Assembly: GCF_007280415.1 (NCBI RefSeq)
Contig: NZ_VKKU01000001.1
Location: forward strand, 186,001 to 250,000
Direction of reading: 5' to 3'
DNA length: 64,000 nucleotides
DNA from: Sphingorhabdus contaminans
Lineage (GTDB): Bacteria; Pseudomonadota; Alphaproteobacteria; Sphingomonadales; Sphingomonadaceae
Shown here: in pieces, positions 1 to 64,000 of the stretch
Numbering within the stretch: the first letter of the stretch is position 1
Layout of the letters: each line of letters opens with the position of its first letter
Notes under the pieces: model-generated
Seen by the model: the letters and a program-made list of their open reading frames with translations, nothing else
Databases searched by the model: none
What the model was told of the DNA's origin: nothing
Position numbers and translations under genes: made by a program

Positions 1-308
1 AGGCGCTTATCTGAAGGAATCCCGTGGCATATAACGTGGTTGATGCTGGTGCAGCAGCTATGTGTGTAACCGCGATATCCGAGCGTTGCCGGCACGGCCC
101 CAGCACGCAAGGTCATTTGCCGTACAATATCGTCCAATTCTTCAGTCGTCACACCGGGCACGACATGCGGCACTAGTGCATCAAGGATCTCGGCAGCAAG
201 GCGACCGGCCTTGCGCATACCTTCAAAGCCTTCGGCTCCATGCAATTTAATGACCCCGTCGCGGGCCAGACCGGCCTCGGCGGGCGTGACTTCTACATAA
301 TGATCCAT
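1..308 (-). CDS. map: Type I methionine aminopeptidase, N-terminal part (runs off left edge)
   Basis: This gene reads leftward and is cut by the window edge; about 102 codons from the ATG at 306-308 are present. The protein removes the initiator methionine from nascent chains in the cytoplasm. The visible part starts MDHYVEV and contains the family segment YTHSCCTSINHVICHGIP, whose final histidine corresponds to the conserved substrate-pocket histidine of MetAP. The metal-binding residues lie beyond the edge. It is divergent from the CinA-like gene at 371, with 62 bp between starts, so the two probably have back-to-back promoters. The family assignment is secure, and only the truncation limits it. 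Confidence 0.9.
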   Translation of the reverse strand, partial: MDHYVEVTPAEAGLARDGVIKLHGAEGFEGMRKAGRLAAEILDALVPHVVPGVTTEELDDIVRQMTLRAGAVPATLGYRGYTHSCCTSINHVICHGIPSDKR

Positions 309-370
309 TGGTGCGATATAGAGCGTTATTCCCCACTTTGCGAGAGGGGTATTTATGCTATCGCATTGGC

Positions 371-1129
371 ATGACAGAATCCCGTATCTACACCGCCGCG
401 CTTGTAATCATAGGCGACGAAATCTTATCCGGAAGAACACAGGATAAGAATGTCAGTCAAATTGCCCTCTGGCTGAATATTCAAGGCATCCGACTAAAGG
501 AAGTCCGTGTCGTTGCCGACGATATGGATGCGATTATAGAAGCAGTGAACATTTTGCGGGCGCGTAACGATTATCTGTTCACAACCGGCGGCATTGGGCC
601 GACGCATGACGACATTACTGTTGATGCCATCGCTGCAGCACTTGGGGTCGACGTCGTTATCCATCCCGAGGCAAGTGCTGTTCTTCATAAATATTACGAA
701 ACGCGCGGAGGTATTAATCCCGGTCGGTTGCGGATGGCACGTGTGCCTGATGGCGCGGATCTGATTCCCAACAAAATGTCAGGTGCCCCCGGCATTCGGC
801 ACGGGAATATTTTCATCATGGCAGGTGTGCCGCATATAACCGCTGGCATGCTCGATGCTCTTACAGGAACTTTGGAGGGCGGGGCCCCGCTGCTTTCGCA
901 CCAGGTTGGCTGCTGGGTTGCCGAAAGTGAAGTTGCAAAATTGCTGGGCGACACCGAAAAACATCATGAAGGGTGCCAGATTGGGAGTTATCCATTTTTC
1001 CGCGATGGAAAAGTAGGCGCCAATTTCGTGGTCCGTTCCACAGACGCACATAAGTTAAATGAATGCGTCGAAGCGCTGCGGCTGGGCCTGCGTGGTTTGG
1101 GTTATGACAGCGTCGATGGTGGAATTTAA
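371..1129 (+). CDS. CinA-like molybdopterin-binding domain protein
   Basis: The 252-residue protein corresponds to the MoCF-biosynthesis/molybdopterin-binding domain found at the N-terminus of CinA. It opens with AALVIIGDEILSGRTQDKN and carries the TTGGIGPTHDDIT loop, the signature of this fold. The C-terminal NMN-deamidase domain of full-length CinA is absent, so this is the stand-alone form common in Alphaproteobacteria; its substrate is not known. The frame is open upstream to 308, but that would run into the divergent map start. The ATG at 371 begins directly before the conserved domain (MTESRIY) and is preferred, although its ribosome-binding site is weak. Confidence 0.85.
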   Translation: MTESRIYTAALVIIGDEILSGRTQDKNVSQIALWLNIQGIRLKEVRVVADDMDAIIEAVNILRARNDYLFTTGGIGPTHDDITVDAIAAALGVDVVIHPEASAVLHKYYETRGGINPGRLRMARVPDGADLIPNKMSGAPGIRHGNIFIMAGVPHITAGMLDALTGTLEGGAPLLSHQVGCWVAESEVAKLLGDTEKHHEGCQIGSYPFFRDGKVGANFVVRSTDAHKLNECVEALRLGLRGLGYDSVDGGI

Positions 1130-1189
1130 AGGGCGGTTCGTCGGCTCGTTCATCTGCCGTCAACCGTTATCTAGGATAGTGAGGCCGTA

Positions 1190-4066
1190 ATGCGTAAATT
1201 CTCCCAAGCTCTCGCCCTCGCAGCTTTACTGCTTTCCTCAACCGCTTATGCCCAAACCGCTGCACCTGCTGCGGCGTCAGCGCCCAAATCGGTCAAACAG
1301 CCCTGGCTTTACGAAGGCAGTGATGTTCCGGTGGATGAAAGTTGGACATTCGGTGTCTTGCCCAACGGTCTGCGCTATGCGGTGAAAAAAAATGACGTTC
1401 CCGCAGGGCAGGTGTCGATCCGCGTTCGAATCGATGCCGGTGCGTTGCATGAGAATAACGAAGAACAGGGCTTTGCCCATCTGATTGAGCATCTCTCCTT
1501 CCGAGGATCGACCTTTGTTCCGGACGGCGAGGCAAAGCGTATCTGGCAGCGTTTTGGTGTCACATTCGGGAGCGACAGCAACGCACAAACGACGCCTACA
1601 CAAACGGTTTACAAACTCGACCTGCCTAACGCGACGCCAGAAAAGCTGGATGAGTCGGTCAAAATTATTTCCGGGATGATCCGCAATCCCCGTATCTCTG
1701 ACACTGCGCTGAATGCTGAGCGTTCGATTGTCTTGGCGGAACTGCGGGAGAATAGCGGGGCGCAACTGATTTACAGCGACGCACTTCGGCAACATGCATT
1801 CCAAGGGCAACGACTTGCCAACAGGTCCACTATTGGAACGCCAGAGACGCTTCAAGCGGCTACCGCACAGGCGCTCAACGCATTTCACGATCGCTGGTAT
1901 CGACCAGAAAATGCAGTCATCGTTATGGCGGGTGATATGGAGCCGGCCCAGCTCGCCAATTTGATCCAGAAGTATTTTTACGATTGGAAAGGTACGGGGC
2001 CGCGCGCTCCAGAGCCCGAATTTGGTGATCCTACACCAACTGGAACACCGACCCGCGTGCTGGTAGAGGCGACGCTTCCTACCACCGTCAGCATGGCATA
2101 TTTGCGGCCATGGCGGAAAGTTGACGACACCATAGCCTATAACCAGCAATTGTTGGTCGATGCGCTAGCCTTGCAGATCATCAATCGCCGCTTAGAAGTT
2201 CAGGCGCGAGGTGGCGGTAATTTTCTTTTTGCCGAAGTCGCGCAGGAAGATATTTCGCGGACTGCGGATGCCACATTGGTATCGGTGACTCCCGTAGGCG
2301 ACCGATGGGAAGCCGCCACAAAGGATGTCCGTGCCGTTATTGCGGATGCTGTCGCAACGCCGCCATCCAAAGCCGACATTGACCGCGAGTTGGTTTTGTT
2401 CGGTAACGCACTACGCACTATGTTGGACAGTTACCCGTTTGAAGCGGCGGCAAAACAGGCAGACGATATCGTCAATGCGGTCGACATTCGGGAAACCGTG
2501 GCTGCGCCGAAAACGGTGGTTGAAGTTTTTGAGGGCATGAAAGACAAATTCACGCCCGAACGGCTGCTTTCCTCAACTCAGGCTCTGTTCAAAGCCGATG
2601 TCACCCGCCTGATGCTCTCGTCACCGGTCCCTGTTGCGGATGCTGATAATCGGACGTTGGCTGCGCTGCAGGCGCCTGTGACAGCCAACACCGGTGCGCG
2701 ACTGGCCAATAATGCGTTGGGTTTTGACGCTTTGCCGAAACTCGGTGCTCCTGGAAAACTCGTCAGCGAAGAGAGCATTTCTCGATTGGAAATGACGAAG
2801 CTGGAGCTTTCGAACGGTGTCCGTGGATTGTTGTATCCCAACAAGGCAGAAAGTGGACAAATCCGTGTTCTTGTCCGTTTTGGAAAAGGGTACCAGTCTG
2901 TCACGCCGACGAACGGCAGGTTGCTGTGGGCCGGACCTTATGTGCTGCCAGAAAATGGCATCGGAAAACTGAAACGCACCGATATAGACCAGATGGTCAA
3001 TGGACGTCGTATTGAGCTGAATTTTGCCATAGATGACGACGCGTTTGAATTTTCGGCGAGTACGCGACCTGATGATCTTGCCGATCAACTAACGCTCATC
3101 GCCACTAAATTGGAACATCCTGGCTGGGACGCCGCCCCTGTCGAGCGAGCGAAGGCGCTTGCTACATCGGGCTATGACAGCTTTGAGATGTCGGCCACCT
3201 CGGTCTTGCAGCGTGATCTGGAATATCTGCTACGAAGCAAGGATCCCCGATGGAAAGCCGCAGCGCCTGCAGACATCGCAAAAATTAATGCCGCGACTTT
3301 TCAGGCTTATTGGGCACCTTTGCTGTCTCAGGGCCCAGTAGAAGTTATGCTGTTCGGTGATTTTGACAAGACAACGGCTATTTCTGCTTTGGAAAAAAGC
3401 TTCGGCGCAATGCGTCCCCGTGCGCCGGTTGCGGTAGCGCCGGCCGCAAAAACGGTAAGTTTCCCTGCACCCATTGAGGCGCCATTGCGTTTGACCCACA
3501 AAGGTTCATCGGATCAGGCCGCGGCCGTCATGGCTTGGCCAACGGGCGGCGGTATTGCGGGGATTACGGAAGGCCGGCAGCTCGAAATCCTGGCCGCCGT
3601 TTTCCGGGACCGCCTTTTTGAGAAATTCCGTGCCGAGCAGGCAGCCAGTTACAGCCCGGATATGGCCGCCAGTTGGCCAAAAGATTTCAATAGTGGAGGC
3701 TATTTGATGGCTTACACCCAGGTGAAGCCAGCCGATGTTGACCGCTTTTTCGATTTTGCGAATAAAGTTGCAGCCGACCTGTCTGCAAATCCGGTCAGTG
3801 CCGACGAATTGCAACGTGCGGTCGAGCCAATGAAGCAGGCAGTTGAACGCGCCGCGTCAGGAAACACATTCTGGCTAAACCAACTCAAGGGCGCAACCTA
3901 TGACCAGACGCGCTTTGCTGCGCTCGGTCGGCTCTACAACGATTACACGCAAGTAACCCCCGAGCAGTTGCAAGGTTTGGCCAAACGCTATTTCGTGAAG
4001 GAGAAGGCGTGGAAGCTGGTGGTTAGCCCTCAGGGTGGCGGAATGAGTCAGACTGTTTCGCGATAA
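1190..4066 (+). CDS. Secreted M16-family zinc metalloprotease (PqqL-like)
   Basis: The protein has 958 residues. A clear signal peptide (positively charged start, Ala/Leu core, cleavage near AYA-QT at residue 21) predicts export to the periplasm. The M16 active site is the inverted zinc motif HLIEH at residues 97-101, inside the first peptidase domain. A long C-terminal half contains the second, inactive M16 domain pair, and the length matches the two-unit PqqL/YhjJ-like subgroup. M16 enzymes cleave peptides inside a closed chamber; this protein's substrate cannot be read from sequence. It stands alone, 60 bp after the CinA-like gene, and is convergent with the GFA gene. Confidence 0.9.
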   Translation: MRKFSQALALAALLLSSTAYAQTAAPAAASAPKSVKQPWLYEGSDVPVDESWTFGVLPNGLRYAVKKNDVPAGQVSIRVRIDAGALHENNEEQGFAHLIEHLSFRGSTFVPDGEAKRIWQRFGVTFGSDSNAQTTPTQTVYKLDLPNATPEKLDESVKIISGMIRNPRISDTALNAERSIVLAELRENSGAQLIYSDALRQHAFQGQRLANRSTIGTPETLQAATAQALNAFHDRWYRPENAVIVMAGDMEPAQLANLIQKYFYDWKGTGPRAPEPEFGDPTPTGTPTRVLVEATLPTTVSMAYLRPWRKVDDTIAYNQQLLVDALALQIINRRLEVQARGGGNFLFAEVAQEDISRTADATLVSVTPVGDRWEAATKDVRAVIADAVATPPSKADIDRELVLFGNALRTMLDSYPFEAAAKQADDIVNAVDIRETVAAPKTVVEVFEGMKDKFTPERLLSSTQALFKADVTRLMLSSPVPVADADNRTLAALQAPVTANTGARLANNALGFDALPKLGAPGKLVSEESISRLEMTKLELSNGVRGLLYPNKAESGQIRVLVRFGKGYQSVTPTNGRLLWAGPYVLPENGIGKLKRTDIDQMVNGRRIELNFAIDDDAFEFSASTRPDDLADQLTLIATKLEHPGWDAAPVERAKALATSGYDSFEMSATSVLQRDLEYLLRSKDPRWKAAAPADIAKINAATFQAYWAPLLSQGPVEVMLFGDFDKTTAISALEKSFGAMRPRAPVAVAPAAKTVSFPAPIEAPLRLTHKGSSDQAAAVMAWPTGGGIAGITEGRQLEILAAVFRDRLFEKFRAEQAASYSPDMAASWPKDFNSGGYLMAYTQVKPADVDRFFDFANKVAADLSANPVSADELQRAVEPMKQAVERAASGNTFWLNQLKGATYDQTRFAALGRLYNDYTQVTPEQLQGLAKRYFVKEKAWKLVVSPQGGGMSQTVSR

Positions 4067-4106
4067 TCGACAAAACCTGAACTAATAGAGGGCAGCGCAT
4101 AGCTTG

Positions 4107-4502
4107 TTACCCCGGAAAACGTTCGAACTTCGGCAGTTTTTCCAGTTCCAATGTCCATTCTAATTGTTCGGTCGTCTGCACGTGCAAATCCGGTTTCAAG
4201 GCCTCCGGATTGTCCAATGTGCATGTCTGGATATCCACCAACCCTGGCATCATCTGCTCGTTCACATAAAATAGACCAGTCCCACATTGCGCGCAGAAAT
4301 AACGCACGGCGTCTGTCGATGATCTGTAGGCCTTTATATCGCCATTGGATTCAAATTCTGCGGACGGAAATGCCGCCCAGCTCACAAATGGTGCGCCCGA
4401 ACACCGCCGACAATCGCCACAATGGCATATCGAAACATGCTGGGGCGTTCCGCTGGCTTTAAACCGTGAAACTCCGCAGTGGCATCCGCCTTCGTAAATC
4501 AT
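4107..4502 (-). CDS. GFA/CENP-V family zinc-binding protein
   Basis: This is a small cytoplasmic protein of the glutathione-dependent formaldehyde-activating (GFA) fold, about 131 residues. The zinc ligands are visible as GGCHCG near the start, CHCGDCRRCSG around residue 30 and CAQCGTGL around residue 75. The frame is open to 4535 with alternative ATGs at 4514 and 4508. I chose the ATG at 4502 (MIYEGGCHCG) because a GGAA lies six bases upstream and the domain starts there. It lies 47 bp downstream of hslU on the same strand and could be read through from the hslVU promoter. Catalytic activity is unproven for most family members. Confidence 0.82.
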   Translation of the reverse strand: MIYEGGCHCGVSRFKASGTPQHVSICHCGDCRRCSGAPFVSWAAFPSAEFESNGDIKAYRSSTDAVRYFCAQCGTGLFYVNEQMMPGLVDIQTCTLDNPEALKPDLHVQTTEQLEWTLELEKLPKFERFPG

Positions 4503-4549
4503 GCTCATTTCCATCAATTGCCAGAAATCTAGCAAATGCGATGGAACGT

Positions 4550-5851
4550 TTAAAGAACATATTTAGAAAGGTCGGTGTCCTTCGCAATACCGGAAAGCTG
4601 CTTGGCGACATATTCGGCGTCGATTGTCAGCGTTTGCCCTTTGCGATCTTCCGCCTCAAAGCTGATTTCTTCCAGTAATTTCTCCATCACCGTCTGCAAA
4701 CGGCGCGCCCCGATATTTTCGACGGTGGCGTTCACGTCCACGGCGATGCGCGCAATGGCGTCGATGGCGTCATCGGTGAAATTGAGAGACACTTCTTCGG
4801 TCGCCATGAGGGCTTTATACTGTTGTGGCAGATTTGCCCGCGTTTCGGAAAGGATGCGAACAAAGTCGGCATGCTCCAGCGCACGTAATTCGACGCGTAT
4901 GGGCAGTCGCCCCTGCAATTCTGGAAGCATATCGCTCGGCTTCGAGACATGAAAAGCACCAGATGCGATAAACAGAACATGGTCGGTCTTCATCGGTCCA
5001 TATTTGGTGGCAACAGTAGTACCTTCGATCAAAGGCAGCAAATCACGTTGAACACCTTCACGGCTTACCGAACCACCACGAACATCAGATACGGCGATCT
5101 TGTCGATTTCATCAAGAAACACGATGCCATTTGCCTCCGCATCTGCCAGCGCTACGCGGTTGACATCATCCTGGTCCAGACGCTTTTCGGATTCTTCCTC
5201 GACGAGCTTGGCCCATGCATCCGGCACTTTCATCTTTCGACGTTTCAGGTTGTTCTGGCCGAAAGCCTTGCCCATCATTTCGCTCAGGTTGATCATGCCT
5301 ACATTGCCACCCATGCCGGGTATTTCCATCGGCATTGACGGACTGTCCGAAACCTCGATCTCGATTTCGACATCATCCATATGCTGGTCACGAATCCGTT
5401 GACGAAATGCCTCGCGCGTTGCCTCGCTGGCGGTCTCCCCGGCGAGTGGTTTTAGGATTCGCTCCATTGCTGCTGCTTCTGCAGCTTCGCGGACATTGCC
5501 CCGGCGCCGGTCCTTTTCGAGCCGTACAGCTTCTTCCGCCAGATCGCGGGCAATTTGCTCAACGTCGCGGCCCACATAACCCACTTCGGTGAATTTCGTC
5601 GCCTCAACTTTGATGAAGGGTGCATCTGCGAGTTTCGCAAGCCTGCGACTGATTTCGGTTTTGCCGCAGCCGGTCGGGCCGATCATGAGAATATTTTTAG
5701 GCGTGACTTCATCACGCAAGTCAGCACCCAGTCGCTGACGCCGCCAACGGTTCCTCAAGGCGACCGCAACCGCTTTTTTGGCATCGGCCTGACCGATGAT
5801 ATGCTCATCAAGGGCAGCAACAATGGCTTTTGGAGTAAGATTCTGGTTCAT
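4550..5851 (-). CDS. hslU: HslU, ATPase subunit of the HslVU protease
   Basis: HslU is an AAA+ unfoldase of 433 residues, normal for the family. Its hexamers feed substrates into the HslV peptidase. It shows Walker A GPTGCGKT at residues 58-65, Walker [13 protein letters not shown] near residue 245, the variable I domain between them and the C-terminal tail DLSKYVL that docks into HslV. The gene starts 22 bp after hslV in the same direction, forming the usual hslVU operon, and is probably transcribed from the heat-shock-like promoter in front of hslV. Confidence 0.97.
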
Positions 5852-5873
5852 TCATTCATTCCAAAGGAGAGGT

Positions 5874-6440
5874 TTAAGCGACCGAGTCCATGACTTCGAC
5901 GGTCAGCTGGTCATTGGTGTACACACAAATTTCGGCTGCGATTTTCATGGCATGGCGGGCGAGAGTTTCAGCGTCTGCCTCATAGTCAATAAGGGCGCGA
6001 GCCGCAGAAAGGGCATAGTTCCCGCCCGAACCAATAGCGGCAATACCGTCATTCGGCTCCAGGACATCACCATTTCCTGTCAGGATCAAAGTGACATCCT
6101 TGTCCGCAACGATCATCATTGCTTCCAGATTGCGCAGATATTTGTCCGTGCGCCAGTCTTTGGCAAGATCAACCGCCGCCCGCATCAACTGGCCCCGGTG
6201 CTGCTCCAGCTTTCGTTCCAGCCGTTCGAACAGGGTGAAGGCGTCGGCTGTCGCACCGGCAAATCCACCGATAACTGATCCATCGTGAAGCTGGCGTACT
6301 TTACGCGCGTTGGGTTTCATGACGGTTTGACCCATCGATACTTGGCCATCGCCTGCAATGACAACTTTACCATTTTTGCGAACCGAGAGGATCGTGGTGC
6401 CATACCATGAGGTGGGATTATTATGTGCGTGATTGTCCAT
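5874..6440 (-). CDS. hslV: HslV, peptidase subunit of the HslVU protease
   Basis: HslV is the proteasome-like threonine peptidase partner of HslU, 188 residues here. The short propeptide ends at Gly14 and the mature protein would begin at Thr15 (GTTILSVRK), the nucleophile. The motif [15 protein letters not shown] is typical of the family. The ATG at 6438-6440 has no recognisable Shine-Dalgarno sequence, and the predicted sigma-32 -10 element ends only 7 bases upstream. The messenger may therefore begin at or next to the start codon (leaderless). It is the first gene of the hslVU operon. Confidence 0.96.
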
Positions 6441-6447
6441 GCGCCGG

Positions 6448-6476
6448 ATATGGGATCACCGGTGGAGGAGTGCAAG
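6448..6476 (-). promoter_or_regulatory. Sigma-32 (RpoH)-like promoter of hslVU
   Basis: Read on the minus strand, CTTG (6476-6473) is followed by an 18-base spacer and CCCATAT (6454-6448). This fits the heat-shock consensus CTTG-N17/18-CyTATnT with one mismatch, and its -10 resembles the E. coli CCCCATnT. It lies immediately in front of hslV, a classical heat-shock gene. The predicted start site falls at about 6441, next to the ATG. The call rests on pattern matching and has not been tested. Confidence 0.55.
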
Positions 6477-6548
6477 ACGCAAGCGGTCTTTCTATTCGTC
6501 CGCTATTGTTCGGGCCAGTAAGATATGGTGCCGACGCGTACGTCCGAA

Positions 6549-7553
6549 TCAGGACCGGCGCTCGTCTAACTGGCGTTCCCAAGCCAGTGCATGTTTGACG
6601 ATGGTGTCGAGATCGTCATATTTGGGCTGCCAGCCGAAGCGGCTGATAATGGCGCGGTTATCAGAGATGAGCGAATCAGGATCACCTGCACGGCGACCTT
6701 CCAAAATGCGCACCAATTTGTTGTTGGTCACCCTGTCGACTGCATCGAGAACCTGCAGCACCGAATAGCCATGTCCATAGCCGCAATTTAATGTGTGGCT
6801 GGTTTTCGGATCCGCGGTCAACGCCTCCAAGGCTATGACATGTGCGGCCGCAAGGTCAGCGACATGAATATAGTCACGCACACCTGTGCCATCCTCGGTT
6901 GCGTAGTCCGTGCCATAAACCCCAACACTTGCCCTTTTGCCGAGAGCAGCTTCGACCGCGATTTTGATCAGATGTGTGGCGCCAACCGTCGACTGGCCGC
7001 TACGACCTTTTGGATCGGCGCCTGCGACATTGAAGTACCGCAGCGCGCAATAGTTGAAATCATGTACGGCTGCGACATCGCGGAGCATGAATTCGGTCAT
7101 GAGTTTGGAAGTGCCGTAGGGATTAATCGGCAGGGTCGGCATGTCCTCCCGTACCGGGCTTTCTTTAGGGATGCCGTATGTGGCGGCAGTTGAAGAGAAG
7201 ATCATGTGCCGAATCCCGGCGGTAATCACGGATTCGATCAGCGATCGGGTCTTGGCCGTATTATTGTGATAATATTTCAGTGGGTTCTCTACAGATTCCG
7301 GTACGACAATCGATCCCGCAAAATGCATGACGGCTTGAATATCTTCTTTTTTGAAGATTTCTGCGACCAAGTCCTTGTCCGATATGTCGCCTTCGTAAAA
7401 AGGCGTACCCTCAGCAACGGCCCAGCGAAACCCGGTCACTAGGTTGTCGATTACGACCGGACGATGACCGGCGTCTAACAAAGCAAGGACGGCATGACTG
7501 CCAATATAACCCGCGCCACCTGTTACCAGTACATTCAGCTTTTCGCTCATCAA
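6549..7553 (-). CDS. galE: UDP-glucose 4-epimerase
   Basis: The enzyme interconverts UDP-glucose and UDP-galactose, supplying sugar nucleotides for lipopolysaccharide or exopolysaccharide. It has 334 residues, typical of GalE. The NAD-binding Rossmann motif VTGGAGYIGSHA lies near residues 10-20 and the short-chain-dehydrogenase catalytic pair appears as NPYGTSK (YxxxK) around residue 147. The start is either of two adjacent methionines at 7553 or 7550. It is transcribed alone, upstream of hslV on the same strand with a 108 bp gap. It may serve the exopolysaccharide locus 13 kb away, but that link is inference. Confidence 0.95.
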   Translation of the reverse strand: MMSEKLNVLVTGGAGYIGSHAVLALLDAGHRPVVIDNLVTGFRWAVAEGTPFYEGDISDKDLVAEIFKKEDIQAVMHFAGSIVVPESVENPLKYYHNNTAKTRSLIESVITAGIRHMIFSSTAATYGIPKESPVREDMPTLPINPYGTSKLMTEFMLRDVAAVHDFNYCALRYFNVAGADPKGRSGQSTVGATHLIKIAVEAALGKRASVGVYGTDYATEDGTGVRDYIHVADLAAAHVIALEALTADPKTSHTLNCGYGHGYSVLQVLDAVDRVTNNKLVRILEGRRAGDPDSLISDNRAIISRFGWQPKYDDLDTIVKHALAWERQLDERRS

Positions 7554-7620
7554 TCATTCCTTCAGGCGGTGGGCGCGTATCCAATGCGGTGGCATTAGCT
7601 AAATTGTTTAAACGGCAGGT

Positions 7621-7650
7621 AAAAAAAAGGCGACCCGAAGGCCGCCTTTT
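7621..7650 (-). terminator. Rho-independent terminator of the 7673-7930 gene
   Basis: On the minus strand, GGCGGCC (7646-7640), a UUCG tetraloop (7639-7636) and GGUCGCC (7635-7629) form a 7-bp stem with one G-U pair. The stem is followed by eight uridines (7628-7621) and preceded by AAAA. This is the strongest intrinsic terminator in the window and insulates galE from the microprotein gene upstream. Confidence 0.88.
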
Positions 7651-7672
7651 CTAAATCCAAAACCTGAAGAAC

Positions 7673-7930
7673 TCAGGGGCTGGTGGGTGCGTCGTCGTCG
7701 TTGCCAGCAGCAATTACAATGCCGCCTACAACAGCAACAGCAGCCAGAACAGCGACGATAACGCCACTGCCACCGCCGAGCTTGCTTTCTTCCTTGGTAG
7801 CGGCGCCAGCGCGCTTTACCTTGGAAGCTGCAACCGCCTTAACGGAAGGCGAAAGTGATTCAGCCATTACGGGGGCGCTTGCAAGTGCAGCGGCCGCAAC
7901 AGCAGCGAGGGAAATCTTACCGAAACGCAT
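7673..7930 (-). CDS. Small exported protein with C-terminal membrane segment, function unknown
   Basis: The predicted protein has 85 residues. It starts MRFGKISLAAVAAAAL with a signal peptide (cleavage likely after PVMA, about residue 22). A basic, Ala/Lys/Ser-rich linker and Gly-rich GGGSG follow. One hydrophobic helix (VIVAVLAAVAVVGGIVIAA) leads to an acidic tail GNDDDAPTSP. The ATG at 7928-7930 has a good ribosome-binding site (AGGAG, 8 bases upstream) and supports this start over the longer open frame to 8017. The gene is monocistronic with a strong terminator 22 bp after its stop, which suggests a well-expressed product. I do not recognise a characterised family; small proteins of this build are frequent in sphingomonads as far as I recall. 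Confidence 0.7.
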   Translation of the reverse strand: MRFGKISLAAVAAAALASAPVMAESLSPSVKAVAASKVKRAGAATKEESKLGGGSGVIVAVLAAVAVVGGIVIAAGNDDDAPTSP

Positions 7931-7995
7931 TATTGTGCTCCTTTTTTTGCGAAGTGCTGTGCACTCGGCAGTGTCATTTGCACAAAGCACCTTCA

Positions 7996-8012
7996 AATTC
8001 AAGCATTGAATT
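7996..8012. promoter_or_regulatory. Perfect inverted repeat in divergent intergenic region
   Basis: AATTCAA (7996-8002) and TTGAATT (8006-8012) form a perfect 7-bp inverted repeat around GCA. It lies between the divergent microprotein gene (start 7930) and the nitrilase-family gene (start 8143). The size and symmetry suit a dimeric regulator site, but it could equally be chance in an AT-rich spacer. No matching regulator gene is adjacent. Confidence 0.3.
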
Positions 8013-8142
8013 GGCACGCGCCGTAAAAATGTCTCAATTTATCGGACTGTTGCATATTTCATACAATATAGCGGACAAGTGGATTAGAGACAAAATTAAC
8101 CACTTCGCCACTGACTTTAAGTTGTCGAGTAAAGGAAAACCA

Positions 8143-8979
8143 ATGAAAATCGCTGTTCATCAGATGTGCAGTGGTATAGATCCAATCTGCAATGCCGGGA
8201 AAATGGAGCAGGGCATTTACCAAGCTTCCGAAAACAAGGCTGTCATGTATTTTGCTCCCGAAATGGCGATTGTTCTGGACCGTGATCGAAAACGCGCCGC
8301 ATCGCATATAGTCTCCGAATCGGACAGTTCGGCTCTAAAACGCCTGTGTGAAGCGGCACTTTCATGCCGAATGTGGGTACATGCTGGATCTTTGCCGGTT
8401 TTGACCGACAGTGGAATGAAATACGCAAACAGGTCTATTGTCATTGGTCCCGATGGCCGAATACATGCGCGTTACGACAAAATGCATCTGTTTGATGTGG
8501 ACCTGTCCACGGGGGAAAGCTGGCGTGAATCGGCTGCTTATATCGGTGGATCGGGTCCAGTGGCTGTGCAGACACCGCTTGGATTACTTGGCCTCACTAT
8601 TTGTTATGATCTGCGCTTTCCGGATCTATACAGTGCCTATTCAAAGGCTGGGGTCGACATAATTGCGATTCCCTCGGCTTTTACCGTTCCGACCGGTCAG
8701 GCGCATTGGCAAACAATGGTGCGGGCACGGGCGATCGAAGCCCAGGCCTTTGTCGTCGCAGCGGCACAATCCGGAAGTCATGAAGATGGGCGGCAGACTT
8801 ACGGACATTCGCTCGTGTTTGACCCGTGGGGAGAGACATTGTTAGAAATGGGTGACGGCGAAGGAGTTGGCTACGCAACCCTTGATCTGAACCGCATTAG
8901 TGAGGTGCGCGCCCAGGTGCCCATACATGCAAACCGGCGTGTCATCGATATGCGAGTGGATATACAATCCGGAGCTTGA
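8143..8979 (+). CDS. Carbon-nitrogen hydrolase (nitrilase/omega-amidase family)
   Basis: The 278-residue cytoplasmic amidase has the Glu-Lys-Cys triad of the nitrilase superfamily: Glu in APEMA (about residue 40), Lys in YDKMHLFDVD and the nucleophile in LTICYDLRFPDLY. The KMHLFDVD segment and overall length resemble the Nit1 branch that hydrolyses deaminated glutathione, but the substrate is inferred. The open frame extends back to 7855. The ATG at 8143 has an AAAGGA box just upstream and begins at the domain (MKIAVHQM), so it is preferred. The region ahead is divergent intergenic sequence. Confidence 0.88.
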   Translation: MKIAVHQMCSGIDPICNAGKMEQGIYQASENKAVMYFAPEMAIVLDRDRKRAASHIVSESDSSALKRLCEAALSCRMWVHAGSLPVLTDSGMKYANRSIVIGPDGRIHARYDKMHLFDVDLSTGESWRESAAYIGGSGPVAVQTPLGLLGLTICYDLRFPDLYSAYSKAGVDIIAIPSAFTVPTGQAHWQTMVRARAIEAQAFVVAAAQSGSHEDGRQTYGHSLVFDPWGETLLEMGDGEGVGYATLDLNRISEVRAQVPIHANRRVIDMRVDIQSGA

Positions 8980-9010
8980 CCATCTCTTCTTCGCACACCA
9001 CATCCCGCGC

Positions 9011-9226
9011 ATGGCATGGTTCACATCCGCTTTTGAAGGGCTTCAGTTCTGGACTTCGATGTCCTTGTTTTCGGCCATGGTCGTGGCCATCAGCAGCTTT
9101 GCCGATTGGAGACGATCCCGGCGTCGAGACATTAATGCCGTTGGCTTCATGCCTTGGACCGCGATCACCTTACTCGGCGTACTGGCCTCGGTCATTTCGG
9201 CGGCGTTGGCTTTAAAGGGATTTTAG
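9011..9226 (+). CDS. Small two-helix membrane protein, function unknown
   Basis: The predicted 71-residue protein has two hydrophobic stretches (around residues 12-28 and 47-68) separated by a basic loop DWRRSRRRD, so it is probably an inner-membrane hairpin. It begins 31 bp after the nitrilase-family gene in the same direction. Its stop (9224-9226) overlaps the stop of cpaF read from the other strand. The frame is open to 8900, but those codons overlap the end of the amidase and give no hydrophobic or family signal. No ribosome-binding site is obvious, so the start is uncertain. Confidence 0.5.
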   Translation: MAWFTSAFEGLQFWTSMSLFSAMVVAISSFADWRRSRRRDINAVGFMPWTAITLLGVLASVISAALALKGF

Positions 9227-10776
9227 CCCAGGCACGCTTCTAGGAAGGGCTGGTCGAATCCAAATTGGCGGGCTTTTTCAAGGGTGTAGGGGCGTACGCC
9301 GCCGGCCACCCATTCGCCGTGAATCTTACCATCCGCGTCTTCGTCACGATATTCGAATTTGAACAAATCCTGCGTAACGATCACATCGCCTTCCATGCCG
9401 ATAACTTCGGTGATCTGTGTCGTGCGGCGTGATCCATCACGAAGACGTTTTACCTGAACGATCAAATCGACCGATTCGGCAATCTGGCGTGAAATCGCTT
9501 CCTTCGGGATCTTGATGTCGCCCATCAAGATCATGTTCTCCATACGGCCAAGGCACTCACGCGGATTGTTGGCGTGCAAGGTGCACATGGATCCATCGTG
9601 GCCGGTGTTCATCGCGGCGAGAAGGTCGAAACATTCCGCGCCACGAATTTCGCCGAGGATGATACGGTCAGGACGCATACGCAGGGCGTTCTTCACAAGG
9701 TCGCCAATCGTAATCGCACCTTCGCCTTCCAGGTTTGGCGGGCGTGTTTCGAGTGGAAGCCAGTGAGGCTGTTGCAGACGCAATTCGGCGGCGTCTTCAA
9801 TCGTTAGCACGCGCTCGCCAGGGTCGATCATTTTCGACAGGGCGTTGAGCATGGTTGTCTTACCCGAACCGGTACCGCCGGAGATTACGATGTTCATGCG
9901 CGACGCGCCGGCAATTTTGAGCGCAGTTGCCATCGGTTCCGACATGGAGCCGAAACCTTTGAGCATATCGATGGTGATCGGCTTTTCAGAAAACTTACGA
10001 ATCGAAATTGCGGTTCCGCGAAGCGACAGCGGCGGCACGATGACGTTAACGCGCGAACCATCTTTCAAACGGGCGTCAGCAAGCGGAGTCGTCTGGTCGA
10101 CACGGCGACCGACCTGGTTCACGATGCGTTGGGCGATCTGGAACAGATGCTCTTCGTCACGGAACTGGATTGGCGCGATTTGAAGCTTGCCCTTCTTTTC
10201 AATATAGGTCTGCAACGGGCCATTGACCATGATATCGGAAATATCCGGATCCCCGAGCAATTCTTCGAGCGGACCGAAACCGAGCAGTTCGTCCACCAGT
10301 ACCTTTTCAAGCGCAAATTGTTCACGGCGGTTGAGGGTCAGTTTAAGTTCGGCCAGCACCTCAAGGATGATCGGCCGGAACTCTTCGGTCAGTTCTTCCT
10401 TATTCAGCGACGCAGCCGCCTCGGGATCGACGCGCTCCAAAAGACGGGGAAGTACCTGTTCCTTGATCTTGTGCACCGAAGCTTCGAAGCCTTGAGGGCC
10501 TTCATCGACTGGAGCAACCGAGGATGCACGTTCCGACAGGCGCGACATGGCGTCCTGCATCGGTGTCTGAGGATTAGGCGCTGTGCCGGGTAATTCTACG
10601 GAATGCAGCGGCGGAAACTGTTCTCCGCCTTCAGGAAGCTGGGGTTCGGGTATGGGAGCCGGTGCGGGCTGAGGTTGTTGATTCGTGGGGGAGGACCCGC
10701 CGCCCGTCATGGGCCGCGCAACGCCGAAAGAAGGGCGTCCCGGTGTTAGGCCTGGTTTCTTGCCAAATGCACTCAC
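9223..10776 (-). CDS. cpaF: CpaF-family type II/IV secretion (tad pilus) ATPase
   Basis: This hexameric ATPase of the Flp/Tad pilus assembly machinery is about 517 residues from the GTG at 10774-10776 (SAFGKK), which matches how sphingomonad CpaF proteins usually begin. An upstream ATG at 10830 would add 18 residues. The first 80 residues are Pro/Gly-rich and probably disordered. Then come the N-terminal domain, Walker [11 protein letters not shown], an Asp/Glu box, Walker B around [13 protein letters not shown] and the His box ATNTGHDG-like segment [16 protein letters not shown]. The usual cpaB, cpaC, cpaE and tadB-C neighbours are absent, so it is isolated here. It is convergent with the small membrane protein at 9011. 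Confidence 0.92.
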
Positions 10777-10944
10777 AGCTATACCGCTCCGATTTAATCC
10801 AGTTGCAACGTAAATGGTTGCTACCTGCAAATGGTGAATAAATCGGTAATGCTATCGGTCAGCCACGATTTCATTCGTCCTTTCATTGCCCTTTCCAATG
10901 CTATCGATGCACATTAAGGCGGCACCCAGTTTAGGGAAATTTCC

Positions 10945-11826
10945 GTGCATACTCATTCGGCCAGATCAGGCCTTCTTTTCGCTCTTTGTGGCTTTGCGTT
11001 ATTGTCCTGTGGGGACGCCGTGATCAAATCGATCGCTGGCGCGTGGCCGGGCACGGCTGTTGCAGCCTTGCGTTATTCGGTCGGCGCAACAGGGTTAGGA
11101 ATGTTCTTGCTGATAAAAGAAGGCCGGCGTGGCTTTGCGCTGCCTAATCCACGCATACAGTTAATGCGCGGCGCTGCCGTTGCGGCGGCAACCATCCTTT
11201 TCTTTTCATCTATTTTCCTCATGCCTTTGGCTGAAGCCACGGCTATCGGATTTACAACGCCTATGATCACAGCGTTGCTGAGCGCTCTTTTTCTGAAAGA
11301 ACGCACGAGCAAGGCCACCTGGTTCGCGTCGCTGATTGCCTTTGCAGGGGTGCTCATCATCTTGCGTCCGAATGTCGCTGCACTTGGCTGGGTCGCGCTG
11401 ATGCCGCTTGCTGCCGCGATATGTATGTCACTTATGATGATGGGAAACAGGGCGGTCGCTGGACAAGGCTCTCCTTTATTGATGCAATTTCTGGTGGCGT
11501 CCATCGCGGTACCTTTCGTATTGGGCGCGGCCATCATCGGACATTTTTCCGGCTTTGAACCGCTTCATGTCGGGGTGCCTGATTGGACAGTCGTCGCGCG
11601 GGCCTGCATTGTTGCCGTCTCGGCAAGCTTTGCACATTGGCTGATTTTCATGGGCACGACGCGTGCATCCGCCGCCGAGATTGCACCGATGACTTATGCC
11701 CAGTTGTTGATTGCAATGGCACTTGGGATCCTGTTGTTCGGCGACTGGCCAGACCTGACATCTTTGTTGGGGTCGGCAATCATCATTGGCGCAGGGTTGT
11801 ACTTGTGGCATCAAAAGCCTTCCTAA
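10945..11826 (+). CDS. EamA/DMT-family membrane transporter
   Basis: The 293-residue inner-membrane protein has about ten hydrophobic helices arranged as two EamA repeats (roughly residues 10-140 and 150-290), the layout of drug/metabolite exporters of the DMT superfamily. Motifs such as PLAEATAIGFTTPMITALLSA and IAPMTYAQLLIAMALG are typical of the family. It begins at a GTG (10945) with GGGA nine bases upstream. The substrate is unknown; amino acid or metabolite efflux is the usual role. It is followed 12 bp later by the DUF6265-like gene, so the two are probably co-transcribed. Confidence 0.88.
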   Translation: MHTHSARSGLLFALCGFALLSCGDAVIKSIAGAWPGTAVAALRYSVGATGLGMFLLIKEGRRGFALPNPRIQLMRGAAVAAATILFFSSIFLMPLAEATAIGFTTPMITALLSALFLKERTSKATWFASLIAFAGVLIILRPNVAALGWVALMPLAAAICMSLMMMGNRAVAGQGSPLLMQFLVASIAVPFVLGAAIIGHFSGFEPLHVGVPDWTVVARACIVAVSASFAHWLIFMGTTRASAAEIAPMTYAQLLIAMALGILLFGDWPDLTSLLGSAIIIGAGLYLWHQKPS

Positions 11827-11838
11827 AGGAGGGACGTG

Positions 11839-12297
11839 ATGCAAATGCGTATTGGATTGGCTTTGGTGCTGCTGATGCTTGCACCTATCAACTCCGCCAT
11901 CGCGGAAGAAGCGGAGCTACCCGGTTGGATGACCGGAGCATGGGCGCGCGAAGATGGTGATAATTGGGCCGACGAATATTGGACTCCACCACGCGCAGGT
12001 CTGATGATTGGCGCAAGTCGGTCGGGGAAGGGCGATACGCTCCAATTCTGGGAGCATATGCGTATAGTCCGGGAGGCTGACGGGAGTTTGGTATTCTGGG
12101 CAATCTCGGCCGATCAGAAACCGGTTCGGTTTGCGGCAACACGGAAATCAGCAGAGGAAATCATATTCGAAAATGCCGGACATGATTATCCGCAACGCAT
12201 TCGCTATTGGCGCGAAGGCAAGCTGTTAAAGGCGCAAATTAGCTTGATAGATGGCAGCAAGCCCGTCGATTTCGAGTATAGGATGATGGGTCAGTAA
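11839..12297 (+). CDS. Secreted DUF6265-like protein
   Basis: The 152-residue protein has an N-terminal signal peptide (MQMRIGLALVLLMLAP, cleavage near IAEEA). The rest contains LPGWMTGAWAREDGDNWADEYW and FENAGHDYPQRIRYWR, the pattern of the small beta-sheet DUF6265 family (lipocalin-like fold is inferred). No catalytic residues are evident. The ATG at 11839 follows a very good Shine-Dalgarno sequence (AAGGAGGG); an adjoining GTG at 11836 would give the same protein plus one residue. It is likely translated from the same message as the DMT transporter ahead of it. Confidence 0.78.
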   Translation: MQMRIGLALVLLMLAPINSAIAEEAELPGWMTGAWAREDGDNWADEYWTPPRAGLMIGASRSGKGDTLQFWEHMRIVREADGSLVFWAISADQKPVRFAATRKSAEEIIFENAGHDYPQRIRYWREGKLLKAQISLIDGSKPVDFEYRMMGQ

Positions 12298-12336
12298 CTG
12301 GAATAAAATCGTCGAAGAAGCGCTGATCTGACTCCG

Positions 12337-12903
12337 TCATGGCGTTGACTTGGGTATCAACGCTACGGTGACGAAAACTTGAATTCCCCGACCTTCATCC
12401 CGGGTCATCTGTGGGCCGTTGACGATGGTGATCATATGTCCTGATTTGATTACCAGTTCGTCCTTCATATAACCATTCGCCGTGCCTGATCGCCGCGTGT
12501 CATAGATCCATGATGATGTCGCGCGCAGGCGGTCGACGAATTCGAGCCGTGCATTGAGTGCAGCATCGGTGTCCGACACCACCACCCGGCAAGCCGTTGA
12601 ATCGACGGCGGTTACAACGAAAACAGTACTCCCTCCGTCACCGATCTTCGCAAAGAGCGGATTTTCAGGAAACAAAGGAGCCGAATTATCCCTTACGTCT
12701 TGTGGAACGCCTTCGACCATGCGCGCGCCGAGCTCTGCCAACTGATCGCTATGGTCAGCCGAGAGAATTCCGTCACGCAAAATATGTTTTGCGCATAGTT
12801 TGAACCCGAGCTCGATGCGGCCACTAACTTCCGCAACTCGTTCTTTAAAGGGGAGAGGTGCCTGAACAGCTAGGGCTGGCGCCAGAAAAAAGCTGGCCAG
12901 CAT
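12337..12903 (-). CDS. Secreted hypothetical protein at the end of the atp operon
   Basis: The protein has 188 residues with a short signal peptide (MLASFFLAPALAVQA). The mature part has two cysteines (LCAKH and TACRV), a beta-rich pattern and no motif I recognise. It starts only 5 bp after the atpC stop codon on the same strand, so it is translationally linked to the ATP synthase genes and probably shares their transcript. Nothing in the sequence ties it to ATP synthase itself. It may simply be a hitch-hiking gene. Confidence 0.7.
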   Translation of the reverse strand: MLASFFLAPALAVQAPLPFKERVAEVSGRIELGFKLCAKHILRDGILSADHSDQLAELGARMVEGVPQDVRDNSAPLFPENPLFAKIGDGGSTVFVVTAVDSTACRVVVSDTDAALNARLEFVDRLRATSSWIYDTRRSGTANGYMKDELVIKSGHMITIVNGPQMTRDEGRGIQVFVTVALIPKSTP

Positions 12904-12908
12904 CAGAT

Positions 12909-13175
12909 CTATGCGGCCTCAACCACCTGTTCGGCGAGGACGGTCAGGCCTTTTTCGTTCACTTCAGCAAAGCCGCCTGCAACGGTGAGCTTTTCAGGGG
13001 TCGCCCCTTGCGAAGCATAGATTTCTAGGGCAGCATCGCTGCGCAACGTGCTCATCATGGGGCTGTGGCCTTCAAGCACGCCAAAATCGCCTTCTGTGCC
13101 GGGGACCACGACCATATAGACGTCGTCCGAGCGATAAAGCTTCTCTGGGGTTACGAGTTCAAATTTGAGTGCCAT
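12909..13175 (-). CDS. atpC: F1 ATP synthase subunit epsilon (short form)
   Basis: This is the central-stalk inhibitory subunit of F1. The 88 residues cover the N-terminal beta-sandwich domain, with [29 protein letters not shown] and [18 protein letters not shown], all standard. The C-terminal helical hairpin that inhibits ATPase activity in E. coli (about 50 further residues) is missing, as is common in Alphaproteobacteria, where a separate zeta inhibitor can take over that role. It is separated from atpD by 179 bp that hold a large inverted repeat, unlike the tight spacing of the other atp genes. Confidence 0.95.
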
Positions 13176-13188
13176 CTGCTTTTCCCAA

Positions 13189-13354
13189 TCTTCCCCTCTC
13201 CATCGGGAGAGGATTATGAAGACTTGGCAGCTCGCTGCCTAGTCGTAGCTGGGTGAGGGGCTTTCCCTATACCGGGGCAGTACCCCTCATCCAACTTTGC
13301 CAAAGCTGCTAGGCAGCCAAGGCTTTCTGTCCTTATCCCAGCGGGAAGAGGTGT
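13189..13354. repeat. Long imperfect inverted repeat in the atpD-atpC intergenic region
   Basis: Two related elements of about 75 bases face each other. The left one (about 13189-13260) runs from CTTCCCCTCTCC through GGCAGCTCGCTGCC to AGCTGGGTGAGGGG. The right one (about 13283-13354), read on the minus strand, runs from CCTCTTCCCGCTGGGA through GGCTGCCTAGCAGC to AGTTGGATGAGGGG. Each also has internal hairpins: CCTCTCC/GGAGAGG at 13195-13212 and GGCAGC/GCTGCC at 13225-13238. The pair would fold into one large cruciform or RNA stem within the atp message. It resembles the palindromic extragenic elements ending in GGGTGAGGGG seen in many proteobacteria. No further copy was noticed in the window. 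Confidence 0.75.
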
Positions 13355-14986
<1,632 letters not shown>

Positions 14987-15868
14987 TTAGAGCGCTTCTG
15001 CGCCCGCGATGATTTCAATGAGTTCGGTGGTAATCGCTGCCTGACGCGTCCGGTTGTACTGGATCGTCAGTTTATTGATCATTTCGCCCGCGTTGCGTGT
15101 TGCGTTGTCCATGGCGGTCATTTTGGAACCCTGTTCCGACGCCGCATTTTCGCGATTTGCGCGAAGCAACTGGACAGCCACATTACGCGGCAGCAGGTCG
15201 GCGAGAATTTCTTCCTCGTCCGGTTCATATTCGACCGACGCAGACGCACCGGAAGCCCCGCCGTCCGGAGCAGCAACAGATACCGGCATCAACTGGATCG
15301 CGGTAGGTTCCTGTGTCAGGACCGTCACAAATTTCGAAAACAGCAGGTGCGCGACATCAAATTCGCCGGCTTCGAACCGGGCAGTAAGGTCTTCTGCCCA
15401 GACTTGGACATCGGCGAAGCTCAACTTGCCCAGATCACCCGGTTCAATACTATGGATGATATCGCTGCGGAAGCTGCGGCCAAGCTGGTCTTTGCCCTTC
15501 TTGCCGATGGTGTAGAATTTGACCGTCTTGCCCGCGGCCTTCAATTCTTCAGCCTTGCGGCGGGCGAGGCGGACAATATTGGTGTTGAAAGCACCGGCCA
15601 AACCCTTGTCGGAGGTGGCGACGACAAGAAGGTGAACATCATCCTTGCCCGAACCAGCCAGCAATTTGGGCGATTGCGGACCAACCGTCACCTTCGATGC
15701 GATGCTCGAAACGACCGATTCCAGCCGCTCGGCATAGGGACGTGACGCTTCGGCCGCATCCTGCGCACGGCGCAGCTTGGCCGCAGCGACCATCTTCATC
15801 GCCTTGGTGATCTTCTGGGTCGATTTGACCGAGTTGATCCGGATTTTAAGGGCCTTAAGGCTCGCCAT
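14987..15868 (-). CDS. atpG: F1 ATP synthase subunit gamma
   Basis: The rotating central-shaft subunit has 293 residues, the usual length. The N-terminal helix MASLKALKIRINSVKSTQKI with KAMKMVAAAKLRRAQ and the C-terminal helix MTAMDNATRNAGEMINKLT with NRTRQAAITTELIEI are the conserved coiled-coil parts that pass through the alpha3beta3 ring. The gene lies between atpA (12 bp gap) and atpD (27 bp gap) in the standard order. Confidence 0.97.
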   Translation of the reverse strand: MASLKALKIRINSVKSTQKITKAMKMVAAAKLRRAQDAAEASRPYAERLESVVSSIASKVTVGPQSPKLLAGSGKDDVHLLVVATSDKGLAGAFNTNIVRLARRKAEELKAAGKTVKFYTIGKKGKDQLGRSFRSDIIHSIEPGDLGKLSFADVQVWAEDLTARFEAGEFDVAHLLFSKFVTVLTQEPTAIQLMPVSVAAPDGGASGASASVEYEPDEEEILADLLPRNVAVQLLRANRENAASEQGSKMTAMDNATRNAGEMINKLTIQYNRTRQAAITTELIEIIAGAEAL

Positions 15869-15880
15869 TCTGGTTTCCGA

Positions 15881-17419
<1,539 letters not shown>

Positions 17420-17986
17420 TTAGCCTTTCATCGCAGCTGCGAGGGTGTTGAGACGGGTTTTGATACTATTATCGATCATCTGGCTGCCGATACGGACAGT
17501 CATGCCACCCAAAAGGGAGGGATCGACCTTGGTTTGAATGGCAACGTCGCTACCGACGCGGGCCTTGAGCTTTGCCGACAGCGCCTTCATTTGCGCGGCG
17601 GTGAGCGTGTGGGCCGAGGTTACTTCGGCGGTTACTTCGCCGCGATGCGCAGCGGCAAGGGCGGTGTAAGCGCGGGCGACGGAAACCGTTTCGCCGAGCC
17701 GACGGTTTTCGGCCAGCACGCCCAGTGTCTTTGCCGACAACGGATCCAGCTTCATTGCCTTGGCAACGGCAGCAATAGCCTTTTTGGCATCGGCGCGTGT
17801 CAGAACTGGGTTGGAAGTCAGCGCTTTCAGGTCTGCCGATTCGCCCACCGCTTTGGCCACTGCCGACATGCTTTTCTCGACGGCATCAATCGCCTTGGAA
17901 TCGCGTGCCAGTTCAAACAACGCAGTAGCGTAACGCCCAGCTAAACTGGCCTGTATATTAGCAGATGTGCCGCCGGAATGATCCAC
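17420..17986 (-). CDS. atpH: F1 ATP synthase subunit delta
   Basis: The peripheral-stalk subunit that attaches F1 to the b subunits has 188 residues. The N-terminal helical domain starts SLAGRYATALFELA, and the C-terminal conserved segment is VDPSLLGGMTVRIGSQMIDNS. The start codon is a GTG at 17984-17986 with GAGG ten bases upstream. It is the first gene of the operon; the 213 bp before the divergent dienelactone hydrolase gene should hold the operon promoter. The F0 genes are not in this window, as usual for Alphaproteobacteria, which keep F0 and F1 operons apart. Confidence 0.95.
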   Translation of the reverse strand: MDHSGGTSANIQASLAGRYATALFELARDSKAIDAVEKSMSAVAKAVGESADLKALTSNPVLTRADAKKAIAAVAKAMKLDPLSAKTLGVLAENRRLGETVSVARAYTALAAAHRGEVTAEVTSAHTLTAAQMKALSAKLKARVGSDVAIQTKVDPSLLGGMTVRIGSQMIDNSIKTRLNTLAAAMKG

Positions 17987-18034
17987 GCGTGAAAGTCCTC
18001 GAATGTGAGACTGAAGAAATGTGCTGACCGGGCC

Positions 18035-18050
18035 GAAAGGTTACCCTTTC
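18035..18050. promoter_or_regulatory. Inverted repeat upstream of the atp operon
   Basis: GAAAGG (18035-18040), TTAC, CCTTTC (18045-18050) is a perfect 6-bp dyad lying 48 bp upstream of the atpH start in the divergent intergenic region. It could be an operator or a leader hairpin for the ATP synthase operon. No confident -35/-10 pair could be assigned next to it, so the functional call is tentative. Confidence 0.25.
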
Positions 18051-18199
18051 ACTGAAGTCGACGCGCGCCTAGCAGGGGTTTTGCTGCGATGCAAGATGGG
18101 GATTTCCAGAAACTCCTTGTCTTCGGTGCGGTTCGGCGCGTCTCCCTCTTTTCAACGGCATGCCCGATGCGCAATGTAGGCGAAGAAGAGGAGTACCCT

Positions 18200-18877
18200 A
18201 TGGGCAAAATGATTCGCATGGCCATGGACGACGGCGTAGAAATTGCCGTCTACCATGCCGAACCGGAAGGCGAGCGGCGCGGCGGTCTGGTTCTTGTTCA
18301 AGAGATATTTGGCGTTACGGACCATATTCGCGAATTGTGCGACGAATATGCAGCCGACGGATATGAGGTATTGTCTCCATCGATCTTTGATCGGGAGCAT
18401 CCGGGATTTGAGGCGGAATATACTGGACCCGATTTTGAGCGGGCCGTGCAATTGGCGCGGGAACTGCATCCTTTTGTCAAAAGCCTGGATGACGCGCAGG
18501 TTTGCATTGACGCATTAAAAGATAAAGGGCCGGTCTTCATTACCGGTTATTGTTATGGCGGCTCTGTTGCCTGGGCCATGGCTGGCATAAGTGACGATCT
18601 GGCCGCAGCATCCTGCTACTATGGCAGTCTCATCCCTACTCTCTATGCCGACAAGACGCCGAAATGCGCCACTATCGCCCATTTCGGCCGCTATGATCAG
18701 GGTATCCCTATGGAAGGGGTCGAAGCATTAATCGCCAAAAATCACCCGACGGCGCAGATTTTTGTTTATGATGCTAATCATGGTTTCAATTCGGACCGAC
18801 GTAAAGATTATCACGAACCAAGTGCGGAACTTGCGCGCGAACGGACTTTAGCTCTTTTTAAGGCGTGTGGCGGTTGA
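18200..18877 (+). CDS. Dienelactone hydrolase family protein
   Basis: The 225-residue alpha/beta hydrolase has the DLH-type cysteine nucleophile in ITGYCYGGSVAW (Cys118), an acid around residues 165-170 and the catalytic histidine in YDANHGFNSD near residue 195. The segment VLVQEIFGVTDHIRELCDEYA is typical of the family. The best-known member hydrolyses dienelactone in chloroaromatic breakdown, but most homologues have other or unknown substrates and no catabolic genes are nearby. The frame is open to 18089. The ATG at 18200 has GAGGAG seven bases upstream and is preferred. It is divergent from atpH. Confidence 0.88.
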   Translation: MGKMIRMAMDDGVEIAVYHAEPEGERRGGLVLVQEIFGVTDHIRELCDEYAADGYEVLSPSIFDREHPGFEAEYTGPDFERAVQLARELHPFVKSLDDAQVCIDALKDKGPVFITGYCYGGSVAWAMAGISDDLAAASCYYGSLIPTLYADKTPKCATIAHFGRYDQGIPMEGVEALIAKNHPTAQIFVYDANHGFNSDRRKDYHEPSAELARERTLALFKACGG

Positions 18878-18956
18878 TCTGCTTTGAAAGCAAGTTTCGG
18901 GAAGCACCGGGTTTATAGGGCTTCTATTCTGGGTTCATTGAACAAGGAGCCGGAAT

Positions 18957-19424
18957 ATGAGCTATAGAATTATCGGACTGGATCATGAACCATTCGCACA
19001 TTTGTTTGAAATGCAGGATGACGCGCTAGCGGAACATGGTGCAATTCGCGTTACTGCTGCTGCCGATAGAGGCTGGCCTTGCCGCATCAGCCTCGAAGAT
19101 GCAAAGGCAGGCGAGGAACTGATTTTGCTCAATCATATCAGCCATGATGTGGCGACCCCCTATCGGTCGGCTTATGCAATCTATGTTCGCAAGGCCGCTC
19201 GCAAAGCGGCGGAATTTGTCGATAAAACACCCCCCGTCTTCGACGGCCGTCCGATGGCGTTACGGGCTTTCGATGCCGGCGGCATGCTTCGTAATGCCGC
19301 TCTTGCAATGCCGGGTGAGGCGGACGACAAAATCCGTGCGCTTTTTACCCAACAGGAGATCGCCTATATTCATGCGCATAATGCCGCGCATGGTTGTTTT
19401 TCGGCGCGTATCGAGAGGGCTTGA
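18957..19424 (+). CDS. DUF1203 family protein
   Basis: The 155-residue, apparently cytoplasmic protein matches the DUF1203 pattern: a start of MSYRIIGLD, CRISLEDAKAGEELILLNH in the middle and HAHNAAHGCFSARIER at the end, with conserved His and Cys that could bind metal or form an active site. The biochemical role of the family is unknown. It has a good ribosome-binding site (AAGGAG) and lies 54 bp upstream of ada in the same direction, so co-transcription with the repair gene is possible. Confidence 0.8.
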   Translation: MSYRIIGLDHEPFAHLFEMQDDALAEHGAIRVTAAADRGWPCRISLEDAKAGEELILLNHISHDVATPYRSAYAIYVRKAARKAAEFVDKTPPVFDGRPMALRAFDAGGMLRNAALAMPGEADDKIRALFTQQEIAYIHAHNAAHGCFSARIERA

Positions 19425-19478
19425 GTATGACCTCTTTCCTGTTGTTAAGCCTGGTCGCGAACTGGAGGCGTTTCGAAA

Positions 19479-20513
19479 ATGGCTGATGCACTTGCCATCG
19501 ACCCAGACTTTGCCTGGAGAACATTTCTTGCACGCGATCGGTCTTATGACGGCCAGTTTGTTGGCGCGGTCAAAACGACAGGAATTTATTGCAAGCCGAG
19601 CTGTCCGGTACGGCATCCCAAGCGTGAAAATGTGCGCTTTTATGCGACGGCCGCAGAAGCGAAAGAAGCCGGATTCCGGGCATGTTTACGCTGTCGACCC
19701 GACGATATTGCGCGGGACGAGGTTGCTGTGGTGAACGCCCTCAAGCTGCTGGCACGCGAAGAGCCGATAAGTTTGGAAGAACTTGCCGCTGCTGTCGGCT
19801 ATGCACCCCATCATTTTCATCGTTTGTTCAAGCGTGCGACAGGCGTAACGCCTGCCCAATATGCGCGGGGGTTACGGGCAGGACGCGCCGAACAGGCGCT
19901 CGCTTCCAATGACCGGGTGACAGATGCGATATATGATGCCGGATATTCCGGACCGAGCCGCTTTTACGCGGCAACAAAAGGACGATTGGGAATGACACCG
20001 AGTGCATGGAAAAATGGCGGGGCCGGGGCGGTGATCCGATGGGCGGTTGTAGAGACATCGCTCGGAACCATGCTGGTCGCCGCGACAGATAAAGGGATAT
20101 GCCGCCTCTCCTTCGATGAAGATGAAACTGAGCTTCAACGACGCTTTCCTGCCGCGACAATCGAGCAGGGCGGCGAGGCGTTGACAGACCTCGTCAACGG
20201 CGCGATCGCGGCGGTCGAAAATCCTGCGAATATGCCGGATCTACCGCTTGATATCGCCGGAACAGTTTTCCAGCAGGCCGTGTGGAAGGAATTGCAACGT
20301 ATTCCGCCGGGTGAAACCCGCACTTATGCCGAGATCGCCGCGGCGGTTGGGAAACCCAAGGCCGTTCGCGCCGCCGGAAGTGCCAATGGCGCGAATAATG
20401 TCGCTGTTCTCATTCCATGCCATCGGGTGATCCGCACCGACGGTAGTCTGGGGGGATATGCCTATGGTCTTGAGCGCAAGGAGAAATTGCTTAACGCCGA
20501 ACGCAAGATGTGA
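19479..20513 (+). CDS. ada: Ada: methylphosphotriester repair regulator / O6-alkylguanine-DNA methyltransferase
   Basis: The 344-residue protein has all three Ada parts. The N-terminal zinc domain has four cysteines (Cys38 in YCKP, Cys42, Cys69 and Cys72 in CLRC); Cys38 is the methyl acceptor from DNA phosphotriesters. An AraC-type helix-turn-helix follows (about residues 95-180, with SLEELAAAVGYAPHHFHRLF). The C-terminal methyltransferase has the PCHRVI active site at Cys314. Methylated Ada normally activates its own and other repair genes. The four zinc cysteines and the acceptor are intact, so it should be fully functional. Confidence 0.94.
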   Translation: MADALAIDPDFAWRTFLARDRSYDGQFVGAVKTTGIYCKPSCPVRHPKRENVRFYATAAEAKEAGFRACLRCRPDDIARDEVAVVNALKLLAREEPISLEELAAAVGYAPHHFHRLFKRATGVTPAQYARGLRAGRAEQALASNDRVTDAIYDAGYSGPSRFYAATKGRLGMTPSAWKNGGAGAVIRWAVVETSLGTMLVAATDKGICRLSFDEDETELQRRFPAATIEQGGEALTDLVNGAIAAVENPANMPDLPLDIAGTVFQQAVWKELQRIPPGETRTYAEIAAAVGKPKAVRAAGSANGANNVAVLIPCHRVIRTDGSLGGYAYGLERKEKLLNAERKM

Positions 20514-20519
20514 CGTTAT

Positions 20520-20531
20520 TTTACATGTAAA
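20520..20531. promoter_or_regulatory. Perfect 12-bp palindrome after ada
   Basis: TTTACATGTAAA at 20520-20531 is a perfect palindrome starting 6 bases after the ada stop codon, in the 195 bp gap before the exopolysaccharide locus. It is followed by a structured stretch: GTCCCG/CGGGAC at 20549-20563, inside GGCGC (20541-20545) and GCGCC (20576-20580). The palindrome could bind a regulator of the EPS operon, and the folded stretch could end the ada message, although no U-tract follows it. Confidence 0.35.
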
Positions 20532-20708
20532 CAGATGGTTGGCGCTATGTCCCGAAACGGGACCGCGCTGAATTTGCGCCAAAATTTTGGTTAATACTAA
20601 CGGTCTGTTCACCCTTTTTGTCCATAGCACAGTCCATTCTGCGAGAGTTGCAGGTCCGTCAATGGGGGCGTGACTGTCTGATTCGTCGCAGGTTCAGAAG
20701 GACTGGCG

Positions 20709-21353
20709 ATGAAGAACGCGTTGAAAATCAGACTGATGCTGGCGCTAGGCGCAACGGCCACGGTGGTGACGGGATGCAGTTCTATGGCTGGCGGCCCGGA
20801 GTTGCCCCAGGCGCCGACTGTTTCGGTTCGCGAAGGTCCGGGTGAAGATTACATGATTGGTCCGCTGGACCAGTTAACGGTTTTTGTATGGCGGAACCCG
20901 GAGCTGGGTGCGAAGGTGCAGGTCCGACCTGATGGACGGATAACCACTCCGCTGATTACGGATATGCCTGCTGTTGGCAAAACGCCAACCATGCTGGCGC
21001 AGGATATCAAGCTGCAGCTCTCCCAATATATCAACGATCCCATTGTATCGGTCATCGTCAATGAATTTGCCGGAACCACATCCCAGCAGGTGCGCATTGT
21101 GGGCGCCACGGAAAAGCCTGCATCAATTCCTTACCGGGCAAATATGACCGTGCTGGATGCCATGATCGCCGTAGGCGGCCTGTCGGAATATGCCGCCGGG
21201 AACAAGGCCCGCTTGATCCGGCACAATAAGGGCACGGGTGTTCAGAAGGAGTATTCTCTTCGACTGGGTGACTTGCTGAAGCGTGGCGACAGCAAGGCAA
21301 ATGTTCTCCTCGAACCGGGCGATGTCATCATCATTCCCGAAAGCATGTTCTGA
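20709..21353 (+). CDS. XrtA-locus polysaccharide export lipoprotein (Wza-like)
   Basis: This outer-membrane export protein has 214 residues. A lipoprotein signal ends VVTGC with the lipidated Cys23. The Poly_export domain follows (IGPLDQLTVFVWRNPELGAKVQVRPDG in pieces, residues 50-85), then a SLBB-type region (VRIVGATEKPASIPYRANMTV) and a C-terminal GDVIIIPESMF. It is shorter than E. coli Wza, as usual for the periplasmic/outer-membrane form in exosortase-A loci. It has a good ribosome-binding site (AGAAGGA) and opens a ten-gene operon-like run ending at 33365. Confidence 0.93.
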   Translation: MKNALKIRLMLALGATATVVTGCSSMAGGPELPQAPTVSVREGPGEDYMIGPLDQLTVFVWRNPELGAKVQVRPDGRITTPLITDMPAVGKTPTMLAQDIKLQLSQYINDPIVSVIVNEFAGTTSQQVRIVGATEKPASIPYRANMTVLDAMIAVGGLSEYAAGNKARLIRHNKGTGVQKEYSLRLGDLLKRGDSKANVLLEPGDVIIIPESMF

Positions 21354-21387
21354 AAATAGTTGGACCGAAGAAAGCCAATCCCCTGAC

Positions 21388-22887
21388 ATGAACAGCCTTT
21401 ACGACGAATTTCGAATTGCTGTGCACAGCGTGTGGAACCGCCGCTGGCTTGCGCTGGGCGTTGCGTGGGGAATCTGCCTTCTGGGTTGGCTGGTGATCGC
21501 GATGATCCCCAACAAATATGAATCCAAGGCCCAGATCCAGGTACGCACACAATCGATCTTGTCCGATCAGGTTGGCATCACACCACAGGACCAGCGTCGC
21601 AATATCCAGCAGTTGGAACAAACGCTCACTTCGTCGGAAAATCTGGCGAAGGTGGTGCGTGGAACCGATCTTGGTGCATCGATTGCAACCGACCAGGAAC
21701 TCGCGGCAAAGGTAGAAAGCCTGCGTGCCAATGTCGAGGTAAAGGCAGAGCAGGACGACTTCTTCGCAATCAGCGCACAATTGCCGAGTGGGAAGCTTGC
21801 GCGCGACGTGGTGCAGAAGCTGATCGATGTTGCCGAAGAAGATAATATTGCCGGGGACCGCAAAACGACCAGCCAGACTTTGCGTTTTCTGGATGCCCAG
21901 ATTGAAGGACGGCAAAAGGAACTGGCAGATGCCGAGGCCAAACGTGTTGCTTATGAAACCCAGAATCTAGGCTTGCTACCCGGCGTGGGTTCGGTGTCGC
22001 AGCGCATGGAAGCAGCACGAGCAGAGTTAAGTCAGATTGATTCCCAACTGATCCAGGCCCGCAGCGCATTGGCGGCTCTAAACGGGCAACTGGCAGGAAC
22101 GCCTGCAACACTAAACACCCCATCTGCTGGTGGCGGTTCGCCAACGGCTTTGGGCCAAGCACAAGGTGAGCTGGCTTCCATGCGGGCGCGCGGCTTTACC
22201 GACAGCCATCCTGATGTGGTGGCGATCCGCAACCAGATTGCCAATCTGCGCGCGCAAGGTGGCAATGCGGCGGCAGGCGGTTACAGAACGCCCAATCCGG
22301 CCTATAGCTCACTACAATCGATGCGCGCCGAACGCGAAGCGGCGGTTACCGCGTTGCAAGCACGCAAATCTGCCCTGCAATCCGATATGGCGCAAATGGC
22401 CGCAAAGCAAACGGCCGAGCCGGGTGTTGCTGCCGAATATCAACGCATCAACCGCGACTATGAAGTGCTGAAAACGCAATATGACAAGCTGGTTACCGAA
22501 CGTGACCAAATCCGCTTGCGCGGTCAGGTCGAAACGCAAACCGATGCCGTGCAGTTCAGGGTTGTGAAGGAGCCATCGCTGTCTAACGTTCCTGCCGCAC
22601 CCAACCGCCCCCTGTTGCTCGCCGCCGTATTGATCGCCGGTGTTGGTGCAGGTGTCGGCGCCGCTTTTGCCTTGGGCCAGTTGCAGACGAGTTTCCCGAC
22701 CGCAGCCAAACTGGAGCGGGCGAGTGGTCTTCCGGTCATCGGTTCGATTTCGCAAATGCTGAGCAGCGAGGAACGGGCGCAGCGCAAACAGAAGATGAAA
22801 TTGTTTTACGGCGCCACAGGCGGGCTTGTCTGCGTCTTTGCGCTGCTGCTGGTCGCCGAATTTGTCCAGCGCGGTTTGACGGCGTGA
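21388..22887 (+). CDS. XrtA-locus chain-length determinant (Wzz/GumC-like)
   Basis: The 499-residue inner-membrane polysaccharide co-polymerase has a transmembrane helix near the start (LALGVAWGICLLGWLVIAM, about residues 18-36), a long periplasmic coiled-coil region rich in Ala/Gln/Glu (residues 150-400), and two hydrophobic segments near residues 405-430 and 475-495. The Wzz domain follows the first helix (YESKAQIQVRTQSIL). It controls polymer length with the kinase encoded next. The ATG at 21388 (MNSLYDEF) is 34 bp after the export gene; the open frame to 21283 overlaps that gene and is not used. Confidence 0.92.
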   Translation: MNSLYDEFRIAVHSVWNRRWLALGVAWGICLLGWLVIAMIPNKYESKAQIQVRTQSILSDQVGITPQDQRRNIQQLEQTLTSSENLAKVVRGTDLGASIATDQELAAKVESLRANVEVKAEQDDFFAISAQLPSGKLARDVVQKLIDVAEEDNIAGDRKTTSQTLRFLDAQIEGRQKELADAEAKRVAYETQNLGLLPGVGSVSQRMEAARAELSQIDSQLIQARSALAALNGQLAGTPATLNTPSAGGGSPTALGQAQGELASMRARGFTDSHPDVVAIRNQIANLRAQGGNAAAGGYRTPNPAYSSLQSMRAEREAAVTALQARKSALQSDMAQMAAKQTAEPGVAAEYQRINRDYEVLKTQYDKLVTERDQIRLRGQVETQTDAVQFRVVKEPSLSNVPAAPNRPLLLAAVLIAGVGAGVGAAFALGQLQTSFPTAAKLERASGLPVIGSISQMLSSEERAQRKQKMKLFYGATGGLVCVFALLLVAEFVQRGLTA

Positions 22888-22900
22888 GAGGGCAAAAGAC

Positions 22901-23854
22901 ATGAACAAGCATAGCTCAATCAAATCGTCGGGTTCGCTGCTGGAGCGGGCATCCGAGCTTTATGACTTTGGTGCGGCGCTGCGCGGCGGGGCTGCTGCAC
23001 CAGCCGTTCCGCCAGTGGTCGAAATACAGGCGGTTGCACCAGAGCAGACGCACGCTCCCGAGCAGGCTCCCGTAATAGCGCCAGTCCGGCCGGCCATGGC
23101 AGCAGCACCTGTTAGCCGCACGCAAGTAACCATCAGCCGTGAGCGGTTGGCGGCGCATAATTTCATCGTACCGGACGACCCAGTTACTGGTCTTTCTGAA
23201 GAATTCCGTATCGTAAAGCGGCAACTTCTTCTCGCTGCGCGTGGTGGCAAGGGTTTCGATGCACTCCCCCATGGTGAACGCATCCTTATCTGTTCCGCCA
23301 ATCCCGACGAAGGCAAAACCTACTGTGCCATCAATCTGGCACTGTCGATGGCCAGCGAAAAGGATAACCGCGTCCTGCTGGTCGATGCCGATTTTGCCAA
23401 GCCCAGCATTCTTTCAACATTGGGCATCGAAAAACATCGTGGTTTCATGGACGCCTTGGCTGATCCTGAATGCGATGCGGAATCGCTCGTCCTGCAAACG
23501 GATATTGATGGCCTTTCGATTCTTCCGGCAGGTAGCCAGACCAATCAGGATACCGAATATCTTGCCGCATCCCGTACGGCGGAAATCATCGATCAACTAA
23601 CCCGGAACGATCCGGCGCGAATTTTGATATTCGACTCGCCGCCTGCACTTGCTGCGTCGCCGGCTTCGGTTTTGGCACTGCATGTGGGGCAGACCCTCAT
23701 GGTCGTTCATGCGGATGTGACGACCGAAAGCGCCCTGCGCGACGCGCTCGGCCTTCTGAGTGGCTGTGAACATATCCAGCTTTTGCTCAACCGCACCAAA
23801 TTCTCCCCGACCGGACGCAAGTTCGGCAATTACTACGGATATGGAGCTTCGTAA
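22901..23854 (+). CDS. XrtA-associated CpsD/CapB-type tyrosine autokinase
   Basis: The 317-residue cytoplasmic BY-kinase partner of the chain-length protein has an Ala/Pro-rich N-terminal linker (residues 25-75), then the kinase domain. The Walker A-like loop is SANPDEGKT (the usual first glycine is replaced by serine), Walker A' is LLVDADFAKPS and Walker B is ILIFDSPPAL. The tail has a short tyrosine cluster (NYYGYG) as autophosphorylation sites, fewer than in E. coli Wzc. Its stop codon shares a base with the start of the next gene (TAATG), indicating translational coupling. Confidence 0.92.
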   Translation: MNKHSSIKSSGSLLERASELYDFGAALRGGAAAPAVPPVVEIQAVAPEQTHAPEQAPVIAPVRPAMAAAPVSRTQVTISRERLAAHNFIVPDDPVTGLSEEFRIVKRQLLLAARGGKGFDALPHGERILICSANPDEGKTYCAINLALSMASEKDNRVLLVDADFAKPSILSTLGIEKHRGFMDALADPECDAESLVLQTDIDGLSILPAGSQTNQDTEYLAASRTAEIIDQLTRNDPARILIFDSPPALAASPASVLALHVGQTLMVVHADVTTESALRDALGLLSGCEHIQLLLNRTKFSPTGRKFGNYYGYGAS

Positions 23855-25560
23855 TGCACATGCCTGTTTTCAAGATTGCATTGCTGGCAGGGGTCGCACT
23901 CTCGCCGTTACCGGCCTTGGCACAACAGATTGATTCAAGCTGGTCGCCGGTCGAAGATAACTATGCCAGTTCCGATGAGGCGCCCGACGATGCGGCACCT
24001 GTAAGCAAAAAACGCGGCAAGAAGCGCGCCGAACCCCGTTTGGAAGTCGTACCCTATATTGAGGCGCAGCAGGTCTTGGTCGCCGACCTTAAAAACGGCG
24101 GGGATGTATTGACCTATTCTACGATTGCAGCGGGTGTGGACGCATCCATGTCGACCCGCCGTGCCGAAGGTCAGGTCAGCGTTCGTTACGAGCGGCTGAT
24201 TGGATATGACAATGACGTTGACGATCAGGACATCGTGACAGGTCTTGCGCGCGGTTCTCTGGCGGTCACACGGAACCTCAGTCTGGAGGCAGGCGCAGTT
24301 GCTGCGCGGTCACGCGTTGATGGCCGTGGTGCGGCACCTGTCAATCTTGTTGGTAATCCCGACAATATCACGCAAGTCTATTCGGTTTATGGCGGGCCTA
24401 CATTTGCCACACAGGCGGGTGATCTCAGCATTAATGCCGCCTATCGGGCTGGCTACACGAAAGTTGAGACGAAAGATAATGTTGTGCTTCCCGCGGGACA
24501 GCAGCGTTTTGATCAGTTCGACGACAGTGTCAGTCAGCTGGCAACGGCATCGGTGGGGATGCAGCCGGGGCCTTTACCGGTCGGCTGGGCTATTAGCGGA
24601 AGCTGGCAACGCGAAGACGCAGGGCAGCTTGATGGCCGATTTGACGGCAAATATGTCCGCGGCGATGTGACAGTTCCCGTTTCGCCGACCTTGGCGATTG
24701 TCGGCGGGATCGGTTATGAAGATATCGAGATCTCGGAACGTGATGCGCTGCGCGATGCAGGCGGCGTCCCGATTGTTGGTTCGGACGGACGGCTCGTCAA
24801 GGACCCGAACTCGCCCCGTTTAATTGCCTATCAAACCGATGGCCTGATTTGGGATGCGGGCGTATTGTGGCGCCCCAGTCCACGGACGTCGGTCGAGGCG
24901 CGTTATGGACGGCGTTATGGATCGGATATCTATATCGGCAGCCTCAGCTATCGGCCCGGTCGCGACTGGGCGGTGAATGTGTCGGTTTATGACACGGTAA
25001 CCGGCTTTGGCAGCCTTCTGAACGATAATCTTGCGGCATTGCCGACCCAGTTCAGGACCACGCGTAATCCGCTTTCGGGTGATATCGGCGGATGCGCCTT
25101 CGGCCAGAGCGGGGGACTGTGCCTGAACGATGCGTTGCAAAACGCTTCTTCGGCAGCATTCCGCCAGCGGGGCGTAACGGCATCGTTCAGCGGTACGACC
25201 GGAGGTTGGGATACCGGCGTGGCGCTCGGCTACAACCGGCGCAAGGCGATTGCCTCAAGCCTGGGTGCGCAGGCCGTGGTGAACGGTGTAACCGATGAAT
25301 TTTTCTTTGCCGCTGCCTATCTGGGAACCAATATCGACCAGCGAACACGATTTGAATCAAATATTTATGCAAGTTATTTCGATTCAGGATTTGCAAGCGC
25401 TAACGATGTTCTGCAAACTGGGGCAAATGCAGCGCTTTACCGCCAGATTATTCGCGGACTTTCTGCCAAGGCCGCGGTCAGCCTCGACAGCTATCGCCAA
25501 GAGGATTTCGACAGCGAACTGACGGCGTCGGCTCTGCTGGGTCTGCGGTATAGTTTTTAA
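23854..25560 (+). CDS. XrtA-locus outer-membrane beta-barrel protein
   Basis: The 568-residue exported protein has a signal peptide (MHMPVFKIALLAGVAL, cleavage after ALA-QQ). After an acidic/basic linker it shows alternating hydrophobic/polar strands to a terminal aromatic (LGLRYSF), the profile of a large outer-membrane beta-barrel. Proteins of this kind occur in PEP-CTERM/exosortase EPS loci and are thought to form the outer exit channel or anchor for the polymer. That role is known only by association. Overlap with the kinase gene and tight spacing (11 bp) to the next gene support one operon. Confidence 0.88.
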   Translation: MHMPVFKIALLAGVALSPLPALAQQIDSSWSPVEDNYASSDEAPDDAAPVSKKRGKKRAEPRLEVVPYIEAQQVLVADLKNGGDVLTYSTIAAGVDASMSTRRAEGQVSVRYERLIGYDNDVDDQDIVTGLARGSLAVTRNLSLEAGAVAARSRVDGRGAAPVNLVGNPDNITQVYSVYGGPTFATQAGDLSINAAYRAGYTKVETKDNVVLPAGQQRFDQFDDSVSQLATASVGMQPGPLPVGWAISGSWQREDAGQLDGRFDGKYVRGDVTVPVSPTLAIVGGIGYEDIEISERDALRDAGGVPIVGSDGRLVKDPNSPRLIAYQTDGLIWDAGVLWRPSPRTSVEARYGRRYGSDIYIGSLSYRPGRDWAVNVSVYDTVTGFGSLLNDNLAALPTQFRTTRNPLSGDIGGCAFGQSGGLCLNDALQNASSAAFRQRGVTASFSGTTGGWDTGVALGYNRRKAIASSLGAQAVVNGVTDEFFFAAAYLGTNIDQRTRFESNIYASYFDSGFASANDVLQTGANAALYRQIIRGLSAKAAVSLDSYRQEDFDSELTASALLGLRYSF

Positions 25561-25571
25561 GGGGCATCACG

Positions 25572-26714
25572 ATGTACGACCAATATTACAATCTATCCTC
25601 CCGCCCTTTTCAGCTAACCCCTGATCCGCAATTCTATTTCGAAAGCGCAACGCATCGCAAAGCCTTGTCCTATCTTGGCTATGGCCTTGCCCAGGGCGAG
25701 GGGTTTATTGTCATCACCGGTGAAGTTGGCGCTGGCAAATCGACCTTGGTCAGCCATTTGATGCAGAGTGTCGATAAAGCGCGACTGACCGCGGCGACGA
25801 TTGTTACGAGCCAGCTCGACGGTCTGGATATGGTCCACATGACGGCGGAATCCTTCGGCATTGATACGCGCGGACTAGACAAGGCGGCTACGCTTAAAAG
25901 CATCGAAAACTTCCTGCATGCCGAGGCGCGTGCAGGACGCCGTTGTCTTCTGGTAGTGGACGAAGCACAGAATCTTTCGGTGGATGCATTGGAAGAGCTT
26001 CGAATGCTGTCCAATTTCCAGCTTGGTTCCTCCGCTTTGCTGCAGATTTTCCTGCTCGGCCAACCTGAATTCCGCGATCTGGTCCGCGATGCTCCAGAAC
26101 TGGAACAGCTTCGCCAGCGGGTCATCGCGACGCACCACCTTGAGCCGATGGATGCCAATGAAGTCGAGCCCTATATCGTGCACCGCCTTTCGCGTGCCGG
26201 CTGGAATGGTCGGCCTGAAGTGACGGCCGACGCATATGCCGCGCTTTATGCAGAAACGGCGGGCGTGCCGCGGAAGCTCAATACGGTGATGAACAGGGTC
26301 ATGCTGATGGGCGCAGTGGAACAGGTTGATGTTTTGGATGGCCGTATGGTCGCCGCCGTTATTGCGGACATGGCTGGTAAGCCTTTCGCTTATGAAGCGC
26401 CGATGTCGACCCATGCTCCCATTCAGGACAACTCCCGCGATGTCGAGATTCCGGCCGTCACTGCAGCCAGTGACATGACCGATGTGCCGGTCGAGGAAAA
26501 GACGTACGAGCAGGTTGCCAATAGCGTTCAACCGGCACCGTCCATTGCAAACAGCGCGGAATTGGAGGCTCTGACGGCCCGCATCGCTTTGCTGGAACAA
26601 CGTGTGACGGAACAGGAGGCGGCGCTCCGTCGCGTGCTGTCGATGATGATTGATTGGATGGACAAGGAAACACGCCTCGACGCGCGGTTCATGCAGAATA
26701 ATCGCGCAGCCTAA
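25572..26714 (+). CDS. XrtA-associated ExeA/GspA-like AAA ATPase
   Basis: The 380-residue protein begins with the hallmark FQLTPDPQFYFESATHRKAL. Walker A is GEVGAGKST near residue 52 and Walker B LLVVDEAQN near residue 127, followed by the sensor-1 region QIFLLGQPEFRD. The last hundred residues are a variable linker and a coiled-coil (LEALTARIALLEQRVTEQE). Related ExeA proteins help place secretion pores through the cell wall. In exosortase-A loci this ATPase is a standard member, but its task is not established. It sits in the EPS operon between the barrel and deacetylase genes. Confidence 0.92.
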   Translation: MYDQYYNLSSRPFQLTPDPQFYFESATHRKALSYLGYGLAQGEGFIVITGEVGAGKSTLVSHLMQSVDKARLTAATIVTSQLDGLDMVHMTAESFGIDTRGLDKAATLKSIENFLHAEARAGRRCLLVVDEAQNLSVDALEELRMLSNFQLGSSALLQIFLLGQPEFRDLVRDAPELEQLRQRVIATHHLEPMDANEVEPYIVHRLSRAGWNGRPEVTADAYAALYAETAGVPRKLNTVMNRVMLMGAVEQVDVLDGRMVAAVIADMAGKPFAYEAPMSTHAPIQDNSRDVEIPAVTAASDMTDVPVEEKTYEQVANSVQPAPSIANSAELEALTARIALLEQRVTEQEAALRRVLSMMIDWMDKETRLDARFMQNNRAA

Positions 26715-26754
26715 ACGCGACGCGCATGTCGCTTGTTAAAGGGATTATCCGTCT

Positions 26755-27603
26755 GTGCTTAATGCGCTCTCCGTGGATGTTGAAGACTGGTTTCAGGTCG
26801 GGGCGTTTGAAACCGTCATCGACCGGAACAGTTGGGATTCGCGGGAGTGCAGGGTCGAACGCAATACCGATCTTGTATTGGAATTGTTTGACGACGCAGG
26901 TGTAAAGGCAACTTTCTTCACGCTGGGATGGGTGGCTGAACGCTATCCCGCCCTGATCCGTCGCATCGTTGAAAACGGGCATGAGATTGCCAGCCATGGT
27001 TACGGCCACGACCGGGTATTTACCTTCACCCCCGAACAATTTGCCGCTGACCTTGTCCGGTCGCGTAATTTGATTGAGAATTCTGCAGGCGTTGCCGTCA
27101 CAGGCTATCGTGCCCCCAGCTTTTCCATCGATCAGCGCACGCCATGGGCGCACGAGATTCTGGCCGAGCAGGGCTACGCCTATTCCTCCAGCGTCGCGCC
27201 GATCAAACATGACCATTATGGCTGGGCAGAGGCACCACGCTTTGCGTTCCGTCCCGTCGCCGGGAGTGACTTTCTCGAAATTCCTGTGACCACGGCCGAA
27301 CTGGGCCCAAAACGTCTGGCAGCGGGCGGCGGAGGCTTTTTCCGTCTTTTACCCTATGCCTTTTCGCGCTGGGCTATCCATCAGGTCAATGAACGCGATG
27401 GACGGCCGGCAGTTATCTATTTCCACCCGTGGGAAATCGACCCTGAGCAGCCTCGGGTTCCAAATGCCCCGCTGAAATCCAAGATAAGGCATTATACCAA
27501 GCTGGATGTGATGGCCGCCAAATTGCGGCGCTTGCCTCAAGATTTCCAGTGGGAGCGACTGGACAGCATTGTCGCGCGGGAAAAAGCAAGGCTCGCGGCA
27601 TGA
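26755..27603 (+). CDS. XrtA-associated polysaccharide deacetylase
   Basis: The 282-residue NodB-type carbohydrate esterase begins at a GTG (26755; no good upstream ATG) directly before the domain: SVDVEDWFQV supplies the catalytic and metal aspartates, ENGHEIASHGYGHD the zinc histidines (HxxxxH), and GYRAPSFSID the conserved Arg. It should remove acetyl groups from the nascent polysaccharide. This is the short subgroup characteristic of exosortase-A loci. There is no signal peptide, so the site of action is uncertain. Its stop overlaps the start of the FemAB-like gene (ATGA). Confidence 0.92.
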   Translation: MLNALSVDVEDWFQVGAFETVIDRNSWDSRECRVERNTDLVLELFDDAGVKATFFTLGWVAERYPALIRRIVENGHEIASHGYGHDRVFTFTPEQFAADLVRSRNLIENSAGVAVTGYRAPSFSIDQRTPWAHEILAEQGYAYSSSVAPIKHDHYGWAEAPRFAFRPVAGSDFLEIPVTTAELGPKRLAAGGGGFFRLLPYAFSRWAIHQVNERDGRPAVIYFHPWEIDPEQPRVPNAPLKSKIRHYTKLDVMAAKLRRLPQDFQWERLDSIVAREKARLAA

Positions 27604-28670
27604 ACGCTCCTTTGTTACGGTCCAGAATGACGGTGCGCCTGGCCGATCTTGGAGCGGCGGATGAGCTGGCGCGCCTTGATGCCTGGGTAATGGCACATGA
27701 ACTCGGATTGCCCTTTCACAGGCCGGACTGGCTATTGGCGATCGAGGAATCAACCGGGCAAAAGGCACATTGCCTGATTGCCGAGCGGGCAGGGGATATT
27801 GCGGCAATCCTGCCATTTCATCTCGTTCACTCACCGCTTTTCGGGCGCGCACTTGTGTCTTCTGCCTTTGCCGTGGGCGGAGGCATTTTGTCGGTTAGCG
27901 ATGCAGCCACACGGCGATTGGCAGGGCAAATCTGTGAACTTTCCGAACGGTGGAGCTGCCCGACGGTCGAACTGCGCGGCGGGGCGATGCCCGGGCGTGG
28001 CTGGATTGAAAAGCGGGATTCGCACGCAAATTTCTTGAAACCCCTGCAAACAGATAGCGAGGCAGAGCTTTTGGCGATACCGCGCAAACAGCGTGCCGAA
28101 GTGCGTAAAGGTCTGGAAAACGGGCTGACCATTGTTACGGGGCGCGAAGAACGGGATCTGGAATGGCATCATGGCGTTTACGCGCAGAGCGTGCGCAATC
28201 TGGGTACGCCCGTTTATCCCAAAAGCCTGATGGCAAAGGTGTTGCAGCGTTTCGGTGATAATGCTGACATTCTAACGGTGCTGCACGAAGGCCAGCCGGT
28301 CGCCAGCGTCTTTAGTCTGTATCATAAGGGCGTTGTCATGCCCTATTGGGGCGGCGGTATCTGGGATGCGCGACGGCTACGGGCAAATGACGTCATGTAT
28401 TTTGCCCTCATGGACCACGCGCGTGGACGTGGGTGCGACACTTTCGATTTTGGTAGGTCAAAAACAGATTCAGGAGCCTATCATTTCAAGAAAAACTGGG
28501 GGTTTGAGCCCGAACCGATGGCCTATGCCATCCATACCGCCGATGGTCAGGAACCGCGCGACATCAATCCAAATAGTCCAAAGTACCGGGCGCAGATTGC
28601 GCTCTGGCAAAAATTGCCTTTGCCTATAGCCAATTTTCTGGGGCCATGGATTGCCAAAGGATTAGGTTGA
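27600..28670 (+). CDS. XrtA-associated FemAB-like acyl/aminoacyl transferase
   Basis: The 356-residue protein of the GNAT-like FemAB fold is without signal peptide. Features typical of this branch are ELGLPFHRPDWLLAIEESTGQ near residue 35-55, LLAIPRKQRAEVRKGLENGL in the middle and GCDTFDFGRSKTDSGAYHFKK near the end. FemAB proteins add amino acids to peptidoglycan; the exosortase-locus members may modify the polymer or its carrier, which is inference. The ATG at 27600 overlaps the deacetylase stop by four bases. A longer frame to 27549 lies inside that gene and is disregarded. Confidence 0.9.
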   Translation: MNAPLLRSRMTVRLADLGAADELARLDAWVMAHELGLPFHRPDWLLAIEESTGQKAHCLIAERAGDIAAILPFHLVHSPLFGRALVSSAFAVGGGILSVSDAATRRLAGQICELSERWSCPTVELRGGAMPGRGWIEKRDSHANFLKPLQTDSEAELLAIPRKQRAEVRKGLENGLTIVTGREERDLEWHHGVYAQSVRNLGTPVYPKSLMAKVLQRFGDNADILTVLHEGQPVASVFSLYHKGVVMPYWGGGIWDARRLRANDVMYFALMDHARGRGCDTFDFGRSKTDSGAYHFKKNWGFEPEPMAYAIHTADGQEPRDINPNSPKYRAQIALWQKLPLPIANFLGPWIAKGLG

Positions 28671-29878
28671 TGCGCGAGATCCTTTTTCTCGCCCACCGCA
28701 TACCTTGGCCAGCCGATCGGGGCGATAAAATCCGTTCGCACCACATATTGAAACGGCTGTGCGAAATGGCCCCGGTGCACGTCGGGACTTTTGCCGATGA
28801 TGATCGCGATATGGGCTTTGCAGAGGCCATGGATGGACTTGTAGCCTCCCGCCATGTCGAATTGCGCAGCAAGCCGCAATGGCAGGCAGGGATTGAGGGG
28901 CTCTTGACCGGACAACCGATATCGGTCCGAAGTTTTGCCAGCCCATCCATACAAAGCTGGGTGAATGCACGGATCGCGTCCGGCGTAGTCAGCCATATCT
29001 TCTGCTTTTCCGGACAAATGGCGCAATATGTCCCCATGGATTTTCGCGGTCGTTTCATCATGGACTTTGTCGACGTCGATAGCGCCAAATTCGAAAGCTA
29101 TGCTGGAGAAGGGCACAGCTTGATGCGGTGGGTGAACCGACGTGAAGGACGCGTTCTGGCGCGGTTCGAAAGCGAAATAGCCCAGCGCGCAGATGCCAGT
29201 TTGCTGGTGAGTGAGGCAGAGGCGAAACTGTTTCAGGATCGCACCGGTGCCAGCACCGTTATGGCCATGGGGAATGGTATCGACACCGGCTTCTACGATC
29301 CCGACGGCCAGTATAACAAACTGCATCCGCCTTTTCCCGATCCGTTAATAGTCTTTACCGGCCAGATGGATTACCGGCCAAATGTCGAAGCCGTTTCGGA
29401 TTTTGCGCACCATGCCATGCCCATGATCCGCGCCCAGCATCCCGAGGCTACATTTGCCATTGTAGGGCGCAATCCGACGCAGGCCGTTTCGGATTTGTCC
29501 ATGTTGCCGGGTGTACAGGTCACAGGTGCCGTAGATGACGTACGGACATGGCTTGCTGCCGCGGATGTAATTGTCGCTCCGTTACGGATTGCAAGGGGTA
29601 TCCAGAACAAAGTGCTCGAAGCGATGGCCATGGCGAAACCTGTCATAGCTTCGCCCGCCGCAGCGGAAGGCATTGATGCCGAACATGGGCAACATCTTTT
29701 CGTGGAAGAAAATATTGCTGCGGAGGCCGCACGTGTCTGCGCCCTCTTGGCTGAGCCCGGTTCGGGTCTTGCCATCGGACAGGCCGCGCGTATGCATGTT
29801 ATCGCCCATTATGGATGGCGCAGCCAATTGGCGCTTCTTGATCGCCTGATGGGCCTTGTCACGGACGATCCGCAATGA
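28670..29878 (+). CDS. XrtA-associated family 4-type glycosyltransferase
   Basis: The 402-residue GT-B fold glycosyltransferase has an N-terminal domain starting LFLAHRIPWPADRGDKIR and a C-terminal nucleotide-sugar domain with FTGQMDYRPNVEAVSDFA, VTGAVDDVRTWLAAADVIV and the acidic pocket ARGIQNKVLEAMAMAKPVI. This matches the glycosyltransferase type that is a fixed part of exosortase-A EPS loci. The start ATG at 28670 shares a base with the stop of the preceding gene (TGATG), and the stop overlaps the exosortase start by four bases, so translation is coupled on both sides. Confidence 0.92.
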   Translation: MREILFLAHRIPWPADRGDKIRSHHILKRLCEMAPVHVGTFADDDRDMGFAEAMDGLVASRHVELRSKPQWQAGIEGLLTGQPISVRSFASPSIQSWVNARIASGVVSHIFCFSGQMAQYVPMDFRGRFIMDFVDVDSAKFESYAGEGHSLMRWVNRREGRVLARFESEIAQRADASLLVSEAEAKLFQDRTGASTVMAMGNGIDTGFYDPDGQYNKLHPPFPDPLIVFTGQMDYRPNVEAVSDFAHHAMPMIRAQHPEATFAIVGRNPTQAVSDLSMLPGVQVTGAVDDVRTWLAAADVIVAPLRIARGIQNKVLEAMAMAKPVIASPAAAEGIDAEHGQHLFVEENIAAEAARVCALLAEPGSGLAIGQAARMHVIAHYGWRSQLALLDRLMGLVTDDPQ

Positions 29879-31461
29879 GCGATGCTGTGCCGCAAAACGG
29901 ACCGGAAGAGGGCATTCAACCAGAACCCATTCCGGTCGAGGCTGAAGAGGTAGTTTCCCTCGCGCCCGCTGATTTTACCGAACAATGGAATCGCCCGCTC
30001 AGGTTTCTTGCGGCGATTTGGGGTGCTCTGCTCCTGCTGTTCTGGCGGGACACAGCGGACATGGTGGCCATTTGGTGGAACAGCTCCACCTTCAATCATT
30101 GCCTTTTGATCGTACCAATTCTCGGTTGGCTGGTCCTGCAACGCAGGGAATTGCTCGTCCAGTTGAAGCCGGAACCTTGGACACCGGCTATGCTTTATGG
30201 TGCCGTAGGCGCAGGCGGCTGGCTGCTCGGCGATGCAGCAGGGTTGGCGGTCGCGCGGCAATTAGGCCTGATCATGATGCTGCAGGGCAGCGTTGCTGCG
30301 GTGCTGGGTGCGAACGTCGCCCGGGGTCTGCTCTTCCCGCTCTTCTACATGTTCTTTCTGGTGCCCATTGGCGAAGAGGCCGTGCCGGCACTGCAAACGC
30401 TGACTGCAAAAATGTGCATGATACTGCTCGGCTGGACAGGAATCCCTGCGCATATCGACGGGATATTCATCACAACACCCACGGGCTATTTCCGTGTGGC
30501 CGAGGCATGTTCGGGCGTCAAATTCCTGATTGCAATGATTGCCTATGGTGTTTTGGTTGCCAATTTGTGTTTCAACCAATGGCCACGGCGTATAGCCTTT
30601 CTTGCGGCATGTGTTGTCGTGCCCATTCTGGCCAATGGCGTTCGCGCTTTTGGTACCATCTATATTGCCCATCACAGCAGCAATGAATTTGCATCCAATT
30701 TTGACCATGTCTTTTACGGATGGATATTTTTCGGCATCGTTATCGCGCTCGTGATGGCTGCAGGCTGGCCCTTTTTCGATCGCAAGGCGGATGCACCCGC
30801 CTTTGATCCGGCCGCGCTGCAGGCCCCTGTCGGCCAATCCACTACTTATCTGCGTGCCGCCGTCGCTGTCATGTTGATTGCCGCCCTGCCTTTTGGATGG
30901 TCCACCTACAGTGCCACCAAATTCTCACCGACGCCGGAACGCATAGCATTGCCGCAGGTAGAGGGTTGGGACATTGTTCCTTATGCGCCCACAGTCCACT
31001 GGACCCCGCGGTTCGTTGGTGGCAGCCATTATTTGTCCGGCAGATATCGTAACGAGGCGGGGCAAGAGGCCGATCTGTTCGTAGTCGTCTATGACCGGCA
31101 GAGCGAAGGTCGCGAATTGGTCGGCTTTGGCCAAGGTGCCATTGATCCTGATGGATTCTGGTCCTGGACCGCAAATACACCGGCACCACGCAACGGGAAG
31201 GCAGAGCGTATAAAGACCAAAGGTGCTGCACGCGAAGTGGTTAGCTTTTACCGCGTAAATGGTGTCACGAGCGGCTCTGCGGCTCGTATCAAATTGGCAA
31301 CATTGCAGGCCCGTCTCCTGGCGGGTGACCAGCAAGCGGTGGCAATCATTGTATCATCCGAACAGATCGGAAATCAGTCCCCCCGTCCCGCTATCGACGC
31401 CTTTGTCAAATCCTTGGGGGATATCAATAAAATGGCTGACCGCTTCGCCGGTTTGCGATAG
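29875..31461 (+). CDS. xrtA: Exosortase A fused to an EpsI domain
   Basis: The 528-residue inner-membrane protein has two parts. Residues about 40-310 form the multi-spanning exosortase transpeptidase with the candidate catalytic residues Cys212 (AEACSGVKF), Arg257 (NGVRAFG) and His278 (NFDHVFYGW). From about residue 320 there is one more membrane helix and an EpsI/DUF3485 periplasmic domain (PQVEGWDIV, YLSGRYRNEAGQEADLFVVVY). Exosortase A cuts PEP-CTERM proteins after export and attaches them to the surface. The EpsI part is a separate gene in many other bacteria. The start overlaps the glycosyltransferase stop. Confidence 0.95.
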   Translation: MSDAVPQNGPEEGIQPEPIPVEAEEVVSLAPADFTEQWNRPLRFLAAIWGALLLLFWRDTADMVAIWWNSSTFNHCLLIVPILGWLVLQRRELLVQLKPEPWTPAMLYGAVGAGGWLLGDAAGLAVARQLGLIMMLQGSVAAVLGANVARGLLFPLFYMFFLVPIGEEAVPALQTLTAKMCMILLGWTGIPAHIDGIFITTPTGYFRVAEACSGVKFLIAMIAYGVLVANLCFNQWPRRIAFLAACVVVPILANGVRAFGTIYIAHHSSNEFASNFDHVFYGWIFFGIVIALVMAAGWPFFDRKADAPAFDPAALQAPVGQSTTYLRAAVAVMLIAALPFGWSTYSATKFSPTPERIALPQVEGWDIVPYAPTVHWTPRFVGGSHYLSGRYRNEAGQEADLFVVVYDRQSEGRELVGFGQGAIDPDGFWSWTANTPAPRNGKAERIKTKGAAREVVSFYRVNGVTSGSAARIKLATLQARLLAGDQQAVAIIVSSEQIGNQSPRPAIDAFVKSLGDINKMADRFAGLR

Positions 31462-31472
31462 GGACCGCCCCC

Positions 31473-33365
31473 ATGTGTGGCATTGCGGGTATATTTCATA
31501 TCGAAACGGCCAAGCCGGTTGACCCCGAGCGGGTAAAGCGGATGACCGATGCTATCGCGCACCGGGGCCCCGACGGATCAGGTATATGGACTGCCCCGGG
31601 GGTGGGGCTAGGCCACCGGCGCTTGTCGATCATTGATCTTGAAGGCGGCGCACAGCCCATGCATTCGGACGATGGTGCACTATCCCTGAGTTTTAACGGG
31701 GAAATCTATAATTTCCGGGAATTGCGAACAGAACTGGAAGCGGCGGGTTACAGTTTTGCCACCCAGAGCGACAGTGAGGTCATCCTGCATGGCTGGCGTC
31801 ACTGGGGATCCGCCTGTGTTTCACATTTTCACGGCATGTTCGTGTTCGCGATCCATGATGCCCGAACAAAGCAGCTTTTCCTCGCCCGGGATCGGTTGGG
31901 GGTAAAGCCGCTATTTTACGCGGCGATTCCGGATGGCAGTATCCTCTTCGGCTCAGAGCTAAAGGCGCTGACGGCCCATCCGGCATTGCGCCGTGAAATA
32001 GACCTGTCCGCAGTCGATGACTATCTTACCTTTGGTTATGTGCCCGACCATAATTGCATTGTGCGCGGGGTCAGCAAACTGCCGGCCGGGCATTATCTTC
32101 TGCTGCAACTGGGACAACCGCTTGGCAAGCCGGTTCAGTATTGGGATCTGGACTTTAGCAAGCGGATGCGCGGCAGTCAGGGTGAACTGTCCGAAGAACT
32201 GCTGCGTCTTATGCGGCAGGGTGTGACTTCACGTATGGTGGCGGACGTTCCGCTCGGGGCATTTCTGTCCGGCGGTGTGGACAGCAGCAGTGTCGTCGCA
32301 CTCATGGCGGAAGCATCGCGACAGCCGATCAAAACCTGCTCCATCGGTTTCGATGTCGGCGCGCTTGATGAAAGCGAATATGCCGAAACGATCGCCCGCC
32401 GTTTTGCGACAGACCACCGCAGCCGCAAGGTTGCCGCCGATGATTTCGGCCTGATCGACACACTCGCCCATCATTTTGACGAACCCTTTGCGGATGCATC
32501 GGCCCTGCCAACATATCGGGTCTGCGAACTGGCGCGCGAACAGGTAACCGTCGCCTTGTCGGGGGACGGTGCGGACGAGGCTCTTGCCGGGTATAGACGG
32601 CATGTATTTCATCATAAGGAAGAACAATTGCGCGGGCTTCTCCCGCAAAATGTGCGCGGCCCGTTATTTGGCACATTGGGCAATATTTACCCAAAGGCGG
32701 ATTGGGCACCGCGACCTTTCCGGGCAAAGACAACATTGCTGTCGCTGGCCCGCACCGGGGCCGAAGGTTATACCGATGCCGTCAGCCTGACCAATATGGA
32801 CCAGCGGCACAGATTATATTCGCAGCGTATGCGTAGCGCACTGGATGGCTATCGTGGCGAAGCGCATATGGAAAGCCTGATGGCAAAGGCGCCTGCGCAA
32901 AGCGGTCTCGATCAGGCACAATATGCCGACATGAAGATGTGGCTGCCGGGAGATATCCTGACCAAGGTCGACCGCACCAGCATGGCCGTGGGTCTCGAAG
33001 CACGCGAACCCTTATTGGACCACCGCCTGCTGGAATTCGCGGCCAGCCTTCCGGAACGAATGCGTATCCGTGGCGGGCAGGGCAAATGGCTGATGAAGAA
33101 GACGATGGAAGACCACCTTCCGCATAACATTCTCTACCGGCCCAAAATGGGGTTTGTAACGCCAATTGACCAATGGTTTCGGGGGGCGTTGGCCGATGAA
33201 GCGCGTGCCCTTTCGGCCAGCCGCTTGTTTTCGCAAATGGATCTGTTCGACAGCAGGATGATCGCAAAGGCAGCGGAGGACCACATCGCGGGCCGTGTCA
33301 ATAACGGCCGCCTATTGTGGCAACTTGTCATGCTGGAAAAGTCGTTGGCCGGTCTATTCGGCTGA
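31473..33365 (+). CDS. XrtA-associated asparagine-synthase-like amidotransferase
   Basis: The 630-residue class II glutamine amidotransferase starts MCGIAGIFH, so Cys2 is the glutaminase nucleophile. The N-terminal hydrolase domain (residues 1-210) is followed by an asparagine-synthetase ATP-binding domain with the PP-loop SGGVDSSSV near residue 268. The protein belongs to the subgroup found in exosortase-A loci, where it probably amidates a sugar or peptide component of the EPS rather than making asparagine; the substrate is unknown. It is the last gene of the run, 11 bp after xrtA, and is convergent with truA. Confidence 0.93.
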   Translation: MCGIAGIFHIETAKPVDPERVKRMTDAIAHRGPDGSGIWTAPGVGLGHRRLSIIDLEGGAQPMHSDDGALSLSFNGEIYNFRELRTELEAAGYSFATQSDSEVILHGWRHWGSACVSHFHGMFVFAIHDARTKQLFLARDRLGVKPLFYAAIPDGSILFGSELKALTAHPALRREIDLSAVDDYLTFGYVPDHNCIVRGVSKLPAGHYLLLQLGQPLGKPVQYWDLDFSKRMRGSQGELSEELLRLMRQGVTSRMVADVPLGAFLSGGVDSSSVVALMAEASRQPIKTCSIGFDVGALDESEYAETIARRFATDHRSRKVAADDFGLIDTLAHHFDEPFADASALPTYRVCELAREQVTVALSGDGADEALAGYRRHVFHHKEEQLRGLLPQNVRGPLFGTLGNIYPKADWAPRPFRAKTTLLSLARTGAEGYTDAVSLTNMDQRHRLYSQRMRSALDGYRGEAHMESLMAKAPAQSGLDQAQYADMKMWLPGDILTKVDRTSMAVGLEAREPLLDHRLLEFAASLPERMRIRGGQGKWLMKKTMEDHLPHNILYRPKMGFVTPIDQWFRGALADEARALSASRLFSQMDLFDSRMIAKAAEDHIAGRVNNGRLLWQLVMLEKSLAGLFG

Positions 33366-33387
33366 CGGAGATAACATGTCCGTTTTT
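33365..33387 (+). terminator. Weak candidate terminator after the EPS locus
   Basis: ACGGA (33365-33369) and TCCGT (33379-33383) can form a 5-bp stem with a 9-base loop, followed by TTTT to 33387, directly at the stop codon of the amidotransferase. The stem is short, so it would be a weak terminator at best. It is reported because it sits at the end of the ten-gene run and before the convergent truA. Confidence 0.3.
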
Positions 33388-33391
33388 CCAG

Positions 33392-34132
33392 TTACGGATA
33401 ACGCGCCGACACGAAATACAGGCCTTCCGGCGGGGCATTTTCTGCCAGCGCAGAACGGTTGCGGGCGGCTAGGGCGGCCTGCAAATCATCTGCGGTCCAA
33501 CGACCCAGTCCGACCGCGGCAAGGCAACCAACCATGGAACGAACCTGGTGGTGCAGGAAGGATAATGCAGCGGCTTCCACGATGATATGATCGCCCTCGC
33601 GTCGCACATCAAGACGGTCGAGTGTTTTGAGTGGGCTCGCAGATTGGCACGCTGTTGAACGGAATGTCGTGAAGTCATGCTGGCCTACCAGCAATTGGGC
33701 GGCATCGTGCATTGCCGCGGCATCCATTTCTGGCCCGATCCGCCAGACGCGTCCTTTTTCTAAGGTAAGAGGCGCGCGGCGGTTGAGGATGCGATATTCA
33801 TAGGAACGGCCGATGCAGGTGTACCGGGCGTGCCATTCCGGATCCACTTCCTCACAAGCCAAAATCGCGATTGGATGAGGACGCAGATGGGCATTGATTG
33901 CGCCCATCAGACGAAAGGGTGGCAGCGGCTTCTGGATATCGACATGTGCCCGCATACCCAGGGCATGCACGCCCGCGTCCGTCCGGCCTGCGCTGTAGAC
34001 AAGGGTTTTTTCGCCGGTGGTTTTGAAAATAGCCTCTTCAATGGCACCTTGCACGGATGGGCCGTGGTCCTGCCACTGCCATCCCATATAGGGACCGCCG
34101 TCAAATTCGATGGTGAGGGCAAACCGGGTCAT
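33392..34132 (-). CDS. truA: tRNA pseudouridine(38-40) synthase TruA
   Basis: TruA isomerises uridines 38-40 in the tRNA anticodon arm. It has 246 residues, normal for the family. The catalytic aspartate is in [13 protein letters not shown] near residue 52. [20 protein letters not shown] and [17 protein letters not shown] are further family signatures. It overlaps the end of fmt by four bases (ATGA type), forming the fmt-truA pair seen in many Alphaproteobacteria. Confidence 0.96.
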
Positions 34133-35037
34133 GCGAGAATCGTACCCGGCGCAATAGGCTTGCCGCGCAGCAGATCGGCAGTGGGCATGGCAGGCTTGCC
34201 AGCACGCTGGATCAAGGTCGGGCGAATGGAATCGGTTCCGCAGGCTATAGTGAGGTGATTGTCCAAAACTTCGCCGGCAACATTGGGCTGAGCGGGAATG
34301 ACCTGCGCCTCTAATATGCGATAACGCTCGCCTTCATATTCAAACCATGCACCGGGGGCCGGGTTGAATGCCCGCACTTGCCTTTCGACCGCTGCGGCAG
34401 ATTGTGAAAAATCGATGCGCGTTTCGGATTTGTCGATCTTTGCGGCATAGGTGACGCCCTCGCCGGATTGGGGGATCGCTGGATGGGCGGCCATGTCTTG
34501 CAAGACGACGACCATCAATTCCGCCCCGAGCTCGGCGAGCTCGGTGGTAAGCTCGCCTGTTGTTTTGCGGCCGATTTCAATTTCGGTCGTCGCGCGAACG
34601 GGGCCTGTGTCCAGCCCTGCCTCCATTTGCATGACCATGACGCCTGTGGTCCGGTCGCCAGCCAAAATGGCCCGTTGCACCGGTGCCGCTCCGCGCCAGC
34701 GCGGAAGGAGGGAGCCATGGACGTTGAGACAACCGAACTTCGGTGCATCCAGAATTGCCTGGGGCAAAATCAGGCCATAGGCTGCGACGATAGCTGCATC
34801 GAGGTCGAGTTCGGCAAATTCTGCCTGCGCTTCGGCGTTGCGAAGAGACAGCGGGCTTCGGACCGAAAGGCCAAGTTCCTCCGCGCGCGTTTGCACCGCC
34901 GATGGAGTCAGCATTTTGCCGCGATTGGCGGGACGCGGGGGCTGGGTATACACCGCGACAACCTCATGCCCCGCGGCAACCAGGGCATCAAGGCTTGGAA
35001 CGGCAAATTCCGGTGTTCCCATAAAGGCAAGGCGCAT
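34129..35037 (-). CDS. fmt: Methionyl-tRNA formyltransferase
   Basis: The enzyme formylates initiator Met-tRNA using 10-formyl-tetrahydrofolate. It has 302 residues. The N-terminal domain starts [16 protein letters not shown], and the active-site stretch [20 protein letters not shown] contains the catalytic Asn and His, with the Asp in MEAGLDTG. The C-terminal tRNA-binding barrel ends [10 protein letters not shown]. The frame is open to 35169, but the family start is the ATG at 35035-35037. It is divergent from recR and translationally coupled to truA. Confidence 0.97.
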
Positions 35038-35079
35038 CGTGACTTTTCCTTTGTTTGAAAGCCCCCTAAGACGTGGTGC

Positions 35080-35676
35080 ATGGCATCGCAAGAAATAGAC
35101 GCACTGGCACAAGCCCTGTCGAAACTGCCGGGTCTTGGCCCCCGTTCGGCGCGGCGTGTGGTTTTGCACCTCATGAAGAAACGCGAAACCGTACTGCGGC
35201 CGCTCCTGCGCGCGTTGGAGCAGGTGGAGCAGCGTCTGGTCGTCTGCGACATCTGCGGTAATATCGACACAGGAAACCCGTGCGGAATTTGCGTCGACCC
35301 CCGTCGCGATACGCGTTCCATTTGCGTGGTCGAAGATGTGCCTGACCTGTGGGCGCTGGATCGTTCACGCCTGTTTCCCGGCAAATATCATATTTTGGGC
35401 GGTCGTCTGTCCGCTCTGGACGGCGTCCGGCCGGAGGATTTGAATATCGACGGCCTTATCGCCCGCGTCGCCGCAGGCGGCGTCGACGAAGTCGTTCTGG
35501 CGATGAATGCGACGCTGGAAGGGCAGACCACCGCACATTATCTGGCGGAACGGTTGGAGGAATATCCTGTACGCCTGACGCAATTGGCACATGGTGTGCC
35601 GGTCGGCGGAGAGCTGGATTATCTCGACGATGGGACATTGGCGCAGGCGTTGCGCGCACGCCGTCCGGTGGGATGA
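35080..35676 (+). CDS. recR: Recombination mediator protein RecR
   Basis: RecR works with RecF and RecO to load RecA at gaps. It has 198 residues, standard length. It shows the N-terminal helix-hairpin-helix [17 protein letters not shown], a four-cysteine zinc finger CDICGN-CGIC around residues 57-72 and the Toprim motif [15 protein letters not shown]. The gene is divergent from fmt (42 bp between starts) and is followed 45 bp later by def. The usual dnaX and YbaB neighbours are not here. Confidence 0.97.
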
Positions 35677-35721
35677 TAAGAGGGCGTTGATTTCCCCCTC
35701 AGCCATGCCTATCTGCGACCC

Positions 35722-36276
35722 ATGGCCATTTTACCTATTCTTGAAGTGCCCGATCCGCGGCTGAAAACAATCTCCACACCGGTGGAAAGCTTTGACGCGG
35801 ACCTGAAAAAGCTTGTCGATGACATGTTTGAAACCATGTACGCCGCGCCCGGTATCGGTCTTGCAGCTATCCAGGTCGGGGTGCCCAAGCGCCTGTTGGT
35901 CATTGATTTGCAGGACGAAGGACCTGATGGCGAGAGTGTCCGCAATCCGCGCGTTTTTGTGAATCCCGAAATACTTGATCCATCGGAAGAGCTATCTGCC
36001 TACAATGAAGGCTGTTTGTCGGTTCCCGATCAATATGCCGAAGTAGAGCGCCCGGCGAAGATCCGTGCGCGCTGGCAGGATCTGGAAGGTAATGTGCACG
36101 AAGAGACGATGGACGATTTAATGGCCACCTGTCTGCAGCACGAGATGGACCATCTTGAAGGCATTTTATTCATCGACCATCTGTCGCGTTTGAAGCGGCA
36201 GATGGTGCTGAAGAAGATCGAAAAAGCCCGCAAAATGGGTGGCGGCCACGTTCATAACGAACATTGCAATCACTAA
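35722..36276 (+). CDS. def: Peptide deformylase
   Basis: This metalloenzyme removes the formyl group from nascent proteins, undoing the work of Fmt, which is encoded divergently nearby. It has 184 residues with all three motifs: GIGLAAIQVG (canonical GxGLAAxQ), EGCLSVP with the metal-binding Cys, and HEMDHLEG with the two metal histidines and catalytic Glu. The C-terminal tail is basic and His-rich (GGGHVHNEHCNH), an addition that may bind metal. Confidence 0.97.
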   Translation: MAILPILEVPDPRLKTISTPVESFDADLKKLVDDMFETMYAAPGIGLAAIQVGVPKRLLVIDLQDEGPDGESVRNPRVFVNPEILDPSEELSAYNEGCLSVPDQYAEVERPAKIRARWQDLEGNVHEETMDDLMATCLQHEMDHLEGILFIDHLSRLKRQMVLKKIEKARKMGGGHVHNEHCNH

Positions 36277-36294
36277 GTTTTTTCCGAGTGGTGC

Positions 36295-37464
36295 CTATTT
36301 CGTAAAGGCAGTCGGCGCCGCGTCGATCGTAACAAACTTGCCCGCCTGAATTTCCTGTACCTCCAACGTACGTTCGGTCAGTCCGTTCGCCATGAACCGG
36401 AACGCGCCGTCTACGCCGATAAAGCCTTGCGGATCGGTCAGTTGTGACACCGGAAAGGCCGTGCCGGGGCGCCAGTTGCGTGCAACGCGCGCCATCAGCA
36501 GGATGGAATCATAGCCAAGGCTCGACAGGCGAAGCGGTGCGCGTCCGAAGCGGGTGCGGTATTTGGCCGCATATTGGTTGTATAGCGTGTCCGAAACGCT
36601 GGCAAACCATGCGCCGTACATCGTGCTGTTGCTGGCGAGCGATCCGTCGATATTCCACAAATCGGTTCCCAATATCTTTGCATTGCGCAGTCCGTTACGC
36701 CGAAGAGCCGGAATGGTAATAATGGCGGCACGCCCGCTGTCGGCCACTAGGACCACATCCATCGCTCCGCGTGCTGACAAGCGCTTTGTCGCCGCATCGA
36801 CTGATGCCGCGCCACCTTCAACCTCTTCGACACCCACCAGAGTGCCACCGGCTGCCCGTACCGACTGGGTCACCGTCGCATAGGCGCGCTGACCATAAGT
36901 GCTTTTGGGGACCAGTGCGCCAAAACGTGAAAAACCTTTCGCCCGGGCATAGCGTACCACACGGTCAATCGACTGGTTTGGCAGATGTCCCAGCAGGAAG
37001 ACATTGCGCCCGGCAACGCCGATATCATTGGAAAAGCTAAGGATCGGGATGTTCTTCGGACGCGCGATATTCGCTACTTCCAGCACCTGATCGCCACGTA
37101 GCGGTCCAAGGATAACCTTGTTTCCATCTGCTACAGCCCGGTTGGCGGCGGCCGTGACACCCAAATTGGTGTCGTAGGACGTCAACTGAATGTTGGTTGA
37201 TTTCGTATCGCTGAGCGCCAGAGCCGTCGCGTTGGCAAGCGAGAGGCCAACATCTCCGTCAGGCCCTGTCAGCGGAAGCAACAGCGCAACACGGTGCATT
37301 CCGTCGAGCGGGTCAGGCGAAACCACAGGCGGCGGACCTTCGCCGCCACGTGGAACCGCGGCACATGCTGCCAGAAACACCAGCAAGGCCAGCGCCAGAA
37401 TCCGTTTAAGTCCGTTCGCTATGGCTTGCGGCTGCGCGCCGGTTGCTGCAATGGTTGCGCTCAT
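36295..37464 (-). CDS. LppC-like penicillin-binding protein activator lipoprotein
   Basis: The 389-residue lipoprotein has a signal ending LVFLAACA (lipidated Cys about residue 34), a short Pro-rich linker and a periplasmic type I substrate-binding fold (VALLLPLTGPDGDVGLSLANA through the C-terminus). This matches the LpoA/LppC family, which in Enterobacteria activates PBP1A from the outer membrane. Alphaproteobacterial members lack the LpoA N-terminal TPR domain, as here, so the function is inferred. It is divergent from rsmI (33 bp), the common lppC-rsmI-yraN arrangement. Confidence 0.88.
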   Translation of the reverse strand: MSATIAATGAQPQAIANGLKRILALALLVFLAACAAVPRGGEGPPPVVSPDPLDGMHRVALLLPLTGPDGDVGLSLANATALALSDTKSTNIQLTSYDTNLGVTAAANRAVADGNKVILGPLRGDQVLEVANIARPKNIPILSFSNDIGVAGRNVFLLGHLPNQSIDRVVRYARAKGFSRFGALVPKSTYGQRAYATVTQSVRAAGGTLVGVEEVEGGAASVDAATKRLSARGAMDVVLVADSGRAAIITIPALRRNGLRNAKILGTDLWNIDGSLASNSTMYGAWFASVSDTLYNQYAAKYRTRFGRAPLRLSSLGYDSILLMARVARNWRPGTAFPVSQLTDPQGFIGVDGAFRFMANGLTERTLEVQEIQAGKFVTIDAAPTAFTK

Positions 37465-37497
37465 GATTGGGTCCTCAGCGAATAGCTTGTATTTTTA

Positions 37498-38328
37498 ATG
37501 TCGTTCGAGTCGGGCTTATATGTCGTTGCGACCCCCATCGGCAACCTTGCAGATATGTCACAACGCGCGATCGCCGTTCTGGATGCGGCAGAAATCGTAG
37601 CGGTTGAGGATAGCCGCGTTACCGGTAAATTGTTGCATCATCTCGGCCTGAAAAAGAAAATGCGTCGCTATAATGACCATAGCAGCGCCGGAGACCGGGA
37701 CAGTTTGATTGCCGCGGCGCGGGAGGGTGTTGTGGCCTTGGTGTCGGACGCCGGTACTCCGTTGATATCCGATCCGGGTTACAAACTCGTCCGCGCGGCG
37801 CGGGAGGCGGGCGTCTCTGTTTATACCATACCAGGCGCGAGCGCGGTGATCGCGGCGCTTTCGATCTGTGGTCTGCCAACAGACCGCTTTCTGTTTTCCG
37901 GCTTTTTGCCCCATAAGGCAAAGGCCCGGGCCGACGCGCTATCGGAACTGGCGCATATCAAGGCGACACTGGTTTTCTACGAAAGCGGCCCGCGTCTGGC
38001 AGCCTCTCTGACCGCTATCGCCGACCTTTATGGTGACCGCGAAGTGGCGGTTGCGCGCGAATTGACGAAGAAGTTTGAAGAGGTTGTGACCGGAACCGCC
38101 GCAGAGTTAGCCGCCCGCTATTCTGCGCAGGAACCCAAGGGGGAGATTGTCCTGATTATCGGTCCACCGTCGGAAGATACGGTGGCTGACGCCGGGGATG
38201 TCGATGCGGCTTTGCGCGAGGCGCTGCAAAGCATGTCCGCGGCCAAGGCCGCCGGTGCCATTGCGAAGAAATTCGGACTGGAGCGGGCCGCCCTTTATGC
38301 ACGGGCGACGGAGATGAAAGGGCAATGA
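37498..38328 (+). CDS. rsmI: 16S rRNA 2'-O-ribose methyltransferase RsmI
   Basis: RsmI methylates the ribose of C1402 in 16S rRNA. It has 276 residues, with a TIM-barrel-free tetrapyrrole-methylase fold beginning LYVVATPIGNLADMS, VSDAGTPLISDPGYKLV around residues 80-95 and PGASAVIAALSICGLP following. Its stop codon overlaps the start of yraN by four bases, and the divergent LppC-like gene upstream is its usual neighbour. Confidence 0.96.
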   Translation: MSFESGLYVVATPIGNLADMSQRAIAVLDAAEIVAVEDSRVTGKLLHHLGLKKKMRRYNDHSSAGDRDSLIAAAREGVVALVSDAGTPLISDPGYKLVRAAREAGVSVYTIPGASAVIAALSICGLPTDRFLFSGFLPHKAKARADALSELAHIKATLVFYESGPRLAASLTAIADLYGDREVAVARELTKKFEEVVTGTAAELAARYSAQEPKGEIVLIIGPPSEDTVADAGDVDAALREALQSMSAAKAAGAIAKKFGLERAALYARATEMKGQ

Positions 38329-38675
38329 AGCATGTCCTTGCCGAAAGACGGGGGCGTTGGGGCGAAGCGGCAGCGGCGTGGTTTTTGCGTTTGCGCGGGT
38401 GGCGGATCGTTGGCGAACGCGTCAAAACACCGCGTGGAGAGATCGACCTGATAGCGCGCCGAGGAAAAACGGTCGCTTTTGTGGAGGTCAAGATGCGCAG
38501 CCGGGCCGTGGACCTTGCCACGGCGATTGACGCATACCGGCTACGCCGCGTCGCGGCAGCGGCCGAAATTCTCTTGCCCAGATATGGCAAGAATACCGAA
38601 AATATGCAGATTGACGTAATATTGGTTGCACCTTGGCGGTGGCCACACCATCTGCAAAATGTCTGGCACGGATAG
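38325..38675 (+). CDS. yraN: YraN (UPF0102) nuclease-fold protein
   Basis: The 116-residue protein has the restriction-endonuclease-like fold of UPF0102. The conserved RGEIDLIARRGKTVAFVEVKMR (in two pieces, residues 38-60) contains the D-ExK active-site residues. The cellular role is unknown, although the gene is widely conserved next to rsmI. It overlaps rsmI (ATGA) and lies directly upstream of gshB, probably in the same transcript. Confidence 0.92.
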   Translation: MKHVLAERRGRWGEAAAAWFLRLRGWRIVGERVKTPRGEIDLIARRGKTVAFVEVKMRSRAVDLATAIDAYRLRRVAAAAEILLPRYGKNTENMQIDVILVAPWRWPHHLQNVWHG

Positions 38676-38686
38676 GGACCCACAGA

Positions 38687-39643
38687 ATGACAATCAGAGT
38701 TGCAGTCCAGATGGACCCGATGGACGGCATCAATATCCATGGCGATTCCAGCTTTGCGCTGATGCTGTCGGCTCAAGCGCGTGGATATGAAATCTGGCAT
38801 TATGATGTCGGTACGCTGACACTGGACGCAGCCGATCGGCTGACGGCATGGGCGCGTCCTGTTTATGATCTGCAACGGGTCGAGGGTGCGCATTACCGGT
38901 TTGGCGAAGGCCGCCGTATTGATTTGGGGTCCGATATCGATGTCGTTCTGATGCGGCAGGACCCGCCTTTTCACGTCGGCTATATCACCGCCACCCATCT
39001 CCTCGAACGGATCGACAGCGAGACCCTTGTGGTCAACAATCCGGTCAGTGTTCGCAACGCACCTGAAAAGGTCATGGTGCTGGACTATCGCCAGTTCATG
39101 CCGCCTACGTTGATTACCCGATCAACCGAAGAAATCCGTGCATTCCAGAAACAACATGGTGCCGTGGTGTTAAAGCCGCTGCACGGGAATGGGGGCAAGG
39201 CAATTTTCCGTGTCCCATCCGAAGGTGACAATCTGGGTGCCTTGCTGGAGGTGTTCAACGGTACCTGGCCCGAACCCCATATGGTCCAGCCTTTCCTGCC
39301 TGACGTTGCCAAGGGGGACAAACGTATTGTCCTGATCGACGGGGTGGTGGCCGGTGCCATCAACCGGCGTCCGGGCGAGGGTGAGTTCCGCTCAAATCTC
39401 GCGGTAGGGGGCAGCGCCGAGGCAACCGAACTGACCCCGCGCGAACAGGAAATTTGCGCGGCAATGGGACCGCGCCTTAAGGAACTCGGCCTCATATTTG
39501 TCGGCATCGATGTTATCGGAGGGGAGTGGTTGACCGAGATCAACGTGACGTCCCCAACAGGAATAGTCGCCATTGACCGTTTTAACGGAACCGATACGGC
39601 GGGAATGATCTGGGATGCCATAGGGGCCCGATTGGGACGCTAA
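38687..39643 (+). CDS. gshB: Glutathione synthetase
   Basis: This ATP-grasp ligase joins gamma-glutamylcysteine and glycine. It has 318 residues. The N-terminal domain begins MTIRVAVQMDPMDGI, VVLKPLHGNGGKAIFRV is the ATP-binding lysine loop and GLIFVGIDVIGGEWLTEINVTSPTG holds the metal-binding Glu and Asn (in pieces). The open frame to 38633 overlaps yraN; the ATG at 38687 is the family start. It lies in the rsmI-yraN-gshB-dedA run. Confidence 0.96.
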   Translation: MTIRVAVQMDPMDGINIHGDSSFALMLSAQARGYEIWHYDVGTLTLDAADRLTAWARPVYDLQRVEGAHYRFGEGRRIDLGSDIDVVLMRQDPPFHVGYITATHLLERIDSETLVVNNPVSVRNAPEKVMVLDYRQFMPPTLITRSTEEIRAFQKQHGAVVLKPLHGNGGKAIFRVPSEGDNLGALLEVFNGTWPEPHMVQPFLPDVAKGDKRIVLIDGVVAGAINRRPGEGEFRSNLAVGGSAEATELTPREQEICAAMGPRLKELGLIFVGIDVIGGEWLTEINVTSPTGIVAIDRFNGTDTAGMIWDAIGARLGR

Positions 39644-39646
39644 GCT

Positions 39647-40243
39647 ATGGATGACTGGATAATCCGGCTCGTCGATCAGGGCGGCTATTGGGGTGTTGCC
39701 CTTCTGATGTTTTTGGAAACGGTATTCCCGCCTGTGCCTTCGGAAGTGATCATGACCGTAGCGGGTGTATCGGCATCGCGCGGTAACATGACCTTTACAG
39801 GGGTCGTAGGCGCCGGCACCGCAGGTGCCATGTTGGGCAATTATCTATGGTTCTGGCTGGCGATCAAATTCGGTTCCGACCGGCTGCATCGTTTTGCCGA
39901 CCGCTATGGCCGCTGGCTGACGCTGAACTGGAAAGAGATTGAGCGGGGTCACGAACTGTTTCGGAAACATGGCTCGATCATCGTTCTCGTCGCGCGCATG
40001 CTGCCGACCCTACGTTCGCTGATTTCGATACCTGCCGGGATATTTGGAATGTCCCATCGCCGGTTTCTGGTGTTCTCCACCATCGGAACTGCGGGATGGA
40101 GCGCCGCGCTTGCCGGGGCAGGCTATGCTCTCGGTTCCCAATTTGAAGATGTCGAAAGGATATTGGGCCCGGTTTCAACGGCGGTGATCGTCCTGATCAT
40201 ATTGGGCTATTTCTGGCGGCTCATACGCTGGAAACCGGAATAG
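39647..40243 (+). CDS. DedA-family inner-membrane protein
   Basis: The 198-residue protein has four to five hydrophobic segments and the DedA signatures FLETVFPPVPSEVIM (membrane-embedded acidic and Pro residues) near residue 23 and FRKHGSIIVLVARMLPTLRSLISIPAGI in the middle, including conserved arginines. DedA proteins act as undecaprenyl-phosphate or lipid flippases/proton-linked transporters in several bacteria; this member's cargo is unknown. It starts 3 bp after gshB, so the two are probably co-transcribed. Confidence 0.93.
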   Translation: MDDWIIRLVDQGGYWGVALLMFLETVFPPVPSEVIMTVAGVSASRGNMTFTGVVGAGTAGAMLGNYLWFWLAIKFGSDRLHRFADRYGRWLTLNWKEIERGHELFRKHGSIIVLVARMLPTLRSLISIPAGIFGMSHRRFLVFSTIGTAGWSAALAGAGYALGSQFEDVERILGPVSTAVIVLIILGYFWRLIRWKPE

Positions 40244-40272
40244 TCCTCTGTTTGAAAAGGGCTGAGGCTGCC

Positions 40273-41178
40273 TTAGCCCGATGCGCGTGGATGGGCGTTG
40301 AAATATTCGTCGAGTAACATTGCGGTATCCACCGCCGTATAGACTTGCGTCGACGACAGGCTGGCATGACCCAGTAGTTCCTGCAGGCTCCGCAAATCCG
40401 CCCCGCCTGCCAGAAGGTGCGTCGCAAAGCTGTGGCGCAGTGCATGGGGCGTAGTCCGTTCCGATAGCCCCAGCCGGCCACGCGCACCCTGCACCGCGCG
40501 GCGGACAAGGGCAGGCGACAAAGCACCACCGCGTGAGCCGAGAAACAGTGGCGTATCGCGTGTCATGGGATAGGGGCAAAGTTCGACATAATCTTCAATA
40601 GCTGCTTTAACCGCTTCCAAAACCGGTATAATCCTGGTCTTGTTGCGCTTACCGGTGACCCGCAAAGTGGACCCTAAGGGCAATATGTCGCCCATCAATC
40701 CCGTGGCTTCGCTGACACGCAGTCCGCTTCCATAAAGCAGCAAGAGGATCGCCCAATCACGGGCGCCGATCCAGCTTTCCCGTGCGGAACCGGCGGCATC
40801 TTCGGCAAGTGCGACGACATCGTCCGGGTTGACCGGTCTGGGCAGGCTGCGTTGGACGCGCGGTCCCTTCAAGGCTGGTAATTGCGCATCGTCACCCAGT
40901 GCAAAGCGCAGAAAATGACGGACGGCAGAAAGTTCGCGCGCTGTTGATCGGTTGGTCAGGCCATCTCCACGCCGGTCCGCAAGAAACGCGCGCATATCCG
41001 CAGCGTTGATCTTTAGCAGCCCCGGCCTGTCGACAGTTGCGCCCCAATGCCGTTCAAGGAAATCGCTTAATCGTTCGGCCGTCGCGAGATAGGCACGCAC
41101 GCTGTGCGGCGACATACGGCGATTGTCCGTCAGGAAAGCTTGATATTCGGCGATCAGGGAAGCCATCAAAGGCGACAC
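40273..41178 (-). CDS. xerC: Site-specific tyrosine recombinase XerC
   Basis: The 301-residue recombinase has an N-terminal SAM-like DNA-binding domain (YLATAERLSDFLERHWG) and a C-terminal catalytic domain with the Arg in LYGSGLRVSEA, HALRHSFATHLLAGG (His-x-x-Arg), LGHASLSSTQVYTAVD with the second His and the nucleophilic Tyr. With XerD it resolves chromosome dimers at dif near division. I assign XerC here because the other recombinase of the window (63116) looks like XerD. It is convergent with the DedA gene and 3 bp after hemW on the same strand. Confidence 0.92.
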   Translation of the reverse strand: MSPLMASLIAEYQAFLTDNRRMSPHSVRAYLATAERLSDFLERHWGATVDRPGLLKINAADMRAFLADRRGDGLTNRSTARELSAVRHFLRFALGDDAQLPALKGPRVQRSLPRPVNPDDVVALAEDAAGSARESWIGARDWAILLLLYGSGLRVSEATGLMGDILPLGSTLRVTGKRNKTRIIPVLEAVKAAIEDYVELCPYPMTRDTPLFLGSRGGALSPALVRRAVQGARGRLGLSERTTPHALRHSFATHLLAGGADLRSLQELLGHASLSSTQVYTAVDTAMLLDEYFNAHPRASG

Positions 41179-41180
41179 TA

Positions 41181-42341
41181 TCAGGCGGACGGCTCAGCCT
41201 CAACCGCTACAATCTCGGGCAGGATCGCATCCAGGAGAGGCATGCCTTTTGCTGTCACCACAATTTGGCTGCCATCACGATGAAGCAGGCCCAGACTGGC
41301 AATGCGTTCAACCGCATCCGCGTCAAGCAGTGCGCCCGGCGCAATACCCGTTTTTCGGGACAGCCGATTAAGGCATATTCCCTCGGCAAGTCGCAGGCCC
41401 ATCAACAATGCTTCGGTAGCGCGGGAGGGTGGATCAAGCGGATCCTCCCCCGCAATAGCATGGCCATTCCGCGTAATTGCAGAGAGGAAATTCTCCGGTT
41501 TTTTATGGCGTTGCGTGGCATTGTTCAGGCGCCTTCCATGCGCCCCCGGGCCGATGCCGATATAATCGTCATACCGCCAATAGCTAAGATTATGACGGCT
41601 TTCCGAACCGGGCCGGGCGTGATTGCTAATCTCGTAAGCGGGTAAACCCGCCGAGTTGGTCAGTGACTGTGTCATGTCGTACAGCGTGGCCGCGTCGTCA
41701 TTATCGGCGGGAACGAACTGGCCGGTGCGGACCATGGTTTCAAATCGGGTCCCAGGTTCGATTGTCAATTGGTACAGCGACATATGGTCGGTGCCAAAGG
41801 AAAGGGCCCGGCGCAATTCGTCATCCCATTGCTCGGCCGTCTGGTCGGGGCGGGCATAGATCAGGTCGATATTGACGCGCGCAAAATGCCGCTGCGCAAT
41901 CGCCAGCGCATCAAGACTTTCCGCAACACTATGCGCGCGGCCCAGAAAGCTGAGTGCGGCATCGTCGAGTGATTGGAGCCCCAGCGACACCCGGTTCACC
42001 CCGGCCTGCGCAAGGTCCGCAAACCGGGCTGCTTCAACCGAGGAGGGATTGGCCTCCAACGTGATCTCGATATCGTCGGCAAAGCCCCAGTGCGTATGCG
42101 CAGCATTAATGAGCGCAGCAACCATAGCAGGCGGCATCAGCGATGGCGTGCCGCCGCCGAAGAATATGGAAGTGAGAGGACGTCCTTTGGTCAACCCGGC
42201 TTCATGCGCCATGTCCTGCAATAAGGCGGCTCGCCATGCATCTTGGTCGACGCTTTCGCGAACATGGCTGTTAAAGTCGCAATAGGGGCATTTGGAAATG
42301 CAAAAAGGCCAGTGGATATAGAGGGCGAGGGGTTCGCTCAA
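41181..42341 (-). CDS. hemW: HemW, radical SAM heme chaperone (coproporphyrinogen-III-oxidase-like)
   Basis: The 386-residue radical SAM protein has the 4Fe-4S motif [10 protein letters not shown] (CxxxCxxC) near residue 20, the SAM-binding [10 protein letters not shown] and LEANPSS, and the C-terminal HemN_C domain. It is the heme-chaperone branch, not the anaerobic oxidase HemN, judged by length and the NSHVR segment after the cluster; this is family knowledge. Its end overlaps rdgB by four bases, and xerC follows, so rdgB, hemW and xerC read as one leftward set. Confidence 0.93.
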
Positions 42342-42964
42342 AAGACCGCCTCGACCAGTTTGCGGAAGGCATCGGCACGGTGGCTCATCGCATGCTTGGC
42401 TGCAGGATCCAGCTCGGCAAAAGTTTCGGTGTGGCCTGTCGGCACAAAAACCGGGTCATAGCCAAAGCCCATCGTTCCACGTGGCGGCCATGTCAGGCTG
42501 CCTTGCACGCGTCCTTCGAAAATCTCTTCATGGCCGTCTGGCCATGCCAGAGCGAGGGTGCAGGTGAAATAGGCGCTCCGGTCTGTTTCCGGACCCTGTT
42601 CGGCCAATTTCCCCTCAACCTTGCCCATCGCCATATACCAGTCGCGACCGGGGCCGCCTTCAAAGCTCTGCTTTTCGGCCCAGTCGGCTGTATATACCCC
42701 CGGCGCACCGGACAGGGCCGTGACGCACAAACCGCTGTCATCCGCCAGGGCAGGCAAGCCTGAACCCTGTGCGGAGGCATGTGCTTTCAAAAGCGCATTC
42801 TCCGCAAAGGTCGTTCCCGTTTCCTCCGGTTCGGGCAGGCCAAGCTCCCCTGCTGATACCGGATCGATGCCGAACGGGGCAAGCAATGCGCGGATCTCGC
42901 GCACCTTACCCGCATTGTGGCTGGCAATGACGAGCTTTCCGGGCAGCAGTTTGCGGTGGGTCAT
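42338..42964 (-). CDS. rdgB: Non-canonical purine NTP pyrophosphatase (RdgB/HAM1)
   Basis: This house-cleaning enzyme hydrolyses dITP, XTP and similar nucleotides. It has 208 residues. The start region [42 protein letters not shown] in the middle and [21 protein letters not shown] near the end are the family motifs. It lies 4 bp after rph and overlaps hemW, giving the common alphaproteobacterial order rph-rdgB-hemW. Confidence 0.96.
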
Positions 42965-42968
42965 TGGA

Positions 42969-43682
42969 TTACTTTACCGCGTCCGCCTGCACCGCAAAAA
43001 TCCGGTCGGTGCCCATACGCGCAAGGCGTAGCAGGCGCAGCAGGCTCTCTTCGTCATAAGTCGCACCTTCGGCGGTTGCCTGCACTTCGGCAATCTGCCC
43101 GCCTTCGATCAACACGAAGTTCGCATCGGCATCGGCGCTCGAATCCTCGATATAGTCGAGGTCGAGAACAGGCGTGCCGTTGTAGATGCCGCAACTGATT
43201 GCCGCGACACGGCCGCTGATCGGATCTTCCTTGATCGCACCGGACGCAAGCAGTCCATCAACCGCCAGCCGCAGAGCGACCCATGCGCCTGAAATAGCCG
43301 CCGTGCGCGTGCCGCCATCGGCTTGCAATACGTCGCAGTCGAGCGTGATCTGATGCTCACCCAGCTTTTTCAAATCGACAACCGCACGCAGGGAACGGCC
43401 AATCAGGCGCTGAATTTCCTGTGTCCGGCCGGACTGCTTTCCCTTTGCCGCTTCACGCTGGCCACGCGTATGGGTTGCGCGGGGCAGCATGGAATATTCC
43501 GCCGTTACCCAGCCCTCACCCTTCCCGCGCAACCAGGGTGGCAGGCGGTCTTCCACACTCGCGGTCACCAGAACGCGCGTATCGCCAAATCCGATCAGGC
43601 AGCTGCCCTCGGCATGTTTGGTAAAATGGGTTTCAATTGAAATGGGGCGCATTTCGTCGGGCGCACGGCCGGATGGACGCAT
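42969..43682 (-). CDS. rph: Ribonuclease PH
   Basis: RNase PH trims tRNA 3' ends phosphorolytically. It has 237 residues. It starts [20 protein letters not shown], with [19 protein letters not shown], the QTDGG-like region [19 protein letters not shown] and the active-site Asp in [18 protein letters not shown]. The open frame to 43739 is longer, but the family start is the ATG at 43680-43682 with GGAGA upstream. It is divergent from hrcA (75 bp), an arrangement conserved in Alphaproteobacteria. Confidence 0.97.
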
Positions 43683-43757
43683 GATATTCTCCTGATAACG
43701 GGTATAGCGACGCCATAACCTCCCCCGCTTGCTTTGCAAGCGTGCTGCGCTACATCT

Positions 43758-44807
43758 ATGTCTGTGAACCAGACAGCGATCAATGAACTGAACGACCGTA
43801 CGCGTACCATTTTCCGCATGGTGGTCGAAAGCTATTTGGATAGCGGTACACCTGTGGGATCGCGCACCATCTCGAAATTTGCAGGGCTGAACCTTTCGCC
43901 GGCGTCGATCCGGAATGTGATGCAGGATCTTGAAGAGGCCGGACTATTGGCCGCCCCCCATACCAGCGCCGGACGGATGCCGACCGAAAGTGGCCTGCGC
44001 CTTTTTGTAGACGGCATGATGCAAGCGGCGGAACCTTCTGCTGAAGAAAGAAGGGCAATCGAATCGCAGATCAAGTCCGATGGCCCTATCGAAGAAGCGC
44101 TCGCTGCGGCGACGTCGGTTCTTTCGGGTCTGTCCGCGTGTGCGGGTATCGTCTTGGTGCCCAAACGCGATGCCGTGTTGAAGGCCTTCAGCTTTGCACG
44201 ATTGTCTGCGACACAGGTGCTGGCAATCATGGTCGGCACCGACAATAGCGTCGAGAATCGCGTCGTTTTGGTCGATCCCTCACTCAGCGACAGCGCTTTG
44301 GTCGAGGCTTCAAACTATATATCTGCCCGCCTTTCGGGATTGACCCTGTCCGAAGCCCTGGCGCGGCTTGATAGCGAGATTCGGGCGGAAAAGGCGGAAC
44401 TGGACCAGGCGAGTGAAAAGCTGGTCCGCGATGGGCTGGTGGTCTGGTCGCTCGACGCCAATGACCGCCCGGTCCTGATTGTGCGCGGACAATCGAACCT
44501 GATTGACGAAGCCGCCGCGGCGGATCTCGACCGGGTACGGCAGCTGCTCGACGAACTGGAAAGCAAGGAAGAGATTGCCCGTCTCGTCGACAGCGCCCGC
44601 GAAGCGCAATCGACGCGGATTTTCATCGGATCGGAAAATAATCTATTTTCGCTGTCCGGATCATCAGTCATTGCGGCGCCCTATCGCGAAGCCGGCGGCA
44701 AGGTGGTCGGCGTGGTCGGGGTTATCGGACCCACCCGCCTAAACTATGCCCGCATTGTACCGATGGTCGATTTTACGGCGCAGACCTTAAGCCGCCTGAT
44801 GAAGTGA
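43758..44807 (+). CDS. hrcA: HrcA heat-inducible transcription repressor
   Basis: The HrcA repressor binds the CIRCE inverted repeat in front of chaperone operons, usually with GroESL help. It has 349 residues. The N-terminal winged helix contains [18 protein letters not shown] and [19 protein letters not shown]; the C-terminal domain includes [21 protein letters not shown]. The ATG at 43758 (MSVNQTAI) is used. I saw no CIRCE element (TTAGCACTC-N9-GAGTGCTAA) in front of hrcA, grpE, dnaK or hslV, so its targets, perhaps groESL, lie outside the window. Confidence 0.95.
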
Positions 44808-44836
44808 ATTTCTCGCTGAAGTTAGCCACAGTACGG

Positions 44837-44867
44837 GTTGATGATTCCGGCTAACCACCTATATGCG
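44837..44867 (+). promoter_or_regulatory. Sigma-32 (RpoH)-like promoter of grpE
   Basis: GTTG (44837-44840), a 17-base spacer and CCTATATGCG (44858-44867) match the alphaproteobacterial heat-shock consensus CTTG-N17/18-CyTATnTnnG at all fixed -10 positions and three of four -35 positions. It lies in the 112 bp gap between hrcA and grpE. A 7-bp inverted repeat (GTTAGCC at 44821-44827, GGCTAAC at 44849-44855) spans the -35 region. Confidence 0.55.
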
Positions 44868-44919
44868 CATCGCAAGACGCGGCAGAACGCGCCGCAAAAC
44901 GAATGGGTTAATGCAGGTT

Positions 44920-45498
44920 ATGACGGATAAGAAAAACGAAGCAGCCGACAGCGCAGCCGAAAAGGAAATGGAAGGCGTGCCGGAACATTTGCGGGAAGGC
45001 GGAGAAGAACCTGCCGCAAATGCCGATGCAGAACGCATCGCGATGCTCGAAGAACAACTGGCCGCTGCCAAGCAGGATGTACTTTACGCCCAGGCCGATA
45101 CCCAGAATGTGCGCCGTCGGATGGAAAAAGAAGCCGCCGATGCACGTGCCTATGCCGCAACCAATTTTGCGCGCGATATCCTGTCGGTTTCGGACAATCT
45201 GGCGCGCGCCCTGGATGCCATTCCCGCTGAATTGCGCGAAGATGAAAAGATGAAGCCGCTGGTCACCGGACTGGAAGCAACCGGCCGCGAACTGGAAAGC
45301 GTATTTGCCAAGAACGGCATTACCCGCATTGCCGCCATGGGCATGCCGCTTGATCCCAATGTCCATCAGGCAATGGTCGAGATACCCAACGCGGAAAGCG
45401 AGCCGGGTACAATCGTGACCGAGATGCAGGCGGGTTATATGATCAAAGACCGGCTGTTGCGGCCTGCTTTGGTTGGGGTGGCGAAGAAGCCGGATTGA
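44920..45498 (+). CDS. grpE: GrpE nucleotide exchange factor
   Basis: GrpE is the co-chaperone that releases ADP from DnaK. It has 192 residues from the ATG at 44920; another in-frame ATG at 44911 would add three. It shows an acidic, disordered N-terminus, a long coiled-coil (about residues 35-95 with LYAQADTQNVRRRMEKE) and the C-terminal beta domain (GMPLDPNVHQAMVEIPNAES, MIKDRLLRPALVGVA). It lies downstream of hrcA, but dnaK-dnaJ is separated from it here by about 3 kb of unrelated genes. Confidence 0.95.
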   Translation: MTDKKNEAADSAAEKEMEGVPEHLREGGEEPAANADAERIAMLEEQLAAAKQDVLYAQADTQNVRRRMEKEAADARAYAATNFARDILSVSDNLARALDAIPAELREDEKMKPLVTGLEATGRELESVFAKNGITRIAAMGMPLDPNVHQAMVEIPNAESEPGTIVTEMQAGYMIKDRLLRPALVGVAKKPD

Positions 45499-45534
45499 GG
45501 TTGGTGGGGTTGAATTGACGGCCCAGAGTCGTCG

Positions 45535-45563
45535 CCTCAGGCCGGATTTGGTCCGGTCTGAGG
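45535..45563. terminator. Strong hairpin between convergent grpE and hypothetical gene
   Basis: CCTCAGGCCGGA (45535-45546), loop TTTGG, TCCGGTCTGAGG (45552-45563) gives a 12-bp stem with a single G-U pair in one orientation. It overlaps the last codons and stop of the minus-strand gene at 45537 and lies 37 bp after the grpE stop. No U-tract follows on either strand, so it may be a mRNA 3'-end protecting hairpin or a factor-dependent, bidirectional end rather than a classical terminator. Confidence 0.4.
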
Positions 45564-45995
45564 TCGCGATGATGTCGCTAGTTGCCCCGCAATCCAAGAT
45601 AATCGCTGATAGGCCTTTACTCTTTGCTCTTCTGTGATCGCCATCAGCTTTCTGAAATGCGGATGCGTTAGGCAGGCATTGTCAAAAAGGGCGCTGTTTT
45701 CATTACCTGCATCGAGGCCAACGAAATGCGAATGAGCTAGTTCTGCTCGCAATTCAATCAGCGGGATGAGTTCATTCAAAAGGTTGGTTAGAGGCGACTT
45801 CTTCTTATTTTTGTCGTCGTTCAGAATTTTTTCCGCCATCGTTTTGAAATGACTTTTGTCGTTGTTTGGTAAGTCAAGAATACGCCGCAACTCGCGTTCG
45901 CACTTCGATGCTTTATCAAAAAACTTGCTGCGCCAAATATGAATACGCTCGTCTTCGTCGACTGCGTTAGCGGCTGTAATCTTTGTCATCTCCAT
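45537..45995 (-). CDS. Hypothetical protein with possible HEPN-type motif
   Basis: The 152-residue, mostly helical cytoplasmic protein is charged and rich in Lys, Asn and Asp in the middle (ILNDDKNKKKS). A helix followed by LIELRAELAHSHF carries R-x4-H, the arrangement of the HEPN RNase motif, but one short motif is weak evidence. The gene is visibly AT-richer than its neighbours and sits alone between grpE and the MATE transporter, separating grpE from dnaK, as an inserted gene would. No nucleotidyltransferase (MNT) partner adjoins it. The last residues are encoded inside a long hairpin. Start: first of two close ATGs. Confidence 0.65.
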   Translation of the reverse strand: MEMTKITAANAVDEDERIHIWRSKFFDKASKCERELRRILDLPNNDKSHFKTMAEKILNDDKNKKKSPLTNLLNELIPLIELRAELAHSHFVGLDAGNENSALFDNACLTHPHFRKLMAITEEQRVKAYQRLSWIAGQLATSSRPQTGPNPA

Positions 45996-46110
45996 TTCAT
46001 TAACTTACGCACCAATATTGAAACATTAGTTAAACGGGTGGTGATCATACTTGGTTTGCCCAAAACAACGGCTAGCCGTAACGCGCCCATTCCGCTATCG
46101 CGCGCATCCC

Positions 46111-47508
46111 ATGACCAACCAAGCTACCTCTCCAAATCTCCCGTCCCCGTGGCGCGACGAGTTTCGGGCGACTTTGGCGTTGGCTTGGCCGTTGGTGCTG
46201 ACCAATGTGACCATGGTCCTAATCAACTCGACCGATGTTTTCCTGCTCGCGCGGCTCAGTCCGGATGCTTTGGCGGCGTCGGCCTTGGGGTCGGGGATTG
46301 TGATTGCGGTTTTGCTGTTTGGCATTGGCGTGATCACGGCGGCATCACCCCTGATGGCAGCGGAAATCGGGCGCAAGGCCCATTCGGTTCGTGATGTCCG
46401 GCGCACCGTGCGTCAGGCGTTCTGGGCTTCGGTTGCCGTCTGCATTCCGCTCTGGCTCATTCTCTGGTTTACAGGTCCCTTCCTGATCTGGGCGGGGCAG
46501 CCGGTGCGCCTTGCCGAAGACACGGGGCTTTTTGTGCGGGCGCTGCAATGGATGATCCTGCCGACGCTCGGGGTGGTTGTGCTGCGGTCTTTTATGGCTG
46601 CACTTGAACGGCCCAACTGGGCGATGGCGGCCGGCATAGCGGCGGTTTTTGTAAACGCCGCCATCAACTATGGACTGATTTTCGGCCATTTCGGCCTGCC
46701 GCGGCTGGAACTTGTCGGCGCCGGGATTGGCAGCTCGCTAACGGCACTGTTCCAGTTCCTGTTCCTTTCCGTGGTAGTGATACGCCATCCCAAATTCCGC
46801 CGCTACCATCTGTTCGGCCGCTGGTGGCGTGCCGACTGGGCACGCTTTTTCACCATCTGGCGGCTCGGTTTTCCAATCGGGCTGCATATGGGATTTGAGG
46901 CCATGGTATTTGCCGCTGCGGTATTCCTGATGGGCTATATCGGCACCAGTTCGGTCGCAGCGCATGCGGTTGCGATCCAGATTGCCTCCATGACGTTCAT
47001 GGTCCCCATGGGGCTGGGTCAGGCAGTCACGGTGCGGGTCGGGCTGGGCTTTGGCTGTATGGACAAGGATGCGATACGCCGCGCCGGATGGACAGCCTAT
47101 ATTTTGGGCGTTGGTTTCATGTCCGCCATGGCGCTGATCATCTGGCTGTTCCCCGCGACACTCGCCGGATTTTTCCTTGACCCTGAACTCAAGGGAAATG
47201 TGGAGGTGCTGAACCTAGCGGTGTCCTTCCTGCTCGTCGCGGCTGTTTTCCAGATTGTCGACGGCGCGCAAGTGGTCGGTACCGGTATGCTGCGCGGGTT
47301 GCAGGATACCACATGGCCCATGCTGTTTGCCGCCTTGGGTTACTGGGTCATCGGGATCGGCTTTGGATGCTGGCTTGCCTTTTACCGCGGTTGGGATGGC
47401 GCAGGCATCTGGACCGGGCTTGCGGTCGGCCTCGGCATTGTGGCCGGACTTGTGCTGACCCGCTGGCTGATGCGCGAACGGTTGGAACTGCTGCCCCTAA
47501 AAGGGTAA
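46111..47508 (+). CDS. MATE-family multidrug efflux protein
   Basis: The 465-residue inner-membrane protein has twelve hydrophobic helices in two MatE repeats, with the conserved start LALAWPLVLTNVTMVLINSTD. The second half opens at FFTIWRLGFPIGLHMGFEAMVF. The closest type is NorM-like sodium- or proton-coupled export of cationic drugs; the substrate is unknown. The frame is open to 46051, but the ATG at 46111 (MTNQATS) is the likely start even though no Shine-Dalgarno sequence is clear. Its end overlaps the convergent zinc-protease-like gene by 12 bp. Confidence 0.93.
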   Translation: MTNQATSPNLPSPWRDEFRATLALAWPLVLTNVTMVLINSTDVFLLARLSPDALAASALGSGIVIAVLLFGIGVITAASPLMAAEIGRKAHSVRDVRRTVRQAFWASVAVCIPLWLILWFTGPFLIWAGQPVRLAEDTGLFVRALQWMILPTLGVVVLRSFMAALERPNWAMAAGIAAVFVNAAINYGLIFGHFGLPRLELVGAGIGSSLTALFQFLFLSVVVIRHPKFRRYHLFGRWWRADWARFFTIWRLGFPIGLHMGFEAMVFAAAVFLMGYIGTSSVAAHAVAIQIASMTFMVPMGLGQAVTVRVGLGFGCMDKDAIRRAGWTAYILGVGFMSAMALIIWLFPATLAGFFLDPELKGNVEVLNLAVSFLLVAAVFQIVDGAQVVGTGMLRGLQDTTWPMLFAALGYWVIGIGFGCWLAFYRGWDGAGIWTGLAVGLGIVAGLVLTRWLMRERLELLPLKG

Positions 47509-47961
47509 AATTCCCTCATATTGGGAAAGCGGCGGCGCGCCTGCGACTTTGACCCCGTTACGCAGCAGGAATATGTGCCGGACGATCTCGGCCTGTTGCT
47601 CGATCCCGTAGCGGGCCAATGTCCAGCCGGGTTTCAGGCTATAATCATAGCGGCAGAAGGGATGGCGACGGAGCGGCAGGAAAATACCCTGTTGATGCTG
47701 CCAGACATGCACAAGTTCATGGATGAACAGGCCCTGCAATCCCAAGTCCCGGTCGCAAAAATCGTCGCAAAACATCTGGTTTTTCGGATGGAACCATAAA
47801 TGTCCGTCAGGTGCCATTGTGACGCGTGAGGGCTGGAACCACCACCATTTGCGGTTGTGGATGCGGATTTTGTCATAGTCGAGCGCATCGCCAAATACCG
47901 ATTTCGCCAATGCGCGTTCGCGCACCGTCAAAGGGCGGCCGGATTTGTGCGGACCGAACAT
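47497..47961 (-). CDS. Zinc-metallopeptidase-like protein (vgr-related type)
   Basis: The 154-residue protein has a clear zincin motif HELVHVWQ (HExxH) near residue 80, preceded by the aromatic RKWWWFQPSRVTMAPDGHLWFHP. No signal peptide is present. Sphingomonad genomes carry this protein under the label vgr-related, but there is no VgrG or type VI gene here, so that name says little. It could be an inactive scaffold or a small peptidase; its third zinc ligand is probably the Glu in IEQQAEIVRH. It is 4 bp downstream of the copper-chaperone gene on the same strand. Confidence 0.75.
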   Translation of the reverse strand: MFGPHKSGRPLTVRERALAKSVFGDALDYDKIRIHNRKWWWFQPSRVTMAPDGHLWFHPKNQMFCDDFCDRDLGLQGLFIHELVHVWQHQQGIFLPLRRHPFCRYDYSLKPGWTLARYGIEQQAEIVRHIFLLRNGVKVAGAPPLSQYEGILPF

Positions 47962-47965
47962 CCCC

Positions 47966-48436
47966 TTAGTTGAGGGCCTTTTTCTCGTCCGGGTCCGTGC
48001 CGTCCACTTCCTGAACGCGTGCCTTCACCAGGATCCGTTCGTTATTCGAAAAGAGAAATTCGGTCTCAATCTCGCCCAGACGGCGCGGGACGAGATTGAC
48101 GCCCCACATCATGACATGCTTGCCGCCCTTTTTGAATTCGACCTTTTTGCCTGACGGGATGAACACCCGGGTCATCGGTTTCATGGTGACGGCACCGGTT
48201 TTGGGGTCAACGCCCACATCATGCATCTCGGTGCGGATCGCGGAGGGTGAGCTGACGCGCAGCAGATAAACGTCTGTTGGCCCGCCATAGACGTTGAAAT
48301 GATAAGAGGACGGATTGCTGTCGACAGGCGACAGAGTCAGCACGGCCTCTTTCACTTTCAACTGCGGTGTCGGACCGCAAGATGTGAGGAAAAGCGCTGT
48401 GGCAGCGCTGAAAAGGGCTAAAACTGGCTTGTTCAT
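47966..48436 (-). CDS. PCu(A)C copper chaperone, lipoprotein form
   Basis: The 156-residue periplasmic copper chaperone of the PCu(A)C fold delivers copper to cytochrome oxidase. The signal ends ALFLTSCG, so it is probably a lipoprotein. The copper ligands H(M)xMHDVG and the Met-rich segment appear as RTEMHDVGVDPKTGAVTMKPM, followed by HVMMWGVN. The ATG at 48434-48436 (MNKPVL) has GAGG six bases upstream and is preferred to one four codons earlier. It is divergent from dnaK and followed closely by the zinc-protease-like gene. Confidence 0.85.
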   Translation of the reverse strand: MNKPVLALFSAATALFLTSCGPTPQLKVKEAVLTLSPVDSNPSSYHFNVYGGPTDVYLLRVSSPSAIRTEMHDVGVDPKTGAVTMKPMTRVFIPSGKKVEFKKGGKHVMMWGVNLVPRRLGEIETEFLFSNNERILVKARVQEVDGTDPDEKKALN

Positions 48437-48518
48437 GGGCGACCTCATCTGTGTCCTTCAAAAATTGTCCAAAACTGGGGCGTTACATCGCTTTTTGCTT
48501 ATCTAGGTGCCCCCAAGC

Positions 48519-48546
48519 CTTGTGCCAAGCAAATTGGCACCTATAT
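48519..48546 (+). promoter_or_regulatory. Sigma-32 (RpoH)-like promoter of dnaK, with a palindrome in the spacer
   Basis: CTTG (48519-48522), a 17-base spacer and CCTATAT (48540-48546) match the consensus CTTG-N17-CyTATnT at every fixed position of those elements. The spacer is itself a perfect inverted repeat, TGCCAA-GCAAA-TTGGCA (48523-48539). The predicted start near 48553 leaves a leader of about 95 bases before the dnaK ATG. It is the best heat-shock promoter match in the window. Confidence 0.7.
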
Positions 48547-48647
48547 CGCCGCAGCAAGGATGATTTTCGAACAATAGGGGTGCCTGATGGGGCCCTTACG
48601 GAAAAGTCCGGTTTACAGTTCAATATAGAATTTCGGGGTAAGTTTTT

Positions 48648-50558
48648 ATGGCTAAAGTTATCGGTATCGACTTGGGCACGACAAACAGCTGCGTTGCGGT
48701 TATGGACGGTGGCAAGCCCAAGGTCATTGAGAATGCAGAAGGTGCACGCACCACACCGTCAATCGTTGCCTTCGCCAAGGATGGCGAGCGTCTGATCGGG
48801 CAGCCGGCCAAGCGCCAGGCCGTCACCAATCCGGAAAGCACGATTTTCGCGGTAAAGCGTTTGATCGGCCGTCGTTTTGACGATCCTGTGACCAAGAAAG
48901 ATACCGAACTGGTGCCTTACAGCATCGTGAAGGGCAAGAATGGCGATGCCTGGGTCAAGGCCGGCGGCGACGATTATTCGCCTTCGCAGATTTCGGCTTT
49001 CATCCTGCAAAAGATGAAGGAAACGGCCGAAGCCTATCTGGGTGAGACTGTTACCCAGGCTGTCATCACGGTTCCGGCATATTTCAACGATGCCCAGCGT
49101 CAGGCAACCAAGGATGCAGGCCAGATTGCCGGCCTTGAAGTGCTGCGTATCATCAACGAACCGACGGCTGCTGCGCTGGCCTATGGCCTCGACAAGGACG
49201 AAAACAAGACCATCGCGGTTTATGACCTCGGCGGCGGCACGTTCGACATCTCGATCCTCGAAGTCGGTGACGGCGTATTCGAAGTGAAGTCGACAAATGG
49301 CGACACCTTCTTGGGCGGTGAAGATTTCGACAGCAAACTGGTCGAATTTCTCGCTTCCGATTTCCAGAAGGCCGAAGGCATTGACCTGACCAAGGACAAG
49401 CTTGCGCTGCAGCGCCTGAAGGAAGCTGCGGAAAAGGCGAAGATCGAACTGTCCTCGACGCAGACGACCGAAGTCAACCTGCCATTCATCACGGCTGACC
49501 AAAATGGTCCGAAGCACCTGGTGAAAACCATCACCCGTGCGGATCTTGAAAAGCTGGTCGACGACCTCATCAAGCGGACACTCGAGCCATGCAAAAAGGC
49601 AATTGCCGACGCCGGTATCAAGGCAGACGCGATTGATGAAGTCGTGATGGTCGGCGGTATGACCCGCATGCCGAAGGTCCGCGACGTCGTGAAGAGCTTC
49701 TTTGGCAAGGAACCGCACACGGGTGTGAACCCGGACGAAGTGGTCGCCATGGGTGCTGCAATTCAGGCAGGCGTTCTGCAGGGCGACGTCAAGGACGTCC
49801 TGTTGCTCGACGTGACGCCGCTGTCGCTTGGTATCGAAACGCTGGGTGGCGTGTTCACCCGCATGATCGATCGCAACACGACCATCCCGACGAAGAAGAG
49901 CCAGGTCTATTCGACCGCGGAAGACAACCAGAATGCGGTGACCATCCGCGTCTTCCAGGGCGAGCGTGAAATGGCCGCCGACAACAAGTTGCTCGGCAAT
50001 TTCGACTTGGTGGGTATCCCCCCTGCGCCGCGCGGCGTGCCACAGATCGAAGTAACCTTCGACATCGACGCCAATGGTCTTGTCAGCGTAACCGCAAAGG
50101 ACAAGGGCACCGGCAAAGAGCAGCAGATCAAGATCCAGGCCTCGGGCGGTTTGTCCGACGCCGATATCGATCAGATGGTTCGCGATGCCGAAGCATTTGC
50201 CGAAGAGGACAAGAAGCGTCGCGAAGCGGCGGAAGCCAAGAACAACGCGGAAAGCCTTGTCCACACAACCGAGAAGCAGCTTGAAGAACATGGCAGCAAA
50301 ATCGATGCCGGCCTGAAGGGCGAGATCGAAGCCGCTGTGGCCGAAACCAAGACTGCAATTGAAAGTGGCGATGCCGAAGCGATGAAGGAAAAGGCAACCG
50401 CCTTGGCCCAGGTCGCGATGAAGCTCGGTGAAGCGATCTACAAGGAAGAGCAGCAAGCTTCAGCCACGTCAACAAACGACGCTGCGGAAGATGCACCGGC
50501 CGATGAAAATGTGGTCGATGCCGAGTTCTCCGAAGTCGAAGACGACAAAAAAGACTGA
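48648..50558 (+). CDS. dnaK: Chaperone DnaK (Hsp70)
   Basis: This ATP-dependent chaperone has 636 residues, normal. It begins [20 protein letters not shown]; other markers are [38 protein letters not shown], and the substrate-binding domain from about residue 390. The acidic tail ends [13 protein letters not shown]. It is followed 69 bp later by dnaJ, with a stable hairpin between the two genes. It has a heat-shock-like promoter of its own. Confidence 0.98.
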
Positions 50559-50571
50559 TTTTAAGGAGCTT

Positions 50572-50607
50572 CCGGCCGTCACCTTTCGAAACGCGGGTGG
50601 CGGTCGG
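50572..50607 (+). promoter_or_regulatory. Stable stem-loop between dnaK and dnaJ
   Basis: CCGGCCGTCACC (50572-50583) pairs with GGTGGCGGTCGG (50596-50607) over 12 bp, with two G-U pairs and a 12-base loop. It sits in the 69 bp gap between dnaK and dnaJ and has no following U-tract. A structure here could act as partial terminator, processing site or 3'-end shield that makes more DnaK than DnaJ. Such a role is inferred. Confidence 0.5.
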
Positions 50608-50627
50608 GACCGGGGGTTTAATCAGCT

Positions 50628-51749
50628 ATGAGTCTCGATGTTGATTATTACGAGTTGTTGCAGGTTGACAGGACAGCGGATGAAAAGACGCTGAAATCCT
50701 CTTATCGCCGGCTGGCAATGGAATGCCATCCGGACCGCAATCCGGGCTGCGACAAGTCGGAAGCCAAGTTCAAAGCCATCAGCGAAGCCTATGACGTCCT
50801 GAAGGACCCGCAAAAGCGCGCCGCCTATGACCGCTTTGGGAAGGCCGCCTTCGAAAATGGCGGCATGGGCGCCGGTCAGGCTGGTGGAGGATTTGGCGAT
50901 TTTTCCGACATTTTCGAAAGCTTTTTCGGCGATGCCTTTGGGGGTCGCCAGCGTGGGCCAGCACGTGGTGCGGACCTGCGCTATGATCTGGAAATATCGC
51001 TCGACGAAGCTTTCCACGGTAAAGAAGCCGAAATCACAATCGATGTCGCTTCGGCCTGTGGAACCTGTGAAGGGTCCGGTGCGACGCCGGGTTCGGGCAA
51101 GCGGCGGTGCAATCTTTGCGGCGGGCACGGCAAAGTTCGTGCGCAGCAAGGCTTTTTCGTGGTCGAGCGCACATGCCCCACCTGCCATGGTCGTGGTGAG
51201 GTAATCGAGGATCCGTGCAAGGTCTGCCGCGGTGAAGGCCGTGTGGACGAACGAAAGACTATTTCCGTTACAATTCCTCCGGGTGTGGATGAAGGCACGC
51301 GTATCCGTGTGGCGGGACGTGGCGAAGCCGGGCCGAATGGCGCGGCGGCAGGCGATCTGTATATTTTCATCCACATGTCACGGCACAAAGTTTTTGAGCG
51401 CGAGGGCACTACGTTATTCTGTCGCGCCCCGATCAGCTTTACGACTGCGTCCCTGGGCGGCGAAATCCGTATTCCGGGACTGGACGGGGCCGAGCATATT
51501 ATTGTTGTTCCTGAAGGCATCCAATCCGGCAAACAATTGCGTCAGCGCGGGGCAGGGATGCCGGTGCTGCAAGGACGCGGTCGTGGTGACATGGTGGTCC
51601 AGATCGATGTTGAGACGCCGACCCGCCTGACTGCCCGGCAAAAGGAATTGCTGCGGGAGTTCCGGGAAACCGAAACTGGCGCAGAAAGCCCGCAGGCCGC
51701 AGGGTTTTTCAACAAACTAAAAGGCCTATGGGACGAATTGACGGAATGA
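50628..51749 (+). CDS. dnaJ: Chaperone DnaJ (Hsp40)
   Basis: This co-chaperone stimulates the DnaK ATPase and hands over substrates. It has 373 residues with full domain order: J domain with HPD in MECHPDRNPG (residues about 33-35), Gly/Phe-rich linker, zinc region with four CxxCxGxG repeats (CGTCEGSG, CNLCGGHG, CPTCHGRG, CKVCRGEG), then the substrate-binding C-terminus. It is the downstream partner of dnaK in the same operon. Confidence 0.97.
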   Translation: MSLDVDYYELLQVDRTADEKTLKSSYRRLAMECHPDRNPGCDKSEAKFKAISEAYDVLKDPQKRAAYDRFGKAAFENGGMGAGQAGGGFGDFSDIFESFFGDAFGGRQRGPARGADLRYDLEISLDEAFHGKEAEITIDVASACGTCEGSGATPGSGKRRCNLCGGHGKVRAQQGFFVVERTCPTCHGRGEVIEDPCKVCRGEGRVDERKTISVTIPPGVDEGTRIRVAGRGEAGPNGAAAGDLYIFIHMSRHKVFEREGTTLFCRAPISFTTASLGGEIRIPGLDGAEHIIVVPEGIQSGKQLRQRGAGMPVLQGRGRGDMVVQIDVETPTRLTARQKELLREFRETETGAESPQAAGFFNKLKGLWDELTE

Positions 51750-51841
51750 GATTGCGTTCCGGGATGTTCACGGCATCTCGGCGCTGGCTTTCGCACAGCT
51801 TGAACGCTAACCTCCTCCCGACTTCTAAGGGAGAATGTATC

Positions 51842-52732
51842 GTGAAAAAGCTTTCTGCCATCTTGTTCGCTTCTGCGGCGCTGACGCCTGTGTCTGTTCA
51901 TGCGCAGCAGGATATGTCAAAAGTCGAGATCAAGGTTGAACAACTGGCACCCGGTGTCGCGGTCTTGTTTGGTGCAGGTGGCAATATTGGTGTTTCCTAT
52001 GGTGAAGATGGCACCATATTGATTGACGACCAATTCGCACCCCTGACTCCTAAAATCCAGAAGGCTATCACTGATCTGGGGGCGCAGCCGGTCAAGTTTC
52101 TGATCAACACGCACTGGCATTTCGACCACAGTGGCGGAAATGAAAATCTGGGTAAGGCTGGCGCAGTCATCATGGCGCACGACAATGTCCGCGTTCGAAT
52201 GGCGGCAGGGGCGACAGTCGCCGGAAACACCGTGCCACCTGCGCCCAAGGCGGCGCTGCCCGTTATCACCTATTCCGATGGCCTGAAGCTGCATCTGAAT
52301 GGAGAAGAAGTGCGCGTGGTGCACGTGCCTGCGGCCCATACCGATGGCGATTCCTTCATCCACTGGACAAAGTCGAACGTCATCCACATGGGCGATCTTT
52401 TCATGTTCAAGATCAGCTTTCCTTTTGTCGATGTGGGAAGCGGTGGTGATGTCCGGGGATTTGTGACGGCGGCAGACAAAGCATTGGCGATCGCAAATGA
52501 CCAGACAAAGATAATTCCGGGCCATGGCGCGGTGGCGACCAAAGCGGATTTGCAAAACCACCGGAATATGGTGGCAACGGTCATTGCAAAAGTGGAAGCC
52601 GGAATAAAAGCCGGCAAGACATTAGAACAGATCAAGGCGAGCAAGCCGACTGAAGGTTTTGGTATTAACACCGACGGCTTCATCACGCCGGACCGCTTTG
52701 TCGAGACCGTTTATAACAATCTGAAAAAATAG
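51842..52732 (+). CDS. Secreted metallo-beta-lactamase-fold hydrolase
   Basis: The 296-residue exported protein starts at a GTG (51842) with GGGAG upstream; the signal peptide KKLSAILFASAALTPVSVHA is followed by QQDMSK. The metal motif HWHFDH (HxHxDH) is near residue 95, a further His is at HVPAAHTDGD, and IIPGHGAV supplies the last. The family includes class B3-like beta-lactamases and quinoprotein-relay proteins such as SoxH; which reaction this one performs is not clear. It is 93 bp downstream of dnaJ and could be read through from the dnaK promoter. Confidence 0.85.
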   Translation: MKKLSAILFASAALTPVSVHAQQDMSKVEIKVEQLAPGVAVLFGAGGNIGVSYGEDGTILIDDQFAPLTPKIQKAITDLGAQPVKFLINTHWHFDHSGGNENLGKAGAVIMAHDNVRVRMAAGATVAGNTVPPAPKAALPVITYSDGLKLHLNGEEVRVVHVPAAHTDGDSFIHWTKSNVIHMGDLFMFKISFPFVDVGSGGDVRGFVTAADKALAIANDQTKIIPGHGAVATKADLQNHRNMVATVIAKVEAGIKAGKTLEQIKASKPTEGFGINTDGFITPDRFVETVYNNLKK

Positions 52733-52744
52733 GACGAACGGAAC

Positions 52745-55102
52745 CTAAGGCGCCGTCCCGCCCAGTGCCTCTATCTCGGAACGCAGTGACCGGATCAACG
52801 GCTTGATCCGGTGCAGGCGTGGCGATTCCTCGTCCAATATTGCGCTGAACATGGCCCGTTTAAATTCGCGCACTTCTGCGTCGGGTAGCGTCGCAGTCGG
52901 CGGCAGGGATGAAAGCGTTATGTCTATCAAACGCTCCGCACCATGCAGGCGGCCCCAAAGATAGTCGTTCTCGCGATAGGCTCGGCTAAAAAATGCACCG
53001 AAATTGTTGAGCTCTATACCCTTCAATACATTGGCAGCGCCGCCGGTCCGGATGGCATTGCAATCTTCAGGAGAGATGCGATCCACTTTGACAGGATCAA
53101 ATTCGTCCAGGCCTTCGCCTTGTAACAACGGCAAAGTTGCGATGTCGTATAAAGGGTAGCCGATATAGCCGAGTAACATGATCCGGCGGTTTTCGTCGGG
53201 CATCTGCAACAGAGCATCGCACAGCATGCGGTCGGCGAGACGGTCAGTTTCGATCAGCTTGCGCCGTTCAGCCAGCGCGTCGATTAACGCACCGGGCTTT
53301 TCGATACCGGCCTGCACCAGCTGGATGAAATCGTCGCCCAGATATTCGGATGTTTCCCGTTCCAGAAAGAGGGAAAGGCAGGCATATATATTGTCATGCA
53401 TCGCTTTTGTGCCGATGCCTTCGGTTCCATAATCCGCCTCGATTTCATGTGCGAGGCGACGCGCCAGAAAGCGCAAACGGCGGATGCGGAACCGGATATC
53501 GTGATCGCGGAAAAACTCGATAGATTGTTTGGTCGCACCAACACCTTGTTCTCCCGACATGGCCTCCAGTCCGCGACGGCGTATTTCCTCCCATATTGCT
53601 GCTCTCAACTTGCGGTAATGCATGGAGGGCCCGTCGGGATAGGCGCGTCGCGCTATGGCGATAATGTCATCCACCACGCCGGCCATTTTAAGATGGCCAT
53701 ATGCAGGGTAGCTATATCCTGCAGCCAGAGCGCCTTTCTGGTTCGCGGTCACACGCCATTTTTCTAGCCGTTGTGGGGTGGGCTGGGACAGGAACCAGGT
53801 CTTTCCCAGCATTTTTTCGATCGTGTTTTCCACTTCAAGCCGCAGGCTGTCGGTGATCTGGCGCATCCGCTCCACCCGTTCGGTGCGACCTTCCAATTTT
53901 TCCAGACTGTCGCGGATGGGCTGTTCCCGCGGAATGTTCGATGTGGCCCCGAAAATGGTGGAGAAAAAGCCCGGTGGCTTTAATCGCATCCCGTCCTTGG
54001 CGTTCGAACCGCCCCGCTTGCCGAAGCGGAAACTGGGCCGGCCCGGTTTGGGATCAATATAAACGAAGCGGCGATCGACTTCGCGCCGGGCAGGCCGGTT
54101 GCGCAAAGCTTCGATTGCCTGATTGAAAGGTGCATTGGCGAGTACCGAGCCATCGATCAGCATCGTGTCGGCTGCAACACCTGCCGCGAATTGTTGCGGC
54201 AATATCCGCTGCAAAAAGCTGTCGCGACCTTCCCAGACCAGATTGCGTGCGTGGATCTGGGCGTCCAGTTCATGTGCGGAAAAGGGCGGGAACGCTCCGG
54301 GAAAGCTGGCCGTAGCCCGGGCGGCGAATACGAGTTCCGGAACGGCGCCGATATCCTTGCCAGTTCTTCCACGGGTCGAAAAACTGATTGTGATGCGATG
54401 CTCGGATTCAACGACCATCGACGGGCTGTTGAGCATCAGTATCTGGTCGTGCCCGGCAAAGTCAGTGACCGTTACAAACAGGTCCAGCGGCTGGTGTTGC
54501 GGCAACAGCGTTTTGCCGGTCATGCCCTTTGCCATGGCGTCGAACGCATCCAGCAACAGGCCGGAAAATACGCGCCCTCCAAAGGGTGGCGCAAACCAGC
54601 GGGCCCGGACGAATCGTGACAATTTGGTAGCCACCTCATCCTTCGCTTCATCGGCAACCAGTCGATCAATTGCACCGCCTTTGCGCCGCAAAATCATCCA
54701 GGCAATTGGGATAGCCCAGAATTTTGAGAAGCGGGATAGTGGCCGGGCATCGGGATCGAGCAGGACTTCCACATCGGCCTTTTCCAGCCAAAGGTCGGTA
54801 AGCGGTGCGAGGGACTGTCCGGTTACGATGGCTTGGGACAAAAAGACGCCGTTGATTCCGCCCGCGCTGGACCCTGCAATGATGTCGGTGAAGATGCGCA
54901 ATTTTGTACCGGCAATATCTTCGATCCGTGCCAGCAGATCGCGATAGACTTTCTCGCTGCCGCCCAGGTCGTTATCGCTGTCATGATAAGCGCGGCTGGC
55001 ACGGATAAGGTGCCAAATTTCGCGCGTTACCCCATGCATGTATATTGCAAGACTGACCCCGCCATAACAGATCAGCGCCAGTCTCAATTCTTTTTCCCGC
55101 AT
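52745..55102 (-). CDS. Large patatin-related phospholipase-like protein
   Basis: The 785-residue protein has an N-terminal patatin domain and a long C-terminal region of unknown fold. The start ALICYGGVSLAIYMHG supplies the oxyanion loop, FTDIIAGSSAGGINGVFLSQA the nucleophile elbow G-S-S-A-G (Ser about residue 75) and DGSVLANAPFNQA the catalytic Asp. Patatins are lipid acyl hydrolases. This long, DUF3376-like subgroup occurs in Alphaproteobacteria and Actinobacteria but is poorly studied. There is no signal peptide. The open frame runs to 55336, but the ATG at 55102 starts the domain. It is divergent from radA. Confidence 0.88.
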   Translation of the reverse strand: MREKELRLALICYGGVSLAIYMHGVTREIWHLIRASRAYHDSDNDLGGSEKVYRDLLARIEDIAGTKLRIFTDIIAGSSAGGINGVFLSQAIVTGQSLAPLTDLWLEKADVEVLLDPDARPLSRFSKFWAIPIAWMILRRKGGAIDRLVADEAKDEVATKLSRFVRARWFAPPFGGRVFSGLLLDAFDAMAKGMTGKTLLPQHQPLDLFVTVTDFAGHDQILMLNSPSMVVESEHRITISFSTRGRTGKDIGAVPELVFAARATASFPGAFPPFSAHELDAQIHARNLVWEGRDSFLQRILPQQFAAGVAADTMLIDGSVLANAPFNQAIEALRNRPARREVDRRFVYIDPKPGRPSFRFGKRGGSNAKDGMRLKPPGFFSTIFGATSNIPREQPIRDSLEKLEGRTERVERMRQITDSLRLEVENTIEKMLGKTWFLSQPTPQRLEKWRVTANQKGALAAGYSYPAYGHLKMAGVVDDIIAIARRAYPDGPSMHYRKLRAAIWEEIRRRGLEAMSGEQGVGATKQSIEFFRDHDIRFRIRRLRFLARRLAHEIEADYGTEGIGTKAMHDNIYACLSLFLERETSEYLGDDFIQLVQAGIEKPGALIDALAERRKLIETDRLADRMLCDALLQMPDENRRIMLLGYIGYPLYDIATLPLLQGEGLDEFDPVKVDRISPEDCNAIRTGGAANVLKGIELNNFGAFFSRAYRENDYLWGRLHGAERLIDITLSSLPPTATLPDAEVREFKRAMFSAILDEESPRLHRIKPLIRSLRSEIEALGGTAP

Positions 55103-55195
55103 GACAGGGGTGTGGCACCGGTGAACCCAGTGCGCAAGCGAAGAAGCGACCGCATTGGGGCTTGAGTTCCTGTTATGTTCTGTTATTCCGCTTTT

Positions 55196-56560
55196 ATGGC
55201 AAAGGCAAAACGCAGATATGTATGTCAGGCATGCGGCTCGGAAGCGACGCGCTGGCAGGGGCAGTGCGATGATTGCGGGGAGTGGAATACGCTCGTCGAA
55301 GAAGCAGGTGCGACCGTTTTTGAAATGAAGCATCATTTGCGTTCAGGCGGCCGGTCGGTGGAACTGTCCGGTCTCGACAGCGATATCAAGCTTCCCGAAA
55401 GGGCATCAACCGGCATTGCGGAATTTGATCGCGCGCTGGGCGGTGGGCTGGTCCCAGGCTCGGCCACATTGCTGGGCGGCGACCCAGGGATCGGCAAATC
55501 CACCCTGTTGCTGCAGGCTGCTGCCAATCTTGCGCGGCGCGGATTGTCGGTCGCCTATATTTCCGGGGAAGAGGCCGTGGATCAGGTACGTTTGCGCGCC
55601 CGACGGCTCGGTCTGGGGGATGCCCCGGTGCAGTTGGCATCCGCGACATCGGTTCGGGACATACTGACCACGATCGGCCAGGGCGCGCCGCCGGCCTTGC
55701 TGGTTATCGATTCCATCCAGACGATGCACAGCGACCTCATTGAAGGTGCCCCCGGAACGGTGAGCCAGGTGCGCGCCTCGGCACAGGAGCTTATCCGTTT
55801 TGCAAAGGAGCGTGGCTCGGCCCTTATGCTCGTTGGCCATGTTACCAAAGACGGCACAATCGCAGGGCCGCGCGTTCTGGAACATATGGTTGATACCGTG
55901 CTGGCCTTCGAAGGCGAGCGCAGCCACCAATACCGAATCTTGCGGGCATCCAAAAACCGCTTTGGCGGCACGGACGAGATCGGCGTTTTTTCCATGCAGG
56001 AAGAGGGGCTGGCCGAAGTCGGGAACCCCAGTGCCTTGTTTCTCACGGACCGGGCCGAACAGGTTACCGGCGCGACCGTATTTCCGGCACTCGAGGGCAC
56101 ACGTCCGGTTTTGGTGGAAATCCAGGCGCTCGTCGTGCGCCTCTCCAGCGGCGCGACCCCCCGCCGGGCGGTTGTCGGATGGGATAGCGGGCGTTTGGCG
56201 ATGATCCTCGCCGTTCTTGAGGCGCGCTGCGGCCTCAGTTTTTCGACGGCGGAAGTTTATCTGAACATTGCAGGCGGCTATCGCATCTCCGACCCGGCGG
56301 CCGATCTTGCGGTTGCTGCCGCGCTGGTTTCTGCCTTGTCCGAACGGCCATTGCCGTCGGATGCCGTCCTGTTTGGCGAAGTCGCGCTGTCGGGTGAAAT
56401 CCGCCCTGTGGCGCATGCGGCCTTACGGCTGAAGGAATCCGCCAAATTGGGCTTCAGCCGCGCTTTGGTGCCGCCTTCGGTAACGGCGCAATCGGGCGTT
56501 TCGACGCAGGAGTTCCGCACATTGGCCCAGCTTGTGGATCATATGCTCGGGCGAAACTGA
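55196..56560 (+). CDS. radA: DNA repair protein RadA
   Basis: This RecA-like ATPase aids branch migration in recombination. It has 454 residues: an N-terminal four-cysteine zinc finger (YVCQACG to CDDCGEW), Walker A LGGDPGIGKSTLL near residue 97, the diagnostic KNRFGGTDEIGVF motif near residue 255 and a C-terminal Lon-protease-like domain ending QLVDHMLG. The ATG at 55196 (MAKAKRRY) is the family start; the frame is open to 55175. A CvpA gene follows, as in many Alphaproteobacteria. Confidence 0.97.
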   Translation: MAKAKRRYVCQACGSEATRWQGQCDDCGEWNTLVEEAGATVFEMKHHLRSGGRSVELSGLDSDIKLPERASTGIAEFDRALGGGLVPGSATLLGGDPGIGKSTLLLQAAANLARRGLSVAYISGEEAVDQVRLRARRLGLGDAPVQLASATSVRDILTTIGQGAPPALLVIDSIQTMHSDLIEGAPGTVSQVRASAQELIRFAKERGSALMLVGHVTKDGTIAGPRVLEHMVDTVLAFEGERSHQYRILRASKNRFGGTDEIGVFSMQEEGLAEVGNPSALFLTDRAEQVTGATVFPALEGTRPVLVEIQALVVRLSSGATPRRAVVGWDSGRLAMILAVLEARCGLSFSTAEVYLNIAGGYRISDPAADLAVAAALVSALSERPLPSDAVLFGEVALSGEIRPVAHAALRLKESAKLGFSRALVPPSVTAQSGVSTQEFRTLAQLVDHMLGRN

Positions 56561-56641
56561 GGACGGGGTGGCAGGTTCCGGCGGGTGTAAATTGCAATCT
56601 CGCTCTTGTCTTTGCATCCACGCACCCTTAGCAACAGCAGC

Positions 56642-57160
56642 ATGACGGCTCTCGATATCATCGTGCTTTTCTTGCTCGGAAGCGGGGCGATATTCGGCTT
56701 CATTCGCGGATTTGTGCAGGAAGCACTTTCGCTTATCGCCTGGATATTGATCATTGCGGCGGTACGCGTTTTCCACGCACCGGCATCGGCGGCGTTAAGC
56801 GAGCCAATCGGTACCGATTCCGGGGCTGCCGTCCTCGCATTTCTGGCCATCGTCATCGTAACCTACGCCCTTGGCAAATGGATCGCCAAATCGATCGGGA
56901 AAAAGTCCCGGAAATCGGTGCTGGGACCTATTGATCGTGTTCTGGGTTTCGGGTTCGGCATGCTGAAGGGGCTGATCTTTTCGACGCTCATATTCCTGTT
57001 GCTCGTGATGGGATATGAAACGCTGTTTGGCGACAAAGAGCCGCGGCCCGACTGGATGGTGAAATCGCGCACCTATCCCTTATTGAACGCCAGCGGGAAT
57101 GCCATGTCCGAATTTGTTCGCCAGCAACGCGATACGACCGAAACCAACACGGCTGAATGA
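56642..57160 (+). CDS. CvpA-family inner-membrane protein
   Basis: The 172-residue protein has four hydrophobic helices (about residues 3-22, 28-45, 63-83 and 100-120). The family signatures are IVLFLLGSGAIFGFIRGFVQEALSLIAW (in pieces) and a GFGFGMLKGLIFSTLIFLL stretch. CvpA is needed for colicin V production and envelope stress tolerance in E. coli; the mechanism is unknown. The ATG at 56642 begins the first helix. Its stop overlaps the next start (AATGA), and it is 81 bp after radA. Confidence 0.88.
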   Translation: MTALDIIVLFLLGSGAIFGFIRGFVQEALSLIAWILIIAAVRVFHAPASAALSEPIGTDSGAAVLAFLAIVIVTYALGKWIAKSIGKKSRKSVLGPIDRVLGFGFGMLKGLIFSTLIFLLLVMGYETLFGDKEPRPDWMVKSRTYPLLNASGNAMSEFVRQQRDTTETNTAE

Positions 57161-57591
57161 TGGACAGCGCACTTTACAACCGGGACATTTTGCGTCTGGC
57201 CACCTCTCTGGTGGCGGGTGAGCGTCTGGATAATCCCGACGGCGTTGCCGAAAGCCGGTCCCCTATATGCGGCAGCCGAATCCACGCGGAAATCGTAATG
57301 GGCGCCAACGGGACGATCACGGCGATCGCCCTGCGTGCCAATGCATGCGCTTTGGGTCAGGCCTCCGCCGCTATCGTCCGCGCGCATGCCACAGGCTGCG
57401 ATGTAGAGCATATTGCCGAAATCCGCGATGGGTTAGAGCAGGCCCTCAAGCAAAATGGGGAAATGCCCGCGCACTGGCCCGAATTGGCTTTGCTTGCGCC
57501 CGCCCGGGATTATCCTTCACGCCACGCGGCCATTCTGTTGCCTTATGACGCCATATTGGCCGCTGCGGCGCAGATGAAACTGGCGAGCTGA
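57157..57591 (+). CDS. IscU/SufU-like iron-sulfur cluster scaffold
   Basis: The 144-residue protein of the NifU N-terminal fold has three cysteines spaced as in scaffolds, in SRSPICGSRI, ANACALGQASAA and HATGCDVEHI, so it can probably hold a cluster. It is the stand-alone type found in sphingomonads rather than the isc-operon IscU, and no isc or suf genes adjoin it. Its start overlaps the CvpA stop, and its stop overlaps the next start by one base, so translation is coupled. Two adjacent ATGs (57157, 57160) are possible starts. Confidence 0.85.
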   Translation: MMDSALYNRDILRLATSLVAGERLDNPDGVAESRSPICGSRIHAEIVMGANGTITAIALRANACALGQASAAIVRAHATGCDVEHIAEIRDGLEQALKQNGEMPAHWPELALLAPARDYPSRHAAILLPYDAILAAAAQMKLAS

Positions 57592-59372
57592 TGGAAGAAT
57601 CGACTCACCATCTGGCCGCTGACGTTATGTTTGGCGGCGTTGTGTTGCTGGGCGCGGCATTGGTCGCCGTGCTGATCTTCCGCCGATTGGGTCTGGGTGC
57701 GGTCCTCGGCTATCTGGTTGCAGGGATTGCCATCGGTCCCGATGGCCTGGGCCTGATTGGTGAAGCCCAGACGATCCTTGCCTATTCCGAAATCGGTATC
57801 ATTCTTCTGCTCTTCCTCGTCGGGCTGGAGCTTTCGCCAAGCCGGCTGTGGCTGATGCGGCGGGACATATTGCTGTTCGGCCCGTTACAGGTCGCCTTGT
57901 GCGGGCTTGCGATGTTTGCCGTGATCCAGCTGGCTATGCCGAGTTTTAGTTGGGAAGCTGCTTTGGTTCTGGGACTGCCGCTCGCCCTGTCATCAACTGC
58001 GCAGGTGCTGCCCCTTTTGCAATCAAGAGGGCGACTGAAAACCGATTATGGCGAGAAAAGCTTCTCGATTTTGCTCTTCCAGGATCTTTCGATCGTCCCC
58101 TTGCTGACAATCGTTGCTGCTCTTTCCCGTGCCCCGGCGGAGGAAGGCGCGGTCAGCGGATGGCTGCTGGTAGTCTATGCGATACTGGCCATTATCGGCC
58201 TGGTGCTGGCAGGCCGCTATTTGCTGGCACCTCTGCTCAGGCTTGTTGGCAAAATCTCGGAGCGGGAATTGTTCATCGTCACCGGGCTCTTCACCGTCTG
58301 TGCAAGCGCAGCCGTCATGCAAATGATCGGTGTGTCCGCCGCACTCGGTGCTTTTGTGGCGGGTGTCATGCTGGCCGAATCGCCTTACCGGCATGAGCTG
58401 GAGGCAGATATTGACCCGTTCCGTTCGATCCTGCTCGGTCTGTTCTTCCTTGCCGTTGGAATGTTGCTCGATCTGGATGTTATCGCCGCGCAACCCGGGG
58501 TTGTCCTCGGCCTCGCTGTGGCCCTGATCCTCGTCAAAACCAGCGTGATCTTTCTGCTCGCCCGTTTTTTCGGGCTGAGCGGTTCGGCATCCATCATCAC
58601 GGCCCTGCTGCTCAGCCAGGGCGGGGAATTCGGGTTTGTGTTATTTGCCGCAGCGCAAGGTGCGTTGCTGATCGAACCAGAGGCTGCCAGCCTGTTTGGT
58701 GCGGTGGTCACTTTGTCGATGGCCTCCACCCCGTTCCTGATGATCCTCGCAGGCAAGCTGGCAACCCGCAAACAGGCGAGTGAAGTGCAGTTGGATGACC
58801 CGGAACTGGCGGCGCAGGCAAATATCATTGTCGTAGGACATGGCCGCTTTGGCCAGCAGGTTGCGCAAATCATGTACGCCGCGGGCCGGAGCGTGACGCT
58901 GATCGACATCAACCCGGAAACAATCGACCTCAGCGGCGAATTCGGGCGCAAGGTTTTCTACGGTGATGGAACCCGTATCGATCTGCTGCAGCGCGCGGGT
59001 GCGGAAAAGGCCTGCGCGATATTCTTTTGCATTAATGACCGTGACCTTGATGCAGAAACGCTGACACCCGTGCGTCAGGCCTTTCCCAAGACACGGATTT
59101 TTGTCCGCGCCTATGACCGGCGGCAGGCGATCGAACTGATGCACGACACCGAAATCACCATAGTGCGCGAAGTGTTTGAATCGTCGATCCGGCTGGCGGT
59201 CGAGGGGCTAAAGTCCATGGGAGTGGCAAAACCGCAGATCGAAAAGATCGTCAGCGAATTCCGCGTACGCGACAAAAACCGGATGACCGCGCAGTTCGAA
59301 AGCGGCGACATGCATGCAGGCCAGCGGCACAGCTTCGGCGGGGATGACTCCGACGATTTTCTCTACGAGTAA
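57591..59372 (+). CDS. KefB-like monovalent cation:proton antiporter (CPA2 family)
   Basis: The 593-residue membrane protein has a Na+/H+ exchanger domain with about twelve helices (residues 15-385), including LFLVGLELSPSRLWLM and the ion-binding ALPLALSSTAQVLPLL region, followed by a TrkA-N (KTN) domain with the Rossmann motif IVVGHGRFGQQVAQIMYAAG. This is the layout of glutathione-gated potassium efflux proteins KefB/KefC. The stop/start overlap with the scaffold gene suggests one transcript from radA or cvpA onward. It is convergent with aroB. Confidence 0.93.
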   Translation: MEESTHHLAADVMFGGVVLLGAALVAVLIFRRLGLGAVLGYLVAGIAIGPDGLGLIGEAQTILAYSEIGIILLLFLVGLELSPSRLWLMRRDILLFGPLQVALCGLAMFAVIQLAMPSFSWEAALVLGLPLALSSTAQVLPLLQSRGRLKTDYGEKSFSILLFQDLSIVPLLTIVAALSRAPAEEGAVSGWLLVVYAILAIIGLVLAGRYLLAPLLRLVGKISERELFIVTGLFTVCASAAVMQMIGVSAALGAFVAGVMLAESPYRHELEADIDPFRSILLGLFFLAVGMLLDLDVIAAQPGVVLGLAVALILVKTSVIFLLARFFGLSGSASIITALLLSQGGEFGFVLFAAAQGALLIEPEAASLFGAVVTLSMASTPFLMILAGKLATRKQASEVQLDDPELAAQANIIVVGHGRFGQQVAQIMYAAGRSVTLIDINPETIDLSGEFGRKVFYGDGTRIDLLQRAGAEKACAIFFCINDRDLDAETLTPVRQAFPKTRIFVRAYDRRQAIELMHDTEITIVREVFESSIRLAVEGLKSMGVAKPQIEKIVSEFRVRDKNRMTAQFESGDMHAGQRHSFGGDDSDDFLYE

Positions 59373-59381
59373 GCGGGATCG

Positions 59382-60482
59382 TTACGCCTGGTTGTCCAGA
59401 AAAGCAGCAACATCTGCAAGGTCGACATCTTTTGAAAGAAACGTCCGGCCAATGCCTCGGGCAAGAAGGAATGGCAGTTTGCCGCCAGACATTTTCTTGT
59501 CGTGAAGCATATAGTCCACAAGCGTTGTTCCATTTGCCGTGACACCCGCATCTGCCAGAGTGACGGGCAATCCGGCCCTGTGCAGTACGTCCGCCGCGCG
59601 GTCGGCATCATCCTGACGGCATAAGCCGAGCCGGACGGAATAGCGGAAGGCGAGTGCCATCCCCGTCGCGACCGCTTCACCGTGGAAAAGCCGGTCGGAA
59701 AAGCCGGTATCCGCCTCCAGCGCATGCCCGAACGTGTGGCCGAGATTGAGAAGTGCCCGCGTGCCGGTCAGTTCCTTTTCATCTGCCGCAACAATGCGGG
59801 CCTTGGATGTTACAGAATGCTGGATGGCATAGCGGCGTGCCTCGGCATCACCGGCGAAGAACGCGTCCAGATTGCTGTCACACCAGTCAAAGAAATCCGG
59901 ATCATCGATCAGGCCATATTTCACCACTTCGGCAAAACCGGCCGCTAGTTGGCGCCGTGGAAGGGATTCCAGCACATCCGGGTCAATGAGAACAAGGGAC
60001 GGTTGATGAAACGCACCAACCAGATTTTTGCCCGCCTTGCTGTTGATGGCGGTCTTGCCGCCGACGCTGCTGTCCACTTGCGCCAGCAATGTTGTGGGAA
60101 TCTGTATGAATGAACAGCCGCGCTTGATGATATGTGCGGCAAATCCGGTGATGTCGCCCACAACTCCGCCACCGAGCGCGAGGATGTGGTCGCTGCGTTC
60201 AATATGGTTTTCCAGCAGCCAGTCGGTCAGTTTCTCCAACTGCTCCCAACTTTTGCCATCTTCCCCGGCCGGCAATGTGAACAGTTCTGCGGCCAAATTG
60301 GCGCGCGTTAACGACGCGTGCACGTCGGGCCAAACCTCGCGGGCGACATTGGTGTCGGTGACGACCAGAAACCGTCCGGACCGGGCATAGGACGAAACTT
60401 GTTGCGCAATGTCCTGAAGAAGTCCGGCCTTTATCCGGATGTCATAGGGCCGGTCGGCAAGATCGACGGTGACTGTGCTCAT
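59382..60482 (-). CDS. aroB: 3-dehydroquinate synthase
   Basis: This is the second enzyme of the shikimate pathway, converting DAHP to 3-dehydroquinate with NAD and a metal ion. It has 366 residues. It carries the NAD-binding stretch LALGGGVVGDITGFAAHI, LAQVDSSVGGKTAINSKAGKN and the metal ligands around GHTFGHALE and FHGEAVATG. It overlaps aroK by four bases, and the pair forms the standard aroK-aroB operon read leftward. Confidence 0.97.
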   Translation of the reverse strand: MSTVTVDLADRPYDIRIKAGLLQDIAQQVSSYARSGRFLVVTDTNVAREVWPDVHASLTRANLAAELFTLPAGEDGKSWEQLEKLTDWLLENHIERSDHILALGGGVVGDITGFAAHIIKRGCSFIQIPTTLLAQVDSSVGGKTAINSKAGKNLVGAFHQPSLVLIDPDVLESLPRRQLAAGFAEVVKYGLIDDPDFFDWCDSNLDAFFAGDAEARRYAIQHSVTSKARIVAADEKELTGTRALLNLGHTFGHALEADTGFSDRLFHGEAVATGMALAFRYSVRLGLCRQDDADRAADVLHRAGLPVTLADAGVTANGTTLVDYMLHDKKMSGGKLPFLLARGIGRTFLSKDVDLADVAAFLDNQA

Positions 60483-61042
60483 GCAGAAATGGCTTTCAGG
60501 ATGTTTTCAACGGTGCGGGCGTGCGGCGACGCGTCGCTTCTTATGTGGATGTTGGCCTCGGCATAGAGCGGGTTTCGGACCCTGCCAAGTTCGGTAAGCA
60601 CCTCGACCGGATCGCGGCCCTTTAGCAGCGGCCGGTTGTTTCGCCGCGATACACGGTCGGCCAAAATATGGACATCGGCGTCGAGCCATATCGAAAGCGC
60701 GCGCTCCCGGATCAATGCACGGGTCGCATCGTTCACAAAGGCACCGCCGCCCGTCGCAATTATCTTGGGCTCGCCCTCGATCAGGCGGGCAACAACACGA
60801 CGTTCCCCGTCCCGGAAATAAGGTTCACCAAATTTTTCGAAAATCTCCGCAATGGTCATTCCCGCTGCGGTTTCAATCTCTTCATCGGCATCGACAAATT
60901 CACACCCCAGACGCGCGGCAAGTCTTTTGCCGATGCTGGTTTTTCCAACGCCCATCATACCGACAAGGACCACCGAACGCTCCAATGGCGCTGTTTTCGC
61001 CGGTCCCGCGGAAGGGGAATTCAGATCATCATGTGAACCCAT
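60479..61042 (-). CDS. aroK: Shikimate kinase
   Basis: Shikimate kinase phosphorylates shikimate in the chorismate pathway. It has 187 residues. Walker A is GMMGVGKTSIG near residue 30, and ATGGGAFVNDATRAL and the lid region RPLLKGRDPVEV follow, with FVDADEEIE for substrate/magnesium binding. The frame is open far upstream to 61945, but those codons are antisense to the secreted protein at 61295; the ATG at 61040-61042 is the proper start. Translation is coupled to aroB. Confidence 0.96.
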   Translation of the reverse strand: MGSHDDLNSPSAGPAKTAPLERSVVLVGMMGVGKTSIGKRLAARLGCEFVDADEEIETAAGMTIAEIFEKFGEPYFRDGERRVVARLIEGEPKIIATGGGAFVNDATRALIRERALSIWLDADVHILADRVSRRNNRPLLKGRDPVEVLTELGRVRNPLYAEANIHIRSDASPHARTVENILKAISA

Positions 61043-61294
61043 TGCGATGGGGGCTATATATCGGCTAGGTGCAACCGGAAAGCAATTTGCCGCAAAACCC
61101 AACACGCCTTTAAAACAATGACCAGTGGAAAGGGCACAGGCGGGCAAGAGGAGGCGCATGGCTGTTGGCATTTTTCCCGCTGCCGCTCCGGACATGGCGG
61201 AGTTGCGCAATTTGGGATGGTCCGATTGCCAGTGGCCATTGCAGTACATGGAAATTCCGGTACAAGCACCGGCAGAAGAAGCGGGCCCGCAAAG

Positions 61295-63115
61295 TTGACC
61301 AAAAAAGCTACAAAAACAGTGTTGTTTGCCGCCAGCGCGCTGGCGCTGGTATTTGCATTGCCTGCCCTGGGCCAGCAAGGTCCGGAGTCGCTGTTGCCTG
61401 AAGGATTTGGCGATCCCACTCCGCCGCCAGCGAACACACGGCCTACGCCCAATAGTACGGGCCAGACAACGCCTTCTACTTCGGTGCGGCCGACAACGCC
61501 CGGCGATCCACTGGCGACAGCAGCCACGGACAATCCCGATGCTGCCGATGCAGAAGAGGAGGACGAAGAAGAGGAAGAGGAAGAAGAGCTCGTCATCAAA
61601 TATGACGTCCCTCCTGCCGCACGGCGGTCGCTTTCGGCTGTCGGTGTGATTTCGGACGCGTCGGGCGGCTTTCCCTCGGAATCCTTTGGTGCCCTTGATG
61701 GCACTTTCCTGAAACAGGTGGTTAACCGCACAACAGGGCCGATCGCGTCGCGTTGGGGCACGATAATGGGCCGCCGCCTGCTCATCAGCCGGACCAGCAC
61801 CCCGAAAGGTGTGAATGGCGCGGACTGGACGGCGGAAAGAGCCTGGCTCTTGCTGCGTATGGGCGATTCGGTATCGGCCCGTCATCTGATCCAGGAAGTG
61901 GACGCAGGCAATTATACCAAGCGTATGCACGAGGTTGCGCTGCAAGTGTATCTTGCCAATGCGGATCTTTCGGGCATGTGCCCTCTGGTTGAAAATGCGG
62001 TTCGGCTGGTCAATGACGGACGCTGGAAAATGGCGCGCGCAATCTGCGCCTCCCTGGCCGGAGAGCAGGGCAGTGCCACCGCATTCATAAATCAGGGCCG
62101 CTACCAGGGGTGGGTTCGGGGCGTCGATTACCGCCTGACCGAGAAAGCCGTTGGTGCCGGTATCAACGGCCGCCGGTCGGTAAAGATCGAATGGGAAGGC
62201 GTCGAAGGGATGAACCCATGGCGCTTTGGTCTCGCTTCGGCGACCGGACTGGAACCACCGGACAGGCTATTCGCTAAGAGCGGCCGACAAATGGCAGGCT
62301 GGCGTGTGCAACTGCCGATGTTCCAGGCTGCGATCCGTGCGAAATATGCCCCCCAGGCGGCTGCATTGGGAATATATTCCAACCGGGAAATGGTTGACCT
62401 CTATGGTCAGGTTATCGATGATACAGAGGCCCCTGATCCTGTAAAAAGCCGCGCGGAAGGTTTGCGTTCAGCCTACACAGCCTCGGGCGATGCCGCCAAA
62501 GTTGCTGCGATGGCATCGCTATGGACCGGTGCCACCGCTGGTGCGGATTACCACGGCGCGTTGGTCATGACAGCACGGGCGGCGGCCCTGATCAGGCCGG
62601 ACGAAGCCCATGCCGGGGCTGCCGACCAACTGATTGCCTCCATGCTGACTGCCGGACTGGATCGCAATGCTGCGGCATGGTCAAACATAGTTGATGAAGG
62701 CACTTTGGGTTGGGCGCTGCTTGCGCTGGGGTCTCCCACCAATGTGGTGTCGGTCGATTCAGGTGCGCTCGGTGACTTTTACAGCGGCGACGATAGCGAA
62801 AAGGCACATAAATCGGCTCTGCTGCTCGCAGGCCTTGCAGGACTGGGACGTGTTGACTCCGGGGCTCAGTCGGATTTCGGACGCGATCTTGAAATAAATG
62901 TGACGCGCCAGACGCCGTGGAGCCGTGCAATCACTTCGGCCGCCGAACGCGGGGAGCAAGGAACCGTTGCCTTGATGGCTCTTGCCGGAATGCAAGCACC
63001 AAACTGGGCTTTGGTGCCTGCAAACCATCTCTATTATATTGTACGCTCGCTCAAGCAGGTCGGGTTGGAGGCAGAGGCGCGAATGATTGCGGCCGAGGCT
63101 GTAGCCTTCGGTTGA
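61295..63115 (+). CDS. Large secreted hypothetical protein upstream of xerD
   Basis: The 606-residue exported protein is most likely started at a TTG (61295) directly in front of a good signal peptide (TKKATKTVLFAASALALVFALPALG, split at the cleavage site before QQGPES). An upstream ATG at 61217 would bury the signal 26 residues deep. After a Pro/Thr-rich linker comes an acidic run (EEEDEEEEEEEEL, about residues 90-103). The rest is helical with tetratrico-like spacing (VSARHLIQEVDAGNYTKRMHEVALQVYLANADLSG in pieces). No catalytic motif is recognised. It is divergent from aroK and overlaps nothing; xerD starts one base downstream. Confidence 0.75.
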   Translation: MTKKATKTVLFAASALALVFALPALGQQGPESLLPEGFGDPTPPPANTRPTPNSTGQTTPSTSVRPTTPGDPLATAATDNPDAADAEEEDEEEEEEEELVIKYDVPPAARRSLSAVGVISDASGGFPSESFGALDGTFLKQVVNRTTGPIASRWGTIMGRRLLISRTSTPKGVNGADWTAERAWLLLRMGDSVSARHLIQEVDAGNYTKRMHEVALQVYLANADLSGMCPLVENAVRLVNDGRWKMARAICASLAGEQGSATAFINQGRYQGWVRGVDYRLTEKAVGAGINGRRSVKIEWEGVEGMNPWRFGLASATGLEPPDRLFAKSGRQMAGWRVQLPMFQAAIRAKYAPQAAALGIYSNREMVDLYGQVIDDTEAPDPVKSRAEGLRSAYTASGDAAKVAAMASLWTGATAGADYHGALVMTARAAALIRPDEAHAGAADQLIASMLTAGLDRNAAAWSNIVDEGTLGWALLALGSPTNVVSVDSGALGDFYSGDDSEKAHKSALLLAGLAGLGRVDSGAQSDFGRDLEINVTRQTPWSRAITSAAERGEQGTVALMALAGMQAPNWALVPANHLYYIVRSLKQVGLEAEARMIAAEAVAFG

Positions 63116-64000
63116 ATGTCCTCGAACGACACGAACCTGATTGATCGTTTCCTTGAAATGATGGCGGCCGAGCGCGGGGTCGCCCGCAACACTCTTCTGG
63201 CCTATCAAAGCGACCTGAGTGCAGCATCCAACTTGACAGGAGGAAGGCTTGCCACCGCCAATGCCGCTGTTTTGGCCGATCTTGCCCGCCAATGGGGCGG
63301 TCTGGCCAACAGCTCTGTAGCGCGTAAGGTTTCCGCACTTCGTCGATTCTATGCCTTTTTGCAGGAAGAGGGACTGCGGGAGGATAACCCGTCTTCGGCA
63401 TTGCCCAAACCGTCGCTGGGACGCGCACTGCCCAAAATTCTGGACACCCATGAAGTCGACCTGCTTTTCCAGACGGTGGAACAGGCTTTGTCGAAACCCG
63501 ATCCCGGCGAAAAGGACTATCGCCTCGCGGCGCTGGTCGAGCTTCTTTACGGATCAGGGTTGCGCGCAACGGAATTAGTATCTCTGCCGCGCAGTTCCGT
63601 TGTTTCGGACCGGCCTTTCATTATTCTGACCGGGAAAGGCAACAAGGAACGGCTGGTTCCCATTTCGGACAGGGCGCGACAGGCGGTTGGTGCTTGGCTG
63701 GCCTTTGTGCCCAAGGATTCCCGCTATCTCTTTCCGTCGCGCGGAAAGCATATCAGCCGTATCCGGCTATACCAGATTATCAAATCGCTTGCGGCCAAGG
63801 CCGGGCTTGATCCCGACAAGATAAGCCCGCATGTATTGCGCCATGCCTTTGCAACGCATTTATTGGCCGGCGGCGCCAATTTACGGGCTTTGCAGGCGAT
63901 GCTGGGCCATGCCGACATCGCCACGACGCAAATTTATACCCATGTCGACAGCAGCCGGCTCGTCGAACTTGTGAACAAGCGCCATCCTTTGGCAAACCGC
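63116..64000 (+). CDS. xerD: Site-specific tyrosine recombinase XerD (runs off right edge)
   Basis: The 295 codons present begin MSSNDTNLIDRFLEMMAAER at the ATG 63116-63118, directly after the stop of the hypothetical protein (TGAATG). All catalytic residues are visible: Arg in LLYGSGLRATELV, HVLRHAFATHLLAGG, LGHADIATTQIYTHVD with the Tyr nucleophile. Only the last few residues beyond HPLANR are missing. XerD acts with XerC at dif to resolve dimers. Its place opposite aroK-aroB is the usual sphingomonad arrangement, which supports the XerD name. Confidence 0.93.
   Translation, partial: MSSNDTNLIDRFLEMMAAERGVARNTLLAYQSDLSAASNLTGGRLATANAAVLADLARQWGGLANSSVARKVSALRRFYAFLQEEGLREDNPSSALPKPSLGRALPKILDTHEVDLLFQTVEQALSKPDPGEKDYRLAALVELLYGSGLRATELVSLPRSSVVSDRPFIILTGKGNKERLVPISDRARQAVGAWLAFVPKDSRYLFPSRGKHISRIRLYQIIKSLAAKAGLDPDKISPHVLRHAFATHLLAGGANLRALQAMLGHADIATTQIYTHVDSSRLVELVNKRHPLANR

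Follow-up and report, generated by a model that had tools for sequence, protein, structure and literature searches.

The 179 nucleotides between atpD and atpC of Sphingorhabdus contaminans are occupied by a single copy of a non-coding palindromic repeat of REPIN-like type that is dispersed through the genome, with two arms that stand head to head and carry two hairpins each. The best explanation for its presence, to which we give an even chance, is that a single insertion of such a repeat docked behind atpD, and that a hairpin behind the genes for multi-copy subunits is tolerated or favoured through protection of the mRNA.

The atpHAGDC cluster lies on the minus strand of the window, the whole 64 000-nucleotide stretch of DNA analysed here. 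The separation of 179 nt given in the first-pass annotation is exact, positions 13176–13354 falling between the two genes, and its figure of 9–27 bp for the other genes is also right (H–A 9, A–G 12 and G–D 27 nt at the F1 junctions). The features of the region are listed below, with bit scores from R1, a covariance model of 66 positions built from 37 single arms.

13355–14959, minus strand: atpD (beta subunit, 534 aa), the cistron upstream of the gap, from ORF call and Pfam.
13283–13351, minus strand: right arm, about 69 nt, inverted with respect to the left arm; R1 match of 54.1 bits (the arm is itself among the sequences of R1).
13261–13282, no strand: spacer of 22 nt between the facing GAGGGG ends.
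13195–13260, plus strand: left arm, 66 nt; R1 match of 69.7 bits (likewise among the sequences of R1).
13221–13244, plus strand: inner hairpin of the left arm, 91% complementary.
13195–13212, plus strand: outer hairpin of the left arm, CCTCTCC/GGAGAGG, perfectly paired.
13176–13194, no strand: stretch between the element and atpC, similar in the congeners G031, G034 and G026.
12909–13175, minus strand: atpC (epsilon subunit, 88 aa, beta-sandwich domain only), the cistron downstream of the gap, from ORF call and Pfam.

Two facing, related elements had been described in the gap, and these are the inverted arms of 66 and about 69 nt. The left arm terminates in GGGTGAGGGG and the right arm in GGATGAGGGG; of the common end that had been claimed, TGAGGGG closes both arms and GGGTGAGGGG is confined to one. 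Small perfect hairpins had also been attributed to each arm. The outer hairpin of the left arm is indeed perfect (the inner is 91% complementary), and that of the right arm, which adjoins the atpD stop, is damaged here and by eye perfect in G031, G034 and G026. The gap RNA, read from the minus strand as in the mRNA, has a predicted folding energy of −80.7 kcal/mol (z −4.70), with none of 200 shuffles equally stable. The single long stem that had been envisaged is not recovered: in the predicted fold a central stem of 6 + 7 pairs around one mismatch, with a small cap, is flanked by separate hairpins. As the longest perfect stem in the gap is 7, the window is not scored as hairpin-positive in the survey described below. 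In the inner arm helix 94.3% of cells are paired across 37 sequences and 88 cells have changed on both sides (shuffles average 26 and slid partners give at most 17), counts in which the cells are not independent events since the alignment mixes left arms, right arms and subfamilies.

In Pfam the product of atpC matches the N-terminal beta-sandwich domain PF02823 alone, and the C-terminal helices seem to be absent from the 88-aa sequence. These helices inhibit the ATPase, and the description of epsilon as regulatory is doubtful because they are seemingly missing. In congeners the open frames of AtpC run from 86 to 123 aa, and the closest named relatives of the protein are found in a Sphingopyxis-labelled MAG (99%) and then in Sphingorhabdus species (up to 89%). 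Immediately downstream of atpC, at 12337–12903 on the minus strand, lies an ORF of 188 aa, secreted-looking and unmatched in Pfam, which bears by eye a faint resemblance to an ORF inserted in G019.

The element belongs to a repeat family. With BLASTN the genome itself (G000; 3.29 Mb in 2 contigs) yields no further near-identical copy, the best other match being 83% over 35 nt; a strict reading of this as the lack of any second genomic copy was dropped once subfamily copies and R1 arms had been found. Among 61 genomes, this one included, a match at E ≤ 0.01 occurs in 17. Several of the matches span 140–170 nt at unrelated loci, and near full-length copies are present elsewhere in congeners. Aligned copies have the arm plan in common, and it is shared by a second subfamily within the genome. 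At E ≤ 0.01 R1 detects at least 40 arms in the genome (150 of 731 first-look candidates scored), 11 of which were used to build the model and 29 of which are independent of it; in the window it finds the two gap arms only. Across the genus R1 arms occur in 23 of 45 genomes at E ≤ 0.001, with 1 to 52 in each. The 40 listed arms of the genome are arranged as 11 head-to-head doublets (22 arms), 6 tail-to-tail pairs (12 arms) and 6 single arms. By crude ORF calling 18 of the 21 repeat loci examined lie between ORFs (8 co-directional, 7 convergent and 3 divergent) and 3 lie inside an ORF. The earlier suggestion that a mobile palindromic repeat had settled in a tolerated spot gains support from the 38 further arms in the genome and from the copies at other loci of congeners. 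Both the family and the structure of its arms are thus direct observations, and we infer that the element is mobile in trans.

The tail-to-tail pairs come two at a time, share their spacers and enclose about 0.4–2.6 kb, an arrangement that possibly reflects local copying of the repeat. Three such loci are found in the genome.

G000:C1:172840-173627: tail-to-tail locus L218.
G000:C1:278234-281117: tail-to-tail locus L219.
G000:C1:516767-517426: tail-to-tail locus L220.

The bracketing of DNA at these loci had suggested mobilisation of cargo. This was dropped because the 278–281 kb block, when checked, proved to be collinear with G031 at about 90% and to contain ordinary chromosomal genes.

The family is reminiscent of the REPIN, a doublet of REP sequences that forms a hairpin (Bertels and Rainey, 2011; PMC3116915). 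Compared with the account in that paper, it likewise consists of dispersed, extragenic, inverted palindromic doublets with a variable spacer and compensatory changes, together with some singlets and clusters. The gap element contains two inverted REP-like units and has many dispersed extragenic relatives (at least 40 arms; 18 of 21 loci between ORFs). Unlike the REPIN, the arms are about 66 nt long with two hairpins each. Models of the RAYT transposase, PF01797 and NF047646, give no match in the genome, a search that a very divergent transposase could escape; both are positive in the E. coli control. Matches to PF01797 are found in 4 of 45 genomes of the genus, and to NF047646 in 7 of the 37 genomes examined, a single one of which belongs to the genus. 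The element is therefore called REPIN-like and is not filed as a REPIN. A target-site duplication like that of a MITE derived from a DDE transposon is not seen when empty and filled atp sites are compared by eye, and the arms are inverted.

Within the genus 40 of 45 genomes yielded AtpC, and 39 allowed measurement of the D–C gap. The gap is 6 nt in 17 of these, so no hairpin is needed at the junction. It holds the element of the window in four (this genome, G031, G034 and G026) and other palindromic doublets in two; it is 43–49 nt long, mostly with one hairpin, in 11; and in four it contains an insert of 182–714 nt with one sense ORF (58–223 aa). In the remaining genome the ATG of atpC follows immediately on the atpD stop. 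The four atp copies of the element have a matching atpC-side flank which, by eye, is not seen beside copies at other loci, and for this reason they probably stem from a single old insertion in an ancestor shared by at least four genomes of the Sphingorhabdus group. By eye, a different, longer hairpin that is still partly paired has taken the place of the left inner one in G034 and G026. The spacer turns over fast, since G019, the sister of G031 by AtpA/G/D, carries an ORF insert in place of the element.

The ORF inserts between atpD and atpC (58–223 aa) are found at L053 / L138 (G019), L061 (G016), L077 (G036) and L079 (G066), and by eye a small ORF occupies the same position in L184. One of the inserted ORFs is signal-peptide-like and one is small and contains Cys. 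Between atpA and atpG of several congeners another palindrome, of the ATGCTGAACTTGTTTCAGCAT type, is present (L306, L311, L313, L314 and L323–L326).

Hairpins at atp junctions were then counted across the Sphingomonadaceae, a hairpin being a perfect stem of at least 8 in the 80 nt that follow the stop, with one genome per genus. The F1 sample consists of 100 atp operons (79 at one per genus and 21 from the genus itself) together with the window; the 79 are what remains of the 86 genomes G069–G154 after removal of G084 and G093 (place not listed), G088, G100 and G112 (contig end) and G082 and G097 (no AtpC match). The F0 sample consists of 64 loci, or 57 once seven duplicates from the same genus are removed. 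It excludes the six highest-ranked matches, L327–L332, which were set aside before counting; five of these match weakly and have the look of second ATPases, and L332 is a genuine I-B-E-F'-F operon with a best stem of 6 after atpE, the inclusion of which would make the atpE count 25/58.

In the F1 operon hairpins follow atpH in 1/79 genera, atpA in 14/80, atpG in 2/80, atpD in 27/80 and atpC, at the operon end, in 22/80. In the F0 operon they follow atpI in 0/57, atpB in 0/57, atpE in 25/57, atpF' in 0/57 and atpF, at the operon end, in 16/57. The expectation from shuffled sequences is 0.3–1.2 hairpins per junction set, and Fisher tests give 1.6e-7 for D against G, 5.7e-4 for A against H and 2e-9 for E against B. 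The hairpin after atpE had been predicted from the multi-copy idea before the F0 sequences were gathered, and was then borne out. These hairpins are GC-rich, commonly GGCCGG..CCGGCC, and unlike the dispersed repeats (for example L357, G000:C1:336191-339379). The 22 operons of the genus itself show hairpins after H in 0, A in 9, G in 0, D in 6 and C in 1. Recurrence at the same sites is thus observed directly. The eight junctions are few; the three high-to-low ones are all positive and the five others are not, an outcome expected 1 time in 56 under random labelling.

The order of the junctions is unchanged under other windows and stem lengths. A first count of stems of at least 8 inside the gap gave 28/101 for A–G, 36/101 for D–C, 0/100 for H–A and 3 of 71 measured for G–D; counted per genus over the whole gap the figures are D–C 28/80, A–G 17/80, H–A 0/79 and G–D 3 (51/80 measurable), and in F0 the gaps with such stems are E–F' 29/64, I–B 0/64, B–E 0/64 and F'–F 0/59. 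Widening the window to 120 nt takes in more coding sequence, and stems of 8 then appear after atpI in 7/57, atpH in 3/79 and atpG in 4/80. Two of the 27 atpD hairpins (L253 and L272) lie at least partly within coding sequence. Hairpins were at first taken to gather at the D–C junction alone, a view abandoned because A–G collects them as well.

On a quickly built tree of 100 genomes, in which many forks are unresolved, the hairpin state of D–C has changed at least 25 times and that of A–G 15 times, counts in which gains and losses are not told apart. Among the 100 operon loci (0.7 Mb), R1 arms at E < 1e-5 outside the genus lie in the D–C gap of L227, L257, L267, L286 and L289, the sole exception by gene coordinates being L239, where the arm lies outside that gap. 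Among 80 named loci they occur just 5' of atpC in Sphingobium (L180, L193, L203, L204, L206 and L212) and in the uncultured L179. The D–C junction is a docking place at which different palindromes have been gained and lost repeatedly, and the site weighs more than the individual copy of the repeat. In a class-wide set of 30 loci, reduced to 26 by removal of three without a usable atpE match and one of other gene order, hairpins follow atpE in 2/26 and atpB in 1/26; at the atpE junction, which was the one tested, the pattern is therefore not found to be general in the Alphaproteobacteria. It is a trait of the Sphingomonadaceae, or of repeat-rich lineages.

The strongest alternative is that a selfish palindromic repeat occupies a spot where it is no more than tolerated and nothing is selected for. 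An insertion that lowers the downstream subunit would do no harm behind atpD, epsilon being required in small amounts, and would be deleterious ahead of alpha, beta or c. Such a spot fits with the compact junctions of 6 nt in 17 of the 39 congeners, the ORF inserts that four carry at the same place and the mixed contexts of the 21 repeat loci in the genome. The hairpin nearest atpD, that of the right arm, is moreover damaged in this genome, which counts against a role for the hairpin. Against mere tolerance stand the c-to-b' hairpins, which are unlike the repeats and yet occupy the matching place in 25/57 genera, and the atpI–atpB gaps, which are roomy (median about 75 nt) and yet hold no perfect stem of 8 (0/57), so that space alone is not the explanation. 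The protective reading is given its even chance, and mere tolerance somewhat less than that, because 'favoured' and 'tolerated' are not separable.

It is unlikely that the element is an intrinsic terminator or attenuator which stops part of transcription before atpC. Its GC hairpins are strong, and hairpins are about as frequent after atpD as after atpC at the operon end (27/80 and 22/80). However, no terminator-like site is found in 12300–13500, and the gap element lacks a hairpin followed by a T-run. The hairpins start at a median of 9.5 nt after the stop of atpA and 9 nt after that of atpD, and T-tails (5 or more T of 8) follow 0/14 of them behind atpA and 0/27 behind atpD, a direct observation; at the operon ends T-tails follow 7/22 behind atpC and 7/16 behind atpF. 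The atpE hairpins differ from those of atpA and atpD in that 4/25 have a T-tail. Rho-dependent or pause effects may also occur at the element. A dedicated, signal-sensing cis-regulatory RNA in control of epsilon, to which the fold z of −4.7 and the covarying helices could point, is very improbable given that the same structure is scattered over unrelated loci, that Rfam gives no match at gathering score in the window and that epsilon seems to lack its C-terminal domain.

The mRNA-protection reading has precedents. Klug reportedly described in 1987 a deletion phenotype for the hairpin of the puf operon, and McCarthy is said to have described in 1990 post-transcriptional control of the E. coli atp operon. 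The latter would resemble the present case in its unequal expression within an atp operon after transcription, and we know of no mobile palindrome there. In the text of PMC5927463, from which the term 'ATP synthase' is absent, McCarthy 1990 on the E. coli atp operon is cited among reports of differential decay, and the general idea is therefore not new for atp operons. The same text describes how a hairpin between malE and malF of E. coli shields the upstream message (PMC5927463). The gap element likewise offers a stable, U-tract-free hairpin between two genes of an operon, after a cistron needed in excess; unlike malE–malF, it is known by position and structure alone. Of the 34 E. coli pairs with a stabilized upstream gene given there, 26 have their 3' end at a stable hairpin that lacks a U-tract, and the protective structures are mostly inside the downstream coding region, unlike the gap location here. 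In the puf operon of Rhodobacter, as described in PMC6238624, an intercistronic hairpin protects the upstream message; that case is similar in being an alphaproteobacterial operon with unequal subunit need, and differs in that the gap element belongs to a dispersed repeat family, its role being predicted from sequence. No paper on palindromes in the sphingomonad atp operon is among the matches listed, with coverage outside subscription journals.

Alpha and beta are present in three copies each in the synthase, and c in about ten. In the proposed mechanism RNase E-type cleavage would fall in the downstream cistron atpC, and 3'-to-5' exonucleases would trim back to the hairpin just past the atpD stop and be blocked there, so that the atpD message would outlive that of atpC. 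The hairpin would also separate translation of the following gene from the upstream cistron. With TAA and ATG 6 nt apart in the compact state, the two genes are likely to be translationally coupled, a link that the insert would disrupt. An excess of alpha, beta and c over gamma, epsilon and b' would thereby be tolerated or favoured. The hairpin positions across the family are compatible with differential expression within the atp operon, as in the earlier suggestion that the stem could set epsilon relative to beta, and their recurrence behind multi-copy synthase genes suggests that such repeats help to set protein ratios. Protection of the mRNA, and with it a benefit of the element, would be the function: the element may be a selfish palindrome that is kept, or tolerated, where an mRNA-protecting hairpin favours a multi-copy subunit.

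Ratios such as 3:3:1:1:1, with about ten c, from one operon are usually credited to translation rates. A wider proposal, which we advance tentatively and would not call probable, is that the stoichiometry in Sphingomonadaceae is tuned by mobile palindromes recurrently captured as 3'-end stabilizers behind alpha and beta, with another type of hairpin serving likewise behind c. If this is true, hairpins, some of them mobile in origin, that come and go at the high-to-low steps would amount to a natural experiment on mRNA decay as a means of tuning and a case of selfish repeats put to use, and the compact and filled states of sister species would make the idea directly testable.
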